Shown: positions 1-64,000 of the stretch, in pieces | How the letters are laid out: the number at the start of each line of letters is the position of its first letter | How positions within the stretch are numbered: position 1 is the first letter of the stretch | Source: Kiloniellales bacterium | GTDB taxonomy: Bacteria; Pseudomonadota; Alphaproteobacteria; Kiloniellales; JAKSBE01 | NCBI GenBank assembly: GCA_030066685.1 | Contig: JASJBF010000015.1 | Location: 1 to 64,000, forward strand | Direction of reading: 5' to 3' | Length of the DNA stretch: 64,000 bases | Program-made: the position numbers and the translations under genes | Notes under the pieces: generated by a model | What the model was told of the DNA's origin: nothing | Databases searched by the model: none | Seen by the model: the letters and a program-made list of their open reading frames with translations, nothing else

Positions 1-1
1 C

Positions 2-577
2 TTCGGCGTCTCCAACTACCGCGCCTGGCGGATCGCCGAGATCGTCCGGCTCTGCGACCTGCAGGGCGTGCCGCGGCCGGTGGTCAGCCAGCCCTACTAC
101 AACGCCATGAACCGTATGCCCGAGGTCGAGCACCTGCCGGCCTGCGGCCACTACGGTCTGGGCGTGGTGCCCTACAGCCCGCTGGCCCGCGGCGTGCTGA
201 CCGGCAAGTACCATCCCGACGAGGCGCCGCCCGCCGAGACCCGCGCCGGGGCCGAGGACACCCGGATGATGCAGACCGAGTGGCGCCGCGAATCCCTGGT
301 CATTGCCCAGAAGGTCAAGGCCCATGCCGAGGCGCAGGGCATCACCCCCGGCCAGTTCGCCGTCGCCTGGCTGCTCAACAACGCCCTGGTCACCGCGCCC
401 ATCGCGGGGCCGCGGACCGAGGCCCAGTGGGCCGACTACCTGGGCGGCCTGGACTACGCCTTCACCGCCGAGGACGAGGCCCTGATCGACGGCCTGGTTC
501 CGAGCGGCCATCCCTCGACCCCCGGCTACAGCGACCCCGCCTACCCGATCGAGGGCCGGGTCGCGCTGAGCGGCTGA
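2..577 (+). CDS. Aldo/keto reductase, C-terminal part (cut by the window start)
   Basis: The frame is open from the first in-frame codon to a TGA, so the N-terminal half, which carries the catalytic Tyr/Lys/His/Asp of the family, lies outside the window. Visible pieces are the FGVSNY strand, the SQPYYN segment, the cofactor strand PYSPLARGVLTGKY and the IAGPRTEAQW segment; in this family the last two line the NADP site. Family role: NAD(P)H-dependent reduction of aldehydes or ketones in the cytosol. The substrate cannot be read from this part. It ends 10 bp before the next gene on the same strand, so the two may be cotranscribed. A second AKR lies at 59.4-60.4 kb but is of the Tas type and not a close relative. 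Confidence 0.9.
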   Translation, partial: FGVSNYRAWRIAEIVRLCDLQGVPRPVVSQPYYNAMNRMPEVEHLPACGHYGLGVVPYSPLARGVLTGKYHPDEAPPAETRAGAEDTRMMQTEWRRESLVIAQKVKAHAEAQGITPGQFAVAWLLNNALVTAPIAGPRTEAQWADYLGGLDYAFTAEDEALIDGLVPSGHPSTPGYSDPAYPIEGRVALSG

Positions 578-587
578 GGGCGAGACC

Positions 588-1004
588 GTGCACAGCCTCC
601 CCGGCCGTTGCCACTGCGGCAACCTCACCCTGGTCTACGAGACCGCCGTGCCGCCCGCCGAGACCGAGGTCCGGGCCTGCGCCTGCGGCTTCTGCCGGCG
701 CCACGGCGCGCTGAGCGTTTCCGATCCCGAGGGCCGCCTGCGGATCGCGGTCGCCGACCCGCAGCGCCTGATCCGCTACCGCTTCGCCCTGGGCACGGCC
801 GACTTCCTGATCTGCGCCGACTGCGGGGTCTACGCCGCCGCGGTCCTGGCCGAGGGCGACGCGGCCTGGGCGGTGCTGAACCTCAACCTGCTGGACGCCC
901 GCGACGACTTCACCCGGGCGCCCCGGGTCGCCGACTACGATGGCGAGGACACGGCCGCCCGGGTCCGCCGCCGCAAGGCCAGGTGGACCCCGATCGCCGC
1001 CTGA
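588..1004 (+). CDS. GFA / Mss4-like zinc-binding protein
   Basis: This 138-residue protein has the cysteine layout of the GFA (glutathione-dependent formaldehyde-activating, CENP-V) fold: GRCHCGNL near the N-terminus, CACGFCRRHG around residue 30-40 and CADCGVY around residue 75. These cysteines bind structural and catalytic zinc in known members. The start is GTG at 588; I see no strong Shine-Dalgarno sequence, and the gene may be translationally coupled to the reductase 10 bp upstream. Many GFA proteins are misannotated as formaldehyde-activating enzymes, and only a small thiol-binding zinc fold is supported here. Its pairing with an oxidoreductase fits aldehyde or glutathione-adduct metabolism, which is inference. 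Confidence 0.8.
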   Translation: MHSLPGRCHCGNLTLVYETAVPPAETEVRACACGFCRRHGALSVSDPEGRLRIAVADPQRLIRYRFALGTADFLICADCGVYAAAVLAEGDAAWAVLNLNLLDARDDFTRAPRVADYDGEDTAARVRRRKARWTPIAA

Positions 1005-1017
1005 TCAGCTGCCGTTC

Positions 1018-1371
1018 TCAACCGCCGTTCAGGGCCTGGGCCGCGCGGGCGTGGAGGGCGCGCTCGGCCTCGCCTTCGGCCGCCGGGAACTCGGTCCGCA
1101 GCCGCTCCAGGGCCTTGATCGTGCCGGCGTGGTCGTGGAGGCCGAAGCGGGCCTGGGCCAGGTCGGCCAGCAGTTCGGCGCTGGCACCGTAGATCAGGCA
1201 GCTCTCCAGCAGGTCCCGCGCCTCCTCGTGGTAGCCCTTGCCCAGGCACTTGCGGGCCAGCTTGCGCCGTTCCGGCACGGGCTGGCCCAGGGCCTTGAGG
1301 CGCGTGGGCCAGTAGAGCCGCCATTTCGGCTTGGGGCGCTGAAACCTGATCTTCTTTCGGGGCCGAGGCAT
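1018..1371 (-). CDS. Small TPR-like protein, paralogue of the upstream gene
   Basis: A 117-residue soluble protein with a very basic N-terminus (MPRPRKKIRFQRPKPKWR) and then one to two TPR-like helix pairs. The segments LARKCLGKGYHEEARDLLESCL and LAQARFGLHDHAGTIKALERL line up directly with LAKECLYKNRYEEAQELLAGCL and LAKARFGLQDFAGSVEALDRL of the gene just upstream, so this is a truncated tandem paralogue that lost the membrane part. It starts 25 bp after its partner's stop, which indicates one transcript. Function unknown; TPR units normally bind proteins, and a partner role with the membrane-bound copy is inference. Confidence 0.75.
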   Translation of the reverse strand: MPRPRKKIRFQRPKPKWRLYWPTRLKALGQPVPERRKLARKCLGKGYHEEARDLLESCLIYGASAELLADLAQARFGLHDHAGTIKALERLRTEFPAAEGEAERALHARAAQALNGG

Positions 1372-1396
1372 GCCCCTTCAGATAGGCGGCCCGGGC

Positions 1397-2170
1397 TTAG
1401 GCGCCAAGCCGTTCCCGGGCGATTTCGTACCACTCGCGCTGGGCCCGGTAGTAGGGCTTGGGCGCCAGCTCGACCGAGCGGACGACCTCGGCGAAGACCT
1501 CGCGGGCCTCGTCCCGGCGGCCGGCCTGCTCGAGCAGCAGACCGTAGCGGCAGCGCGCCTCCTCGCCGGCGAAGTAGCCGACCAGGGCCTCGTATTCATA
1601 AAGCGCCTGCTCGGTCTCGCCCTGGCCCTCAAGGCCGCGGGCGTAGAGCAGATGACCCTCGGCGGACTGGAAATTCGGGTCCGCCTGTCGCAGCCGGTCC
1701 AGGGCCTCGACGCTGCCGGCGAAGTCCTGCAGCCCGAAGCGGGCCTTGGCCAGGGCCAGCAGGATCGCCGGGTCCTCGCCGTGGATCCCCTGCAGGCAGC
1801 CGGCCAGCAGCTCCTGCGCCTCTTCGTAGCGGTTCTTGTAGAGGCACTCCTTGGCCAGCTTGAAGCGGTTCTCCACGGTGTCGGCGCGCGCCGCCTCCCG
1901 GGTCAGCTGGCGAAGCTCGCGGTCCGGGTTGACCACCGAGTCCAGGTCCTTGGCGACCTGCCGGCCGGCGCGACTGTGCGCCAGCTCCGGCAGGATCTCG
2001 ACGAAGAAATAGGCGATCGCGCCGACCAGCGGCAGCATCATGACGATGAAGACCCAGTAGGTCTGCCGCCCGGTCTTCAGGACGTGGACGACCAGCAGGA
2101 TCTGGAAGGCGATGACGACGGCGCCAAGGATCGGCACGGCACGAAACCCGATGCTCTCTGGAGACGCCAC
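1397..2170 (-). CDS. Membrane-anchored TPR protein with PLDc_N-like membrane hairpin
   Basis: A 257-residue protein. Two hydrophobic helices at about residues 11-31 and 39-60, separated by a short KTGRQTYW turn, look like the PLDc_N (phospholipase D nuclease N-terminal) membrane hairpin. They are followed by a charged linker and four or so TPR-like repeats (residues about 100-250), so the repeat domain is probably cytoplasmic. No catalytic residues are visible, so a scaffold role is more likely than an enzyme. It heads a two-gene unit with the truncated paralogue downstream. Comparable 'tetratricopeptide repeat protein' genes are common in alphaproteobacteria without known function. Confidence 0.8.
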   Translation of the reverse strand: MASPESIGFRAVPILGAVVIAFQILLVVHVLKTGRQTYWVFIVMMLPLVGAIAYFFVEILPELAHSRAGRQVAKDLDSVVNPDRELRQLTREAARADTVENRFKLAKECLYKNRYEEAQELLAGCLQGIHGEDPAILLALAKARFGLQDFAGSVEALDRLRQADPNFQSAEGHLLYARGLEGQGETEQALYEYEALVGYFAGEEARCRYGLLLEQAGRRDEAREVFAEVVRSVELAPKPYYRAQREWYEIARERLGA

Positions 2171-2598
2171 CCTTTCAGGTTGCGCTTAGCACAGGGTTAA
2201 CACGCAGCCGGCCGGTCGCGCATACCCTGTCCGGGGGCCCTTTCGCCGGCCGCCGAAAAGTAGCCCCCCTGCCGCGCAAAGGGGGGATCGCGGCAGAGGG
2301 GCACCGAGTGGAAGCACTCTTTTCTTGCAGGCTGCTGACGGCGCGGCGGCGGGGGATTGACCGCCTGCCGTCTGCCTGTCCGAGTAGTTCGTTCCGGAAT
2401 TGGGCAGGTTTGTGGCTGCGGCGTTAACTTTTCTCCATCTTGCGCGATCTCGGGCGCGGCCGGGGGATCCATCGAGGGGGCAAGATGGCGGGCGTGATGA
2501 TCGTGACCGGCGGCAGCTGGGCCGATCGTCTGGCTGCTGTCCGTGGAGTCGCCCTATACGACGGGTGCGGTGTTGCGAGTGTCGGGCGGCCGCTGAGC
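2171..2598. other. 428-bp non-coding region with a GC hairpin
   Basis: No convincing gene. It holds the upstream region of the TPR unit on the minus strand and the region behind the outer-membrane protein gene. A hairpin with arms CCCCCCT (2264-2270) and AGGGGGG (2280-2286) is clear. At 2418-2437 a 20-mer, GCGGCGTTAACTTTTCTCCA, recurs with one mismatch at 22744-22763. The hairpin could be a terminator for the barrel gene, but no U-run follows on the minus strand. Confidence 0.5.
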
Positions 2599-3279
2599 CT
2601 AGAAGGAGACGCCGAAGATCAGCATCAGGTCGTGGGAATGCAGGTCGGCATCCGGATCGCCGGCCTCCCGGTCCAGGGTGGCGCGGTCGCTCTCGCCCTG
2701 GCCGACGTAGCGGTAGGCCAGCGAGAGGTTGAGGTTGCTCGACAGCGGCATGTTGACGCCGGCGGTCAGGCCCCAGGAGAGGTTGTAGCGCTCCCGGTCC
2801 GCCTCCTCGGCGCTCAGGCCGGCCGTGCCCGAGGCGCCGTCGCCGGGCCGCCGGGTCAGGCCGATGCCACCGCCCAGGTAGGGCTGCATGTTCATGCCGA
2901 AGAGCCCCTCTTCGCCCAGGTCGAAGGCGTAGAGCAGGCTGACCGTGGCGGAGGTGTCGGCCTCCCCCGTCTCGCCGCGCAGGGCCGCTAGCTCGCCGGC
3001 GTAGGCCTCCTGCAGGGCAAAGGGAGACTGCTGGCCGAGACCGGCGGCGATGCGCCACTCGCCGCTTTCGCGTGGCAGGGCATAGCCCATGGAGACGCCC
3101 AAGCCCTTAAGCCCGCCTGAGGGATTGCTTCCCGCCGGGCTCAAAGCGAAGCTGCTCGCCGAGGCTTGATTCGCGGCCGGGAGATCGAAATCGAGGTAAA
3201 ACCGATCCTCACCGGCCGCGGCCGGCCGTGCCAGGCCGATCAGCGCCACAACGGTTAAGAAAAGGTTAATACTTCGCAC
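2599..3279 (-). CDS. Outer-membrane beta-barrel protein (porin-like family)
   Basis: A 226-residue protein with a clear signal peptide (MRSINLFLTVVALIGLARPAAAG, cleaved near residue 23). The mature part consists of alternating amphipathic strands such as YNLSWGLTAGVNMPL and NLNLSLAYRYVGQG. It ends in LMLIFGVSF, and the terminal Phe is the usual BAM-recognition signature of outer-membrane barrels. The size suits an 8-stranded barrel of the OmpA/Omp25 or lipid A deacylase-like size class, but no enzyme residues were recognised, so structural or transport roles stay open. It is monocistronic, divergent from zapE across an AT-richer 170-bp spacer. A CtrA-like dyad overlaps its first codons. Confidence 0.8.
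   Translation of the reverse strand: MRSINLFLTVVALIGLARPAAAGEDRFYLDFDLPAANQASASSFALSPAGSNPSGGLKGLGVSMGYALPRESGEWRIAAGLGQQSPFALQEAYAGELAALRGETGEADTSATVSLLYAFDLGEEGLFGMNMQPYLGGGIGLTRRPGDGASGTAGLSAEEADRERYNLSWGLTAGVNMPLSSNLNLSLAYRYVGQGESDRATLDREAGDPDADLHSHDLMLIFGVSF
3255..3269. promoter_or_regulatory. CtrA-like dyad TTAA-N7-TTAA inside the start of the barrel gene
   Basis: TTAA at 3255-3258 and TTAA at 3266-3269 are separated by 7 bp, and read on the minus strand the element is TTAACCTTTTCTTAACC. This matches the alphaproteobacterial CtrA consensus TTAA-N7-TTAA. It falls in codons 4-9 of the outer-membrane protein, where Leu/Phe/Leu/Thr codons make chance TTAA more likely. A second, N8-spaced TTAA pair lies at 3383-3398. 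Regulation by CtrA is only a possibility. Confidence 0.3.
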
Positions 3280-3407
3280 GCTCTGAATCCCCGAAAACCT
3301 GACGAAATGTAGCAGGTTTGATCCTAAAAGGCCAAAATCAACTTTAGGTTAGTTTCGTGACCTTTGCCGCTTTGCCTGACCGTTAAACGATTCTTTAACC
3401 CTCTACA

Positions 3408-3451
3408 CCAGTGAAACGCTTCAACCCCTTGTACCAGTGCAACACATTCAA
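3408..3451 (+). repeat. Imperfect direct repeat ahead of zapE
   Basis: CCAGTGAAACGCTTCAA (3408-3424) recurs as CCAGTGCAACACATTCAA (3434-3451), ending directly at the zapE start codon. The second copy takes the place where a Shine-Dalgarno sequence would be expected, and none is visible. It may be the result of a small slip duplication or a control element of zapE translation. Confidence 0.5.
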
Positions 3452-4594
3452 ATGACCGACGGTCCGCTTCCAGTCTATCGCCAACGCCGCCGGGACCGCC
3501 TGATCAAGCCCGACATGGCACAGGAACTCGCGGCGGAGAAACTGCAGAGCCTCCACAATGCGCTCCGACACTACGAACCGGCGATGGGCCGCGGCGGCTG
3601 GAAGGCGCGTCTCGGCCTGGAACGGCGCAAAGCGGATCCCCCGCAAGGCCTTTATATGTTCGGCGGGGTGGGCCGCGGCAAGTCCATGTTGATGGATATC
3701 TTCTTTGAATCCGCCCCTGTTGCATTAAAGCAACGGGTCCATTTCCACGCCTTCATGGCCCAGGTCCACGACCGCCTGCACGACTGGCGCCAGAAGACCA
3801 AGGGCAGCAAGGCCGACCCCCTGCCCGAGCTGGCCGCCGAGCTGGCGGAAGAAGCCTGGTTGCTCTGCTTCGACGAATTCCACGTGGTCAATATCGCCGA
3901 CGCCATGATCCTGGCCCGGCTCTTCACCGGACTCTTCGACCGGGGCGTGGTGATGGTCGCGACCTCCAACTTCCCGCCGGACCGGCTCTACGAGGGCGGC
4001 CTGCAGCGCGAACGCTTCCTGCCCTTCATCGAGCTGCTCAAGCGGCGCCTCGACGTGCTCGAGCTGGACGGCCTCCTGGACTATCGCCTGGCCCGCCTGC
4101 GCGAGCTGGAGGTCTACCATCAGCCCCTGGACGCCGCGGCCGAGGCGGCGCTGGAGGCCGCCTTCGCCCGCCTGACCGAAGGCGCCGCAACTGCGCCGGA
4201 CAGCCTGACGGTCAAGGGCAGAACCCTGGAGGTGCCGGCGGCCGCCCGCGGCGTCGCCCGCTTCGACTTCGCCGAGCTCTGCGAGCGCCCCCTGGGCGCC
4301 GAGGACTACCTGGCCCTGGCCCGGCGCTACCACACCCTGGTCCTGGCCGGCGTCCCGATGCTGACCCCGGAACGGCGCGATGCGGCGCGGCGATTCATGG
4401 TCCTGATCGACGCGCTCTACGAGCAGCGGGTCAATCTCATCGTCTCGGCCGAGGCCGCCCCGGAAGCCCTCTACCCCGAGGGCAGCGGCGCCTTCGAGTT
4501 CCAGCGCACCGTCTCGCGCCTCAACGAGATGCAGTCCAAGGACTACGTCGAGGCCGCCTCGGCCCCAAACGCGGCGCGGCGCGCCAGCGTCTAG
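3452..4594 (+). CDS. zapE: Cell division ATPase ZapE (AFG1-like)
   Basis: A 380-residue AFG1/ZapE ATPase. Walker A GGVGRGKS is at about residues 71-78, Walker B LLCFDEF at about 137-143, followed by the sensor segment VATSNFPP. The C-terminal RFMVLIDALYEQRVNL helix is also typical. In E. coli ZapE binds FtsZ and acts at the constriction site; mitochondrial AFG1/LACE1 is linked to turnover of respiratory chain subunits. I chose ATG 3452 because the protein from there begins like family members; a GTG at 3437 is the alternative. zapE placed just ahead of mdh and the succinyl-CoA genes is a common alphaproteobacterial order. The next gene follows after 9 bp. Confidence 0.93.
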   Translation: MTDGPLPVYRQRRRDRLIKPDMAQELAAEKLQSLHNALRHYEPAMGRGGWKARLGLERRKADPPQGLYMFGGVGRGKSMLMDIFFESAPVALKQRVHFHAFMAQVHDRLHDWRQKTKGSKADPLPELAAELAEEAWLLCFDEFHVVNIADAMILARLFTGLFDRGVVMVATSNFPPDRLYEGGLQRERFLPFIELLKRRLDVLELDGLLDYRLARLRELEVYHQPLDAAAEAALEAAFARLTEGAATAPDSLTVKGRTLEVPAAARGVARFDFAELCERPLGAEDYLALARRYHTLVLAGVPMLTPERRDAARRFMVLIDALYEQRVNLIVSAEAAPEALYPEGSGAFEFQRTVSRLNEMQSKDYVEAASAPNAARRASV

Positions 4595-4603
4595 TCCGAG
4601 CCC

Positions 4604-4999
4604 GTGCTAACCGAAGCCGAGATCCAAGATCGGCGGCCGGTCTGGGTCGCCCTGTCCGAGCTCTGGCTCGATACCGAGCTGCAGGACCGCGACTTCGACC
4701 ACATCGCGAGGGTGCTCCGAGCCAGCGGCTACGACCGGGACGCCTTGGACCGGATCCTGGCCGAGGAGGTAGCGCCGGTGGTCTATCTCAACCTCTATTC
4801 GGTCGCCGGCGTCTGGACCGGCTTCGATCCGGATTGGCTCTGCGCCGAGATCTCGCGCAGGCTGCGAACGCGGGGACCAATCCGCGCCTGGCTCGTGCGG
4901 CGACGGCGTGCCGTGATGACAGGCCTAATCCGCGATGAATGGCAGGCGGTGCTGCGCCGCTACGATGCCTTGGCAGAGGAAGCAGATGCTTCGCGCTGA
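4604..4999 (+). CDS. DUF7079-like small cytosolic protein
   Basis: A 131-residue soluble protein starting with GTG 9 bp after zapE. Its core, WVALSELWLDTELQDRDF, the helix HIARVLRASGYDRDALDRIL and the later SVAGVWTGFDPDWL, matches my memory of the DUF7079 family, a small all-helical group without known function. Acidic residues flank conserved tryptophans. It has no signal peptide or membrane segment. The family name is from pattern memory, so the function should be taken as unknown. It probably shares the zapE transcript; a 150-bp gap with a small GC hairpin separates it from mdh. Confidence 0.7.
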   Translation: MLTEAEIQDRRPVWVALSELWLDTELQDRDFDHIARVLRASGYDRDALDRILAEEVAPVVYLNLYSVAGVWTGFDPDWLCAEISRRLRTRGPIRAWLVRRRRAVMTGLIRDEWQAVLRRYDALAEEADASR

Positions 5000-6187
<1,188 letters not shown>

Positions 6188-6190
<3 letters not shown>

Positions 6191-6239
6191 AGCGGGATGA
6201 TTTGAAGTCGAAGGGACTTCAAATCTGAATCCCGCTCTA
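6188..6239. repeat. Palindromic repeat 1 overlapping the mdh stop
   Basis: Nested inverted repeat: outer arms TAGAGCGGGAT (6188-6198) and ATCCCGCTCTA (6229-6239), inner arms ATTTGAAGTC (6200-6209) and GACTTCAAAT (6215-6224). The first three bases are the mdh stop codon. It shares the core ATGATTTGARGTC with the next hairpin, so this is a repeat family rather than a simple terminator; no U-run follows. Confidence 0.85.
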
Positions 6240-6252
6240 ATCCAACAGTTGA

Positions 6253-6297
6253 GAGCACGATGATTTGAGGTCGATTCGACCTCAAATCATCGTGCTC
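6253..6297. repeat. Palindromic repeat 2, perfect 22-bp arms
   Basis: Arms 6253-6274 and 6276-6297 are perfect reverse complements with one central base; the arm begins GAGCACGATGATTTGAGGTC. It has the same ATGATTTGARGTC core as the hairpin 14 bp upstream. Such a long perfect palindrome would form a very stable hairpin in RNA and could protect or end the mdh message. Confidence 0.85.
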
Positions 6298-6514
6298 GTG
6301 GGCGCCGGCCGCCGTCCCGAGCCCGTAAGTTCCCGGTGTCCCTGCGCCGGGCCCTGTCCGGCGGGTCGGCGGCAGCGCGGTTGCACGCGCGGTCGGGCTT
6401 GCTACAGTACTTAAGTCTTAGAGGAGACAGGGACCGGGCAGCGCGGCCGCGGGGGCCGCGTAAACGAATTCTTCGAACGAACGTCTCCCCCTCGAGCGAG
6501 GCTCAATCCTTCCT
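6298..6514 (+). other. Upstream region of the suc operon
   Basis: No gene seen. The stretch between the mdh hairpins and sucC probably holds the suc promoter: the AT-richer piece TTGCTACAGTACTTAAGTCTTA at about 6399-6420 is the only part with promoter-like composition, about 95 bp ahead of sucC. No convincing Shine-Dalgarno sequence precedes the sucC ATG. The exact promoter cannot be fixed by eye. Confidence 0.35.
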
Positions 6515-7710
<1,196 letters not shown>

Positions 7711-7711
<1 letters not shown>

Positions 7712-8586
7712 TGGCGGTTCTCGTCGACAAGGATACCAAGGTCATCTGCCAGGGCTTCACCGGCTCTCAGGGCACCTTCCATTCCGAGCAGGCCATCGCC
7801 TACGGCACCCGGATGGTCGGTGGCGTCACCCCCGGCAAGGGCGGTAGCACGCACCTCGACCTGCCGGTCTTCGACACGGTGGCGGAGGCGGTCGAGAAGA
7901 CCGGCGCCGAGGCTTCGGTGATCTACGTGCCGCCGCCCTTCGCGGCCGATGCGATCCTGGAATGCATCGACGCCGAGGTCGGCCTGGCGGTCTGCATCAC
8001 CGAAGGCATCCCGGTGCTCGACATGGTCCGGGTCAAGCGGGCCCTCGGCGGCTCCAAGACCCGGCTGGTCGGGCCCAACTGCCCGGGGGTGATCACGCCC
8101 GAGGCCTGCAAGATCGGCATCATGCCGGGTCACATCCACGCCCGCGGCAGGATCGGCGTGGTTTCGCGCTCGGGCACCCTGACCTACGAGGCCGTGGCCC
8201 AGACCACCGCGGCCGGGCTGGGGCAGTCGACCTGCATCGGGATCGGCGGCGACCCGGTCAACGGCACCAACTTCATCGACTGCCTGGAGATGTTACTGGC
8301 CGACGACGAGACCGACGGCATCGTCATGATCGGCGAGATCGGCGGCTCCGCCGAGGAGGAAGCCGCCACGTTTTATAGTAAGTCGAAAGTTAATAAGCCG
8401 ATGGTAGGATTCATCGCCGGTCGAACGGCGCCGCCGGGGCGGCGCATGGGCCACGCCGGTGCCATCATCTCCGGCGGCAAGGGCGGTGCGGAGGACAAGA
8501 TCGAGGCGATGAAGTCGGCCGGAATCCTGGTTGCCGACTCGCCCGCCACGCTCGGAAGCACCATGTTGAAGGCGATGAAGGGCTGA
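7711..8586 (+). CDS. sucD: Succinyl-CoA ligase, alpha subunit
   Basis: A 291-residue CoA-binding subunit, partner of SucC. It has the Rossmann CoA-site start [21 protein letters not shown], and the phosphohistidine in RRMGHAGAI (His about 248, His246 in E. coli). I chose ATG 7711, which overlaps the sucC stop, over GTG 7708. One oddity: codons 221-233 (8371-8409) read TTT TAT AGT AAG TCG AAA GTT AAT AAG CCG ATG GTA GGA, a run of AT-rich codons otherwise avoided in this gene, just before the active-site loop. The protein sequence there is still family-like. Confidence 0.97.
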
Positions 8587-8671
8587 TCCGGACCCGGGGA
8601 AAAACGGCCCCGGGGACCACCAAAGCAAGGGCGGCGCGGGCGGCCCGAAGGCCGTCGCGCCGAAGCGGAGC

Positions 8672-11572
<2,901 letters not shown>

Positions 11573-11603
11573 CCAGCCCGGCGAGCAAAGAGGCAGGACG
11601 ATC

Positions 11604-13211
11604 ATGACAAGCGATATTCTGGTCCCCACGCTCGGCGAATCGGTTAGCGAGGCGACGGTCGCGCAATGGCTAAAGAAGCCCGGCGAGGCGGTCGCCCTCG
11701 ACGAGCCGGTGGTCGAGCTCGAGACCGACAAGGTCACCCTCGAGGTCAACGCCGCCGAGGCCGGCGTGCTTTCCGAGATCGTGGTCGAGGCCGGCGCCAA
11801 CGTCGAGGTCGGCGCCCTGCTCGGCCGGATCGCCGAGGGCGAGGGCGCGGCTCCCGCAGCGGTCGAGGCCAAGCCGGAAGCCCCGGCCCCCGCCGCACCG
11901 GCCGCCAACGGCGGCGGCGCGCCCAGCGAGGTTGTGGTGCCGGCCCTGGGCGAATCGGTCAGCGAAGGCACGGTCGGGCAGTGGATGAAGCAGGTCGGCG
12001 AGGTCGTTGCCGCCGACGAGCCCCTGGTCGAGCTCGAGACCGACAAGGTGACCCTCGAGGTCAACGCCCCGGTGTCGGGCGTGCTTAGCGAGATCAAGGT
12101 GCAGGAAGGCGCGACCGTCGAGGTCGGCGCGGTGCTGGCGATCGTCACCGGCGGCGGCGCCCCGGCGGCGCCGGCGCCCGTCGAGGTCGGGCCCGCGCAC
12201 GGTGAGCTCTCGCCGGCGGTGCGCAAGATGCTGGCCGAGCACGATCTCGACCCGGCCCAGGTGCCCGGCACCGGCAAGGGCGGCCGGATCACCACCGAGG
12301 ACGTGGTCGACTACCTGGAAAAGGGCGCCGCCGCTGCGGCGCCGGCGCCCGCCGCGCCCTCCCCTGCGGGCTTCGCGCCCGGCGCGGTGCCGCGCAGCGG
12401 CCCCGGCGGCAAGATCACCAAGGCCGACCTTCAGGGCGTTCTCGGCGCCGCAGCCCCCGCGGCCAAGGCCCCCTCTCCAGGCGGGGTGACGGCCAGAGCG
12501 ACGCCTGCCGGCCCGCGCGAAGAGCGGGTCCGCATGACCAAGCTGCGTCAGACCATCGCCCGGCGCCTGAAGGAGGCCCAGACCACCGCCGCCATGCTGA
12601 CCACCTTCAACGAGGTCGACATGGGCGCGGTCATGGCCCTGCGCGCCAAGCACAAGGAAGGCTTCGAGAAGAAGCACGGGGTCAAGCTCGGCTTCATGTC
12701 CTTCTTCGCCAAGGCCGTGGTCGCCGCCTTGAAGGAGTTCCCCTCGGTCAACGCCCGGATCGACGGCGAGGAGATCGTCTACAACAAGTTCTACGACATC
12801 GGCATGGCGGTCTCGACGCCCAACGGCCTGATGGTCCCGATCCTGCGCGACTGCGACGTCAAGTCCTTCGCCGAGATCGAGGCGGCTCTCGGCGAGGTCG
12901 CGGCGCGCGCGCGCGACGGCAAGATCGGCATGGACGAGCTGCAGGGCGGCAGCTTCACCATCACCAACGGCGGCGTCTTCGGCTCGCTCAACTCGACGCC
13001 GATCCTCAACATGCCGCAGTCGGCAATCCTGGGCCTGCACAAGATCCAGGAGCGGCCCATGGCGGTGAAGGGCGAGGTCGTGATCCGGCCGATGATGTAC
13101 CTGGCGCTGAGCTACGACCACCGGATCATCGACGGCCGCGAGGCGGTGACCTTCCTGGTCCGGGTCAAGGAATGCATCGAAGACCCGGAACGGATGCTGG
13201 TCGGGCTTTAG
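11604..13211 (+). CDS. sucB: Dihydrolipoyl succinyltransferase E2 with two lipoyl domains
   Basis: E2 core of the 2-oxoglutarate dehydrogenase complex. Domains: lipoyl 1 (about 1-77, [13 protein letters not shown] with Lys 43), Ala/Pro linker, lipoyl 2 (about 107-182, the same motif with Lys 148), E1/E3-binding domain (about 202-240, [20 protein letters not shown]), a short partial repeat of that domain's second half (about 260-281, [20 protein letters not shown]), then the catalytic domain with SYDHRIIDG near residue 506. The E. coli type has one lipoyl domain and about 405 residues; this one has 535. The extra lipoyl domain and extra half binding domain look like internal duplications. Confidence 0.96.
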
Positions 13212-13292
13212 GCCTCTGCCTCAAGCCGACCTTCCGTCTCTGTGCTGATCCCTGGTGTCCGACGGCTTGCCTGTCTTCGCCGCAGCCGGTCT

Positions 13293-13940
13293 TCAGGCCC
13301 TCTCGCGACTCCGCCAGCTTCTGAGCCCCATCCGAAGGCCCATCCCGGCGGCCAAGATGGCGCCGAGCGCGAGGATGGCGAGGGCCAGATAGCTCAAGAT
13401 GCTCGCCTGCACGAAGGCGGATTTGTACTCCATCGCATCGCGCGTGATTCTTAGCTGAGGATTCGTGGCTGCCAACTCCGGCGCGGTTCTCAAGACATCG
13501 AGCCTGATCTGGTAAGACGTACCTTCCACGCTTGGAAAGCGACCAATCTTTCTCGCGATCGTCGGACCGTAGGATGCTCCAAGGTCACCTGAGGAGGTGT
13601 CTCCGGACACTGTGACGTTCCGATCGACCGCGACTCTCCACGAAAGAGAGAGCTCTGGCTGAATGCCGCCACAGGTTCCCCGAAGCGGCTTCAGGCCCAA
13701 GAGGCACTCGATCTCCTTCTGCGGCAGGGTCTTCTCGACATCTATCGCGATCTCGTAGCTACCGTCGCTTCTGGCCTTGAGGTCGAAGGCGAAGCTGCGA
13801 CCTTCAACCAGCTCGATGGGCGCACTTACTGGCACCCACTCGCCGCTGCGCAGCAGATAGCTGGCGCCGACTAAGAGGCTGCCGCCACCGAGAATCAGCA
13901 GACCGGCGAAGACGGCGAGGAATCGCATCGGTCGGCTCAT
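13293..13940 (-). CDS. Hypothetical membrane protein with extracytoplasmic domain
   Basis: A 215-residue protein with a membrane helix at each end (MRFLAVFAGLLILGGGSLLV and SILSYLALAILALGAILAAG) and a beta-rich middle of about 150 residues, presumably periplasmic, with two cysteines (IECLLGLKPLRGTCGG) that could form a disulfide. I do not recognise the family. Start ATG 13940, with ATG 13928 as an alternative whose spacing to the upstream AAAGGA is better. Base use is less GC-biased than in the flanking genes, which hints at recent acquisition or weak expression. It converges on sucB. Confidence 0.65.
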   Translation of the reverse strand: MSRPMRFLAVFAGLLILGGGSLLVGASYLLRSGEWVPVSAPIELVEGRSFAFDLKARSDGSYEIAIDVEKTLPQKEIECLLGLKPLRGTCGGIQPELSLSWRVAVDRNVTVSGDTSSGDLGASYGPTIARKIGRFPSVEGTSYQIRLDVLRTAPELAATNPQLRITRDAMEYKSAFVQASILSYLALAILALGAILAAGMGLRMGLRSWRSRERA

Positions 13941-14110
13941 TCCTTTCAAGTGAATAGCTCTTGGAGGCTCTTCAACTATTAGAGGTGGCGGAGACCCAGG
14001 TTCAAGTCTCGACGGCGAGGGGCATCGGAACCGCAAGGCTCCTTGCGGGCTTGAAATGCCAGCCACTTTTCGTCTTCGATGTTCATCACTGATCGTTGAG
14101 AGGGGCGAAG

Positions 14111-15073
14111 GTGGTCTTCATCTGGCTGGCGGCCGGATTTTTTGCGCTTGCTTGCGTCGTTCTTGCCGCCCTCCTCGTCTTCGGGACGGCCGCGGTCGGG
14201 CCGCCGCGCGAAGGCCTGGGGTTCAACACCGGCCTCGAAAATCTGGACTACAGCGACCTGCCGGAAACCCAGGTCTGCCCGGCGCGCGACGGCCGGCAGA
14301 TCCCCTACCGTCTCTATCCCGCCGAGGCCGAGAAGACGGTGATCCTGATCCACGGCTCCGCCAGCCGCGGCCGTTCCCTGCACGGCCTGGCCGAATACCT
14401 GGCCGAAGCGGAGATCGCCCGCTGCGTCACCCTCGACATGCGGGGCCACGGCTGGGGCCGGCCCGGCGACCTCGATTACGTCGGCCAGCTGGAGCACGAC
14501 CTCGCCGACCTGATCGAGCACCTGGCCCGGCAGGGCCTGGCCAAGCGGCTGGTCGTCCTGGGCTTCTCCATGGGCGGCGGCTTCGCCCTGCGCTTCGCCG
14601 GCAGCCGCTACGGCGAGGAGGCCGGCGCCTACGTCTTCCTCGCGCCCTTCATCGGCGCGGAGTCGCCGACCCTGCACCCGGACAACGGCTGGGCCTACCC
14701 GCAGCCCGGCCGGATCCTCGCGCTGCGGCTGCTCAACGCGCTCCGCATCACCTGGTTCAACCGGCTGACGGCGCTGCGCTTCGCGATCGGTGCGGAGGAC
14801 CTGCCGGTTACGACGCCGGACTACTCCTACCGCATGATGCTCGGCTTCGCCCCCCGGGCTGACTACCGGGCCAACCTGAAGCGCATCACCCGGCCCGGGG
14901 TCGTGATCATCGGCAGCGAGGACCAGGACTTCCGGCCGGAGGCCTATCCGGAGGACGTCATCGCCCACGCCCGGAACCTGCGCTTCACGCTGCTGGAGGG
15001 CCTGAACCACATGGACCTGATCACCGACGACCGGGCCTTCCGGGCCATCGGCGAGGAGATCGAACGGCTTTAA
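14111..15073 (+). CDS. Membrane-anchored alpha/beta hydrolase
   Basis: A 320-residue protein with an N-terminal signal anchor (VVFIWLAAGFFALACVVLAALLVFG) followed by an alpha/beta hydrolase: oxyanion HGSASRGRS, nucleophile elbow GFSMGG, acid in GSEDQDF and catalytic His in GLNHMDL. This is the monoglyceride-lipase-like or YqiA-like layout; the substrate is unknown, probably a lipid or ester at the membrane. GTG 14111 is chosen because GAGAGG sits 7 bases upstream; TTG 14096 is possible. Its stop overlaps the stop of the convergent nsrR gene by three to four bases, so the two share a 3' boundary. Confidence 0.88.
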   Translation: MVFIWLAAGFFALACVVLAALLVFGTAAVGPPREGLGFNTGLENLDYSDLPETQVCPARDGRQIPYRLYPAEAEKTVILIHGSASRGRSLHGLAEYLAEAEIARCVTLDMRGHGWGRPGDLDYVGQLEHDLADLIEHLARQGLAKRLVVLGFSMGGGFALRFAGSRYGEEAGAYVFLAPFIGAESPTLHPDNGWAYPQPGRILALRLLNALRITWFNRLTALRFAIGAEDLPVTTPDYSYRMMLGFAPRADYRANLKRITRPGVVIIGSEDQDFRPEAYPEDVIAHARNLRFTLLEGLNHMDLITDDRAFRAIGEEIERL

Positions 15074-15522
15074 CCGCGCCGCGCCTCGGTCTCCAGCTCC
15101 AGCAGCCGCGCGAGCGCCTTCGGCCGCCGGACCAGGTCGGCCAGGGTGTAGCCGGAGAGGGCCTGGAAGAAGGCCTCCAGGGCCTCGGCGAAGATTTGCT
15201 TCAGGCGGCAGGCTGGGGTGATCGCGCAGCGGTTCTCCTCGGGCTTGAAGCACTCCACCAGCGCCAGGTCCTCTTCGGTGGTGCGGACGACCTGGCCCAG
15301 GTCGATGGCCTCCGGCGGCCGGGCGAGCCGCAGGCCGCCGCCGCGCCCGCGGCTGGTCTCGATCCAGCCGGCCGCGCCCAGGTTCTGCACCACCTTCATC
15401 AGATGGTTCTTGGAGATGGCGTAGCTCTCGGCGATCTCCTGGATCGTGCTGCTCTCCCCGGGCCTCAGCGCCAGGTACATGAGGACGCGCAGCGCATAGT
15501 CGGTGTGCGTGGTCAGGCGCAA
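15070..15522 (-). CDS. nsrR: Rrf2-family regulator, NsrR-like
   Basis: A 150-residue Rrf2 regulator. The N-terminal winged helix (MRLTTHTDYALRVLMYLA, QEIAESYAISKNHLMKVV) is typical of NsrR, and the three iron-sulfur cysteines are present (ECFKPEENRCAITPACRL, the C-x8-C-x5-C layout). NsrR holds a 4Fe-4S or 2Fe-2S cluster that reacts with nitric oxide and then releases repression. The start is TTG at 15522, supported by AGGAG six bases upstream. The divergent gene is a truncated haemoglobin, and NsrR-type operator sequence lies in the shared spacer, so autoregulation and NO control of the globin are likely. Confidence 0.92.
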   Translation of the reverse strand: MRLTTHTDYALRVLMYLALRPGESSTIQEIAESYAISKNHLMKVVQNLGAAGWIETSRGRGGGLRLARPPEAIDLGQVVRTTEEDLALVECFKPEENRCAITPACRLKQIFAEALEAFFQALSGYTLADLVRRPKALARLLELETEARRG

Positions 15523-15534
15523 GGGTCTCTCCTA

Positions 15535-15559
15535 AAGATGCATATTCTGTATTGCTTTT
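15535..15559. promoter_or_regulatory. Probable NsrR half-site near the nsrR start
   Basis: AAGATGCAT (15535-15543) followed after ATTCTGT by ATTGCTTTT resembles the NsrR operator (AAGATGYATTT dyad) with a good left half and a poor right half. It lies 13 bp upstream of the nsrR start codon, where binding would block its own transcription. Confidence 0.5.
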
Positions 15560-15575
15560 AAACGCCGGTCCTATT

Positions 15576-15596
15576 AGATGTATTTATGATACATCT
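15576..15596. promoter_or_regulatory. NsrR operator upstream of the truncated haemoglobin
   Basis: Perfect inverted repeat AGATGTAT (15576-15583) and ATACATCT (15589-15596) around TTATG. This matches the known NsrR consensus built from AAGATGYAT half-sites. It is 32 bp upstream of the haemoglobin start, in the divergent nsrR spacer. Confidence 0.75.
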
Positions 15597-15627
15597 TTAC
15601 AGGCGCACCGCAAGGCAGGAGACGGAG

Positions 15628-16047
15628 ATGCGGACGGCAGGACAGGACGGAATCGTGTCGGAGGCGGACATCCGACGCCAGGTCGAGACCTTCTACGCCC
15701 GGGTGCGGCGCGACCCGGAACTGGCGCCGGTCTTCGAGGCGGCGATCGGTCCGGACTGGGGAGCCCACCTGGATGTCATGACCGACTTCTGGTCGGGGGT
15801 CCTTCGGATGACCGGCCGCTACAAGGGCAAGCCCCTGCAGGTCCACCGCGCCTTGCCGGACCTGAAGCCGGCGCACTTCGAACGCTGGCTCGATCTCTTC
15901 CGGGCCACGGCGGTGGAGACCCAGGGCCCGGTTGCCGCGGCGGTCTTCGTCTGGCGTGCCGAGCGGATCGCCGCGACCCTGCGCCGGGGCGTCCTCAGCC
16001 GCGATCCGCTGGCCGCCGGCAGGCCTGTGGCGAGGGAGGGGACGTGA
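15628..16047 (+). CDS. Group III truncated haemoglobin
   Basis: A 139-residue globin. FWSGVLRMTGRYKGKPLQVH is the group III (trHbP) signature, and the His in AHFERWLDLF is the expected proximal haem ligand. Members are thought to act in NO or reactive-nitrogen chemistry, often beside denitrification or respiratory genes. Start ATG 15628 with GGAGAC upstream; the frame is open further but without homology. Divergent from nsrR with an operator between them, and overlapping the next gene by one base, so probably an NO-induced small operon. Confidence 0.92.
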   Translation: MRTAGQDGIVSEADIRRQVETFYARVRRDPELAPVFEAAIGPDWGAHLDVMTDFWSGVLRMTGRYKGKPLQVHRALPDLKPAHFERWLDLFRATAVETQGPVAAAVFVWRAERIAATLRRGVLSRDPLAAGRPVAREGT

Positions 16048-16253
16048 TGGCCTACCTGATCTATGCCGCCGAGGCGGCGACGCTCCTCTGGTTCGCCGCC
16101 TTCCTGACCTTGGCGCACCGGCTCTGGCTGGAAAGCCGGTCGTTGCCCCGCCCGCGTCTGGACGGCGGCGGCCGCCGCCTTCTCTTCGCCACCCGGGTCG
16201 GATTCGCGGTCGGTCTCACGACCCTGACCGTCGCGGTCCTCTCGGAGCTTTGA
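16047..16253 (+). CDS. Small two-helix membrane protein in the NO operon
   Basis: A 68-residue protein: helix 1 LIYAAEAATLLWFAAFLTLA, a basic loop (HRLWLESRSLPRPRLDGGGRR) and helix 2 FATRVGFAVGLTTLTVAVL. GAGGG stands a few bases ahead of the ATG, which overlaps the haemoglobin stop (ATGA). No family recognised. Position and coupling suggest it works with the haemoglobin, perhaps placing it at the membrane; that is inference. Confidence 0.75.
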   Translation: MAYLIYAAEAATLLWFAAFLTLAHRLWLESRSLPRPRLDGGGRRLLFATRVGFAVGLTTLTVAVLSEL

Positions 16254-16302
16254 GGCGCGATCCGACATGCAAGGCCAGGGTTCATCGAAGGGGAGAAGAA
16301 CG

Positions 16303-16407
16303 ATGCACTGGCAGCGCTACCTGCCCTACGTCTTCATCTGGGGCGCCGTGCCGGCGCCGCTCTACCTCTGGCTGGTGATCTGGCTCTTGCTGCGCTGGGC
16401 GGTATGA
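16303..16407 (+). CDS. 34-residue single-helix membrane peptide
   Basis: Begins MHWQRYLPYVFIWGAVPAPL and continues as a single hydrophobic helix rich in Trp and Leu to residue 34. The Shine-Dalgarno AAGGGGAGAAG is strong and well placed, which is the main evidence that this short frame is real. It follows the 68-residue membrane gene by 49 bp in the same direction. Size and shape recall small subunits of respiratory complexes (for example the CcoQ or CydX type), but no family match is claimed. Confidence 0.6.
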   Translation: MHWQRYLPYVFIWGAVPAPLYLWLVIWLLLRWAV

Positions 16408-16411
16408 GCGG

Positions 16412-17416
16412 TCATGGCTCCGGTGTCATCGCGAAGAGGCCGATCAGCCGGCCCTCGCGGTCGTCGAACTCGGCCAGGCCGCTGCCCTGGGCGAGCTTGA
16501 CCTGGACCCAGAAGGCTGCGCCCGCGAGATCGAAGATCCCCGGCAGGACGGCCACCGGCCAGCCGTCGTAGCGGTAGCGCCGGACCCGTTCGGTCTCCCG
16601 CGGGACCCCGCCCGGGTCGCGGCTGACCCCCATCACCAGCCGCGCCTCGGGCGCGATCCGATCCCGGGTCATGACCACGATCAGGTACGCCTGCCGGCCC
16701 GGCGGCCAGGTCGCCGGCTTGTGCAGGTCGACGGCATGGCGGGCCAGGCCGGCCCGCAGGCGGCGGTAGTCGTCCTTGTCGTTCGCTGCCAGCGCTTCCA
16801 GGGGTGCCGCCGGCACGATGAAGAGATCGACCTCGGGCGTCTCCGAAGGAGCCGGCGCCCAGACCGTGCGCTCCAGCACCAGCCCGCGTTCGTCGGCCCG
16901 GTAGTCGGCCTCGAAGCGCAGGCTCAGCCGGCGGCCGGCGTCGTCCTCCAGATCGACTAGGCCGGCGATGCTGCGCCCGGTCGGCGAGTTCTCCAGGGGC
17001 TCGTAGCGGCTGAAGCGGACCCCGCGGTTGGCGAAGCCCGAAAGCTCGAGGTCGGCCAACGGTGCCAGGCGCTCCACCCCGACCACGCCGGTGGTCAGCT
17101 CGATGGTGCGGCTGGAGAGGCCCTTGGCCCGCAGGGTCATGGCCAGCGCGACCTGGAGGCCGTCGGTCGGGACGCCGGGGCGACCCACGAAGCGCGCCGG
17201 GGTGACCGCGGCCCGGTTGACCAGGCCGACCGGCGGCAGGGCCGGCGGTGCCGCGGCGCCGGGCGCGGCCTCGGCTCGGGGCTCGACGGCCGCGGGCGGC
17301 GCGGCGCCGGCTTCCCGCCAGGGCGGCGCGCAGGCCGAAGGGCCGCCGGCGAGGAGGACGGCTGCAAGGCCAGCCCAGCGGGCCGAGCCGAAAGCTATGG
17401 ATCCGAGCCGGATCAT
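16412..17416 (-). CDS. Hypothetical secreted protein
   Basis: A 334-residue protein. The N-terminus MIRLGSIAFGSARWAGLAAVLLAG is a signal peptide, ending in GPSACAPP; the Cys could be a lipidation site but the lipobox is weak. A Pro/Ala linker follows, then about 260 residues of predominantly beta structure without a family I recognise. Start ATG 17416 with GGAG six bases upstream; the frame runs on upstream without homology. It converges on the NO operon, ending 5 bp behind the 34-residue peptide gene. Function unknown. Confidence 0.75.
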   Translation of the reverse strand: MIRLGSIAFGSARWAGLAAVLLAGGPSACAPPWREAGAAPPAAVEPRAEAAPGAAAPPALPPVGLVNRAAVTPARFVGRPGVPTDGLQVALAMTLRAKGLSSRTIELTTGVVGVERLAPLADLELSGFANRGVRFSRYEPLENSPTGRSIAGLVDLEDDAGRRLSLRFEADYRADERGLVLERTVWAPAPSETPEVDLFIVPAAPLEALAANDKDDYRRLRAGLARHAVDLHKPATWPPGRQAYLIVVMTRDRIAPEARLVMGVSRDPGGVPRETERVRRYRYDGWPVAVLPGIFDLAGAAFWVQVKLAQGSGLAEFDDREGRLIGLFAMTPEP

Positions 17417-17617
17417 CCAGTGCTCCGATACCTTCAGGACCTGGACCTGCCGGAAGCTGCGCCGGGCGGCGCCACGTCGCGGTCCGAGGCGCCTCGGCAG
17501 GGCAATCGCCCGTCCGCTGCCGCCCCGCGCCGGCCACACCGCCGGATCGGGCCTCCTGCCCGCTATATCAATAGCCTGAAGCCGCCAAGATTCCGTAAAG
17601 CGGCGGATCCGCCGGGC

Positions 17618-17902
17618 TCAGCCGCCTTCGAGAATGATGATGTCGCGCTCGGCGGCGCCCTCGGCGAAGGCCTTGGCCTCCTGGTACTCGGGTGAGTTGT
17701 AGCAGGCCACCGCCGAATCGAAGTCGGGGAACTCGATCACCACGTTGCGCGGGAAGGCCTCGCCCTCCAGGCATTCGACCCGTCCGGCGCGCGCCAGGAA
17801 GCGGCCGCCGAACTTCTCGACCGCGGCCGGGACCCGTTTGGCGTACTCGCCGTAGGCCTCCGGGTTCGAGACCTTCACCCGTGCGATCCAGTAAGCCGTC
17901 AT
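17618..17902 (-). CDS. DUF1330 family protein
   Basis: A 94-residue protein beginning MTAYWIARVKVSNPEAYGEY, with FPDFDSAVACYNSPEYQEAK near the end. This is the DUF1330 fold, a ferredoxin-like dimeric alpha/beta barrel related to the antibiotic monooxygenase (ABM) superfamily. The start ATG 17902 has an excellent GGGAGGAGAG upstream. Family members are found next to many different pathways and have no agreed activity. Single gene, divergent from the following small gene. Confidence 0.88.
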   Translation of the reverse strand: MTAYWIARVKVSNPEAYGEYAKRVPAAVEKFGGRFLARAGRVECLEGEAFPRNVVIEFPDFDSAVACYNSPEYQEAKAFAEGAAERDIIILEGG

Positions 17903-18083
17903 CTTCTCTCCTCCCTCTGCCCCCGGCGCTGCGTCTCGCGCGGCTGCACGATAGCTCAAGGCCGCCGCGGGTCACAATGACTTGAGCCGGTCGCGACCGC
18001 CTGGGGCTTGGCGCTCTCGCCTTGCGCGGGTAATGTCCGCGGCGTTTCATACCACCTCTTGGGATGACGGAACCCGCGTGGCG

Positions 18084-18425
18084 ATGGCCGAACTGACCGA
18101 GCGTGAGGTTCGGGGCCTCTTCAGCGAAGCCGGCTCGGCGGAGTACGAGCTCGACCTGACCGGCGTCGACGAGGATCACGCCCGCACCGCGATCGCGCGC
18201 ATGGTGGAGCGGCAGCGCTTTCGCGAGGACCCGCGCAGCGTGATCGTCCGCCTCGACCCGGCGCGTGCCGGCGGCGGCGAAACCCTGTTCCAACCGGTCG
18301 GCCGGCAGCTCCTCGACCTGATGAAAAAAGGCTGCATCAGCCGCTGCCGCCCCCTGCCCAGCGCCGACGGTTTCTTCGTCGAGATGCCCGGCCGCGGCAG
18401 CGAGGACGAAGACGAGCTGCTCTGA
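18084..18425 (+). CDS. Conserved hypothetical protein, possibly Smr-like fold
   Basis: A 113-residue soluble protein. The pattern LDLTGVDEDHARTAIARMVE, a strand VIVRLDPARAGGGETLFQPVGRQLLDLM and a final RCRPLPSADGFFVEM resembles the order of elements in Smr domains (LDLHG, basic strand, GxG, helix), but the DxH and GxG motifs are not properly conserved, so the relation is weak. Start uncertain: ATG 18084 gives a family-like N-terminus, while ATG 18033 and GTG 18078 are in frame. It stands alone ahead of a palindromic repeat. Confidence 0.6.
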   Translation: MAELTEREVRGLFSEAGSAEYELDLTGVDEDHARTAIARMVERQRFREDPRSVIVRLDPARAGGGETLFQPVGRQLLDLMKKGCISRCRPLPSADGFFVEMPGRGSEDEDELL

Positions 18426-18487
18426 GGGTGGCGGAACCCGACCGAGCCCGGTGGTCATGCTTGGCGGTCTTTCTCAACTTCTTACCC

Positions 18488-18563
18488 TGTCATGGCCGGG
18501 CTTGACCCGGCCATCCATGGTGCAGCGGCACGATGGATCACCGCGTCGAGCCCGGTGATGACA
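18488..18563. repeat. Palindromic intergenic repeat (TGTCATGGCCGGGCTTGAC type)
   Basis: The left arm starts TGTCATGGCCGGGCTTGACC and the right arm ends GAGCCCGGTGATGACA. About 31-base arms pair imperfectly around a short centre. I recall this type as a common intergenic repeat in alphaproteobacterial chromosomes. It fills the gap between the hypothetical gene and lpd; no gene is seen in the rest of that gap. Confidence 0.75.
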
Positions 18564-18691
18564 GCGGGAGAGAATGCGGTGCTTCCTGCCTTTCCTTGGC
18601 TTGGCGCCGTTCGACGGAGCGCCGCGCCGGCCGCCCTTGTTCCGGTCACTGACTTGCGGCAAGGTGCCCGCGACTCAGCGGGGACCGAAAC

Positions 18692-20101
18692 ATGAGCGAC
18701 ACGACCTACGACCTAGTTGTGATCGGCGGCGGGCCGGGCGGCTATGTCGCCGCGATACGCGCGGCGCAGCTCGGCATGAAGACGGCCTGCGTCGAATCCC
18801 GCGGCCGTCTGGGCGGGACCTGCCTCAACGTCGGCTGCATCCCCTCCAAGGCCCTGCTGCACTCCTCGGAGCGCTTCGCCGAGGCGCGCGACCACCTGGC
18901 CGGGCAGGGGATCAAGGTCGGCAAGCTCGAGCTCGACCTCGCCACCATGATGGGCCGCAAGGACAAGGTGGTCGACGACCTGACCAAGGGCATCGAGTTC
19001 CTCTTCAAGAAGAACAAGGTCGACTACGTCAAGGGCTTCGGCTCGATTCCCAGGGCCGGCGAGGTCGCGGTCAAGGCCGACGGCGGCGCCGGGCAGACCC
19101 TCAGCACCAAGAACATCCTGATCGCCACCGGCTCCGAGACCACGCCGCTGCCCGGCGTCGAGATCGACGAGAAGCAGGTCGTCACCTCGACCGGCGCCCT
19201 AGCCCTGGGCAAGGTGCCCAAGACCCTGGTGGTGATCGGCGCCGGGGTCATCGGCCTGGAGCTCGGCTCGGTCTGGTCGCGTCTCGGCGCCGAGGTCACG
19301 GTGATCGAGTTCCTCGACCGCATCCTGCCGACCATGGACGGCGAGATCGCCAAGCAGACCCAGCGCGTCCTGGCCAAGCAGGGCCTGAAGTTCAAGCTGG
19401 GCAGCAAGGTCACCGCGGCCAAGACCGCAAAGACCGCGGTCACCCTGACCGTGGAGCCGGCCAAGGGCGGCGCGGCCGAGACCCTGAAGGCCGAGGTGGT
19501 GCTGGTCTCGATCGGCCGCCGGCCCTACACCGAGGGCCTGGGGCTCGAGGCCCTGGGCGTCAAGGTCGACAACCGCGGCTTCATCCAGGTCGACGAGCGT
19601 TTCCAGACCTCGGTACCGGGCATCTACGCCATCGGCGACTGCATTCCCGGTCCCATGCTCGCGCACAAGGCCGAGGAGGACGGCGTTATCTGCGTCGAGA
19701 TGCTGGAGGGCCAGGCCGGGCACGTCGACTACAACCTCTGTCCCTCGGTGGTCTACACCTGGCCCGAGGTCGCCGGCGTTGGCAAGACCGAGGAGCAGCT
19801 CAAGGAGGACGGCGTCGACTACCGGGTCGGCAAGTTCCCCTTCACCGCCAACAGCCGCGGCCGCGCCAACGCCGAGACCGACGGCGTGGTCAAGATCCTG
19901 GCCGACAAGCGCAGCGACAAGGTCCTCGGCGTGCACATCGTCGGGCCCCTGGCCGGCGACCTGCTGCAGGAGGCGGTGGTGGCGATGGAGTTCGGCGCTT
20001 CGGCCGAGGACATCGCGCGCAGCTACCATTCCCACCCCTCGATGAGCGAGGCGGTGAAGGAGGCGGCCCTGGCCGTCCACGGCCGGCCGATCCACATCTG
20101 A
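18692..20101 (+). CDS. lpd: Dihydrolipoyl dehydrogenase E3
   Basis: A 469-residue flavoprotein disulfide reductase that reoxidises the lipoyl groups of SucB and passes electrons to NAD. FAD motif [17 protein letters not shown] (about 12-28), redox pair in [13 protein letters not shown] (Cys 44 and 49), NAD motif [16 protein letters not shown]-ribose segment [21 protein letters not shown], and the C-terminal base in HSHPSMSEA. Full length. It is 5.5 kb behind sucB, with unrelated genes and a repeat between, so it must have its own promoter. Which E2 it serves (Suc, Pdh or both) cannot be decided from here. Confidence 0.97.
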
Positions 20102-20145
20102 TTCCGACCGGTTCGGCCGGGCGCCCCGGCGTGTGAGGGTGGCGC

Positions 20146-21393
20146 GTGAGCGGGAGGCGGCAGCGACGGCAGGCCTCAGGCGCGGCCCTGGTCGCGGTGC
20201 TCTGCCTGGCCGAAGTGCTCAACATGCTGGGCAACGCCACCTTCCCGGCCTTGATCCCGGTGTTTCAGCGCGACTGGGGCCTGTCCAACACCGGGGCCGG
20301 CTGGGTCAGCGGCGTCTACTACGCCGGCTACGTGGCGGCGGTCCCGCTCCTGGTCAGCCTGACCGACCGCCGCGACGCGCGGCTGATCTACGTCCTCTCC
20401 TCCGGCCTCGGCGCCCTGGGCGCCCTGGGCTTTGCGCTCTTTGCCGTCGACGCTCTCAGCGCCGCGCTCTGGCGGGTGCTCGGCGGCGTCGGCCTGGCCG
20501 GCACCTACATGGTCGGGCTCAAGATCCTCGCCGACCGCATCGAGGGCCCGCAGCAGAGCCGAGCGGTCGCCTTCTACACCGCCCACTTCAACGTCGGGGT
20601 CACGGTCTCGGTCCTGGCTGCCGGCGAGATCGCTGCCCTGGCCAATTGGAGCTGGGCCTTTGGCCTGGCCGCGCTCGGCAACCTCGCCGCGGCGCTGCTG
20701 ATCCTGCTCTTCGTCGCCGGCACGCCGGCGCCGGCGCGGCCGGCCGAGGGCGGCTCGGCCCTGGACATCCGCCCGGTGTTCCGCAACCGCAAGGCCCTGG
20801 GCTACATCCTGGCCTACAGCGTGCATATTTGGGAGCTCTTCGGCTTCCGCACCTGGCTGGTCGCCTTCCTGGCCTTCGCCGCCGGCCTGCAGGGCGCCGA
20901 GCTCTTCGGCCTCAGGCCGACCCAGCTCGCCACCATCCTGCTGCTGCTGCATCTGCCGGCGGCGATCCTCGGCAACGAGGCCGCCCTGCGCTTCGGGCGC
21001 CGCCGAGCGATCACCGCGACCATGCTGCTCTCCGCCGCCCTGGCCTGCACCCTGGGCTTCCTGGCGCCGGTCGCGCCCTGGCTCCTGGTTCTGGTCTGCG
21101 CGGTCTACAGTTTCCTGGTGATCGCGGACTCGGCGGCGATCACCGCTGGCGCCGTGGCCGCGGCCGAGCCGGCCCGGCGCGGCGCGACCATGGCGGTCCA
21201 CACCATGCTCGGCTTCGGCGCCGGCGTGCTCGGGCCGCTTGCCTTCGGCGCGGTGCTCGACCTGGCCGGCGGCTCCGCTGAGGTCGCGGCCTGGGGCCTG
21301 GCCTTCGCCGCCATGGGCCTGGTCGCGGCCCTGGGGCCGGTCTTCCTGGCCCGCTTCGGCCGGGAGGTGTCGGGCCGGAGCGGGCGGGGATGA
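20146..21393 (+). CDS. MFS transporter (first of a tandem pair)
   Basis: A 415-residue major facilitator protein with about 12 membrane helices. The loop 2-3 signature appears as SLTDRRDARLIY, and helix 4-5 has WRVLGGVGLAGTYMVGLK. The substrate is not readable. GTG start at 20146. Its stop overlaps the start of the next gene (ATGA). The two proteins share SLTDRRD, GVGLAGTYM, AFYTA and LAYxxHxWELF at matching positions, so the pair arose by tandem duplication; a heteromeric or division-of-labour arrangement is possible. Confidence 0.9.
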   Translation: MSGRRQRRQASGAALVAVLCLAEVLNMLGNATFPALIPVFQRDWGLSNTGAGWVSGVYYAGYVAAVPLLVSLTDRRDARLIYVLSSGLGALGALGFALFAVDALSAALWRVLGGVGLAGTYMVGLKILADRIEGPQQSRAVAFYTAHFNVGVTVSVLAAGEIAALANWSWAFGLAALGNLAAALLILLFVAGTPAPARPAEGGSALDIRPVFRNRKALGYILAYSVHIWELFGFRTWLVAFLAFAAGLQGAELFGLRPTQLATILLLLHLPAAILGNEAALRFGRRRAITATMLLSAALACTLGFLAPVAPWLLVLVCAVYSFLVIADSAAITAGAVAAAEPARRGATMAVHTMLGFGAGVLGPLAFGAVLDLAGGSAEVAAWGLAFAAMGLVAALGPVFLARFGREVSGRSGRG

Positions 21394-22643
21394 GCGCCCG
21401 CCGCCTGACCCTGATCTTCTGCCTGGCCGAGGTCTGTTCCATGACCGGCTTCGCGACCTTCGCCGCGCTGCTGCCGGGCTTCGTCGCGGAATGGTCGCTC
21501 AGCGGCACCGAGGCCGGCTGGATCAACGGCATCTTCTTCGCCGGCTACGTCGCCGCGGTGCCGTTCCTGGTCAGCCTGACCGACCGCCGCGACCCGCGCC
21601 ACGTCTACCTCGCCGCGGCGGCGCTGACCGCGCTCTCCTCCCTCGGCTTTGCGCTCCTCGCCGACGGCTTCTGGCCGGCGCTGGTCTTCCGCGCCCTGGC
21701 CGGAGTCGGCCTGGCCGGCACCTACATGCCGGGACTGAAGTCGCTCACCGATCACCTGGGGGCCGATCACCTGCCGCCGGCCGTGCGCGGGCGCAGCCTG
21801 GCCTTCTACACCGCGACCTTCTCGATCGGCACCAGCCTGTCCTTCCTGCTCGCCGGCGCCCTGGCCGCGCGCTGGGGCTGGCCCTGGGCCTTCGGGCTCT
21901 CCGCCTTGGGCCCGACGGCCGCCGTCCTGCTGGTCTGGCGCGGCGTGCCGCCGGCGGCCGAGGAGCACTTGCCGCCGGTCGAGCACCACGTCCTCGACTT
22001 CCGCCCGGTCCTGGCCAACGCCCGGGCCATGGCCTACGTCCTGGCCTACACCCTGCACAACTGGGAGCTCTTCGCCCTGCGCTCCTGGATCGTCGGTTTT
22101 CTCGTCTTTGCCCAGGCCCAGCAGGCCGGCGCTGCCCTGGGCGTCGGCTGGAGCGCGACCGTCCTCGCCGCGGCGCTCAACCTGCTCGCTCTGCCCGCCA
22201 GCGTCCTGGGCAACGAGGCCGCCGAGCGCTTCGGCCGGCGGCGGGTCGTGATCGCGGTGATGCTGCTCTCGGCCGCGGCCGGTTGCGTCTTCGGCTTTTC
22301 GGCGGCCTGGCCCTTCCTGGTCGTGCTCGCCATCGCGGTCCTCTACAGCCTCACGGTCCCGGGCGACTCCGCCGCGGTCACCACCGGCGCGGTGGCCGCG
22401 GCCCGGCCGGGACAGCGCGGCCAGACCATGGCCGTGCATTCGACCATCGGCTTCCTCGGTGGCTTCGCCGGGCCGCTGGTCTTCGGCGTGGTGCTCGACC
22501 TCGGCGGCGGCGACGGCAGCCTGCTGGGCTGGGGCCTGGCCTTCGCCTCCTCCGGCCTGGCGGTGGCCTTAGGGCCGCTGGCCCTGCTCTGGCTCGACCG
22601 CGCGCCGCCGCCCCGCGGCGCAGGACCGGAAGGCTGCGGCTGA
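21390..22643 (+). CDS. MFS transporter (second of a tandem pair)
   Basis: A 417-residue paralogue of the preceding transporter with the same topology: SLTDRRDPRHVY in loop 2-3, FRALAGVGLAGTYMPGLK in helix 4-5 and LAYTLHNWELFALRSWIVGF at the start of the second half. Coupled to its partner by a 4-bp overlap. An inverted repeat with a T-run 130 bp downstream (22773-22802) may end the transcript. The substrate is unknown; drug or metabolite efflux would fit the family. Confidence 0.9.
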   Translation: MSARRLTLIFCLAEVCSMTGFATFAALLPGFVAEWSLSGTEAGWINGIFFAGYVAAVPFLVSLTDRRDPRHVYLAAAALTALSSLGFALLADGFWPALVFRALAGVGLAGTYMPGLKSLTDHLGADHLPPAVRGRSLAFYTATFSIGTSLSFLLAGALAARWGWPWAFGLSALGPTAAVLLVWRGVPPAAEEHLPPVEHHVLDFRPVLANARAMAYVLAYTLHNWELFALRSWIVGFLVFAQAQQAGAALGVGWSATVLAAALNLLALPASVLGNEAAERFGRRRVVIAVMLLSAAAGCVFGFSAAWPFLVVLAIAVLYSLTVPGDSAAVTTGAVAAARPGQRGQTMAVHSTIGFLGGFAGPLVFGVVLDLGGGDGSLLGWGLAFASSGLAVALGPLALLWLDRAPPPRGAGPEGCG

Positions 22644-22951
22644 CCCCCTTTGGCTCCGCATCACCGGAGCAGCGCCGTCCCTTGCATCCCTGCTGTGAAA
22701 ATTTTGTGACCATAGCAAACCCACGGTTGTGCAACGTTGGCGGGCGGCGTTAACCTTTCTCCACGCCTAATGGGAGAGAAACCCGCGAGCCTCTCTCCTT
22801 TTGATCAGCACAGCGACATTGAGGGAGGCCGTCGCTGATGCCGAAAAGGCGGTCTCTTGAAGCAAGTGTTCCACGTCACCGGACGCCGGCGGACGCCGGT
22901 CCCGCACGGCCTTGCTTCGCGCCTCCGCACCACCGAAGGGAGGACTTCGAC
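22644..22951 (+). other. 308-bp intergenic region behind the MFS pair
   Basis: No gene seen. It contains an AT-richer stretch around 22690-22730 (TGTGAAAATTTTGTGACC), the 20-mer GCGGCGTTAACCTTTCTCCA at 22744-22763 that recurs near 2.4 kb, a terminator-like hairpin at 22773-22802 and a strong Shine-Dalgarno GAAGGGAGGA just ahead of the EF-hand gene. Part of it is probably the promoter of that gene. Confidence 0.4.
22773..22802 (+). terminator. Hairpin followed by T-run
   Basis: GGAGAGA (22773-22779) pairs with TCTCTCC (22792-22798) and is followed by TTTT on the plus strand. It would serve as an intrinsic terminator of the MFS pair, or as an attenuator in the leader of the EF-hand gene. Confidence 0.5.
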
Positions 22952-23227
22952 ATGCCGAAGCCGATCACGCTACTGGTCGCCGCGGGCTGCTTGAGCCTGG
23001 CCTGGTCCCTGGCCGGGCCGGCCCTGGCGGACGAACCCGAGCGCCTGACGCTGACCACCGCGCGCGCGATGGACAGCGACAAGGACGGGCAAATCTCCGA
23101 GGCCGAGTTCCTTGCCCAGTCCGACGACGCCGAGCTCTGGGCGGAACTGGATGCCAATGCCGACGGCGTTTTGGACGCCCAGGAGCAAAGGCAGGCCATC
23201 CAGGTACGGCCGGTCACGGCGAACTGA
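22952..23227 (+). CDS. Small secreted EF-hand protein
   Basis: A 91-residue precursor with a signal peptide ending ...GPALADEP. The mature part carries two EF-hand calcium loops: DSDKDGQISEAEF and DANADGVLDAQEQ, the latter with the full DxNxDGxLxxxE pattern. The start ATG 22952 follows GAAGGGAGGA with good spacing; the frame extends upstream without homology. It lies 190 bp ahead of an acidic secreted beta-propeller in the same direction, so both may act in calcium binding outside the cytoplasm. Specific function unknown. Confidence 0.85.
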   Translation: MPKPITLLVAAGCLSLAWSLAGPALADEPERLTLTTARAMDSDKDGQISEAEFLAQSDDAELWAELDANADGVLDAQEQRQAIQVRPVTAN

Positions 23228-23417
23228 GCGCCGCCGCGCAACAGCAACGGACGGTCGAATCCGTCTCGCGGCCGAGGCGCTCTTCCCGGGTCCCTCGAGC
23301 GGCAGCTTCGGCACGCCGGCCCAGCCTGCGGAGCCGAGCCGGCCCGAGGGACCGAGCCCCCAACCGCCGCCGGTCCTCGACCGTCAGATCTCGATCCGAC
23401 ACGGAGGACACAAGATC

Positions 23418-24956
23418 ATGAAACCCCTGACCTTCGCGAAGCCCCTTGCGGCCGGAGTCCTGGCCGCCGGCCTGCTCGCCCCGGGTGCCGCCTGGGCGGA
23501 CGACGACGACGATGACGACGACGGCATCCGAGTCGAGGGTCCGGTCCAGGTCTCCGACGACAGCCCCTTCGGGCCGCTGGAGAACTGCGGCAACTTCCCG
23601 AGCGGCGGGACCAATTTCCTGAACTCCGAGGTCGAGCCCTGGCTCGACGTCAATCCCACCGACGCCGACAACCTGGTCGCCTTCTGGCAGCAGGACCGCT
23701 GGTCGAACGGCGGCGCCCGCAGCAACGTCGCGGGCGTGACCTTCGACGGCGGCCGGACCTGGCAGAGCGTCGTGGTGCCCGGCCTGACCGAATGCTCCGG
23801 CGGGCCCTTCGAGCGCGCCTCGGATCCCTGGGTCTCCTTCGCCCCGGACGGCACGCTGCATCAGATGTCCCTGGTTGTGAACCTGCCGACCTTCGCCGGG
23901 CGCAACGGCATGGCGGTCAGCCGCTCCCTGGACGGCGGCCTGACCTGGACCGATCCGATCTTCGTCATCGACGAGGACACGCCGGGCGTCCTGAACGACA
24001 AGAACGCGCTGACCGCGGATTCCACCGACTCAAACTTCGTCTACGGGGTCTGGGATCGCCTCGAGCTTTTGCCGGGCGGCAACTTCCAGGGCCCGGCCTA
24101 CCTCGCCCGCACGACCGACGGCGGCGTGAGCTGGGAGGAATCGCGGGAGATCTTCAATCCCGGGATCAACAACCAGACGATCGGCAACCAGGTCCTGGTA
24201 CTGCCCGACGGCACGGTGATCGACTTCTTCAACGAGATCATCAACGTCCTGCCCGACGGCACGCCCAACCCGGTCAACCCGCCCTTCAACTTCGCCTTCA
24301 TCAAGTCCTTCGACAAGGGTGCGACTTGGGATGCCGCCTCGACAAAGGTCGAGCAGATCCTCTCGCAGCAGGTCAGCACGCCGGACACCGGGGCGACGGT
24401 GCGCGACGGCAACCTGATCTTCGACGTCGCGGTCGATCCCAAGCGCGGCTGGCTCTACGCGGTCTGGCAGGACGCCCGCTTCACCGGCTTCGATCAGGTC
24501 GCCTTCATCCAGTCCAGGAACCGCGGCCGGAGCTGGTCCGAACCGGTCCGCATCAACCTGACCCCGGAAAACGCCGCCAACCCGCTCCGGCAGCAGGCCT
24601 TCCTGCCCTCGGTCGCGGTCGGCCGGGATGGCCGGGTCGCGGTCAGCTACTACGACTTCCGCAACGACGGCGAAAGCGGCGAGCTGACGGACCACTTCAT
24701 GATCTTCTGCGACCGCCGCTGCGACCGCCGCCGCAGCTGGGGCCAAGAGGTCCGCCTGACCGCAGAGTCCTTCGACTACCTGACGGCGCCGCAGGCCAAC
24801 GGCCTCTTCCTCGGCGACTACATGGGCCTCGCGGCCAAGGACGGCAGCTTCTTCTCGTTCTTCCAACAGTCCTCGCCCGAGGACTTCGCCGACGGCTTCT
24901 TCGCCCGGGTCGACCCGGACGACGACGACGATGACGACGGGGACGACGACGATTAG
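23418..24956 (+). CDS. Secreted sialidase-fold beta-propeller with poly-Asp at both ends
   Basis: A 512-residue protein with signal peptide (MKPLTFAKPLAAGVLAAGLL..., cleaved near AWA). The mature N-terminus is a run of eight Asp and the C-terminus is another Asp run broken by one Gly. Between them are at least five Asp-box (BNR) turns: FDGGRTWQ, LDGGLTWT, TDGGVSWE, FDKGATWD and RNRGRSWS, the hallmark of six-bladed sialidase-like propellers. The Arg triad and the Glu/Tyr of true sialidases are not evident, so sugar hydrolysis is unlikely to be safe to call. Acidic ends suggest calcium or cation binding. Start ATG 23418 after GGAGGA. Confidence 0.85.
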   Translation: MKPLTFAKPLAAGVLAAGLLAPGAAWADDDDDDDDGIRVEGPVQVSDDSPFGPLENCGNFPSGGTNFLNSEVEPWLDVNPTDADNLVAFWQQDRWSNGGARSNVAGVTFDGGRTWQSVVVPGLTECSGGPFERASDPWVSFAPDGTLHQMSLVVNLPTFAGRNGMAVSRSLDGGLTWTDPIFVIDEDTPGVLNDKNALTADSTDSNFVYGVWDRLELLPGGNFQGPAYLARTTDGGVSWEESREIFNPGINNQTIGNQVLVLPDGTVIDFFNEIINVLPDGTPNPVNPPFNFAFIKSFDKGATWDAASTKVEQILSQQVSTPDTGATVRDGNLIFDVAVDPKRGWLYAVWQDARFTGFDQVAFIQSRNRGRSWSEPVRINLTPENAANPLRQQAFLPSVAVGRDGRVAVSYYDFRNDGESGELTDHFMIFCDRRCDRRRSWGQEVRLTAESFDYLTAPQANGLFLGDYMGLAAKDGSFFSFFQQSSPEDFADGFFARVDPDDDDDDDGDDDD

Positions 24957-25394
24957 GGGTCTCGATGGGACGGGCGCGACGTCTCGGGGCGCCGCGCCCC
25001 GTCTCTCCAGAGCAACCCCGAGCGATGGCGTCACAATGCAGACTGGCATACGACTTACGTAGAAATTTTTTCGTTTCTATAAACCTATAGTTGCATTCCT
25101 ACGCGGCGGCGCGCTAGTATGCCTTTGCGCTTATGAGAAGAAGAACACCTAGATCTATACTCTTTTAGAGGAATATCACGATATGGCGAGATCGATCCGG
25201 CGGACCGCGTGTTCCACAGAGGGATCCTCGCCGAGGCCTGATGACCGGACATGAATGCCCCGACTGACCGGAGCATCCCGGTGGGTGGCGTCCCAACGCC
25301 ACCTTTTTCTTTTCTATGCCTGGCAAACGAGAGGCGGCGGGTCAGATCGTACGCCGCCGCAGGAACGGCCGAATCGAGCTCTTGGCAGACCGAC
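24957..25394. other. 438-bp AT-richer intergenic region
   Basis: No convincing gene. The stretch 25040-25180 is clearly lower in GC than its surroundings, has a small inverted repeat (TAGAAA 25060-25065 and TTTCTA 25074-25079) and a TATACT box near 25156. It ends in a textbook plus-strand terminator at 25284-25314. A terminator this far (330 bp) behind the propeller gene could instead close a small RNA of 100-150 nt that begins in the AT-rich part. Confidence 0.4.
25284..25314 (+). terminator. Intrinsic terminator
   Basis: Perfect 8-bp stem GGTGGCGT (25284-25291) and ACGCCACC (25296-25303) with loop CCCA, followed by TTTTTCTTTTC. It is the best intrinsic terminator of the window and has no gene directly upstream on the plus strand, only the propeller gene 330 bp away. 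Confidence 0.85.
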
Positions 25395-25793
25395 TCAACT
25401 GTCTGAATGGGTGGTCGCGATCACACGAATCTCGACGATCGCACCTTCGCGCCTGAGGCCCGCGACCTCGATCGCCGTCCATGCCGGATAGGGTTCCTCC
25501 AGGTATCGGAGGCGGATCGAGTCGAAGAGGTCGAAATGTCCGCGAAGACCGACGTGGTAGCTCGTCATCTCGACCACCGATCGAAACTCCAGGCCCGCCT
25601 CGCCCAGCACCATCCCAATCTTCTCAAAGGCATTCCGGAATTGAGTCCCTGGATCCTCTGGCATGTCTCCCTGCAAGTCACTCCCGGTGACACCGGTCAG
25701 AAACACGTGATTATCGGACAGGATGGCCGGAGACATCTTCACTTGGTCTGCCGCTGCGCGAAGCTGCGGCGGTACGATCGCGCGCTTGGTCAT
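25395..25793 (-). CDS. RidA/YjgF-family protein lacking the catalytic arginine
   Basis: A 132-residue RidA-fold protein (SDNHVFLTGVTG, QFRNAFEKIGMVLGEAGL, EPYPAWTAIEVAGL, VEIRVIA). In true RidA enzymes, which hydrolyse reactive enamine or imine intermediates, the last third reads PARSxxEV and the Arg binds the substrate carboxylate. Here the motif is PAWT, so the Arg is missing and deaminase activity of the RidA kind is unlikely; it fits the divergent Rid subfamilies. Start ATG 25793, weak Shine-Dalgarno. Base composition is less GC-biased than that of neighbours, as in the adjacent gap. Confidence 0.8.
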   Translation of the reverse strand: MTKRAIVPPQLRAAADQVKMSPAILSDNHVFLTGVTGSDLQGDMPEDPGTQFRNAFEKIGMVLGEAGLEFRSVVEMTSYHVGLRGHFDLFDSIRLRYLEEPYPAWTAIEVAGLRREGAIVEIRVIATTHSDS

Positions 25794-25980
25794 TGATTTT
25801 GCTTTCAGCTGAGACTTTGGTGTCAGAGCCACCAACGCTGTCAGGCTGCCCGATCACCACCCTCTCCGCTTGTTGGACGTTCATGCCACCCAGGTCGAAT
25901 GGTTACGTTGGCTCGGCTCTGGCCCGACTGGGCTATTGTCCTGTCAGGTTCGAGCCGCAAGCGTCGTAGTCCGACATCGC

Positions 25981-27123
25981 TCAGCTGGCGGCGCCTGCCG
26001 CCTCCCGCTCGGTCTTCTTCAGGCGCTCGCTGGCGCTCTTGAGCTGGCCGCAGGCGGCCATGATGTCCTGGCCGCGGGGCCGGCGGATCGGCGCCGCCAG
26101 GCCGCCGGCCAGGAGGATTTGGGCGAAGGCCTCGACCGTCTCCGGCGCCGAGCATTCGAAGGGCGCGCCGGGCCAAGGGTTGAAGGGGATCAGGTTGACC
26201 TTGGCCGGGATGTCCTTCAGCAGGCGGATCATCTCCCGGGCCTCGGCCGGGCTGTCGTTGACGCCCTTCAGCATGACGTACTCGAAGGTGATCCGCCGGG
26301 CGTTGTGCACGCCGGGATAGGCGCGGCAGGCGGCCAGCAGGTCCTTCAGCGGGTACTTGCGGTTCAGCGGGACGATGCGGTCGCGGACCTCGTCGGTGAC
26401 CGCGTGCAGCGAGACCGCCAGGTTCACCCCCAGCTCCTCGCCGCAGCGCGCCATCATCGGCACCACGCCGGCGGTCGACAGCGTGATCCGCCGCTTGGAG
26501 ATCGCCAGGCCCTCGTGGTCCATGACGATCCTCAGGGCCTTGGCGATGTTGTCGTAGTTATAGAGCGGCTCGCCCATGCCCATCATGACGATGTTGGTGA
26601 GCTGCCGGTCCTCTTTCGGGGAGGGCCATTCGCCGAAGTGGTCGCGGGCCAGCATGACCTGGCCCAGGATTTCGGCCGCCGAGAGGTTGCGCACCAGGCG
26701 CTGGGTCCCGGTGTGGCAGAAGCGGCAGGTCAGGGTGCAGCCGACCTGGGAGGAGACGCAGAGCGTGCCGCGCTCGGCCTCGGGGATGTGGACGCACTCG
26801 ATCTCCTGGCCGTCGTCCAGGCGCAGCAGCCACTTGCGGGTGCCGTCGCGGGAGTCCTGGGCGACCGCGACCTCCGGCCGCGCCACCCGGTAGGCCTCCG
26901 CCAGGCGGGCGCGGAAGGCCTTGCTGAGGCTGGTCATGGCCGCGAAGTCGGTGGCGCCGCGGGCATAGATCCAGTGCCAGAGCTGCTTGGCCCGGAAGGC
27001 CGGCTCGCCCAGGGCCGCGATCTCGGCGGCCAGCTCGGCGCGGCTCAGGCCGACGAGGTTGCGAAGCCTGTCGCCGCCGTCCGGCGCGGGCGCGAAGAGC
27101 CGGGCATGCTGGGATCCGCTCAT
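25981..27123 (-). CDS. rlmN: Dual-specificity RNA methyltransferase RlmN
   Basis: A 380-residue radical-SAM enzyme that methylates C2 of A2503 in 23S rRNA and of A37 in some tRNAs. The cluster motif is CTLTCRFC (C-x3-C-x2-C), followed by HTGTQ. The second catalytic Cys is in [12 protein letters not shown] near the C-terminus; the other supporting motif is [12 protein letters not shown]. Full length. It is followed by 145 bp without a gene and preceded by the cytochrome gene 58 bp upstream in the same direction. Confidence 0.96.
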
Positions 27124-27181
27124 GCCCAGTAGATAACCCCCCGGCCGCCCGGCAGCAAGGCGGCGGCAGGTCCGCCGGGGG

Positions 27182-27658
27182 CTACTGCGCCGTAGGAACC
27201 TCGTCCAGGTACCACTCGCGCATCAGCTCGGGCACCTGGTCCTCGGCGAGCTTCTTCTGCTCCGCCGGATCGTTGGCGAAGGCGGCGAGGTGGGCGAGCT
27301 CGTCGCCGGAGAGCTGGATCTGGTAGCCCAGGTCCATCTCCTGCAGCTCGATCATCGCCGGTGCGCCGCCCCACATCCGCGCCGCGAAGTCGGTCAGGTT
27401 GACGATCGGCTCCGCGGCATCCGAGTCCAGCGCAGGGGCGGCCTTGCCGCCGACGCCGTTGACCGCGTGGCAGTAGACGCAGCCCTTGGTGATGAAGAGC
27501 TGCCGGCCGCGCTCGGCATCGACCGCGGGCAGGACCAGCTTCAGGTTGGGGCTCTGGCCGTCCTTGTCCTGGGCGGCGGCGGGGGCGGCGGCGGTCAGCG
27601 GCGTCAGGATCAGGGCGGCCAGGGCCGCGGCGAAGGCGGCAGGGGGGCGGAACGGCAT
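27182..27658 (-). CDS. Periplasmic c-type cytochrome
   Basis: A 158-residue precursor with a Sec signal ([20 protein letters not shown]...AAAQ) and one haem c motif, CVYCH, near residue 60 of the precursor. Possible axial Met residues lie downstream (MWGGAPAM). Single-haem electron carrier of the class I cytochrome c / monohaem oxidase-partner type. A perfect FNR-type dyad lies 67 bp upstream of the start, which fits an electron carrier made under low oxygen. Start ATG 27658; the frame continues upstream without homology. Confidence 0.88.
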
Positions 27659-27725
27659 GGTGTGGCGACCTCGCGCTGTGGGGCGGGAACTGGGCGGATC
27701 AGAACCTCTCGGCGGCCGGGGAACA

Positions 27726-27739
27726 TTGATCTCGATCAA
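27726..27739. promoter_or_regulatory. Perfect FNR-type box upstream of the cytochrome c gene
   Basis: TTGATCTCGATCAA is an exact match to the consensus TTGAT-N4-ATCAA. Its centre is 74.5 bp before the cytochrome start. If it works as a class II site at -41.5, transcription would begin about 33 bp before the start codon. Confidence 0.8.
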
Positions 27740-27796
27740 GGCCCCGGGACGGGCCGGTCCCAGACCGCTCGGGGGCCGGGCGCCGGCCGTCTGGCG

Positions 27797-28312
27797 TTAC
27801 CGGCCGCAGGCCCTGTTGATCGACTTGTAGGCCCGGGTGAAGCCGATCAGGGAATAGGTGTCCTTGGTGTTGGTGCCGCGGCTCGAGACGCCCTGCACGA
27901 CCATGGTCTTGCCCTTGATCATGGCCTGGACAAGCTGCTTGTCCTCGTCCTCGGTGGCCGCCCAGGCGGTGTCCTTGTGGGTGAAGAGGTCGAAGACGTC
28001 GCTGTCGACCTTGACCTGGACCTGGCTGTCCGCGCGGTAGTCGTAGCCCGCGACGACGTTGACCACGTCGACCGATTTCTCCGCCGGACGATGCGTCACC
28101 ATGAGGTAGATCTCACCGCGCTTGGAGTACTTGCCTTCGTCCTTCTTCGGCTCGCTGACCATGTAGCAGACCGGATTGCCGTTTTCCTGGAAGGCATAGG
28201 CCCGCCAGTCGCCGGCGCCCTCCAGGCGCTTGATGTCCTGGGCCTGGGCGGCGCCGGCCGCCAGGAGGAGAAAGGGAAGCGCCAACCGCAGCGAACTCCG
28301 CAACACCGACAT
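27797..28312 (-). CDS. Invasion-associated locus B (IalB) family protein
   Basis: A 171-residue precursor with signal peptide (MSVLRSSLRLALPFLLLAAGAAQAQ). The mature part begins with WRAYAFQENGNPVCYMVSEP and contains YLMVTHRPAEKSVDVVNVVAGYDY, the IalB-family core of two beta sandwich halves. Two cysteines (PVCYM and RACGR) may pair. The family is common in alphaproteobacteria and periplasmic; its role outside Bartonella invasion is unknown. Start ATG 28312 with GAGGAACGAG upstream. It stands alone. Confidence 0.88.
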   Translation of the reverse strand: MSVLRSSLRLALPFLLLAAGAAQAQDIKRLEGAGDWRAYAFQENGNPVCYMVSEPKKDEGKYSKRGEIYLMVTHRPAEKSVDVVNVVAGYDYRADSQVQVKVDSDVFDLFTHKDTAWAATEDEDKQLVQAMIKGKTMVVQGVSSRGTNTKDTYSLIGFTRAYKSINRACGR

Positions 28313-28388
28313 CTCGTTCCTCGAACTCTTACGTGGACTTGAACCCGACAATTCGATCCTCACTCACTCGTGGCCGCCAAGGCCGGAC

Positions 28389-28937
28389 TCAGCGCGCCTT
28401 TCCCGCAGCCTTGCGGCGTCGCAGGACCGGGGCACCGTGTACATGGCTGGGCAAAGGCTCGGGACTGCCCCTTGCCGTAACGGGCCGCTTGGCAAAGCGG
28501 CCCTGGCTCAGCAAGCGGTCGTACATCACAATCGCGCCAGCGACGCCGACGTTGACGCAGAACTTTGTCGGGATTTTGACAAGGCTGTCGCAGGCCGCCG
28601 CGACCTCCGGGCTCAGGCTGCCCCGCTCCGGGCCCAGGATGTAGGCGGCCGCGGTCGGGTGGTGGAAGGACGGCAGCTCGACCGCGTCCGCGCTCAGCTC
28701 GACCCCGACCATTTGGCAGCCGCGCGGCAGCACCAGCTCGGCCAGCGACCCGAAGTCGTAGAGCGGCAGGTGCTGGGCCGAATCGGCGGTGTCCGACAGC
28801 TTGACCTCCCGCGCGTTGAAGCCGGCGTCGATGGTAAAGAAGAAGCCGGCGCCGAAGGCATGGGCAGAGCGCAGCAGGTTGCCCAGGTTCATGGGCTTGC
28901 TGATCCGCTCGACCCCGATACCGAAGTAGCCCCGCAT
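28389..28937 (-). CDS. SpoU/TrmH-family RNA methyltransferase
   Basis: A 182-residue SPOUT enzyme. Motif 1: NLGNLLRSAHAFGAGFFF; motif 2: YILGPERGSLSPEV; motif 3: KFCVNVGVAGAIVMYDRLL, which form the knotted SAM site. It resembles the short TrmH-like group that 2'-O-methylates tRNA or rRNA; the target cannot be set by sequence alone. A Lys/Arg-rich tail of about 25 residues (APVLRRRKAAGKAR) follows the fold and could bind RNA. Divergent from the asparaginase gene. Confidence 0.88.
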   Translation of the reverse strand: MRGYFGIGVERISKPMNLGNLLRSAHAFGAGFFFTIDAGFNAREVKLSDTADSAQHLPLYDFGSLAELVLPRGCQMVGVELSADAVELPSFHHPTAAAYILGPERGSLSPEVAAACDSLVKIPTKFCVNVGVAGAIVMYDRLLSQGRFAKRPVTARGSPEPLPSHVHGAPVLRRRKAAGKAR

Positions 28938-29104
28938 TGCCGGCCGGTCTCCTGGTGGCGCCGCTCCTCAGGTGTTCTTGTGGGTCGCCGTCGCCCCGCC
29001 GTCAAGCCCCGGCTTCGGCCCCGTTCCGGCGGGTGTCCGGCGAATTGCCTGGCTGCTGCTCCGGCTCTAGACTGCCGGCTTTCCAATCCCCGGGACCGAC
29101 GGAC

Positions 29105-30151
29105 ATGGAAACGAAGGATGCGGCGGTGGCCGCCGCCGAGGGCGAGATCAACCCGGTGCTGGTCGAGGCCACGCGCGGCGACATGGTCGAGAGCCGGCAC
29201 CGTGCCGCGGTGGCGGTGGTCGACATCGAGGGCCGGGTGGTGCTCCGGGCCGGCGAGGTCGAGCGCCTGGTCTACGCGCGCTCGGCGATCAAGCCGCTGC
29301 AGGCCCTGGCCCTGGTCGAAAGCGGCGCCGCCGAGGCCTTCGGGCTGGGCGCAGCCGAGCTCGCCCTGGCCTGCGCCAGCCACAACGGCGAACCGCGCCA
29401 CGTCGAGACCGTCGGCGCCTGGCTGGCCCGGATCGGCTGCTCGGCCGAGGACCTGGAATGCGGCGCCCACCTGCCCTACCACCTGGAGTCCACCGAAGCC
29501 CTGCTGCGCGGCGGCGCGGCGCCCAGCAGCCTGCACAACAACTGCTCCGGCAAGCACGCCGGCTTCCTTTCGGTGGCGCGCCACCTCGGCCATCCGACCG
29601 CGGGCTACAGCCGCTACGACCATCCGGTCCAGCAGCAGGTTCTCGGCATCCTCGAGACCCTGACCGGACTCGACCTCTCGGCGGCGCCGCGCGGGATCGA
29701 CGGCTGCGGGATCCCGGTGCTCGGCATGCCGCTGGGCAACCTGGCCCTGGCCATGGCCCGCTTCGCCCAGCCCGACGACCAGCCCGAGGCGCGCCGCGCC
29801 GCCTGCCTGCGCCTGCAGCAGGCCCTGGCCGCGGAGCCCTTCATGATGGCCGGCAGCGGCCGCTTCTGCACCCGGGTGATCGAGGCCACCAAGGGCCGGG
29901 CCCTGGTCAAGACCGGGGCCGAGGGCGTCTTCTGCGGCGCCCTGCCCGAGCTCGGCCTGGGCTTCGCGCTCAAGGTCGACGACGGCGCCGGCCGCGCCGC
30001 CGAGGTCGTCTGCGGCCGGGTGCTGCGCCGTCTGGGCGTGATCGGAGAGGCCGAGACCGCCGCCCTGGCCGCGGTCTTCCAGCCGACCCTCTTCAACCGG
30101 GCCGGCCGGGCGGTCGGCGAGCTGCGCACCGCCGCCGACTGTCCCTTCTGA
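29105..30151 (+). CDS. L-asparaginase, AnsA/class 3 (Rhizobium etli type)
   Basis: A 348-residue protein of the Asparaginase_II family (PF06089), distinct from the E. coli enzymes. It has YARSAIKPLQALALVESG, in which the family's Ser and Lys act in catalysis, NNCSGKHAGFL, and GIDGCGIPVLGMPL; the two Cys and the Lys bind zinc in the R. etli ReAV enzyme. Reaction: asparagine to aspartate and ammonia. Start ATG 29105 chosen because homology begins soon after (EINPVLVEATRGDMVESRH); the upstream open frame is not conserved. It converges on a GT87 gene 8 bp away. Confidence 0.92.
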   Translation: METKDAAVAAAEGEINPVLVEATRGDMVESRHRAAVAVVDIEGRVVLRAGEVERLVYARSAIKPLQALALVESGAAEAFGLGAAELALACASHNGEPRHVETVGAWLARIGCSAEDLECGAHLPYHLESTEALLRGGAAPSSLHNNCSGKHAGFLSVARHLGHPTAGYSRYDHPVQQQVLGILETLTGLDLSAAPRGIDGCGIPVLGMPLGNLALAMARFAQPDDQPEARRAACLRLQQALAAEPFMMAGSGRFCTRVIEATKGRALVKTGAEGVFCGALPELGLGFALKVDDGAGRAAEVVCGRVLRRLGVIGEAETAALAAVFQPTLFNRAGRAVGELRTAADCPF

Positions 30152-30159
30152 GCCTCCGA

Positions 30160-31404
30160 TCAGGTCAGCGCGCTCATCCGTGGCTCGGCGGGCAGCGGGG
30201 CCCGGGCCGGCAGGGTGCCGGCGCTCTCCGCTTCCGCCCGGCGCAGGACCAGCCAGAACAGGGCCGCCATGACCACCGGCCCGAGCGGCAGCAGGACCAG
30301 CTCGCTGATCTGGCGGGCGACCAGAGGCAACAGCCAGGCCGCGGCCAGCAGCAGGCGCTCCCAGGGCAGGAAGCCGGTCCTGAGCGCCTCGGCGGCCAGC
30401 CAGGCGATCGGCAGGGCGAGCACGACCAGGTCGTAGTCCAGGGCGTAGGGGGTCGACAGCAGGGCCGCGACCACCAGCCCGGCGGCCTTGAGCGCGAAGG
30501 GCGCGGGTCCGCGCCACAGCCTGACCAGGAGGACCGCCGCGATCGCGGTGCCGAGGATCTGGGCCGCATAGGCCAGCGGCACGCTGCCGCCCCACATGCG
30601 CACCGCCGAGAACAAGCTCTGGATCTTGTGCCAGCCCGTGCCCCCGGCCTCCAGAACCACCTCGCGGGTGAAGGCGGCATGGGTGAAGAAGGCCTCCCAG
30701 GCCGCGGCGCCGAAGGCGAGGTAGCTCAGGCCGGCGAGGCCGAGCGCGGTCGCGGCGGCGGCGGTGAAGACCCGCCATTCCCGGGTGACCGCCAGGACCA
30801 GGGGGATCAGCAGGCCGAACTGGGGCTTGTAGGTCAGCGCGCCGAAGCAGAGCCCGGCCAGGATCGGGCGTCGCTTCATCAGCAGCAGGCCGGCGCCCAT
30901 CAGGCCGGCGGTCAGGAAGCCGTTTTGGCCGTGCCCCAGGTTGACCATCACCCCGGGGAAGGCCAGGGCCAGGAGCAGCGCCTCGCGCCGGCCGGCGATC
31001 GCGCGGATCGCCGCCAGGTAGAGCGGTAGGGTCGCCGCCATCCAGAGCGCCAGTGCGCCGAGGTAGGGCAGCAGCGCGAGGCCGCTGGCGACCAGCAGGA
31101 ACATCGGCGGGTAGTGCCAGCCGTAGAACGGCGTGTCTTCCCGACCGAAGAGCCGCTGCTGGGCCTCGTAGTGCTGGGCCGGGTCGAAGGCGGCTTTCGG
31201 CCGGCCCTCCACGGCCAGGGCGCCGGCGCTCCAGACGTTGGCGAAGTCGGTGCCGATCGGCTTGCCCTTGGCATCGAAAAGCCCGTCGGAGAGCGCGATC
31301 CAGGCGATCATGCCGGCGACCTGGACGGCCAGGAAGATCCAGGCATAGGCGCGGACGCGCCTGGCGTTCAGCCATTCGGCCTGTCTCAGCCGCTCGATCT
31401 GCAT
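30160..31404 (-). CDS. GT87 (DUF2029) polytopic glycosyltransferase
   Basis: A 414-residue protein with about 10 membrane helices. Loop 1 holds GTDFANVWSAGALAVEGRPKAAFDP with the Asp expected for C-type glycosyltransferases, followed by FYGWHYPPMFLL and, later, FGALTYKPQFGLLIPL, all hallmarks of DUF2029/GT87. Members, such as mycobacterial PimE-like mannosyltransferases, use polyprenyl-phosphate sugars on the outer face of the inner membrane. Donor and acceptor are unknown. Start ATG 31404 taken from the family-like N-terminus. Confidence 0.85.
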   Translation of the reverse strand: MQIERLRQAEWLNARRVRAYAWIFLAVQVAGMIAWIALSDGLFDAKGKPIGTDFANVWSAGALAVEGRPKAAFDPAQHYEAQQRLFGREDTPFYGWHYPPMFLLVASGLALLPYLGALALWMAATLPLYLAAIRAIAGRREALLLALAFPGVMVNLGHGQNGFLTAGLMGAGLLLMKRRPILAGLCFGALTYKPQFGLLIPLVLAVTREWRVFTAAAATALGLAGLSYLAFGAAAWEAFFTHAAFTREVVLEAGGTGWHKIQSLFSAVRMWGGSVPLAYAAQILGTAIAAVLLVRLWRGPAPFALKAAGLVVAALLSTPYALDYDLVVLALPIAWLAAEALRTGFLPWERLLLAAAWLLPLVARQISELVLLPLGPVVMAALFWLVLRRAEAESAGTLPARAPLPAEPRMSALT

Positions 31405-31585
31405 GGGGTCCCGCACCGCTGCCGTTGCGCCCGGGCTTACGCTCCGGGCCGCGGCCAGCTTGGCCCCGCGCCCTTGAAATTCGGTTAGCAAGCCCGGCCC
31501 GCGGCGCCGGACGACGGGGAGATTGATTTCTGGCCGATGCCGCGCCACCTTCGCGCGGTCGATCGACCGGGATTGCGGGGAAAGG

Positions 31586-32578
31586 ATGAGCTACATGCGC
31601 GCCGTCGTCTGCCGCGAGCTGAGCGGCCCCCAGAGCCTGACCCTCGAGGAGGTGCCGCAGCCGCAGCCGGGACCGGGCGAGGTCGCGGTCGCGGTGGCCG
31701 CCGCCGGGCTCAACTTCGCCGACACCCTGATGGTCGCCGGCAAGTACCAGGAGAAGCCGCCGCTGCCCTTCACCCCCGGCCTGGAGCTCGCCGGGACCGT
31801 GACCGCCCTGGGCGAAGGCGTGACCGGGGTCGCGCCGGGCGACCGGGTGATCGGCCTGGTCGACCGCGGCGCCTTCGCCGAGGTCGCCCTTGTCCGCGCC
31901 GAGGAGGTCTACCCGATCCCCGACACGATGGACTTCGAGGTCGCCGCCGGCTTCCCGATCACCTACGGCACGGCCCACGGCGCCCTGGTCTGGCGCGCCG
32001 AGCTCCAGCCCGGCGAGACCCTGCTGGTCCACGGCGCCGCCGGCGGCACCGGCCTGGCCGCGGTCGAGGTCGGCAAGGCCCTGGGCGCCCAGGTCATCGC
32101 CACCGCCGGCGGCCCGGAGAAGCTCGGGATCGCCCGGGCCCACGGCGCCGACCACCTGATCGACTACAAGACCGAGGACATCCGCGAGCGGGTCAAGGCT
32201 CTGACCGGCGGCCACGGCGCCGAGGTGGTCTTCGACCCGGTCGGCGGCGAGGTCTTCATGGCCTCGCTGCGCGCCGTGGCCTGGGGCGGCCGCCTGCTGG
32301 TCATCGGCTTCGCCGCCGGCAAGGTGCCGGAGATCCCGGCCAATCTGCTGCTGGTCAAGAACCTTGCGGTCCTCGGCCTCTACTGGGGCGCCTACCGGCA
32401 GAAGGCGCCGACGCTGCTGCGCCGCCAGTTCGAGACCCTGACCGGCTGGTACGCCGAGGGCCGCCTGAAGCCCCTGGTCTCCCACCGCCTCGACCTGGCC
32501 GAGGCCGCCCGGGCCCTCGATCTGCTGCTGACCCGCAAGGCGACCGGCAAGGTGGTGCTGACCACCGGCCGGGGCTGA
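31586..32578 (+). CDS. NADPH:quinone oxidoreductase-like MDR protein
   Basis: A 330-residue zinc-free medium-chain reductase (QOR group). N-terminal GroES-like domain with GLNFADTLMVAGKYQEKPPLPFTPGLELAGTV, Rossmann domain with VHGAAGGTGLAAVEVGKALGAQVIATA, then the helix ARDLLL-like end (AARALDLLLTRKATGKVVL). It probably reduces quinones or enones with NADPH in the cytosol. Start ATG 31586; ATG 31595 has better spacing to AAAGGA. The following methyltransferase starts 5 bp after the stop, so they are cotranscribed. Confidence 0.9.
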   Translation: MSYMRAVVCRELSGPQSLTLEEVPQPQPGPGEVAVAVAAAGLNFADTLMVAGKYQEKPPLPFTPGLELAGTVTALGEGVTGVAPGDRVIGLVDRGAFAEVALVRAEEVYPIPDTMDFEVAAGFPITYGTAHGALVWRAELQPGETLLVHGAAGGTGLAAVEVGKALGAQVIATAGGPEKLGIARAHGADHLIDYKTEDIRERVKALTGGHGAEVVFDPVGGEVFMASLRAVAWGGRLLVIGFAAGKVPEIPANLLLVKNLAVLGLYWGAYRQKAPTLLRRQFETLTGWYAEGRLKPLVSHRLDLAEAARALDLLLTRKATGKVVLTTGRG

Positions 32579-32583
32579 CAGCC

Positions 32584-33834
32584 GTGGACCCGGTCGCCGC
32601 GCAGTACGAGGCCTATCCCTATCCGGCCCGCGACCCGGCGGCCGAGAAGACCCGCCTGATCGTCGGCTCGCCCTCCAACCTGCCGGAGCTCAACCACTAT
32701 CTCTTCGCCGGCCGGCGCGACTTCGCCCGGCCCTTCCGCGCCCTGGTCGCCGGCGGCGGCACCGGCGACGCGGCGATCATGCTGGCCCAGCAATTGGCCG
32801 ACTCTGCCGGACCCGGGGGCGATGCCGGCGAGGTCGTCTACCTCGATCTCTCCGCGGCGGCGCGCGAGATCGCCGAGGCCCGGGCCGAGGTTCGCGGCCT
32901 GGACAACTTGTCCTTTCACACCGGCTCCCTGCTCGACCTGCCGGATCTGGGCCTCGGGCGCTTCGACTACATCGACTGCTGCGGCGTCCTGCACCACCTG
33001 GAGGACCCGCCGGCCGGACTTGCCGCCCTGGCGGCGGTGCTGGCCGAGGACGGCGGGATCGGGCTGATGGTCTACGCGCCCTACGGCCGCAGCGGAGTCT
33101 ATCCCCTGCAGGCCATGCTCCGCCAGCTCGCCGGCGAGCTGCCGCTGGCCGAGCAGGTGACCCTCGCCAAGCGCCTGATCGCCGTCCTGCCCGAGACCAA
33201 CGGCTTCCGCCGCAACCCCTTCCTCGGCGACCACCGCCGGGGCGACGCCGAGCTGGTCGACCTGCTGCTCCACGCCCGCGACCGCGCCTACACGGTGGCC
33301 GAGCTTGCCGCGCTGGTAACGGGCGCGGGCCTGACGCCTCTCGCCCTGATCGAGCCGGCCCGCTACCGGCCGGAGAGCTACCTCGCGGTGCCGGCGGTCC
33401 TGAAGCGCCTGGCCGGCCTGGACTGGCTGGAGCGGGCCGCCTTCGCCGAGCGCCTCGCCGGCAACGTCAGGAAGCACCTGCTCTATGCCGTCAGGTCCGG
33501 GACGCCGGAGACCCGCATCGCCGCGCCCGAGGACCCCGAGACGGTGCCCCTGCTCTTCGATTTGGAGGGCCCGGCCCTGGCCCGCGCGGTGCAGCGCGAC
33601 CTGACCTTGAAGGCGGAGTTCGACGGCCTCGCCCTTCGCTTCCCCCTGCCGCGCCTGGCCCCGGCGATCCTGCAGCGGATCGACGGCCGGCGCTCTCTGG
33701 CCGCGATCCACGACGCGCTGCAGGGCCTCGACCGCGGCCTCGACTGGCCCGCCTTCCTGGCCCAGTTCCGGGAGACCTTCGCCGCCCTCAACGGCATCAA
33801 CCGCCTGTTCCTGCGCCGGCCGCCGGCCGGCTGA
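32584..33834 (+). CDS. Class I SAM-dependent methyltransferase with C-terminal extension
   Basis: A 416-residue protein starting GTG with the motif QYEAYPYPARDP, typical of a group of alphaproteobacterial methyltransferases. SAM motif I is VAGGGTGDAA (about 58-67), the acidic loop YLDLS, motif II IDCCGVLHHLEDP. After the Rossmann domain (to about 260) there is a 150-residue part ending in a winged-helix-like piece (PAILQRIDGRRSLAAIHDAL, similar to PqqD-type domains). Substrate unknown. Coupled to the quinone reductase upstream. Its stop codon is part of a palindromic repeat. Confidence 0.85.
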   Translation: MDPVAAQYEAYPYPARDPAAEKTRLIVGSPSNLPELNHYLFAGRRDFARPFRALVAGGGTGDAAIMLAQQLADSAGPGGDAGEVVYLDLSAAAREIAEARAEVRGLDNLSFHTGSLLDLPDLGLGRFDYIDCCGVLHHLEDPPAGLAALAAVLAEDGGIGLMVYAPYGRSGVYPLQAMLRQLAGELPLAEQVTLAKRLIAVLPETNGFRRNPFLGDHRRGDAELVDLLLHARDRAYTVAELAALVTGAGLTPLALIEPARYRPESYLAVPAVLKRLAGLDWLERAAFAERLAGNVRKHLLYAVRSGTPETRIAAPEDPETVPLLFDLEGPALARAVQRDLTLKAEFDGLALRFPLPRLAPAILQRIDGRRSLAAIHDALQGLDRGLDWPAFLAQFRETFAALNGINRLFLRRPPAG

Positions 33835-33945
33835 CCCCTCACCCGCTCGCAGCTCGCGCCGCTCCCACCCTCTCCCGGCGGGAGAGGGCTGCGGAGGCTT
33901 GGCGAGGCGATCGGCCGAGCCCTAGCCGGAGCGGGTGAGGGGTCA
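33832..33945 (+). repeat. Interspersed palindromic repeat family A, copy 1
   Basis: Perfect 17-bp arms TGACCCCTCACCCGCTC (33832-33848) and GAGCGGGTGAGGGGTCA (33929-33945); the first TGA is the methyltransferase stop. Inner hairpin around CTCTCCCGGCGGGAGAG and the core GGAGGCTTGGCGAGG (33893-33907), then GCCGAGCCCTAGCCGGAGC. Same family as 39751-39852 and 58653-58766. Confidence 0.9.
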
Positions 33946-33955
33946 TCCGCTCGGC

Positions 33956-34459
33956 TCAGCCCTCCGTCTCGCTCCAGAAGACGAACATGTCGAGCGCCGG
34001 CGGGTCGACCCCCGCATCCTTGATCAGGGCGTGGGCCTGGCCGCGGTGGTGGGTCTGGTGGTTGAAGAGGTTGCGCAGGATCCGGTGCAGCGGTGTGCTG
34101 TAGGACTCGCCGGCCAGGCTCCGATAGGAGATCTCGCGCGTCAGGTCGGCCGCGGATTGGCGCTCGGCGAAGGCGATCAGCCGCAGGTCCTCGGTCTCCC
34201 GCACCCGGCGCAGGGCGCGGAGGTCGGCGTGGAGGATCTGGTCGAGCCCCCGGAAGCCCGGGTCCGCGCCTTCGGCGCGGCCGATCCAGAGCTGGTCGAC
34301 CAGCAGCAGGTGATTGAGGGTCCCGTGCAGCGAGCCGAAGTAGGCCGCCGGGCAGGTGCGGAGATAGTCCGCCTCGGACAGAGCGGCCGCCGCTTCGAAA
34401 AGCCGCCGGTTGGCCCAGGCGTTGAACTTGGCGTGGTCGCGGCAGTCCTGCGGCGTCAT
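33956..34459 (-). CDS. DinB-family protein (second of a tandem pair)
   Basis: A 167-residue four-helix DinB/YfiT protein. Metal-site histidines are visible in YFGSLHGTLNHLLLVDQLW and NLFNHQTHHRGQAHAL. Family members are metal-dependent thiol transferases or of unknown role. It is a paralogue of the gene that precedes it in the transcription direction (34478-34975), with the same AKFNAWAN/ARYNTWAN start and identical SLHGTLNH and FNHQTHHRGQAHAL blocks. About 18 bp separate the two, and GST is third in the unit. Confidence 0.92.
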   Translation of the reverse strand: MTPQDCRDHAKFNAWANRRLFEAAAALSEADYLRTCPAAYFGSLHGTLNHLLLVDQLWIGRAEGADPGFRGLDQILHADLRALRRVRETEDLRLIAFAERQSAADLTREISYRSLAGESYSTPLHRILRNLFNHQTHHRGQAHALIKDAGVDPPALDMFVFWSETEG

Positions 34460-34477
34460 GCCGGCTCTCCTCGCGGC

Positions 34478-34975
34478 CTACCGAAGGAAGTAGACCAGGT
34501 CGAGCGAAGGCGGCTCGACCCCGGCATCCTTGAGCAACGCGTGGGCCTGGCCGCGATGGTGGGTCTGGTGGTTGAAGAGATGCCCGAGGGCCTGCCACAG
34601 CGGCATGGAGAGGTCCTTCGGCTGGACCAGGGTCCGGAAGTGCAGGTCGCCGGCGATGGCCTCGGCGCTCAGGCCCGCGGTGTAGCGCTCGATCCGCGCG
34701 TCCTCCGCCTCCCGCGCGGCGCGCAGCTCGGCGAAATCTTCGAAGAGGTTCTGGTCCAGTCTGGTCAGGCCCAAGTCGACCGCCTCGAAACGCGACAACC
34801 AGACCCGGTCGCCGACCAGGATGTGGTTCAGGGTGCCGTGCAGCGAGCTGAAGTAGGCCGCCGGCCGCGGGATCCGGTAGGCTGAGTCGGGCAGCTCGGC
34901 GGCCGCGTCGTAGAGCAGCCCGTTGGCCCAGGTGTTGTAGCGGGCGAAGGTCTGGAAGTACTCGGGGCTCATCAT
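34478..34975 (-). CDS. DinB-family protein (first of a tandem pair)
   Basis: A 165-residue DinB/YfiT protein with the metal histidines in YFSSLHGTLNHILVGDRVW and HLFNHQTHHRGQAHALLKDAG. ATG 34975 has AAAGG eight bases upstream; ATG 34972 is adjacent. It follows the GST gene by 14 bp and precedes its paralogue by 18 bp, forming a GST-dinB-dinB unit. DinB proteins of the bacillithiol/mycothiol type use thiol cofactors, so the GST link suggests thiol conjugation chemistry, probably with glutathione here; this is inference. Confidence 0.92.
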   Translation of the reverse strand: MMSPEYFQTFARYNTWANGLLYDAAAELPDSAYRIPRPAAYFSSLHGTLNHILVGDRVWLSRFEAVDLGLTRLDQNLFEDFAELRAAREAEDARIERYTAGLSAEAIAGDLHFRTLVQPKDLSMPLWQALGHLFNHQTHHRGQAHALLKDAGVEPPSLDLVYFLR

Positions 34976-34989
34976 GGGCACCGCCTTTC

Positions 34990-35589
34990 TCAGAGCTTGG
35001 TGATCGGAATGTGGCCCGACTGTGCCGCGACCCGCGCCAGCCAGGCCTGGACCTTCGGGAAGCGCGCCAGCTCGAAGCGGCCTTCCTCGGCCACGTGGGT
35101 GTAGGCGTAGAGCGCGATGTCGGCGATGGAGTAGCGCCCGCCGACGAAGAAGTCCTGCTCGGCCAGGTGCTGTTCCATGACCCCCAGGGCCTGGTAGCCG
35201 CGCTCCATGCGCGCCGGGATCTCCTTTGCCATGGCCTCGGCCTGGCCGGAGAAGTGCCAGAAGCGCACGACGGCGATGTAGGGCTCGTGGCTGTACTGCT
35301 CGAAGAACATCCACTGTAGCACCCGGGCCTGGTCCAGCCGCTCCTCCGGCAGATAATCCGTGCCCCGGGCCAGGTAGAACAGGATCGCGTTGGACTCGGC
35401 GAGCCGGGTGCCGTCGTCCAGCTCCAGCAGGGGGATCCGGCCGTTGGGGTTCTTGGCCAGGAAGTCCGGGGTCCGGGTCTCGCCCTTCAGGATGTCGAGC
35501 TCGATCCGCTCGTGCGGGACGCCGAGCTGGTTCAGCAGCAGGCGGACCTTGTAGCCGTTGCCGGACTCGTGAAAGTCGTAGAGTCGCAT
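34990..35589 (-). CDS. Glutathione S-transferase
   Basis: A 199-residue GST: N-terminal thioredoxin domain (MRLYDFHESGNGYKVRLLL, KNPNGRIPLLELDDGTRLAESNAIL, where the cis-Pro and the ES pair bind glutathione) and an all-helical C-terminal domain (VGGRYSIADIALYAYTHV). It conjugates or reduces substrates with glutathione in the cytosol; the Ser in HESGNGYKV is a candidate catalytic residue. It heads the unit with two DinB genes, 14 bp apart. Confidence 0.94.
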   Translation of the reverse strand: MRLYDFHESGNGYKVRLLLNQLGVPHERIELDILKGETRTPDFLAKNPNGRIPLLELDDGTRLAESNAILFYLARGTDYLPEERLDQARVLQWMFFEQYSHEPYIAVVRFWHFSGQAEAMAKEIPARMERGYQALGVMEQHLAEQDFFVGGRYSIADIALYAYTHVAEEGRFELARFPKVQAWLARVAAQSGHIPITKL

Positions 35590-35720
35590 GCGGAACGCAC
35601 CCCTTCAAGCCTATCGGGTTCCAGGCTTATAGCGCAGGCGCGGGGGGCGCGCGCTTGAGTTTTGCTTGGGAGAGGTATGAGCGGAATTTGCCCGCGCGGA
35701 AGTCCTTGGCCGAATCGAAA

Positions 35721-35747
35721 CGGGCGTCCCGCTTCCTGGGACGCCCG
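35721..35747 (-). terminator. GC hairpin behind the DUF1127 gene
   Basis: CGGGCGTCCC (35721-35730) pairs perfectly with GGGACGCCCG (35738-35747). Read on the minus strand the stem is followed by TTTCGATTCGG, a short T-run, 33 bp behind the DUF1127 stop. Confidence 0.6.
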
Positions 35748-35779
35748 CTTCCGCTCGCCAGTGTCTTGACTGCGGCGGT

Positions 35780-35983
35780 TCAGCAGCCGCCGCGGTCGAC
35801 GCCGATGTCCTGCAGCAGGCGGCGGTCCCAGCCGTTGAAGGCTTGGCGGTAGGCGCTCTCGCGGCTGGACGAGGTCCCGAGGCCGCCGGTGGCGGCGACG
35901 ACGGCGTCGGCGGCCCGGCGGACCAGGTCGCGCGCGGACAGGCCGGGAATGGTGCGGTCGGCGATGAAGGTCAGTTCGGCCAT
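35780..35983 (-). CDS. DUF1127 small protein
   Basis: A 67-residue protein. The last 25 residues, YRQAFNGWDRRLLQDIGVDRGGC, are the DUF1127 (YjiS-like) motif, preceded by a variable helix (ARDLVRRAADAVVAATG). Small Arg-rich DUF1127 proteins in alphaproteobacteria affect RNA maturation, phosphate or carbon metabolism and symbiosis. Start ATG 35983 with GGAGAG upstream. Monocistronic with its own terminator, as is common for these stress-linked genes. Confidence 0.85.
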   Translation of the reverse strand: MAELTFIADRTIPGLSARDLVRRAADAVVAATGGLGTSSSRESAYRQAFNGWDRRLLQDIGVDRGGC

Positions 35984-36174
35984 GGCGGCTCTCCAATATC
36001 GGGCCTGTCGCGGTCGCCAGGCCCGGGTTTCGGTGCAGGTCGTCGAGCGCAAATACGCCTCGGCGCGGCCCGACGCCAATGCTGGTTTTTCTTAGGCGAC
36101 ATGCAAAAAAGGCATGCCTCGTATTCAGGAATCGGCAAGGAAATCCAGGCCGAAAGGCGGCCTTCCGGCGGCTC

Positions 36175-37374
36175 TCAGCGCAGCGCCGGCTCCAGGCGGT
36201 CGAGCGCCTCGGAGAGGGTCTCCGGGGTGGCGGCGAAGCAGAGCCTGAGGTGGCCCTCGCCGCCCGCACCGAAGGCCGAGCCCGGCGCGAGACCGACCTT
36301 GGCGGTCTCGAGCAGCTCCTTGGCGAAGGCCATGGAGTCCTCCAGGCCCTCGACCCGGAAGAAGGCGTAGAAGGCGCCCCGAGGCCGGGCCAGGCGGATT
36401 CGCGGCAGGGCGGCGAGCCGCTCGTGGACCAGATCGCCCGCGACGTGGCAGCGATCGATGAACGAACGGGCGAAGGGCTCGCCCTGCTCGATCGCGGCGA
36501 CCGCGCCCTGCTGCAGGAAGGGCGGCGCGCCGGAGAAGGCGAACTCGATCAGCCGGTCGAAGGTCTCAGCCATCGAGGGCGGGTGGATCAGCCAGCCCAG
36601 GCGCCAGCCGGTCATGCACCAGGTCTTGGAGAAGGAGTTGACGACGATGACCGGGTCCTCGGGCTCGATCAGGGTCAGCAGCGAGGGCGCGGTCGGCCGC
36701 TCGGCCGCGGGCCGGTCGTAGACGAAGCGGGTGTAGACCTCGTCCGAGATCAGCCAGATCCGCTTCTCCCGGCAGAAGTCGAGCAGCGCCTTCTGGTCCT
36801 CTCCCGGCATGATCCAGCCGCTGGGGTTGCCCGGCGAGTTGACGAAGATCGCCCGGGTCTTCTCGCCGCAGGCCGCGAAGAGCCGCTCCATGTCCAGGTG
36901 GAAGCCGCCCTCGGGCAGGGGCTCCAGAACGACGTCGACGTGGCGCCCGCCGGCGATCTGCACCGCCGCGACGATGTTCGGCCAGACCGGGCCGACCACC
37001 ACGACCTCGTCGCCGGGCCGCACGAAGGCCTGCAGCGCCAGGGCGATCGCGGTCATGCCGGAGGTCGCGACCGAGATCCGCTCGGAGTCCATGGCGATGC
37101 CATATAGCTCCGCGGTGTAGCGGGCCAGGGCCTCGCAGAGCCGCGGGATGCCGCGCTTCCGCGGGTAGAAGGTCTCGCCGGCCTCGAGCGCGGCGGCGGC
37201 CGCCTGGCAGATGAAGCCCGGCGTCGGCTGGTCGCCCTCGCCGACCCACAGCGGGATGATGTCCTTCCGCCCCAGACCCAGCTCGAAGACCTCGGCAATC
37301 CCCGAGGTGCCCAGGCTTTCGATCTCCGGCCGCAGGGCGGCGGGATAGAGCGGCGGAAGCTTGGCATCGGGCAT
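36175..37374 (-). CDS. Class I/II PLP aminotransferase
   Basis: A 399-residue fold-type I aminotransferase. PLP Lys in NSFSKTWCMTGWRLGW, phosphate-site VATSGMTAIALALQ, NSPGNPSGWIM, ISDEVYTRFVYD, and the carboxylate Arg in GEGHLRLCFAA. Aspartate- or aromatic-aminotransferase-like; the exact amino acid cannot be set. Start ATG 37374, eight bases behind GGGGA, is preferred over ATG 37383. Upstream lies a 329-bp gene-free stretch with repeats. Confidence 0.9.
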   Translation of the reverse strand: MPDAKLPPLYPAALRPEIESLGTSGIAEVFELGLGRKDIIPLWVGEGDQPTPGFICQAAAAALEAGETFYPRKRGIPRLCEALARYTAELYGIAMDSERISVATSGMTAIALALQAFVRPGDEVVVVGPVWPNIVAAVQIAGGRHVDVVLEPLPEGGFHLDMERLFAACGEKTRAIFVNSPGNPSGWIMPGEDQKALLDFCREKRIWLISDEVYTRFVYDRPAAERPTAPSLLTLIEPEDPVIVVNSFSKTWCMTGWRLGWLIHPPSMAETFDRLIEFAFSGAPPFLQQGAVAAIEQGEPFARSFIDRCHVAGDLVHERLAALPRIRLARPRGAFYAFFRVEGLEDSMAFAKELLETAKVGLAPGSAFGAGGEGHLRLCFAATPETLSEALDRLEPALR

Positions 37375-37703
37375 AGACGACATCCCCGGACCCGTCGGTG
37401 AAAGACCAACCCTGTCTCTGCCAGATCCCCCCAGCCCCGGCAACCCGAGTCCTGCCGGGTGAACCGGCCGCTCAAGCCTGGAGGCTGAAGCTTCAGGGTC
37501 CTGAGCAGGAGCTTCCACGGCGGACGCTCAAGCCCCTCCCCCCTTGTGGGGCGCGTACGCGCGGCGCTTCGCGCGGGTCGGGGTGGGGGGTATCGCGAAG
37601 CGAATGGGCGACAGCGGTTCAGTCGTGCGGCCTGTCGGCCGCCACCCCCTCCTGTATCCTCCCCCATCAAGGGGGAGGAAGAGCCTGCCAGCTGGCGCCC
37701 GCC
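37375..37703. repeat. Gene-free stretch with palindromic repeats of family B
   Basis: No gene seen. Two CCCCTCC/GGGGTGGGGGG units stand at about 37533-37597 and 37642-37680 (CCACCCCCTCC ... CCCCCATCAAGGGGGAGGA). The second has the same core (CCCCATCAAGGGGGAGG) as the repeat at 50213-50312. The stretch also contains the promoter of the aminotransferase gene near its left end. Confidence 0.7.
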
Positions 37704-38447
37704 TCAGGCTTCGAAGCCGCCGTCGACGTTCATTGTCTCGCCGGTCACGAAGGCCGCGGCCGGGCTGGCCAGGAAGGCGACCGCGTTGGCCACGTCCTCC
37801 GGGCGGCCGTAGTGGCCGAGCGGGATCATCGGCCCCAGGACCGCGCCGAAGTCGCCTTGCTCCGGGTTCATGTCGGTGTCGATCGGCCCGGGCTGGATCG
37901 CGTTGACCGTGATCTTCCGTTCCGCCAAGTCGCGCGCCCAGGCCTTGGTCAGCCCGGCGACCGCGAACTTGCTCATGGAATAGAGCCCCAGCCCCGGGAC
38001 CGGCGCGCGCTGGCCGAAGACGCTGCCGATGTTGATGATCCGGCCGCCCTCGGGCAGGACCTTGGCGGCCTCCCGGGCGGCCAGGAAGACCGCCTTGATG
38101 TTGACCTCGACGGTGGCGTCGAAGTCGGCCTCCTCGGTCTCGCCGAGGGGACCGCCGGCGAAGATCCCGGCGTTGTTGATCAGGATGTCCAGGCGCCCCA
38201 GCTTCTCGACCACCTGCGGCACCAGGGCCTTGATCTCCTCCGCCTTGGCCGCGTCGGCCTTGACGGCGAGCGCCTCGACGCCCAGGTCGCGCAGCTCGGC
38301 GGCCACGCCATCGGCGGCCTCGGCCGAGCTGGCGTAGGTGAGGGCGACGGCCGCGCCCTCCTCGGCCAGGCGCCGCGCGATGGCGGCGCCGATGCCGCGG
38401 CTGCCGCCGGTAACCAGGGCCACCTTGCCCTCCAGTGTCTGCGTCAT
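37704..38447 (-). CDS. Short-chain dehydrogenase/reductase (FabG-like)
   Basis: A 247-residue classical SDR: cofactor loop TGGSRGIGAAIARRL, NNAG in LINNAGIFAG, catalytic Ser in IINIGSVFG, YSMSK with the catalytic Tyr and Lys, and PGPIDTDMNP. NADP preference is suggested by the Arg in the TGGSRG loop. Substrate unknown; 3-oxoacyl reductase-like. Start ATG 38447 with GGAGAT upstream. Divergent from the D-Ala-D-Ala ligase gene. Confidence 0.92.
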   Translation of the reverse strand: MTQTLEGKVALVTGGSRGIGAAIARRLAEEGAAVALTYASSAEAADGVAAELRDLGVEALAVKADAAKAEEIKALVPQVVEKLGRLDILINNAGIFAGGPLGETEEADFDATVEVNIKAVFLAAREAAKVLPEGGRIINIGSVFGQRAPVPGLGLYSMSKFAVAGLTKAWARDLAERKITVNAIQPGPIDTDMNPEQGDFGAVLGPMIPLGHYGRPEDVANAVAFLASPAAAFVTGETMNVDGGFEA

Positions 38448-38649
38448 CTCGGATCTCCCTGCTGGTCTTGCGTGCCAGGCAGGCAAGTCTGAGACCTATC
38501 CGCGAGCTTGTCGAACGCAAAGGCGCCGCGGCCCACCCTCGGCCGAAAATTCGCCCCATTTTTCGGAGACACTGGAAGGGCGCAGGATCGCTGATCCACT
38601 TTCTCGATCCCTCCCCCCGCCCGTCCTCCGAGAAAGGTCCCCCACAGCC

Positions 38650-39741
38650 ATGCCCGAGACCAACAGCAAGCTGAGGGTTGCCGTGCTCTTCGGCGGCCGT
38701 TCGGCCGAGCACGAAGTCTCTCTCCTCTCGGCGCGCAACGTCGCCGCCGCCTTGGCCGAGGCCGGCCACGAGATCACCCTGATCGCGATCGGCCGCAGCG
38801 GCCGCTGGTACGCCGCCGAGGAGATCGCCACGCCGGCCGAGGCCGACTGCGCCGCGACCCGGCAGCTCGCCGTGGTCCCGGGCGCCGGGCGCCGCGCCCC
38901 GCGCCGGGCCGCGACCGGCGAGAGCCTCGGCCCGGTCGACGTGGTCTTCCCCGTCCTGCACGGGCCCTTCGGCGAGGACGGCACCGTGCAGGGCCTGCTG
39001 CGCTGCTTGGACCTGCCCTTCGTCGGGCCTTCAGTCCTGGGCTCGGCCGCGGCCATGGACAAGGACGTCGCCAAGCGGCTGCTCAACGCCGCCGGCCTGC
39101 CGACCGCGCCCGGCGTCACCCTGCGCCGGAGCGATCCCCTGGGGTTCGCCGACCTGGGCAAGGCGCTGAAGCCGCCCTTCTTCGTCAAGCCGGCCAACCT
39201 CGGCTCCTCGGTCGGGGTCACCCGGGCCGAGACCGAGGCCGAGTTCAAGGACGCCCTGGCCCTGGCCTTCCGCTATGACCCCAAGGTCCTGGTCGAGGAA
39301 GAGGTGAAGGGCCGGGAGATCGAATGCGCGGTGCTCGGCACCGGCGAGCTGCAGGCCTCCCTGCCCGGCGAGATCCTGCCCGCGGCCGCCCACGGCTTCT
39401 ACACCTACGACGCCAAGTACATCGATCCCGAGGGCGCCGGCCTCCTGGCCCCGGTCGAGCTGCCGGCCGAGACCACCGCCCGGGTCCAGGAGACGGCGGT
39501 CGCCGCGGCCCGCGCCCTCGACTGCGAAGGCATGGCCCGGGTCGACTTCTTCCTGAAGGACGACGGCGCGCTGCTGATCAACGAGATCAACACCATCCCC
39601 GGTTTCACCGCGATCTCCATGTACCCCAAGCTCTGGGAGGTCAGCGGCCTGCCCCCCGCCGCCCTGGTCGACCGCCTCCTCGCCCAGGCCCTCGCCCGCC
39701 ACGAACGCGAGCAGCGCCTGGAAGTCCTCCACGAGGTCTGA
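38650..39741 (+). CDS. ddl: D-alanine--D-alanine ligase
   Basis: A 363-residue ATP-grasp ligase making the D-Ala-D-Ala of peptidoglycan. N-terminal VLFGGRSAEHEVSLLSARNV, PVLHGPFGEDGTVQGLL, the ATP lid region KPANLGSSVGVTR, and the metal-binding end DFFLKDDGALLINEINTIPGF. The length and the EHEVSL start indicate the longer DdlA type. It is not beside other wall genes here, so it may be a second ligase next to a ddlB in a dcw cluster elsewhere; that cannot be seen from the window. A family A repeat follows the stop. Confidence 0.95.
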   Translation: MPETNSKLRVAVLFGGRSAEHEVSLLSARNVAAALAEAGHEITLIAIGRSGRWYAAEEIATPAEADCAATRQLAVVPGAGRRAPRRAATGESLGPVDVVFPVLHGPFGEDGTVQGLLRCLDLPFVGPSVLGSAAAMDKDVAKRLLNAAGLPTAPGVTLRRSDPLGFADLGKALKPPFFVKPANLGSSVGVTRAETEAEFKDALALAFRYDPKVLVEEEVKGREIECAVLGTGELQASLPGEILPAAAHGFYTYDAKYIDPEGAGLLAPVELPAETTARVQETAVAAARALDCEGMARVDFFLKDDGALLINEINTIPGFTAISMYPKLWEVSGLPPAALVDRLLAQALARHEREQRLEVLHEV

Positions 39742-39750
39742 GGCGGTCTG

Positions 39751-39852
39751 CCCCTCACCCAGCTCCGGCTAAGGCTCGGCTGGCACCTCGCCAAGCCTCC
39801 ACAGCCCTCTCCCCGGGGGAGAGGGCGGCGAGCGGAGCGAGCGGGTGAGGGG
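39751..39852 (-). repeat. Interspersed palindromic repeat family A, copy 2 (inverted)
   Basis: CCCCTCACCC (39751-39760) and GGGTGAGGGG (39843-39852) enclose the same core as copies 1 and 3 but on the minus strand: GGAGGCTTGGCGAGG, GCCGAGCCTTAGCCGGAGC and the inner hairpin CTCTCCCCCGGGGAGAG. It fills the space between ddl and the convergent acetoacetyl-CoA synthetase gene. Confidence 0.9.
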
Positions 39853-39878
39853 ATGACCCAGCCTTACCGGTCCGGGTT

Positions 39879-41831
<1,953 letters not shown>

Positions 41832-41999
41832 GGTCGTCTGCTCCCCGCTCGAAGGCTTTGCGTTGCCGGCTCTTCGCGGCCGGCCCACGTAGTATGGCCA
41901 AGGGCTCCAGGACCATAAAGACCTCGGATGCGCCTTAAAATCACGATTGCGCCACGCTCGGGCCACGCGAGCGGCCAGATCCCCGGACAGACTCCGGCC

Positions 42000-42521
42000 A
42001 TGAAACGCAAGCAGGTCCTCCTCGGCGTCGTGGTCGCCGTCCTCGCGGCCGGCTTCCTGCTGCCGGAGCGGCTGGCCATCCCGGTCGCGGGCGCGACCCC
42101 GTCCGACTGGCACCACGAGACCTTCTGGTACGAGCCCTGGGGCGCCTCGGGCGTGCACAAGGGGATCGACATCTTCGCGCCCGAGGGCCGGCCGGTGATC
42201 GCGGCGACACCAGGGCTGGTGGTCTTCGTCGGCGACTTCGGCCGCGGCGGGCTCTCGGTTGCCGTGCTCGGGCCCAAGTGGCGGCTGCACTACTACGCCC
42301 ATCTCTCGCGGGCCGACGCGGCGCTGGGTGCCTGGGTCGCGCGGGGCGAAAGGCTCGGTGCCGTCGGGACGACCGGCAACGCGGCCGGCACGCCGGCGCA
42401 CCTGCACTATTCGATCCTGACCGTGGTGCCCTATCCCTGGCGCCTGCGCTGGGTGACCCAGGGCTGGCTGCTGCCGGTCTTCCTCGACCCGCACGAGATG
42501 CTGATCGCGTCGCAACCTTAG
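42000..42521 (+). CDS. M23 (LytM) peptidase
   Basis: A 173-residue protein with an N-terminal signal anchor ([21 protein letters not shown]) and an M23 domain: [14 protein letters not shown] with the first His and Asp zinc ligands, LHYYAHLSR, and PAHLHYSI with the HxH pair. All zinc-binding residues are present, so it should be an active glycyl-type endopeptidase acting on peptidoglycan in the periplasm. No extra binding domain. Start ATG 42000, because homology and the signal start there. Confidence 0.9.
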
Positions 42522-42558
42522 CGGCCTGGGAATGGCCCAAAGTGGTGCCGGCCCTCTC

Positions 42559-42627
42559 CCTTCGACAGGCTCAGGGTGAGGGCGATAAAGCACAAGACTC
42601 TGCTCCTCATCCTGAGCCTGTCGAAGG
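42559..42627. repeat. Palindromic repeat (CCTTCGACAGGCTCAGG type)
   Basis: Perfect 17-bp arms CCTTCGACAGGCTCAGG (42559-42575) and CCTGAGCCTGTCGAAGG (42611-42627) around a 35-bp less conserved centre. I recall this arm as a frequent intergenic repeat in many alphaproteobacteria. Single copy in this window. Confidence 0.85.
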
Positions 42628-42752
42628 ATGATCGTGCCCAAAGGCTCCCGTCCTCTTCGGTGACCGTGGTCCGCCGAACGCGGCCGCGCATGGCAGATCT
42701 GCGGAGATTCCGCTGGTCCGCGGCGGCGCCCGGCGCGTAGCTTCCACTATCC

Positions 42753-43697
42753 ATGCCTGCCACCGTCGAAACCGCCGTCGAGAAGCTGCGCGCCGTGCCC
42801 GCGCCCCTGCAGGGCGCGCTCTACATGACCGCGGCCGCGCTTGGCTTCTCGGTGATGAACATCGCGATCCGCAGCGCCGCCGAAGAGCTCGATCCCCTGC
42901 AGATCGCCTTCTTCCGCAACTTCTTCGCGCTGCTCTTCATGCTGCCCTGGCTCTGGCAGGTCGGCGCGGCGGGCCTCAAGACCGCGCATCTGGGCCTGCA
43001 CCTCTGGCGCGCGGTCATCGGCCTGGCGGCCATGTGCCTCTGGTTCTACTCCATCGCCCTCTTGCCCCTGGCGGAGGCGGTGGCGCTCAACTTCACGGTG
43101 CCGATGTTCGCGACCCTCGGGGCGGCGATTTTCCTGGGCGAGATCGTCCGGGCCCGGCGCTGGACCGCGACCGTGGTCGGCTTCCTGGGCGTGCTGATCA
43201 TCCTCAGGCCCGGCTTCACCGAGCTGACCCCGGCCATGGCCCTGCCGGTGATCGCGGCGGCCTTCATGGCGATCTCGGTGATCATCGTCAAGAAGCTCTC
43301 CGCCAGCGACACGCCCGCCGCCATCGTCTTTATGATGAACCTGCTGCTGACCCCGCTGTCGCTGGTCCCGGCGCTCTTCGTCTGGCGCTGGCCGAGCTGG
43401 GAGGTGCTCGGCCTGATGGTCCTGGTCGGCTTCTTCGCCATGGCCTCCCACATCGCCATCACCCGCGCCTACGCCGTGGCCGACGCCTCGGCCGTGCTGC
43501 CGCTCGACTACGCCCGCCTGCCCTTCATCGCCGGCCTCGCCTTCCTGATCTACGGCGAGGTGCCGGAGCTCTGGACCTGGGTCGGCGCGGGCGTCATCGC
43601 GGCCTCGGCGATCTACATCGCCCGCCGCGAGGCCCAGGTCGCCCGCGAGCGCGAGGCCAGCCAAGCGGCATCGCACACGCCGGCGGCCCGCCCGTGA
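42753..43697 (+). CDS. EamA/DMT transporter (first of a tandem pair)
   Basis: A 314-residue protein with ten helices in two EamA halves: GALYMTAAALGFSVMNIAIR and the second repeat beginning AMALPVIAAAFMAISVIIVKKL. Typical for metabolite or amino-acid exporters of the drug/metabolite superfamily. Its GTGA overlap with the next gene and shared blocks (DxxQIAFFRN/S, ALPLAxxxAL, WRRW, GVLIMxRPG) show a coupled tandem duplicate. Confidence 0.93.
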   Translation: MPATVETAVEKLRAVPAPLQGALYMTAAALGFSVMNIAIRSAAEELDPLQIAFFRNFFALLFMLPWLWQVGAAGLKTAHLGLHLWRAVIGLAAMCLWFYSIALLPLAEAVALNFTVPMFATLGAAIFLGEIVRARRWTATVVGFLGVLIILRPGFTELTPAMALPVIAAAFMAISVIIVKKLSASDTPAAIVFMMNLLLTPLSLVPALFVWRWPSWEVLGLMVLVGFFAMASHIAITRAYAVADASAVLPLDYARLPFIAGLAFLIYGEVPELWTWVGAGVIAASAIYIARREAQVAREREASQAASHTPAARP

Positions 43698-44668
43698 CCG
43701 GAAGTGCGACCGGAAGCGTGACCGGGGCCGCGGACGGCGCCTCGGCGCCCGCTTCGCTCCCGGGGGCCGAGGGCGGCTTCGGGCTGACGCCCAACCACCG
43801 CGGCGCGCTTTGGATGCTGGCGGCCGGCCTCGGCTTCACCCTCAACGGCACCCTGGTCAAGACCCTCGGCCAGCAGGGACTCGACGCCTACCAGATCGCC
43901 TTCTTCCGCAGCCTGGTCGGGCTGCTCGCCGTGCTGCCCCTGCTCTGGCGGATCGGCGTCCATCGGCTGAGGAGCCGGCATCCCTGGATCCATGCCTTCC
44001 GGGTGATCTTCGGCGCCGGCGCCATGGTCTGCGGCTTCTACGCCCTGACCCGGCTGCCGCTCGCCGACGTGACCGCGCTCAGCTTCACGACCCCGCTCTT
44101 CGCCACCGTCCTGGCCGTGGTCTTCCTGCGCGAGCCGGTCCGCTGGCGGCGCTGGAGCGCGACCGCGCTCGGCTTCCTGGGTGTCCTGATCATGGTCCGG
44201 CCGGGCGCCGGGGCCTTCGAGCCGGCGGCGGTGGTCGCCCTCGGCATGGCCTTCGGTATCGCCGCCGCCCTGGTCCTGGTCAAGCGCCTGCCGGCGGGCG
44301 AGAGCCAGATCGCCATGCTGTTCTACTTCGGGGTCGGCAGCCTGCTGATCACCGCCGGCCCGGCGGCCGCGGTCTGGCAGCCGCCGAGCGGCCCGCAGTA
44401 TCTGCTGCTGGTCGCCATGGGGCTCCTGGGCCTGGGCTCCCAGGCGATGATGATCCGGGCCTTCCGGGTCGGCGAGGCCAGCTTCGTCGCGCCCTTCGAC
44501 TACGGCAAGCTGCTGGCCGCCGGTCTGCTCGGCTTCTTCGTCTTCGCCGAGGTGCCGGACCTCTGGACCCTGACCGGCGCCGCGATCATCGTCGGCGCGA
44601 CCCTCTACATCGCCCGACGCGAGGCCGCGGTCGGGCGCCCAGCGCCGGCCAAGGCGGAATCCATCTGA
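43694..44668 (+). CDS. EamA/DMT transporter (second of a tandem pair)
   Basis: A 324-residue ten-helix EamA protein. GTG 43694 overlaps the stop of its partner and opens with a 35-residue Gly/Ser/Ala-rich cytoplasmic stretch before helix 1 (GALWMLAAGLGFTLNGTLVK). Matches its partner throughout: AYQIAFFRSLVGL, LTRLPLADVTALSFTTPLFATVL, GVLIMVRPG. A later in-frame GTG would give a shorter start. The 26-bp space to the thioesterase gene indicates the same transcript. Confidence 0.92.
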   Translation: MTGSATGSVTGAADGASAPASLPGAEGGFGLTPNHRGALWMLAAGLGFTLNGTLVKTLGQQGLDAYQIAFFRSLVGLLAVLPLLWRIGVHRLRSRHPWIHAFRVIFGAGAMVCGFYALTRLPLADVTALSFTTPLFATVLAVVFLREPVRWRRWSATALGFLGVLIMVRPGAGAFEPAAVVALGMAFGIAAALVLVKRLPAGESQIAMLFYFGVGSLLITAGPAAAVWQPPSGPQYLLLVAMGLLGLGSQAMMIRAFRVGEASFVAPFDYGKLLAAGLLGFFVFAEVPDLWTLTGAAIIVGATLYIARREAAVGRPAPAKAESI

Positions 44669-44694
44669 CTCTTGTCCTTGGGGGAGGAAAGACT

Positions 44695-45138
44695 GTGAAA
44701 CAGGACCTGAAGCCGGGCCTCCGCTACGAGCTGAGCTATCCCGTGCCCCCGGACAAGACGGTGCCCCACCTCTATCCCGACGCGCCGGAGTTCGCGGAGA
44801 TGCCCGAGGTCTTCGCAACCGGCTTCATGGTCGGCCTGATCGAGTGGGCCTGCCTGCTGGCGGTCAAGCCCTACCTCGACTGGCCGCGCGAGATGACCGT
44901 CGGCACCCACGTCGACCTCAGCCACCTGGCGGCGACGCCGCCGGGCCTGACCGTGCGGGTCGAGGCGACCCTGACCGAGGTGGAGGGCCGCCGGCTCGGC
45001 TTCTCTGTGAGGGCCATGGACGGCCTCGACCTGATCTCCGAGGGCCGCCACGAGCGCTTCGTCATCGACGCCAAGGGCTTCAACCGCAAAGCCCGCGAGA
45101 AGGCGGCGCATGCCGCCGAGACCGAGCGCCGGACGTGA
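44695..45138 (+). CDS. FlK-like hotdog thioesterase
   Basis: A 147-residue hotdog protein. Its segment PEVFATGFMVGLIEWACLLAV together with GTHVDLSHLAATPPG matches the fluoroacetyl-CoA thioesterase (FlK) family: the Thr and Glu of the first block and the His of the second correspond to its catalytic residues. Physiological substrates of most FlK relatives are unknown acyl-CoAs. Start GTG 44695 with a very strong GGAGGAAAGACT ahead. Probably last gene of the unit with two EamA transporters. Confidence 0.85.
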   Translation: MKQDLKPGLRYELSYPVPPDKTVPHLYPDAPEFAEMPEVFATGFMVGLIEWACLLAVKPYLDWPREMTVGTHVDLSHLAATPPGLTVRVEATLTEVEGRRLGFSVRAMDGLDLISEGRHERFVIDAKGFNRKAREKAAHAAETERRT

Positions 45139-45141
45139 CCT

Positions 45142-45543
45142 CTAGGCGGTCTCCCCGGCTGTACTCTCGTCGCAAACGTCCTCGCCGCCGGTGTCCTCGA
45201 GGAAGCGGCGGGCGCTCTCCCGGTGCTGCTCCTTGACGTGCGGGGCGACCGCGTTGACCGCGAGCGCCAGGACCGTGGCGTCGTCGGTGTAACCGAAGGC
45301 CGCGACCACGTCGGGCAGCAGGTCGGTGGGCACCACGAAGTAGGCCAGGGCGGTCATCAGGGTCGCCTTGACGTAGGTCGGCGTCGCCCGGTCCGTCGCG
45401 CAGTAGTAGGCGGCGACCGCGTCCTCGACGAAGGGGACCTTGCCCAGGTTGCGGCGGATCTTGGGCCAGAATCCGCGCTTCACGCGGTCCCGGTTGCGCC
45501 GGTACTTGGCCGGGTCGTAGGGAACGATCTCGGTGCCGGTCAT
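45142..45543 (-). CDS. DUF1232 (YkvA-like) protein
   Basis: A 133-residue protein with the DUF1232 core YFVVPTDLLPDVVAAFGYTDDATVLALAV, a membrane-associated hairpin with conserved Pro-Asp pairs. N-terminal basic part (RRNRDRVKRGFWPKIRRNL). The family is often found in alphaproteobacteria without known function. Start ATG 45543, weak Shine-Dalgarno. It converges on the thioesterase gene with 3 bp between stops and diverges from the SDR. Confidence 0.9.
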   Translation of the reverse strand: MTGTEIVPYDPAKYRRNRDRVKRGFWPKIRRNLGKVPFVEDAVAAYYCATDRATPTYVKATLMTALAYFVVPTDLLPDVVAAFGYTDDATVLALAVNAVAPHVKEQHRESARRFLEDTGGEDVCDESTAGETA

Positions 45544-45675
45544 GACCGATATATGGGGATGCGCCCCGGATCCCCAAAGGTCCCGTTGGAAGCGGCCCAT
45601 TCCGGGGGCTTGGGCCGGTCCCGGGCTTCTGATATAGAGCGCCGTCTTTGCCGATAACGCACAGGGAGATGAGCG

Positions 45676-46437
45676 ATGGACGTCAGGGGTCAAGGGGCGA
45701 TCGTGACCGGCGCCGGATCGGGTCTGGGCGCGGAGACGGCCCGCTATCTGGCCAAGGCCGGGGCCAAGGTCGCGGTCCTGGACGTGAACGGCGAGGCCGC
45801 CGAGGCCGTCGCCCAGGAGATCGGCGGCCTGGGCCTGGCCTGCGACGTTGGCAGCGCCGAGGCCGCCGAGGCGGCGGTCGCCCGGGCGCGCGAAGCCCAC
45901 GGCACCGCCCGGGTCCTGGTCAACTGCGCCGGGATCGCCCCGGCCAAGCGGATCGTCGGGCGCGACGGCCCGATGCCGCTGGAGGACTTCGCCAGGGTCG
46001 TCCAGGTCAACCTGATCGGCAGCTTCAACCTGCTGCGCCTGGCCGCCGCCGACATGCTGGCCGCCGAGCCTCTGGCCGACGGCGAGCGCGGGGTGGTGAT
46101 CTCGACCGCCTCGGTCGCCGCCTACGAGGGCCAGATCGGCCAGTCCGCCTACGCCGCCTCCAAGGCCGGGATCGTCGGGCTGACGCTGCCGGCGGCGCGG
46201 GAGTTCGCGAAGACCGGGATCCGGGTCCTGGGCATCGCGCCAGGCCTGATCGGCACCCCGCTGCTGCTCAACATGCCCCAGGAGATCCAGGACAGCCTGG
46301 CTTCGCAGGTGCCCTTCCCGCACCGCTTCGGCCATCCGGGCGAGTTCGCCGGCCTGGTCATGCACATGGTCGAGAACGTCATGCTGAACGGCGAGGTCGT
46401 GCGCCTGGACGGCGCCATGCGCATGCAGGCGCGCTGA
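45676..46437 (+). CDS. 3-hydroxyacyl-CoA dehydrogenase type 2-like SDR
   Basis: A 253-residue SDR resembling HSD17B10 (type 2 hydroxyacyl-CoA dehydrogenase): VTGAGSGLGAETARYLAKAG with NAD-type Asp in VLDVN, LVNCAGIAPAKR, ISTASVAAYEGQIGQSAYAASKAG, and GIAPGLIGTPLL. NAD-dependent oxidation of 3-hydroxyacyl-CoA in beta-oxidation or branched-chain amino acid breakdown is the usual role. Start ATG 45676 with GGGAGATGAGCG upstream. It stands alone. Confidence 0.9.
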   Translation: MDVRGQGAIVTGAGSGLGAETARYLAKAGAKVAVLDVNGEAAEAVAQEIGGLGLACDVGSAEAAEAAVARAREAHGTARVLVNCAGIAPAKRIVGRDGPMPLEDFARVVQVNLIGSFNLLRLAAADMLAAEPLADGERGVVISTASVAAYEGQIGQSAYAASKAGIVGLTLPAAREFAKTGIRVLGIAPGLIGTPLLLNMPQEIQDSLASQVPFPHRFGHPGEFAGLVMHMVENVMLNGEVVRLDGAMRMQAR

Positions 46438-46452
46438 AACGCGGCCGCCCGA

Positions 46453-46752
46453 TCAGGATTCCGAAGCGTGGGCCTGGTCGATTTTGCCGGCGAGGTCCAG
46501 GTCCTTCTGGGACAACCCGCCGCAATCGTGGGTCGACAAGGTCACGTCGACACGATTGTATACGTTGAACCATTCGGGGTGGTGATCCATCTTTTCGGCG
46601 TGGAGGGCGACCTGCGCCATGAAGCCGAAGGCCTGGGTGAAGGATTTGAAGGTGAAGGACCTCTCTATCGCATCGCGGCCCTCGACCTCGCGCCAGTCCG
46701 GCAGCGCCGCGAGCCCGGCGGCCCGCGCCTCGGCTGAGAGTTTCTCGACCAT
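46453..46752 (-). CDS. phhB: Pterin-4a-carbinolamine dehydratase
   Basis: A 99-residue PCD/DCoH protein with the complete family signature: [18 protein letters not shown] and [17 protein letters not shown]. It dehydrates 4a-hydroxytetrahydrobiopterin during pterin recycling for phenylalanine hydroxylase, or acts in molybdopterin or tetrahydrofolate side chemistry where no hydroxylase exists. Full length. The first 50-odd bases of its coding region occur again, mutated, at 49860-49912. Confidence 0.94.
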
Positions 46753-46851
46753 GCTTCACCTCCCGGCTGGCTCTCCGCTTCCGAACTGTGGTCGGCGCCG
46801 CGGCGCCGGTCAAGGGGCGGGGCCGGGTGCGGACTGCGGGGTGGGTCGGAC

Positions 46852-47250
46852 ATGAAGCACTTCGGTCCGCCGCCCTCGGTCGACGATCTGGAAAGCATCG
46901 CCCGCGAGGCCTTCGCGGCGATCCCCAGGCAGCTCCGCGTCCACGCCAAGGACGTGGTGATCCGGGTCCAGGACTTTCCCGACGACGATATCCTTGAGGA
47001 GCTGGAGTGCGATTCGGCCTTCGACCTCCTGGGGCTCTACCAGGGCGTCGACCTGACCCGCAAGAGCATCTCGGACACCGGGCAGCAGCCCGACATGGTC
47101 TACCTTTACCGCCGCCCGATCCTCGACTACTGGTGCGACAGCGAGGAGGACCTGGCCCACGTCGTGCGCCACGTCCTGATCCACGAGATCGGCCACCACT
47201 TCGGCTATTCCGACGACGACATGGAAGCCATCGAGGAAGCCGCCCGCTGA
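46852..47250 (+). CDS. Small zinc metallopeptidase-like protein (zincin_1 family)
   Basis: A 132-residue protein with HEIGHHFGYSDDDMEAIE at the end, an HExxH zinc motif plus downstream acidic residues as in the PF06262 zincin group. The N-terminal half has LESIAREAFAAIP and VVIRVQDFPDD typical of that family. Intracellular, function unknown. This is the intact copy; a decayed copy with a 242-bp internal loss lies at 49959-50115. Confidence 0.9.
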   Translation: MKHFGPPPSVDDLESIAREAFAAIPRQLRVHAKDVVIRVQDFPDDDILEELECDSAFDLLGLYQGVDLTRKSISDTGQQPDMVYLYRRPILDYWCDSEEDLAHVVRHVLIHEIGHHFGYSDDDMEAIEEAAR

Positions 47251-47516
47251 GTCCGGGCAGACCAGCCCGTGGACTCACGAACGCGAAGCCATGGCCGGAT
47301 CGCGGGATACCCGTGTTCGCTGCACTCTCAAGAGCGGTCTTCCATCCCGGCGAAGTGCTGGTCGCAGATTGACCCCTTGCGGAGATTCGCGCTTTCCTGC
47401 AATGGAAGTCACCTAGGCCGATGACCGCGACAGCAACGACCCGCTGGCCCAGCTCTGCTCAGGCAGCCCAACTACAAACAGCTGCTCGGCCGACAATACC
47501 GAGTCAGTGAAGAGCA

Positions 47517-49781
47517 ATGCTAGAAAACCAATCGATTTCCGCAGAACGCCGCCGATTAGCCCTTTCGGGCTGGCTTATACCCACCCTGCTTTTTGCGGCG
47601 CTGTTTCCGCTCACATTGAGCGGGTTTGCCTACACGATCGTCGACAATCATTGGCTCGGTAGCGAGGCAGCCTATGACTACTGGGCAGCCAACGACTTTC
47701 AGTGGGGCACGGAGATCGTTCAAAATATTGGGCCCCTGGGCTACATCCATTTCCCTTTATCCTTTACCGGATTTCTAGACTTAGAGAACGCATGGGCGAA
47801 CTTTGTCCAGAGCGGAACGCTTGTTGTTCTTGTGATTTATTTAGCCTGGATGATCCCGAATCGACTTCTGAAAACCGTTTTTCTAACGGTTTTTGTTTTG
47901 ATGCAGGTCTTGAAACAGCCGTATGTCTTTTCATTTCCGACGGAGGTAAGCCACTATCTCTTGGCTTTGTTTATTGCCTACGCCCTTTTCAATCTCGAGC
48001 GATACTTCGCTCTGATCCCGCTCGTTATTTTGTTGGCGGGCATGTCCTTGGGAAAAGGCATGTATCTGTTTATCGCGCCGGTCATCATTTTCTTTGCGGC
48101 GCTCTTTTACATCTTGCGACGAAAAGTGCTTCTGTCCATTGCGGGCGTGAGCCTCTACGTCCTCAGCTTCCTCTTTTTTTGGGTGTCCAGCGGCCAAGAG
48201 ATTTCCAACCTGCCGGACTTCATCTGGGGAAGCCTCGCGTTTTCCAGCGGCTATAGCGAAGCCTTGGCGAATTACAGCTCGTCCCCGTTGGAAGGCCCGT
48301 CCGTCATATCAACTGGATCGGCCTTGTTTCACTTCGCGATTTTCATATCCCTTATTCTTCTGGTCTTGGCGAAGAACTTCTATCCAATAAAGACTATGAA
48401 CCGCGTGACGTTTGCCGCCGGGCTGATGCTCGCTTCGATAGAATTACTCATTCTTTTCGCCGTTTGGAAGCACGGGATCGTGTCCTCCGACATCTATCAT
48501 ATCTCTGTGTTCTTCTGGTTCGCCTGCGTGTCCGTGGTTCCGTTTCTGTGCGTACATCATGCAGCGTACTACCAAGAGTTGAGGGGGCCGGCTGAAATCC
48601 CGGGTCAGCGACGCCTTGCTCCGATCATCGGACACCTTGTGAACTTGGCGGCTCGCGTGTGGGCCAACTGGCAGCGCAGGGCGGATACACAACAAGGTAC
48701 CGGCGTTTTCGCAGCCTTAATCCGTTTCGGGGATACTCTAAAGACTTGGTTGGGTACCGCCATCTCGCAGGAAAAGCACCAAGTTAACGCCTCAGAGACG
48801 TCGCCCCCTGCGGCCTTTGGTTTTCGCGCCGCGAGAAAGGAGATTCTCGTTCTTATCGTAGTAATTTGCCTGACGCCTAATTTTTTTTATGGATGGAAAT
48901 TTGTTCTATTTCTGGAAGGGGAAATTGCCGCATGGAACGATAAGCTTGCTGCGTCCGTCGCCGAGATGCAAATGCCGCAGACGCGCGAAGTCGTCGGAAA
49001 AGAACGCGTCGGATACTTCGGAGAACTCCCCGCGCCGATGGTGTACAACGATTTCCTTTACACGGCATCGCCGTCAACCATTTCTTTCGCCGGCTGGAAT
49101 CCTTGGATTATTGAAAAGGATGCCGACTTTTTCCGGAATGCCGGTTCAGCGCCACCTTACTTGGTCTACCAATTGTTCAACACGCAAGCAATCGTGCGAC
49201 AATTCTCACCGCTCGACAGCCCGAAGGCGCAACTCGAGATCTTTCGCCGCTACGATCCAGTTCTTGCCAGTGACAACAAACCTATTCACGAACATGGCCG
49301 GCTATTGCTGAAACGGCGGGAGCCCTCATCGGCGCTGCGATATGAAGATCTCGGACAGTGGACCGAGGAGATGGGTGACTGGATCCAGGTGCCCGGAAAT
49401 GCAGATGGGCCGGTCCAAACGGTTATCCGTTTGCCCACCAGCCTGGCCACCAAGATCCTGACGGCGATTTATAAAGCCCCCGGCTATTCATTCGAGTACA
49501 AGCTCGACGACGGCACCCTTGGCAAGCGGAAATTCACCCCGACGAAGGGCAGGGAAGGCTTTCTTTTGGCCCCGCTGATCCTGAAGAACCGGGACCTTCT
49601 TGCCGCGCTATCGGCGGAGGAATGGGAGAAGTATTTGAAGAATGACGACAGTGCACTGCGCCGCATAACCCAGTTTCGGATAAACTGCGAACATATCACG
49701 ATGGCGTGCGCGACCGAGATGGAAGTGCGGTTCAACGAGGTGCTGGGGCTTGAATTTGGTCGGAACGCCGATCACCGCTAG
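47517..49781 (+). CDS. Large polytopic membrane protein of unusual composition
   Basis: A 754-residue protein with roughly 10-11 membrane helices in the first 340 residues and another near residue 435-460 (KEILVLIVVICLTPNFFYGW), then a soluble C-terminal part of about 290 residues, likely periplasmic. The layout resembles GT-C glycosyltransferases, but I see no confident motif and give no function. Codon use is far less GC-biased than in all neighbours (TTT, ATT and TTA are frequent), so it is probably acquired. It is bracketed by the intact and the decayed phhB/zincin segment. ATG at 47520 is preceded by AGTGAAGAG; the 266 bp upstream hold no other gene. Confidence 0.8.
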   Translation: MLENQSISAERRRLALSGWLIPTLLFAALFPLTLSGFAYTIVDNHWLGSEAAYDYWAANDFQWGTEIVQNIGPLGYIHFPLSFTGFLDLENAWANFVQSGTLVVLVIYLAWMIPNRLLKTVFLTVFVLMQVLKQPYVFSFPTEVSHYLLALFIAYALFNLERYFALIPLVILLAGMSLGKGMYLFIAPVIIFFAALFYILRRKVLLSIAGVSLYVLSFLFFWVSSGQEISNLPDFIWGSLAFSSGYSEALANYSSSPLEGPSVISTGSALFHFAIFISLILLVLAKNFYPIKTMNRVTFAAGLMLASIELLILFAVWKHGIVSSDIYHISVFFWFACVSVVPFLCVHHAAYYQELRGPAEIPGQRRLAPIIGHLVNLAARVWANWQRRADTQQGTGVFAALIRFGDTLKTWLGTAISQEKHQVNASETSPPAAFGFRAARKEILVLIVVICLTPNFFYGWKFVLFLEGEIAAWNDKLAASVAEMQMPQTREVVGKERVGYFGELPAPMVYNDFLYTASPSTISFAGWNPWIIEKDADFFRNAGSAPPYLVYQLFNTQAIVRQFSPLDSPKAQLEIFRRYDPVLASDNKPIHEHGRLLLKRREPSSALRYEDLGQWTEEMGDWIQVPGNADGPVQTVIRLPTSLATKILTAIYKAPGYSFEYKLDDGTLGKRKFTPTKGREGFLLAPLILKNRDLLAALSAEEWEKYLKNDDSALRRITQFRINCEHITMACATEMEVRFNEVLGLEFGRNADHR

Positions 49782-49859
49782 ACGAAACCTGAAATTCAAA
49801 CAGCGCGAAGGATGCTGTCCGGGTTTGTATGCTGCGGGGTTGTTGGACGACGAAGTTCG

Positions 49860-50115
49860 CCCTCGACCCCGCGCCGGCCCGGCAGCGCCGCAAGCCCGGC
49901 GGCCCGCGCCTCCGGTCAAGGGGCAGCCACGGGCGCGGGATAGGGGGATGGCGCGGCCATGAAGCACTTCGGTCCGCCGCCCGATCCTCGACTACTGGTG
50001 CGACAGCGAAGAGGACCTGGCCCACGTCGTGCACCACGTCCTGATCCACGAGACCGGCCACCACTTCGGCTATTCCGACGACGACATGGAAGCCATCAAG
50101 GAGGCCGCCCGCTGA
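49860..50115 (+). pseudogene. Decayed second copy of the phhB-start / zincin segment
   Basis: 49860-49912 matches 46679-46732 (5' part of phhB, opposite strand) with few changes. After a further loss, 49959-50115 matches the zincin gene: the first nine codons are identical (ATGAAGCACTTCGGTCC...), then 242 bp are missing and the last about 130 bp continue with only five differences, ending at the same stop. The loss lies between 9-bp copies of CCGCCGCCC (46867-46875 and 47109-47117 in the intact gene) and shifts the frame; HEIGHH has also become HETGHH. Not functional. Confidence 0.9.
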
Positions 50116-50212
50116 GCCTCAGCGGCTTGCGCTTTCGCAGGCTGTTGGCAGCCAGGAGCTGCAAATGTTGCTCTTTGTCTCCCGACGAGTACCAGGTTGC
50201 GCAGGGCGGAGG

Positions 50213-50312
50213 GTCACCCCCCACCCTTCCCCATCAAGGGGGAGGGCTCAAGCGACGGCGGCGGCGACCTTCTCCCTCCCCCTAGATGGGGGAGGGTCGG
50301 GGAGGGGGTGAC
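50213..50312. repeat. Palindromic repeat family B, copy 2
   Basis: Arms GTCACCCC and GGGGTGAC at the ends, with nested CCCTTCCCCATCAAGGGGGAGGG and CCCTCCCCCTAGATGGGGGAGGG hairpins inside. Core shared with 37642-37680. It occupies the gap behind the hibernation-factor gene and the decayed zincin; no gene seen in the rest of that gap. Confidence 0.8.
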
Positions 50313-50384
50313 ACGCCGGTGCCTGCAGGTCGGCAGTGGCTCGGGGCCTGCTTCGACGGTCTGCCGGCGCAGCCCGCCTGCCGG

Positions 50385-50960
50385 TTACTCTACGATGTGG
50401 TGCTTGCCGATCGGGGTGACCGCGGTCGCCTGGGCGCCCTTCTCGCTCTCGCCCTCGATTATTGCGACGCGGACCGGGTCGCCCAGCGCCAGCTTCTCGA
50501 AGCCGCCGTTGACCACCGCGTTCTTGTGGAAATAGATCTCCTGGCCGTCGCTCAGGGTGACGAAGCCGTAGCCCTCGAAGCCGTGCAGGTCGGTCACCTT
50601 GCCGTGCAGCGGCGCCTCGTGGGCTTTGACCTTGCCGGCGCTCTTGCGGGAATGGTCCTCCAGCATCCGCTTGGCCGCGTTGAAGGCGTCCCGGATCGCG
50701 ACGTAGACGTCCTCGTGGTCGTGGCGCTGCCCCGGGTCCCGGCTGACCACCAGCGGCGCCCGGCCCGGCACGCCGATCTCGATCCGGACGTGATAGATCT
50801 TGCCCTTGTTGTGCCGGCGGTGCGGTGCCTCGACCACGACCCGGCAGGAGTTGATGCGGCCGAAGTATTGCTCCAGCTTCTCGACCTTCTCGCGCACGCG
50901 GGCCTCCACCGCGTCCGAGGAATCCATGTTGCGAAAGCTCAACTCCAAAGGCACATCCAT
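50385..50960 (-). CDS. Ribosome hibernation factor (HPF/RaiA) fused to a cold-shock domain
   Basis: A 191-residue two-domain protein. Residues about 3-105 are an S30AE/HPF domain (LELSFRNMDSSDAVEARVREKVEKL, VVVEAPHRRHNKGKIYHVRI, then AIRDAFNAAKRMLED), which in relatives sits in the mRNA/tRNA channel of the 30S subunit. Residues about 119-184 are a cold-shock OB fold with RNP1-like GYGFV and RNP2-like IYFHK. Last gene of the archease-rtcB operon, 20 bp behind rtcB. The fusion could combine ribosome shut-down with RNA binding; that is inference. Confidence 0.92.
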   Translation of the reverse strand: MDVPLELSFRNMDSSDAVEARVREKVEKLEQYFGRINSCRVVVEAPHRRHNKGKIYHVRIEIGVPGRAPLVVSRDPGQRHDHEDVYVAIRDAFNAAKRMLEDHSRKSAGKVKAHEAPLHGKVTDLHGFEGYGFVTLSDGQEIYFHKNAVVNGGFEKLALGDPVRVAIIEGESEKGAQATAVTPIGKHHIVE

Positions 50961-50980
50961 GTCCTGCTCCCCTGCTTCTG

Positions 50981-52411
50981 TCAGCCCTTGATGCAGATGA
51001 TCGGCTCCAACCGCGCGACCTTGCGGGCGAGGCCCGCTTTCTCCGCGGCCTCGACCACCTCGACCACGTCCTTGTAGGCGCCCGGCGCCTCCTCGGCGAC
51101 GCCGCGGTCCGAGGGGCTGCGAATCACGATGCCCCGGGCCGCCAGCTCGTCGACCAGCGCCCGCCCGCGCCAGGTCTTGCGCGCCTTGTGTCGGCTCATC
51201 CGCCGGCCGGCGCCGTGGCAGGCGGACGAGAAGCCCCGGCGCTCGTTGCCAGCCGCGCCGACCAGCACGTAGGACGCCGAGCCCATGGTACCACCGATCA
51301 GCACCGGCTGTCCGACCCCGCGCAGCGCCGCGGGCAGGCTCGGATGGCCGGGCCCGAAGGCGCGGGTCGCGCCCTTGCGGTGGACGAAGAGCTCGCGGCG
51401 TTCGCCATCGGTCCGATGCACCTCCGCCTTGCAGGTGTTGTGCGAGACGTCGAACAGCAGCGGCAGGTCCGCCTCCGGGAAGAAGCGCCGGAAGACCTGC
51501 CGGGTCAGGTGACCGATGATCTGGCGGTTGGCCAGCGCGCAGTTGATCGCCGCGCGCATGGCGCCAAGGTAGCGCTCCCCCATCTCGGAGCGGATCGGCG
51601 CGCAGGCCAGCTCGCGGTCGACCAGGACGATGTCGTAGTCGGGCGCGGCCAGGACCATGTCGCGCAGGAACTCGGTGCCGATCTGGTGGCCCAGGCCGCG
51701 CGAGCCGCAGTGGATGCTGACCACGACCTCGCCCCGCTCCAGGCCGAAGGCGGCGGCGGCCTTGGCGTCGTGGAGCGCGGTCACTTCCTGGACCTCGAGG
51801 TAGTGGTTGCCCGAGCCCAGGGTGCCCATCTCGCGCCGCTGCCGCTTGCGCGCGCGCGCCGAAACGAATGCCGGCTCGGCGCCCGGCATGCAGCCCCGCT
51901 CCTCGATCCGCTCGAGGTCGGCCTCGCGGCCGTAGCCCCGGGCCAGCGCCCAGACCGCGCCGCCCGAGAGCATGGCGGTCATCTCCTGCTCCGACAGCGT
52001 GATCTCGCCGTGGCTGCCGACCCCGGCCGGGATTTCGGCGAAGAGCGCGTCGGCCAGCTCGGCCTGGCGCGCCTCGATCGCGGCCCGGCCCAGGCTGGTG
52101 GGCATGCAGCGTACGCCGCAGGAGATGTCGAAGCCGACCCCGCCGGCGGAGACGATCCCGCCGCGGTCCGGATCGAAGGCGGCGACGCCGCCGATCGGAA
52201 AGCCATAGCCCCAGTGGGCGTCCGGCATGGCGTAGGCGGCCTTAACGATCCCAGGCAGGCGGGCGACGTTGGTGACCTGCTCGAAGACCTTGTCGTCCAT
52301 GCCTCGGATCAGGTCCTCGTCGGCGAAGATGATCGCAGGCACACGCATCCCGCCGAAGGGCGCGACCCGCCATTCGACGTCGCTGATTCGCTCCAGGCGC
52401 GTGGTATCCAT
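50981..52411 (-). CDS. rtcB: RNA 3'-phosphate ligase RtcB
   Basis: A 476-residue GTP-dependent tRNA/RNA ligase that joins 2',3'-cyclic phosphate or 3'-phosphate ends to 5'-OH. All metal and GMP ligands are present: Asp95 and Cys98 in GVGFDISCGVR, His203 in GSGNH, His234 in IHCGSRGLGH, His324 in SHNTCKAE, and the guanylylated His399 in CHGAGRRMSR. C-terminus ends KG as usual. Archease, its activator, is encoded 18 bp upstream, and the HPF/cold-shock gene 20 bp downstream. No rtcA or rtcR is present. Confidence 0.96.
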   Translation of the reverse strand: MDTTRLERISDVEWRVAPFGGMRVPAIIFADEDLIRGMDDKVFEQVTNVARLPGIVKAAYAMPDAHWGYGFPIGGVAAFDPDRGGIVSAGGVGFDISCGVRCMPTSLGRAAIEARQAELADALFAEIPAGVGSHGEITLSEQEMTAMLSGGAVWALARGYGREADLERIEERGCMPGAEPAFVSARARKRQRREMGTLGSGNHYLEVQEVTALHDAKAAAAFGLERGEVVVSIHCGSRGLGHQIGTEFLRDMVLAAPDYDIVLVDRELACAPIRSEMGERYLGAMRAAINCALANRQIIGHLTRQVFRRFFPEADLPLLFDVSHNTCKAEVHRTDGERRELFVHRKGATRAFGPGHPSLPAALRGVGQPVLIGGTMGSASYVLVGAAGNERRGFSSACHGAGRRMSRHKARKTWRGRALVDELAARGIVIRSPSDRGVAEEAPGAYKDVVEVVEAAEKAGLARKVARLEPIICIKG

Positions 52412-52429
52412 GGCTCGCCGTCCAGGTCT

Positions 52430-52906
52430 TTAGACATCGACCACGCAGGCCGCGACCCAGGTGTCGTCGTCCCGCCGCCCGACCTCGAGCGCGGTGTAGG
52501 TCGCGCCCTTGACCTCGGCGGCCGGCCGGTGGCGCGCGCGGTCCAGCGCTTCGCCCCAGGCGATGGCCTGCAGCCGGCGATCGTCGACGATCACGTCGAA
52601 GCGGCCGAAGACCATGCCGCGAGTCGCCATCTCGTAGACCAGGGCGTTCAGCCACTCAACCAGGAGCAACTCCTCGTCGGGCGCCGTGCAGGCGATCCGG
52701 ACCGCGCTCCGGGCCTTGATCCGGCCCGGATCGCAGATCGCCGCGGTCATGGCGGTGGCGGCCTCCTCGAAGGCGGCGGCCAGGGTCGGACCCCAGGCCC
52801 GCAGACGAACGTCCGCGTCGTGAGGCTCGTGGGACCAACCGCGCTCGCCCGCGCCGTCATCGACGGCGAGCGCCGCGGGCCGGGCCGATGTCGTGGTTAC
52901 CTTCAT
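52430..52906 (-). CDS. Archease, activator of RtcB
   Basis: A 158-residue archease. Family core HEPHDADVRLRAWGPTLAAAFEEAATAMTA with the calcium/metal Asp and His (residues about 26-32), and EELLLVEWLNALVYEM. Archease stimulates guanylylation of RtcB so that ligation runs for many turnovers. The family core begins near residue 22, so the first 20 residues are an extension; no other start codon is in frame. It is the first gene of the operon. Its ATG lies 41.5 bp from the centre of an FNR-like dyad and has no Shine-Dalgarno sequence. Confidence 0.92.
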   Translation of the reverse strand: MKVTTTSARPAALAVDDGAGERGWSHEPHDADVRLRAWGPTLAAAFEEAATAMTAAICDPGRIKARSAVRIACTAPDEELLLVEWLNALVYEMATRGMVFGRFDVIVDDRRLQAIAWGEALDRARHRPAAEVKGATYTALEVGRRDDDTWVAACVVDV

Positions 52907-52940
52907 CCGTCAATTGGCGCGCAGGCGGCAGGGAAACGCA

Positions 52941-52954
52941 TTGAGCGAGATCAA
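52941..52954 (-). promoter_or_regulatory. FNR-like box upstream of the archease-rtcB-hpf operon
   Basis: TTGAGCGAGATCAA, one mismatch to TTGAT-N4-ATCAA. Its centre lies 41.5 bp from the first base of the archease ATG. A class II activator placed at -41.5 would start transcription at the ATG itself. Confidence 0.6.
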
Positions 52955-52973
52955 GCCCTTGCGACCCGGGAGG

Positions 52974-53204
52974 TCAGTGCGGCGCCCGGCGATCGTAGAA
53001 GGCGAGGCTCCAGCGGCCGGTCGCGACGTCGTGGCGCAGGATGTAGCGCGCGCCGTCGGCGCCGACGACCTTGAAGTATCGGTGGTCCGGCGACAGCCAG
53101 CGGTCCAGGACCTCGGCGACCTCCACCCGGCGCCCGTCGAAGGCCAGCGCGCGCGGCGTTTCCTCGCCCCGGTGGCCGGCATAGCACTCGACACTGATCT
53201 CCAT
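52974..53204 (-). CDS. Small conserved protein of unknown function
   Basis: A 76-residue soluble, beta-rich protein: MEISVECYAGHRGEETPRALAF, VEVAEVLDRWLSPDHRYFKVVG and DGARYILRHDVATGRWSLAFYD. The last part looks like a small SH3-like or DUF6504-type barrel, which I cannot confirm. A near-consensus FNR box lies 45.5 bp upstream of the start. It precedes the archease operon in the same direction but with its own box, so the two are probably coinduced rather than cotranscribed. Confidence 0.75.
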   Translation of the reverse strand: MEISVECYAGHRGEETPRALAFDGRRVEVAEVLDRWLSPDHRYFKVVGADGARYILRHDVATGRWSLAFYDRRAPH

Positions 53205-53537
53205 CCCGCTACGACCCCTGCGTGCAAATGACTCTGGAAACCTTGATGCAGATCACGCTTTCGGCTCCGGGCCTGTCCTAGGCTCTTCCCAGGTCGTCGA
53301 TCCCTGGCGGTTCCCTGGACATGGCACCCGCCTCGGAAGCGACCGAAGGCCTGTCTTGCGGAGCCCGGTCATGGGCTCCAGTCGAGGAAAGGCGGGGTCA
53401 GGGAAGGAGGGAACCCTCCTGACGCCCCGACGACCGAGACGGCAGGTGCGGGCTGCCGGACCCCCTCCCTCCATGGACCGCCGGACGGAGGACCCAAGGG
53501 TCGGCAGCCCGCCCATTGCCCCCATCGACGGCCCCGA
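53205..53537. other. 333-bp intergenic region with an FNR-like box and a hairpin
   Basis: No gene seen; the minus-strand frame here is low-complexity Arg/Gly/Pro sequence. The region holds the FNR-like dyad at 53243-53256 and a hairpin GTCAGG...GAGGG-AA-CCCTC...CCTGAC at 53397-53423 that may end the transcript of the small gene on its left side or act in another way. Confidence 0.4.
53243..53256 (-). promoter_or_regulatory. FNR-like box upstream of the 76-residue protein
   Basis: TTGATGCAGATCAC, one mismatch at the last base of TTGAT-N4-ATCAA. Its centre is 45.5 bp from the ATG at 53204, so a class II start would lie about 4 bp before the start codon. Confidence 0.6.
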
Positions 53538-53810
53538 TCAAGCGGTGGGCTGGTCCTCTTCCCACTCCTCGCCCGCCGTCAGGATCTCGTGCAGCTCGCC
53601 GACCACGCCGGACAGCGGCAGCTCCAGCTCCCCGAGCACGTCCGACTGGCCCTCGGCCCAGGCCACGGCCTGTTCGAGCTCGTCGAGGCTGGGGTGCAGG
53701 TCGAGGATCGCCAGGATCCTGGCGTCCGAGATATCGCCCACGATGCGGCGGATCTCTTCGGCGCTGAGCGCGGGGCCGGAAGGCGCGGTGGTCTTTGGCG
53801 GCTCTGTCAT
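53538..53810 (-). CDS. Hypothetical acidic small protein
   Basis: A 90-residue acidic helical protein: IRRIVGDISDARILAILDLHPSLDELEQAVAWAEGQSDVLGEL, ending EEWEEDQPTA. No family recognised. ATG 53810 has GGAGACC upstream. A weak FNR/FixK-like dyad (TGACCCAGGTCA, 53875-53886) lies 70.5 bp upstream, a position that would leave a normal leader. Located with other FNR-box genes, so perhaps a microaerobic small protein. Confidence 0.7.
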   Translation of the reverse strand: MTEPPKTTAPSGPALSAEEIRRIVGDISDARILAILDLHPSLDELEQAVAWAEGQSDVLGELELPLSGVVGELHEILTAGEEWEEDQPTA

Positions 53811-53873
53811 CGGCGGTCTCCAGGGTGTGACGGCGGCGTGCTGGCAGGAAACGCCGCCCACCGCCTCGCGGCC

Positions 53874-53887
53874 ATGACCCAGGTCAA
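53874..53887 (-). promoter_or_regulatory. Weak FNR/FixK-like dyad
   Basis: ATGACCCAGGTCAA: a symmetric TGAC-CCAG-GTCA core with three departures from TTGAT-N4-ATCAA. The TGAC/GTCA variant is accepted by some FixK- and Dnr-type regulators. Upstream of the 90-residue protein. Confidence 0.35.
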
Positions 53888-53893
53888 GAGGAC

Positions 53894-54511
53894 CTACAAC
53901 AGCCCGCGGACCCGGGCGCGCAGCTCCGGCAGCAGCTCCGCCTCGAACCAGGGGTTGCGCTTCAGCCAGGCGGTGTTGCGCCAGCTCGGATGGGGCAGCG
54001 GCAGGTAGGCCGGCAGATAGTCCCGCCAGGCGCGGACCGTCTCGGTCAGGTTGGCCTTGCGCGCCGGGCCCAGGTAGCGCGCCTGGGCGTAGAGCCCGAC
54101 CAGCAGGATCAGCTCGATCTTGGGCAGGGCCGCTTGCAGGCGCGGATGCCAGGCCGGCGCGCACTCCGGGCGCGGCGGCTTGTCGCCGCCGCGGTCCTCC
54201 CGCCCGGGATAGCAGAAGCCCATCGGCACGATGGCGATGCGCGATTCGTCGTAGAAGGTCTCGGGTTCGGTCTGCAGCCAGGCGCGCAGGCGCAAACCGG
54301 AATTATCGTTCCAGGGGATTCCGCTCTCATGCACTTTAGTTCCGGGTGCCTGGCCGACGATCATCAGGCGGGCGTCGGAATGGGCGCGCAAGACCGGCCG
54401 GGGCCCCAGCGGCAGCTCCGCGGCGCAGAGCCGGCAGGCCCGGACCTCGGCGAGCAGGGCCGAAAGCTCGTCCGCCTCGACGGAGATCTGTGCAGTCGCT
54501 TTGCTGGTCAT
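53894..54511 (-). CDS. Uracil-DNA glycosylase superfamily protein
   Basis: A 205-residue member of the UDG superfamily: active-site loop VGQAPGTKVHESGIPWND, glycine-rich ILLVGLYAQ, and the DNA-intercalation segment LPHPSWRN (HPS motif). It contains two cysteines close together near the N-terminus (CRLC) and so resembles the family 4/5-like group, but the other cluster cysteines are not clear. Removes uracil or damaged bases. Start ATG 54511; the frame is open further upstream. It ends 23 bp before the sirtuin gene ends... the two are on the same strand and 22 bp apart, probably one unit. Confidence 0.82.
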   Translation of the reverse strand: MTSKATAQISVEADELSALLAEVRACRLCAAELPLGPRPVLRAHSDARLMIVGQAPGTKVHESGIPWNDNSGLRLRAWLQTEPETFYDESRIAIVPMGFCYPGREDRGGDKPPRPECAPAWHPRLQAALPKIELILLVGLYAQARYLGPARKANLTETVRAWRDYLPAYLPLPHPSWRNTAWLKRNPWFEAELLPELRARVRGLL

Positions 54512-54533
54512 CCTGTTCCGGCTCTTCGCCGCG

Positions 54534-55259
54534 TCAGACACCCTCCGAAAGGAGGCGCGCGACGTAGCTTGGCACGACCTCGCCGGCCGGGCCATAGACC
54601 CGCTCGGCGAAGGCGCTGTGCCGCTCCGAGGGCTCGAGGTTGAGCTCGACGCTGTGCGCCCGGCCGGTCGCGCGGGCCGCCTCGACGAAGCCGGCTGCCG
54701 GGTAGACGGCGCCGGAGGTGCCGATCGAGAGGAAAAGGTCGCAGGCCTCCAGGGCGGTGTAGATCCGCTCCATCTGGTAGGGCATCTCGCCGAACCAGAC
54801 GACGTCGACCCGCAGGCGGCCCGTCGCCCGGCAGCGCGCGCAACGGCTCTCCAGGTCCATGTCCTCGCGCCAGGCGCTGACCCCGCCGCAGGCCAGGCAG
54901 CGCGCCTTGAGGATCTCGCCGTGCATGTGGATCAGGTTGCGCGATCCGGCGCGCTCGTGCAGGTCGTCGATGTTCTGGGTCACCAGCAGGACCTCGCCGG
55001 GCCACTCGGCCTCCAGGCGGGCCAGCGCCCGATGCGCGGGGTTGGGCGCCACCGCCTCGGCCAGCAAACCCTGGCGGCGGGCGTTGTAGAAGGCGTGGAC
55101 CGTGGCCGGGTCGCGGGCGAAGGCCTCCGGGGTGGCGACGTCCTCAAGGCGCACCTTGGCCCAGATGCCGTCGGCGTCGCGGAAGGTGTCCAGGCCGGAC
55201 TCCTTGGAGATCCCGGCCCCGGTCAGAATGACGATTTGGCCCGTGCTGCGTTGCCCCAT
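54534..55259 (-). CDS. NAD-dependent protein deacylase (sirtuin, CobB type)
   Basis: A 241-residue sirtuin. NAD site GAGISKESGLDTFRDADGIW, TQNIDDLHERAG, catalytic His in LIHMHGEILKARC, and a complete Zn site (CLAC...CARC). The Tyr/Arg pair typical of SIRT5-like desuccinylases may be in FYNARRQG, where a shared YxxR would support acyl rather than acetyl removal. It lies divergent to the LMW-PTP/kinase pair, with 65 bp between. Confidence 0.92.
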   Translation of the reverse strand: MGQRSTGQIVILTGAGISKESGLDTFRDADGIWAKVRLEDVATPEAFARDPATVHAFYNARRQGLLAEAVAPNPAHRALARLEAEWPGEVLLVTQNIDDLHERAGSRNLIHMHGEILKARCLACGGVSAWREDMDLESRCARCRATGRLRVDVVWFGEMPYQMERIYTALEACDLFLSIGTSGAVYPAAGFVEAARATGRAHSVELNLEPSERHSAFAERVYGPAGEVVPSYVARLLSEGV

Positions 55260-55324
55260 GTCGCGAGGGATGATAGAGGAGCCTGGCAGAGCGCGATACT
55301 CACTTGGGCTTGATCTGACGGATC

Positions 55325-55807
55325 ATGACGGAAGTCGGCGTCCTCTTCGTTTGCACCGGCAACATCTGCCGTTCCCCCACTGCCGAGGCGGTCCTGCGCA
55401 AGCGCCTGACGGAGCGCGGCCTGGAAGACCGGGTCGCGGTCGACTCCTGCGGCCTCGGCGGCTGGCACGTCGGGCAGCCGCCGGACGAGCGCTCAGTCGC
55501 CGCCGGCCTGCTGCGCGGCTACAAGCTGAAGGAGCTGCGCGCGCGCCAGATCCGGGACGGCGACTTCGAGGCCTTCTCCCTGCTGATCGCCATGGACCGC
55601 GGGCACCTCTCGGAGCTGAGGCGGCTCTGCCCCGAGGGCGCCGCGGACCGCCTCAAGCTCTTCATGGATTTCCATCCGGAGGAGACCGGGCTCAGCGACG
55701 TGCCGGACCCCTACTACGGCGCGCTGAGCGACTTCGACCTGGCGCTGGAGCTGATCGAGAAAGGGGTCGAGGGACTGGTCGAGCGCCTGCAGCGGGACCA
55801 TCTGTGA
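55325..55807 (+). CDS. Low-molecular-weight protein tyrosine phosphatase family
   Basis: A 160-residue LMW-PTP. P-loop CTGNICRS (Cys 10, Arg 16) and the general acid in DPYYG near residue 127. In this family some members act on proteins, others dephosphorylate ribulosamine-5-phosphates; the gene next door (a fructosamine-kinase homologue, overlapping by 4 bp) makes the second role likely here. Full length. Start ATG 55325 in frame with a family-like MTEVGVLFVC start. Confidence 0.93.
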   Translation: MTEVGVLFVCTGNICRSPTAEAVLRKRLTERGLEDRVAVDSCGLGGWHVGQPPDERSVAAGLLRGYKLKELRARQIRDGDFEAFSLLIAMDRGHLSELRRLCPEGAADRLKLFMDFHPEETGLSDVPDPYYGALSDFDLALELIEKGVEGLVERLQRDHL

Positions 55808-56652
55808 CCGCGGCCCTGGCCGCCGCCGTCGAAGCCGCCCTGGGGCGCCGGCCCCGCCGCTTCTTGCCGCTGACCGGCGGCTGCATCGCCGAGGTCTACC
55901 GCGCCGAGCTGGGCGACGGCGACTCGGTGGTGGTCAAGACGGCCTCTCGCGGCGACCTGCTGCTCGAGGCCTTCATGCTCGGATACCTGGCCGAGAACAG
56001 CGAGCTGCCGGTCCCGGCGGTGCGCCACGCGGCCGCCGAGCTGCTGATCATCGACTACGTCGCGTCCGGCGACGCCATCGACGCCGCGGCCGAGACCCAC
56101 GCCGCCGACCTGCTGGCGGCGCTCCACGGCATCACGGCGCCGCGCTACGGCTTCGAACGCGACACCCTGATCGGCCCGCTGGTCCAGCCCAATCCCTGGA
56201 CCGAGCGCTGGACCGACTTCTTCGCCGAGCAGCGCCTGCTGCACTTCGGCCGGGTCGCGCTGGAGGCCGGCCATCTGCCGTCACAGACCCTGCAACAGCT
56301 CGAAGCGCTCTGCGGCCGCCTGCCGGAGCTGATCGGCGAAGCCGCAGCGCCGTCGCTGATCCACGGCGACGTCTGGGGCGGCAACGTGCTGGTCCGCGGC
56401 GGGCGCATCGCCGCCTTCGTCGACCCGGCGATCCACTACGCCGACGCCGAGGTCGAGCTCGCCTTCTCGACTCTCTTCGGGACCTTCGGGGAGGCCTTCT
56501 TCCGCCGCTACGACGAGCTGCGGCCACTGCGCCCCGGCTTCTTCGAGGCCCGCCGCGACCTCTACAACCTCTATCCCCTGCTGGTGCACACGGCCCTCTT
56601 CGGCGGCCACTACGCTCAGTCGGTGGCGCGGATTGCAGCCCGCTTCGTATAG
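55804..56652 (+). CDS. Fructosamine/ribulosamine 3-kinase family
   Basis: A 282-residue FN3K-family kinase. N-lobe GGCIAEVYRAEL (nucleotide loop) and VVVKTA (Lys), catalytic loop LIHGDVWGGNVL with the Asp base, metal Asp in FVDPAIHYADAEVELA. Bacterial members phosphorylate C3 of ribulosamines or erythrulosamines on proteins, leading to spontaneous removal. GTG 55804 overlaps the LMW-PTP stop (GTGA), so the two are coupled. Established bacterial pairs of this kind support protein deglycation. Confidence 0.92.
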   Translation: MTAALAAAVEAALGRRPRRFLPLTGGCIAEVYRAELGDGDSVVVKTASRGDLLLEAFMLGYLAENSELPVPAVRHAAAELLIIDYVASGDAIDAAAETHAADLLAALHGITAPRYGFERDTLIGPLVQPNPWTERWTDFFAEQRLLHFGRVALEAGHLPSQTLQQLEALCGRLPELIGEAAAPSLIHGDVWGGNVLVRGGRIAAFVDPAIHYADAEVELAFSTLFGTFGEAFFRRYDELRPLRPGFFEARRDLYNLYPLLVHTALFGGHYAQSVARIAARFV

Positions 56653-56665
56653 CCGCGCCGCCGCT

Positions 56666-57151
56666 CTATCCCTCGAAGACCAGCTTGGCGGGGGAGATCA
56701 GGACGCCGAACTGCTCGCACCAGACCACGACGCTGCCGAAGTCCGAGATCTCGACGCCGGCCGGGATGGCGTAGTTCTGGCTGCCCTTGAAGGCCTTGAG
56801 GCGGCCCAGGTCGACGAACATGGTGCCCTCGACCTGCGCCTCCGAGGTGACCTCGGCGCTGGGCACCAGGTAGACGTGGAACTTGGGGCCGGGGCCGACC
56901 TCGAAGTCCGCCTCCAGGTGCAGCACGCCCTCGTAGACGGTCATGTTGCCCTTGCCGTAGTGGATCGGGTCCGAGGGGTCGGCATGGACGAACGCGCCGC
57001 GCGCCAGGACGGTCGTGGCCCCGGCCGGCGCCGCCTCGGTTCCGACGATGTCCGCCAGGAAGATGTAGGGGTAGACGAAGATGCCGACCGCGAAGCCCAA
57101 GCCCGTGCCGAGCAGTCCGCCGATGAAGAACACCCCAAGCATCTTGAGCAT
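56666..57151 (-). CDS. DM13-domain protein, membrane-anchored
   Basis: A 161-residue protein. N-terminal anchor (MLKMLGVFFIGGLLGTGLGFAVGIFVYPYIFL), then a DM13 domain: GAFVHADPSDPIHYGKGNMTVYEGVLHLEADFEVGPGPKFHVYLV, DLGRLKAFKGSQNYAIPAGVE and SVVVWCEQFGVLISPAKL with the conserved Cys. DM13 domains are proposed to do redox or electron-transfer work outside the cytoplasm. It converges with the FN3K gene and diverges from hemN. Confidence 0.9.
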   Translation of the reverse strand: MLKMLGVFFIGGLLGTGLGFAVGIFVYPYIFLADIVGTEAAPAGATTVLARGAFVHADPSDPIHYGKGNMTVYEGVLHLEADFEVGPGPKFHVYLVPSAEVTSEAQVEGTMFVDLGRLKAFKGSQNYAIPAGVEISDFGSVVVWCEQFGVLISPAKLVFEG

Positions 57152-57219
57152 GGTCGGATCCTCCCACCCTTTACCCCAGGCCCCGAGTATAGCAGGTCGG
57201 CGGGATCGGATCCGGGCCC

Positions 57220-57233
57220 TTGATCGAAGTCAA
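57220..57233 (+). promoter_or_regulatory. FNR-like box upstream of hemN
   Basis: TTGATCGAAGTCAA, one mismatch to TTGAT-N4-ATCAA. Its centre is 43.5 bp before the hemN ATG; a class II start at -41.5 would lie 2 bp before the ATG. HemN is a classic FNR-induced gene. Confidence 0.7.
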
Positions 57234-57269
57234 TGCCGCCTGCCGGGCGGCGGCACTAGCGTCGCGGCC

Positions 57270-58619
57270 ATGGATCCAAAGCTTCTGCGCCGCTACGGCG
57301 GCCCGGTGCCGCGCTATACCAGCTATCCCACGGCACCGCACTTCCACCCCGGGATCACCGCCGAGAGCTATCTTGGGTGGCTCGGCGGCCTGCCGCCTGA
57401 GGCCCGGCTTTCGCTCTATCTGCACGTGCCCTTCTGCGCGCAGATGTGCTGGTACTGCGGCTGCCACACCAAGGTGGTGCGGCGCTACCAGCCGGTCGCG
57501 GACTACGCCGGGAGCCTGCTGCAGGAGGCCGAGCTGGTTGCCGCTGCCTTGCCGCCCGGCCCGCGCGTGGTGCAGCTGCACTGGGGCGGCGGCACCCCGA
57601 CGATGCTGTCGGGCGACGACTTCCGGCGCCTGACCGACGGCCTGCGCGCGGCCTTCCGCTTCGACGCGGCGGTCGAGATCGCGGTCGAGGTCGACCCCCG
57701 GACCCTGGACGCGGAAAAGGCCCGGGCCCTCGCCGAGGCCGGCGTGACCCGCGCCAGCCTCGGCGTCCAGGACTTCACCGCCGCCGTGCAGGCGGCGATC
57801 AACCGCATCCAGCCCTTCGAGGTGGTGGCGCGGGCGGTCGAGCGCCTGCGCGCGGCCGGCGTCCGGAGCATCAACTTCGACCTGATGTACGGCCTGCCGC
57901 GGCAGTGGGTCGCCGACCTGCTGCGCAGCATCGACCTCGCGGCGACCCTGGCGCCGGACCGCATCGCGCTCTTCGGCTATGCCCACGTGCCCTGGATGAA
58001 GTCCCACCAGCGGCTGATCGCGGACTCGGAGCTGCCGAAGGAGGACGCGCGCTGGGCCCAGGCCGAGGCCGCGGCGGCACGGCTCGGGGCCCATGGTTAC
58101 CTCCGCGTCGGCCTCGACCACTTCGCCCGCCCGGAGGACCCCCTGGCCCGGGCCCTGGGTGAGGACCGCCTGCGGCGCAACTTCCAGGGCTACACCGACG
58201 ACCCGGCCGAGGCCCTGATCGGCCTGGGCGCCTCGGCGATCGGCAGCCTGCCCCAGGGCTACGTCCAGAACGCCGTGCCGATCAAGGACTACCGCGACTC
58301 GGTGGCCGCCGGGCGCCCCGCCGTCCGGCGCGGCTGCCGGCTCAGCGCCGACGACCGGCTGCGCCGGGCCGTGATCGAGACCCTGATGTGCCGCCTGAAG
58401 GTCGACCTCGCTGGCCTCTGCGCCGGCCACGGGGCCGACCCCGCCGACTTCGCCGAGGAGGTCGCGGCCCTTGACAGGATGGCGGCCGACGGCCTGGTCG
58501 AGATCGCGGGCGGCGAGATCCGGGTCACCGCCGCCGGGCGCCCGTTGGTCCGCTCCGCCGCCGCGGTCTTCGACCGCTACCTCAAGGCCGGCACGGCGCG
58601 CCATTCGCGGGCGGTTTGA
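57270..58619 (+). CDS. hemN: Oxygen-independent coproporphyrinogen III oxidase
   Basis: A 449-residue radical-SAM enzyme converting coproporphyrinogen III to protoporphyrinogen IX without oxygen. Starts LLRRYGGPVPRYTSYPTAPHF as expected; cluster motif CAQMCWYCGC (C-x3-C-x2-C); SAM-site GGGTPTML; GVQDFTAAVQ and DLMYGLPRQ typical of true HemN rather than HemW. C-terminal HemN domain present. Start ATG 57270; there is no Shine-Dalgarno sequence, in line with a leaderless mRNA. Confidence 0.95.
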   Translation: MDPKLLRRYGGPVPRYTSYPTAPHFHPGITAESYLGWLGGLPPEARLSLYLHVPFCAQMCWYCGCHTKVVRRYQPVADYAGSLLQEAELVAAALPPGPRVVQLHWGGGTPTMLSGDDFRRLTDGLRAAFRFDAAVEIAVEVDPRTLDAEKARALAEAGVTRASLGVQDFTAAVQAAINRIQPFEVVARAVERLRAAGVRSINFDLMYGLPRQWVADLLRSIDLAATLAPDRIALFGYAHVPWMKSHQRLIADSELPKEDARWAQAEAAAARLGAHGYLRVGLDHFARPEDPLARALGEDRLRRNFQGYTDDPAEALIGLGASAIGSLPQGYVQNAVPIKDYRDSVAAGRPAVRRGCRLSADDRLRRAVIETLMCRLKVDLAGLCAGHGADPADFAEEVAALDRMAADGLVEIAGGEIRVTAAGRPLVRSAAAVFDRYLKAGTARHSRAV

Positions 58620-58652
58620 GTCCCCATCAGATCCGAGAGCTCTGCCTGCCGA

Positions 58653-58766
58653 CCCCTCACCCTCCCAGCGCCTGACGGCGCCGGGCCCCTCCCTCTCCCC
58701 CGGGGAGAGGGATGTGGAGGCTTGGCGAGGCCAGAGGCCGAGCCCTAGCCGGAGCTGGGTGAGGGG
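58653..58766 (+). repeat. Interspersed palindromic repeat family A, copy 3
   Basis: CCCCTCACCC (58653-58662) and GGGTGAGGGG (58757-58766) enclose the inner hairpin CTCTCCCCCGGGGAGAG, the core GGAGGCTTGGCGAGG and GCCGAGCCCTAGCCGGAGC. Same orientation as copy 1. Between hemN and the convergent thpR. Confidence 0.9.
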
Positions 58767-58792
58767 TGAGAGTCCCGCGGCCGGACTCAGCG

Positions 58793-59359
58793 CTATCCAA
58801 CCGATGATCGCGCGGTTTCGGGGGCCGGTGTCAGCTCGTAGACCGCCTCCTCGCTGTAGATCGAGCCGTTCGAGGAGAGGAAGCTGGAGTAGAGGACGAA
58901 GCGGTCGACCTCGAAGGGCGGCAGGCGGAGCAGGCCGTGCCGGCTCAGGAAGGCGCCCAGCTTGTCGCCGGGGTTGGACTTGAAGCGGGCCAGGGTGACG
59001 TGCGGCTTGAACTTGCGCCGCTCCGGCGCCAGACCGCTGCGCACCACCGCGGACTCGACCTTGCTCTGCAGGTGCAGCAGCCCCGGGTGCGGCTCGACCC
59101 CGGCCCAGAGCTGACGGACCCGGCGGTTGTCGCCGAAGCGGTCGAGGCCGGCGATGCTCAGCGGGAAGCCCGGCGCCCGGATCTCGGCCAGGGCGGCGTC
59201 GACGTCCTCGGCGTCCCGGCGGTCGACCTCGCCCAGGAAGCGCAGGGTCAAGTGCAGGTTCTCCGCCGGTACCCAGCGGGCGCCCGGCAGGCCGTTTGCG
59301 AGGTCGATCAGGGCGTCCTGGACCGCCTCGGGCAGGGCGATGGCGACGAAAAGGCGCAT
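58793..59359 (-). CDS. thpR: RNA 2',3'-cyclic phosphodiesterase (LigT)
   Basis: A 188-residue 2H phosphoesterase with both HxT motifs: NLHLTLRFLG near residue 46 and KPHVTLARF near residue 130. It opens 2',3'-cyclic phosphates at RNA ends to 2'-phosphates. Start ATG 59359 since MRLFVAIALP is the family N-terminus. It lies 36 bp from the Tas-type reductase gene that precedes it. It acts on the same kind of RNA ends as RtcB but would spoil rather than repair them; both are in the window by location only. Confidence 0.92.
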   Translation of the reverse strand: MRLFVAIALPEAVQDALIDLANGLPGARWVPAENLHLTLRFLGEVDRRDAEDVDAALAEIRAPGFPLSIAGLDRFGDNRRVRQLWAGVEPHPGLLHLQSKVESAVVRSGLAPERRKFKPHVTLARFKSNPGDKLGAFLSRHGLLRLPPFEVDRFVLYSSFLSSNGSIYSEEAVYELTPAPETARSSVG

Positions 59360-59394
59360 GTGGTTCCCCGCTGCTCGGATTCTGCGACTCGGTG

Positions 59395-60435
59395 TCACGG
59401 ACAGGGGTAGGTGTGATCCTTGTGGATTTCCTCGATCCCGTCCAGCACCTCGGGCGCCAGCGTCAGCGCCGCCGAGGCGATGTTGGTCTCGAGCTGCGCC
59501 ATCTTGGTCGCGCCGATGATCGTGGCCGTGGTGAAGGGCCGCGAGGTGACGTAGGCCAGGGCCATCTGCGCCGGGTCCAGGCCGTGCCGCGCCGCCAGGT
59601 CGCGGTAGGCCGCGATCGCCGCCTCGGCGCGCGGGCCCTGGTAGCGCCGGTTCTGCGGGTGCAGGGTCAGGCGCGCGCCCGCGGGCTTGGCGTCGCCCAG
59701 GTACTTGCCGGTCAGGGTTCCGGCGCCCAGGGGCGCATAGGCCAGGAGGCCGCAGTCCTCGCGGACCGCCGTCTCGGCCAGGCCGACCTCGAAGCTGCGG
59801 TTGAGGAAGCTATAGGGGTTCTGGATCGAGACCATCCTCGGTCCCCGCCCGGACTCGGCCAGCTGCAGGAAGCGCTGCAGGCCCCAGGCGGTCTCGTTGG
59901 AGACGCCGACCAGCCGCACCCGGCCCGATCGGACGACCGCGTCCAGCGCCGCCAGGGTCTCCTCCAGCGCCGTGCCGTCCTCCGCCTCCGCGGGCGCGTA
60001 GCCCAGGCGGCCGAAGCGGTTCGCCGGGCGCTCGGGCCAGTGCAGCTGGTAGAGGTCGATATAGTCGGTCTGCAGCCGCTTCAGCGAGGCCTCCACGGCG
60101 GCCTCGATGTTGGCCCGGTCGAGCCGCGGCTGGCCGTCGCGGATGTAGGTCAGCCGCCCATCGGGGCCGGCGACCTTGGTCGCGACCACCACCCTGTCGC
60201 GGTTGCCGCGGGCCTTCATCCAGCTGCCGATGATCTCCTCGGTCCGGCCGTAGGTCTCGGGCCCGGGCGGCACCGGATACATCTCCGCGGCGTCCAGGAA
60301 GTTGATGCCCCGCTCAAAGGCGTAGTCCATCTGCTCGTGGCCCTCGGCCTCGCTGTTCTGCGTGCCCCAGGTCATGGTCCCGAGGCAGAGCGCGCTGACC
60401 TTGACGTCGCTGCGGCCGAGCTGGCGGTACTCCAT
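59395..60435 (-). CDS. Aldo/keto reductase, Tas-like
   Basis: A 346-residue AKR: catalytic Asp and Tyr in GINFLDAAEMYP (the Tyr being within MYPVP), Lys in VVVATKVAG, His in DLYQLHWPER, plus GVSNETAWGL and the cofactor strand YAPLGAGTLTGKYL. The DxAExYP form with NRFGxxG insertion fits the E. coli Tas group. NADP-dependent; substrate unknown. It starts MEYRQLGRSDVKVSALCLGTM; it is cotranscribed at most with thpR downstream. Confidence 0.93.
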   Translation of the reverse strand: MEYRQLGRSDVKVSALCLGTMTWGTQNSEAEGHEQMDYAFERGINFLDAAEMYPVPPGPETYGRTEEIIGSWMKARGNRDRVVVATKVAGPDGRLTYIRDGQPRLDRANIEAAVEASLKRLQTDYIDLYQLHWPERPANRFGRLGYAPAEAEDGTALEETLAALDAVVRSGRVRLVGVSNETAWGLQRFLQLAESGRGPRMVSIQNPYSFLNRSFEVGLAETAVREDCGLLAYAPLGAGTLTGKYLGDAKPAGARLTLHPQNRRYQGPRAEAAIAAYRDLAARHGLDPAQMALAYVTSRPFTTATIIGATKMAQLETNIASAALTLAPEVLDGIEEIHKDHTYPCP

Positions 60436-60493
60436 GTTTCCCCCTTGCCGTCTGGTTGGATTGTCTGCTGTGCGGTGGCTTCCGGTCGGCGGC

Positions 60494-61633
60494 TCAGAGA
60501 AAGAGCGCCAGCACCCCGGTATAGCCGTAGAGCCGGTTGTTCGAGATCTCGCCGTTGGCGTAGAAGCCGGCGAGCGGCAGGTCGCCGAGCGCGTCGCGGA
60601 TCAGGCGCATCTCGGCGGCGTCCGGGCCGAAGAGGTTCTCGCCCCGGGCGATGCAGGAGAAGTAGAGCGCGGCGCGCGGCGGCGCCCGGAGCCGCCCCTT
60701 GACCTGGTCCAGCATGCGCTTGAGGTCGGCCTCGGCGGCGGCCTGGTCGCGGCGGCAGAACAGGATGTCCTGACCGGCCTCGACGATCTCCCCGACCGCG
60801 AGCCAGCCCTGCTCCGTGTCGATGCCCATGAGGTTGCGGACCATGTAGTCCCCGGTGTCGCTGCCGGTCACCGGAAAGGCGACCATAGTGTTCGCCGCGG
60901 CGGGCGTAAGGTCGGCCGGAGTCTCGACGCCGAGGTCGTCGAGCAGGACGTCCAGTGCCGGCTGGCCGTCGATGGCGATGACGATGTTGCGCTCGGCCGC
61001 GGTGATCCGGCGGCTCGGCCCGATCGGCTGGCAGCCCTGGGACAGCCCGGCGGCGACGTCGAGCCCGGCGCTGAACAGCACGCCGGAGAGCCCGCCCTCC
61101 GAGACCCGGTCGGCGAGCTGGACGATGCCGTTGCGGCTGGCCGACAGGCCGCCGACCAGGAAGGCCGAGGTGTCGTTGGACAAGCCGTCGATCAGGCGGG
61201 GCAGCAGCGGGTTGCGCGGGTCGCCGTGAACCACCCCGAAGAGCGGCGGGTTCCGGCTCAGCCAGCCGTCGCAGCAGCGGTGGAAGTCCTTGAGGTCCTG
61301 GGTCACCGGTTGGAAGACCTGGAAGCTCGCCTCGGGGAAACGGCCGACCAGCAGCGAGACCGCCGGCCGGTCGTAGATCTCGACGCCGCTGCCGGCGATC
61401 CCGAAGCCGGTGGTGCCGACCCAGTGCGTGATGCCGGTGGCCCGGCGCAGCAACTCGACCAGGCTTTCGGTGTGGCCGGCCAGGGGGTCGGTGGCGTAGA
61501 GGAAGCCGAGGTTGGCGCCTGCAGGCACCTCGCCGAGAGCCTCCAGACAGGCCTTGCCGGTGGCGCTCCAATCCGGGCCGCTGGCATAGGCGGCCTTGAA
61601 GCCGTCGGCGGCCGTGGCGCCGGCCTCAGCCAT
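60494..61633 (-). CDS. FIST sensory-domain protein
   Basis: A 379-residue protein with FIST_N (GFLYATDPLAGHTESLVELLRRATGITHWVGTT, then SLLVGRF) and FIST_C, ending in FYANGEISNNRLYGYTGVLALF. FIST proteins bind small molecules, perhaps amino acids, and often signal together with histidine kinases or diguanylate cyclases; none is adjacent here. Its start overlaps the stop of the esterase gene by 8 bp, so they form a unit. Confidence 0.9.
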   Translation of the reverse strand: MAEAGATAADGFKAAYASGPDWSATGKACLEALGEVPAGANLGFLYATDPLAGHTESLVELLRRATGITHWVGTTGFGIAGSGVEIYDRPAVSLLVGRFPEASFQVFQPVTQDLKDFHRCCDGWLSRNPPLFGVVHGDPRNPLLPRLIDGLSNDTSAFLVGGLSASRNGIVQLADRVSEGGLSGVLFSAGLDVAAGLSQGCQPIGPSRRITAAERNIVIAIDGQPALDVLLDDLGVETPADLTPAAANTMVAFPVTGSDTGDYMVRNLMGIDTEQGWLAVGEIVEAGQDILFCRRDQAAAEADLKRMLDQVKGRLRAPPRAALYFSCIARGENLFGPDAAEMRLIRDALGDLPLAGFYANGEISNNRLYGYTGVLALFL

Positions 61634-62333
61634 CGGAGCCCCGCGCCTGTGCCGCGTCGATCAATGGCCTCAGGGCCGGCAGGATCGCCTCGACGATCAC
61701 CGCGACCCCGGCGCCGTTGGGGTGCAGGCCGTCCGGCTGGTTGAACTCCGGTCGCATGGCGACGCCGTCGAGGAAGAAAGGATAGAACGCCACGTCGTGT
61801 TCCTCGGCCAGCCTGGGAAAGACCGCGTCGAACTCCGCGGCGTATTCGGCGCCCAGGTTGCGCGGCGCCAGCATGCCCGTCAACAGGACCGGCAGGCCTT
61901 CGGTCTCGAGCCGGGTCAGGATGGCGTCGAGGTTGCGGTAGGTCTCCGAAGGCTCCAGGCCGCGCAGCATGTCGTTGCCGCCCAGGGTGACCAGGACCAG
62001 GTCCGGGTCGTCCGACAGCGCCCAGTCGAGGCGGGCGCGGCCCGCTGCGGTGGTGTCGCCGGAGTTGCCGCCGTTGAGCACCTTGATGTCGAAGCCTTCG
62101 GCCCTGAGGGCCGCCTCCAGCTGAGCCGGGAAGGTCTCTCCGGCAGGCAGGCCGTAGCCGTGAATCAGGCTGTCGCCGAAGGTCAGGAGCTTGAGCGGTT
62201 GCGCGGACGTCGAGGAGGCCTGGATCAGGAGCCCACCGAGGAACAATAGCACGGCCAGCAGGAACACCGGGCCGCGGAACCCTGCTGGGGGCCGGCTGCG
62301 GGGAGACTCGACGGAGGCGGCCGGAATCACCAT
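61626..62333 (-). CDS. SGNH arylesterase/lysophospholipase L1-like (TesA type)
   Basis: A 235-residue esterase with a membrane signal at the N-terminus (VFLLAVLLFLGGLLIQASSTSAQ). The SGNH blocks are present: FGDSLIHGYGL (Ser), the Gly block near NGGNSGDTTAAG, TLGGNDMLRGL (Asn), and DGLHPNGAG (Asp-His). TesA in E. coli is a periplasmic thioesterase/lysophospholipase encoded divergently from ybbA, exactly as here. Start ATG 62333 chosen for the signal peptide. Confidence 0.92.
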   Translation of the reverse strand: MVIPAASVESPRSRPPAGFRGPVFLLAVLLFLGGLLIQASSTSAQPLKLLTFGDSLIHGYGLPAGETFPAQLEAALRAEGFDIKVLNGGNSGDTTAAGRARLDWALSDDPDLVLVTLGGNDMLRGLEPSETYRNLDAILTRLETEGLPVLLTGMLAPRNLGAEYAAEFDAVFPRLAEEHDVAFYPFFLDGVAMRPEFNQPDGLHPNGAGVAVIVEAILPALRPLIDAAQARGSDG

Positions 62334-62526
62334 GACTTCTGCGCAGATAGGGCCAAATTCGCGCCGCTTCAAGCGGCTTGCCGAAGCGGTCGCCATTGAT
62401 TCGGGCCGCCTGACCGCCATATGCCCTTCATCTTTCCGCGCTGGACTGCGTAGGAAGCCGTGTAACCTGGCCTCCGATCGCGCGGGAGACGGTCGTTATG
62501 ACGGGAGAAAAGCCTTGCAGGACAAT

Positions 62527-63231
62527 ATGATCCGGCTCGCCGGCGTGCAGCTAACCCTGCCCAGCAGCGCCGGCCCGGTCGAGATCCTGCGCGGCCTGGA
62601 CCTCGAGATCGCCGCCGGCGAGACGGTCTCGGTGGTCGGACCCTCCGGCTCCGGCAAGTCCAGCATGATGATGCTGATCGCCGGCCTGGAGCGGCCGAGC
62701 GAGGGCCGGGTCGAGGTCGCCGGGGCCGATCTCTCCCGGCTCGACGAGGACGGCCTGGCGCGCTTCCGGCGCGACGCCATCGGCATCGTGTTCCAGGACT
62801 TCCATCTGATCCCGACCATGACCGCGCTGGAGAACGTCGCCGTGCCGCTGGAGTTCGCCGGCCGCGCCGACGCCTTCGACGTGGCCGCCGAGAGCCTGCG
62901 CGCGGTCGGCCTGGGGCATCGCCTGAGCCACTACCCGGGGCAGCTATCGGGCGGCGAGCAGCAGCGCGTTGCCCTGGCCCGGGCCTCGGCGCCGGCGCCC
63001 AAGCTGCTGCTGGCCGACGAGCCGACCGGCAACCTGGACGGCGAGACCGGGCGGCAGGTCATCGACCTGCTGTTCGGCCTGCAGGCCCGGCACGGCAGCA
63101 CCCTGATGCTGATCACCCATGACCCGGGCCTGGCGGGGCGCTGCAGCCGGCAGGTGCGCCTCAAGGACGGGCTGATCGTGGACAGCGGCCTGGCTGTCGC
63201 CGCGCCGGCGGGCGGCCGGGCGGCGCAATGA
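62527..63231 (+). CDS. ybbA: ABC transporter ATP-binding protein, YbbA type
   Basis: A 234-residue ATPase: Walker A GPSGSGKSSM, Q-loop IVFQDFHLIPTM, ABC signature LSGGEQQRVALARA, Walker B LLLADEPTGNLDG, switch His in LITHDP. It belongs to the LolD/MacB-like MKLVLxAL group. Its partner permease overlaps by 4 bp. Divergent from the tesA-type gene. Probably moves lipids or lipoproteins, with the esterase in the same process. Confidence 0.93.
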   Translation: MIRLAGVQLTLPSSAGPVEILRGLDLEIAAGETVSVVGPSGSGKSSMMMLIAGLERPSEGRVEVAGADLSRLDEDGLARFRRDAIGIVFQDFHLIPTMTALENVAVPLEFAGRADAFDVAAESLRAVGLGHRLSHYPGQLSGGEQQRVALARASAPAPKLLLADEPTGNLDGETGRQVIDLLFGLQARHGSTLMLITHDPGLAGRCSRQVRLKDGLIVDSGLAVAAPAGGRAAQ

Positions 63232-64000
63232 CCCAGGCCAGGCCGATTCGCGGCCTCGGCGCCTGGCGCCTTGCCTGGCGCCTGGCCCAGCGCGAGCTGC
63301 GCAGCGGCCTGACCGGCTTCCGTGTCTTCCTCGCCTGCCTTTTCCTCGGCGTCGCCGCCATCGCCGCCGTCGGCTCGGTCTCCTCGGCCCTGCTGGACGG
63401 CTTGCGGCAGAACGCCCGGACCATCCTCGGCGCCGACCTCGAGGTCCGCCTGGTGCACCGCGCGGCCGAGCCCGAGGAGCTGGCCTTCCTGCAGACCCAG
63501 GGCGAGCTTGGCCGCATGGTCCGCTTGCGGGCCATGGCACGCGGCGATGCGCCTGGGGCGCGGCGCAAGCTGATCGAGCTGCGCGGCGTCGACGAGACCT
63601 ATCCCTTCTACGGCGAGACCCTCCTCGAGCCGGCGATGTCCCTCGACGAAGCCCTTGAGCTTCGCGACGGGGTCTATGGCATCGCCGTGGAGCCCAGCCT
63701 GCTCGCCCGCCTCGGGGTGGCCCTGGGCGACCGGCTGCGGATCGGCGAGACGGCTTTCGAGCTGCGGGCGCTGCTCGCCGCCGAGCCGGACCGCGCCTCG
63801 CGCAGCTTCCTGCTCGGGCCCGGCGCGATCGTCGAGCTCGAGGGCCTGCGCGCGACCGAGCTGATCCAGCCTGGCAGCCTGGTCTACCACTACTACCGCC
63901 TGCGCCTGCCGCCGGACGAGACCGCGGACTCGGTCAAGGAACGGCTCGGCGAGGCCTTCCCCGCGGCGGGCTGGCGCCTGCGCGACCCGCAGGGGGCGGC
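63228..64000 (+). CDS. ybbP: ABC transporter permease, YbbP/FtsX type (cut by the window end)
   Basis: Open from ATG 63228, overlapping the ATPase stop, to the window end; about 257 residues are seen. First membrane helix FRVFLACLFLGVAAIAAVGS, then a large extracytoplasmic MacB_PCD-like domain (LGADLEVRLVHRA, IELRGVDETYPFYGE, VEPSLLARLGVALGDRLRIGE, SVKERLGEAFPAAG). Full YbbP proteins have about 800 residues and ten helices. Together with YbbA it makes an exporter of the FtsX group. Confidence 0.9.
   Translation, partial: MTQARPIRGLGAWRLAWRLAQRELRSGLTGFRVFLACLFLGVAAIAAVGSVSSALLDGLRQNARTILGADLEVRLVHRAAEPEELAFLQTQGELGRMVRLRAMARGDAPGARRKLIELRGVDETYPFYGETLLEPAMSLDEALELRDGVYGIAVEPSLLARLGVALGDRLRIGETAFELRALLAAEPDRASRSFLLGPGAIVELEGLRATELIQPGSLVYHYYRLRLPPDETADSVKERLGEAFPAAGWRLRDPQGA

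Follow-up and report, generated by a model that had tools for sequence, protein, structure and literature searches.

Why should an exported beta-propeller of an alphaproteobacterium begin and end its mature chain with runs of aspartate, and does the EF-hand gene just upstream belong with it? The question arises from a stretch of 64,000 nucleotides of a Kiloniellales bacterium (the window), in which the following features were placed.

22763 to 22951, plus strand: leader preceding the EF-hand gene; it can be aligned across the genus's three species (G000, the window genome; G001; G002)
22952 to 23227, plus strand: open reading frame of 91 amino acids for an exported small protein with two EF-hand loops (translation, Pfam, homologues in G001, G002, and G239)
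23072 to 23107, plus strand: EF-hand loop 1, DSDKDGQISEAE (sequence, alignment)
23150 to 23185, plus strand: EF-hand loop 2, DANADGVLDAQE (sequence, alignment)
23228 to 23417, plus strand: intergenic stretch of 190 bp between the EF-hand gene and the propeller gene
23418 to 24956, plus strand: propeller open reading frame of 512 amino acids (ATG at 23418, stop at 24954 to 24956)
23418 to 23498, plus strand: propeller signal peptide ending in GAAWA (by eye; G002 and G239 likewise have AWA and then an Asp run)
23499 to 23522, plus strand: Asp8 cap at the N terminus of the mature chain (G002 and G239 carry an Asp run in this position too)
23523 to 24908, plus strand: sialidase-type beta-propeller with BNR/Asp-box repeats (Pfam, AlphaFold model, PDB matches)
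24918 to 24953, plus strand: C-terminal Asp cap, DDDDDDDGDDDD (C-terminal Asp runs also in G002 and G239)
25283 to 25304, plus strand: terminator-like stem with a T-rich tail downstream of the propeller gene (the scan found 2 such sites in the region versus 2.1 expected from shuffles)

A preliminary description of this DNA had placed the EF-hand gene 190 bp upstream of the propeller gene, with both proteins exported and Asp runs at both ends of the mature propeller, and each of these statements was confirmed. The gap measures exactly 190 bp, signal peptides are recognizable by eye in both proteins, the eight Asp residues directly follow the predicted signal-peptidase site (MKPL...GAAWA, then DDDDDDDDG), and the chain closes with D7-G-D4. 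The small protein contains two canonical 12-residue loops of the form D-x-[DNS]-x-[DNS]-G...E, spaced by 14 residues, and exceeds the cut-offs of Pfam EF-hand_1 (PF00036; 31.1 versus 25.4 bits) and EF-hand_5 (PF13202; 30.2 versus 25.9 bits), identifying it as an EF-hand protein with putative Ca2+ binding. Lanmodulin, which has four EF loops with Pro at position 2, is likewise exported with its loops close together, but the window protein has two loops, no Pro at loop position 2, and an NCBIfam score of 29.4 bits against a cut-off of 135, and this assignment was rejected. The NCBIfam family XopAW was also discarded (score far below the cut-off). Upstream of the EF-hand gene, the leader shows good conservation across the three species, carries ATCAGC...GCTGAT-like complementary stretches, and is possibly a regulatory element; a blastn search with positions 22763 to 23454 matched G001 at 77%. 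The promoter and terminator scan around the pair found only one promoter-like site beyond chance (25133 to 25161) and, on the plus strand of the intergenic stretch, no terminator-like or promoter-like site. An RNA family match at 22600 to 25500 was single and far below its gathering score and was not retained.

The propeller scores above the cut-offs of Pfam BNR_2 (PF13088; 37.9 versus 31.4 bits) and BNR (PF02012; 29.2 versus 27 bits), which places it among the BNR/Asp-box proteins. An AlphaFold model built from a nine-row alignment is of middling confidence (mean pLDDT 67, pTM 0.73), with pLDDT below 50 at both ends. In a Foldseek search of the PDB, the best matches to this middling-confidence model were sialidases and related glycosidases (best E value, 9.6e-11; TM-score by query length, 0.43), and the probability reached 1.00 for many sialidases, indicating a sialidase-type fold. 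When Foldseek's top 1000 chains were re-aligned, the Photorhabdus PLL/PHL propeller lectins came out best (Z 24.7, rmsd 2.8 over 290 residues), yet with 13% identity, and sialidases followed at Z of about 20 to 21. The (F/Y)RIP motif is the site of the first catalytic Arg in GH33 sialidases; no RIP motif is present in the 512-residue propeller sequence. The propeller shares its Asp-box repeats and fold with the BNR "sialidase family" and GH33 sialidases but differs from them in the missing RIP motif, the poly-Asp at both ends, and the linked EF-hand gene. Going by the model, it is more likely a protein of sialidase-fold or PLL-lectin type that binds glycan than a sialidase.

Judged by sequence comparison, three genomes from two families share the whole architecture as a unit, which upholds the earlier view of the EF-hand protein and the propeller as a pair. 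A second species of the genus (G002; 90% identity) has Asp runs at both propeller ends and the EF-hand gene upstream. In G239, from another family of the class, the propeller is 64% identical (61% by blastp) and is capped at either end (AWA|DDDDDDG and ...DDDDDDDDDGQS); the gene for an exported EF-hand protein with two loops (40% identity) ends 129 bp upstream of it. An EF-hand gene thus lies directly upstream in 3/3 capped propellers. The flanking genes differ between the window and G239, so a conserved gene order alone does not account for the pair. G001, the third species of the genus, departs from this pattern: it keeps the EF-hand gene at 73% identity and the intergenic stretch, but its propeller gene, on one contig with them, is reduced to about 13 initial codons (L034, 10330 to 10450). 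This suggests that the EF-hand protein is not only a propeller accessory but has some use alone; the pair is conserved, but this case speaks against a tight one.

The propeller family was detected at E ≤ 1e-10 in two of 385 evenly sampled genomes of the class (the window genome and G239), and 7 of the 58 genomes of the order set matched the propeller at E ≤ 0.001, mostly through paralogues. Seventeen uncapped homologues were examined: seven genome_contigs records (Rokubacteria, Proteobacteria, Gemmatimonas, and Solirubrobacter), nine plasmid loci from Burkholderiaceae and Deinococcus, and G019, from the same order as the window genome. The plasmid loci are 9 of the best 10 among 20 plasmid records, all below 60% identity (H4 and the other 10 were left out); two plasmid homologues are annotated "sialidase family protein." The longest Asp run is 1 to 3 residues in 17/17 of these homologues, and no EF-hand loop was found in any open reading frame of at least 30 codons in their examined flanks (upstream, 1.9 to 2.0 kb for L027 and L028, 3 kb for L204 and L205, and at least 5 kb for the others). 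The preliminary description held that homologues without tracts and EF-hand neighbor would make the caps a local product; the comparison divides, in that the near clade (G002 and G239) keeps all three features and the 17 distant homologues have neither tracts nor a flanking EF-hand loop.

In a phylogenetic tree of 25 rows, the three capped propellers formed one clade (100/99) that was recovered in 100% of 200 bootstrap trees, and 2 of 500 label shuffles gave a value as low. Asp runs of five or more residues were shortened before alignment, and therefore the caps could not have created this clade; the tree program flags G239 among the long rows, which makes its placement less sure. The remaining five rows, distant paralogues of the same lineages, include four with Asp runs of their own of 5 to 20 residues (internal and/or C-terminal) and one (L036) with none. 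The tree did not include L203, which is the L212 site again, L030, probably identical to G002, or two paralogues that both have Asp runs (L039 and L041). Since the more distant homologues lack the caps and, in the flanks examined, the EF-hand neighbor, these two features were, most simply, gained once, with the capped clade.

The preliminary description overlooked that Asp tracts are a genome-wide habit of exported proteins rather than special to the propeller, and the propeller caps emerge from the sequence survey as one case of a lineage habit of placing poly-Asp on the ends of such proteins. Across the whole genome, (GAY)7 gave 31 overlapping matches, corresponding to 17 tracts of at least seven Asp in 16 proteins, versus 0 matches for the pattern read backwards and 1 for (GAR)7 (Glu7 once), so that the tracts are not due to chance. 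An export signal was recognized by eye in 16/16 carriers, a count that stands without a baseline share of exported proteins in the genome; 14 signals are Sec-type, one is twin-arginine (PhoX family), and one is a Tad-type membrane anchor with a VWA domain. Thirteen of the 17 tracts sit at the mature N terminus (five, within one residue of the predicted signal-peptidase site) or no more than 7 residues from the C terminus (eight), and four are internal. The carriers above family cut-offs include M28 and S8 peptidases, gamma-glutamyltransferase, PhoX, penicillin acylase, beta-helix, NHL, and LVIVD/choice-of-anchor B proteins, and the 17-kDa antigen family, and several carriers matched no family. 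One further protein (L124) shows an acidic stretch immediately behind its signal peptide and finishes with six Asp. The earlier statement that Asp tracts are rare is accurate for the class, where six Asp followed by TRR (D6-TRR) occur in 15 of 385 genomes, but not for the window genome, which has the maximum of five.

Among relatives, (GAY)7 tracts occur in three open reading frames of G001, all three seemingly exported, and in eight of G239, of which seven look exported and the eighth looks spurious. Within the order set, D6-TRR is present in 8/58 genomes including the window genome (16 matches, two of them TGG), and six Asp before a true stop occur 14 times in seven genomes (nine in this genus, four in family f5, and one elsewhere). 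E6-TRR is found in none of the 58 genomes, and six Asp after A-x-A are found in 12. In other lineages, some carriers appear by eye to be cytoplasmic or inner-membrane proteins, namely a 4Fe-4S protein (L111 and L112), a TatC-like protein (L109), and a transporter-like protein (L118), which argues against a strict export rule.

Several individual carriers were also recorded. Subtilase-like proteins of relatives (L093, L094, L095, and L177, by eye) contain, close to the mature N terminus, 24 to 42 consecutive Asp residues. A protein of the 17-kDa-antigen family (PF16998) in the window genome (L134, contig C43) and its look-alikes (L075, L090, and L096 to L100) combine a post-signal Asp run with His/Lys-rich stretches, a composition that suggests metal binding. 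In G239, a 3HB-oligomer hydrolase (PF10605; L179, 2709 to 4910) with Asp runs after the signal peptide and inside lies 2.5 kb from the EF-hand/propeller module, and a look-alike in G001 (L178, by eye) has an internal Asp7. Finally, a choice-of-anchor B protein of the window genome (L136, contig C50) matches TIGR04312 with 411 bits over residues 92 to 475 of 496 and then ends in poly-Asp (DDDDDDDGDGDDDD).

We tentatively favor, at somewhat less than an even chance, a two-gene exported module in which the poly-Asp tails of the propeller would bind Ca2+ or other divalent cations and hold the protein at the surface or matrix. After export, the disordered tails would bind these cations weakly but in number, and the loaded tails would hold, cross-link, or condense the propeller on anionic surface or matrix polymers. 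The propeller itself would bind glycan, and the EF-hand partner would buffer or sense calcium in the same compartment. The preliminary description had likewise considered a calcium-dependent role at the surface conceivable, in adhesion or in binding matrix or mineral; such a role stays hypothetical. The glycan-binding part is supported by the alignment to PLL/PHL lectins at Z 24.7. The calcium part is supported by the EF-hand partner of all three capped propellers, set against the absence of EF-hand loops near the 17 uncapped ones, and by the preference for Asp over Glu (17 tracts of at least seven Asp versus one (GAR)7), since charge alone would not require Asp. Two further observations point the same way. 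Two exported proteins of G307 (L117 and L122) combine EF-like loops with an Asp-rich tail in a single chain; by eye, each has two loops, one canonical and the other with Ser for Gly, and a long Asp-rich C-terminal tail. In DD-x-DD, the separator is most often Gly (9 of 16 contexts, which are not fully independent, 3 of the 9 coming from one protein), and this gives DxDxDG-like strings.

By analogy, the calcium interpretation also draws on eukaryotic proteins with acidic ends in calcium-rich surroundings: in the available parts of the sources, the N-terminal D-repeat of asporin is reported to interact with calcium (PMC6771297), and progressive Ala substitution in the acidic C terminus of calsequestrin is reported to lower calcium binding in parallel (PMC4389316). 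Both are unrelated to the propeller, so the comparison is one of working principle only. Other evidence weighs against the calcium interpretation. G001 keeps the EF-hand gene without the propeller, and no such EF-hand neighbor was found for the other poly-Asp genes, save for one weak match to the window protein in 20 stretches around them (L184; 36%, E = 8e-5). Poly-Asp ends also occur on the seemingly non-exported proteins of other lineages, and the type II secretion genes beside the G239 pair, together with Asp tags reported to raise secretion in Escherichia coli, also fit an export role.

That export role, a close rival that we rate only slightly below the calcium-tail interpretation, would make the caps charge tags for export and solubility: acidic residues after the signal peptide would help translocation, and acidic tails would favor release, perhaps through type II secretion. 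It and the calcium-tail interpretation are not mutually exclusive. In G239, the pair lies directly upstream, on the same strand, of prepilin peptidase, gspE, gspF, and gspG (L179, 7412 to 15383), and 1 of the 17 uncapped loci (L212, same site as L203) also adjoins gspG. Yet a tblastn search with five G239 gsp proteins found no type II genes near poly-Asp genes at E ≤ 1e-4 in the window and the 20 stretches (13 of G000, 4 of G001, 1 of G002, and 2 of G239; a small part of each genome). Further pseudopilin-like open reading frames stand in line with the EF-hand, propeller, and secretion genes of G239; the L203/L212 site, on a Paraburkholderia largidicola plasmid, has no gsp gene other than gspG annotated in the 25 kb examined.

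Engineered tags provide the closest parallel to such an export role, combining a signal peptide and a short Asp run on an exported enzyme. According to the available parts of two reviews (PMC10607044 and PMC6027335, citing Kim et al. 2015), a pelB signal plus five Asp sent Escherichia coli asparaginase II into the medium, and Asp tags raise solubility. Those tags are artificial, whereas the tracts described here occur naturally, with up to 42 residues in the subtilase-like protein of a relative. As a point against an export role, Glu should serve equally well and is hardly used, and the uncapped propeller homologues also have signal-peptide-like starts (by eye). A charge effect over the first 18 mature residues was reportedly proposed by Kajava in 2000. 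Most bacterial mature chains do carry net negative charge, but no charge pattern is seen past the fifth mature residue, and the older proposal was not borne out (PMC2638155).

Tolerated repeat expansion, in which GAC repeats arise by slippage and persist without function at the exposed ends of exported proteins, is improbable. The ends of proteins tolerate change, and the N-terminal tracts of G000 and G002 differ by one codon, with GAT at the same place. GAT use in the tracts (0.29) is also not significantly different from that elsewhere in these genes (0.24; Fisher P = 0.20). We compared codon patterns in 19 tracts of six or more Asp (17 of at least seven and two of six), some of them in related proteins and hence not fully independent. 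None of the 19 is pure GAC (expected, 2.5 from the Asp codon use of the same genes or 1.5 from that of the tracts), and the mean longest same-codon run, 3.21, is shorter than expected (4.44, P = 0.0004; 4.02 with the tracts' own GAT frequency, P = 0.014). These synonymous GAT interruptions argue against recent slippage, as do the both-end Asp runs persisting at 61 to 64% identity in another family, the exported appearance of all 16 carriers, and the preference for Asp over Glu. Slippage, raised in the preliminary description as a local origin of the caps, is thus unlikely to account for them, given the codon mix and the retention of both tracts and the EF-hand neighbor in G002 and G239; it supplies variation, with codon mix and persistence across families pointing to selection for Asp.

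It is very improbable that a dedicated machine recognizes the C-terminal tracts for sorting or anchoring, as in PEP-CTERM or LPXTG systems, since tracts are also N-terminal and internal and a search of this one genome for exosortase (PF09721) gave no match, even though the choice-of-anchor B protein ends in poly-Asp where members of its family elsewhere have their anchor.

The calcium-tail interpretation of the propeller module may extend further. Terminal poly-Asp could be a general, portable, Asp-specific end-tag on exported proteins of some Alphaproteobacteria, selected for cation-gated retention or release, with the EF-hand partner serving in the propeller module; we regard this as somewhat unlikely in its full form. 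Such a tag would be found at the mature N or C terminus of enzymes, propellers, and proteases unrelated to one another and would be spared from pure codon runs, a picture that we hold with similar reserve. The folds themselves are already known. A full-text literature search, with most subscription papers outside its scope, found no description of terminal poly-Asp on bacterial exported proteins, of a conserved EF-hand protein with a double-capped propeller, or of poly-Asp capping of numerous exported proteins in one lineage; the end runs may be a tag of undescribed type. Should terminal poly-Asp work as a tag, it would be a simple way to alter the fate of many exported proteins together and a natural equivalent of the Asp tags with which higher secretion has been reported in E. 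coli. The same propeller exists in nature with and without caps, so a direct test is possible, and the module gives access to the role of a widespread group whose sole annotation is "sialidase family protein."
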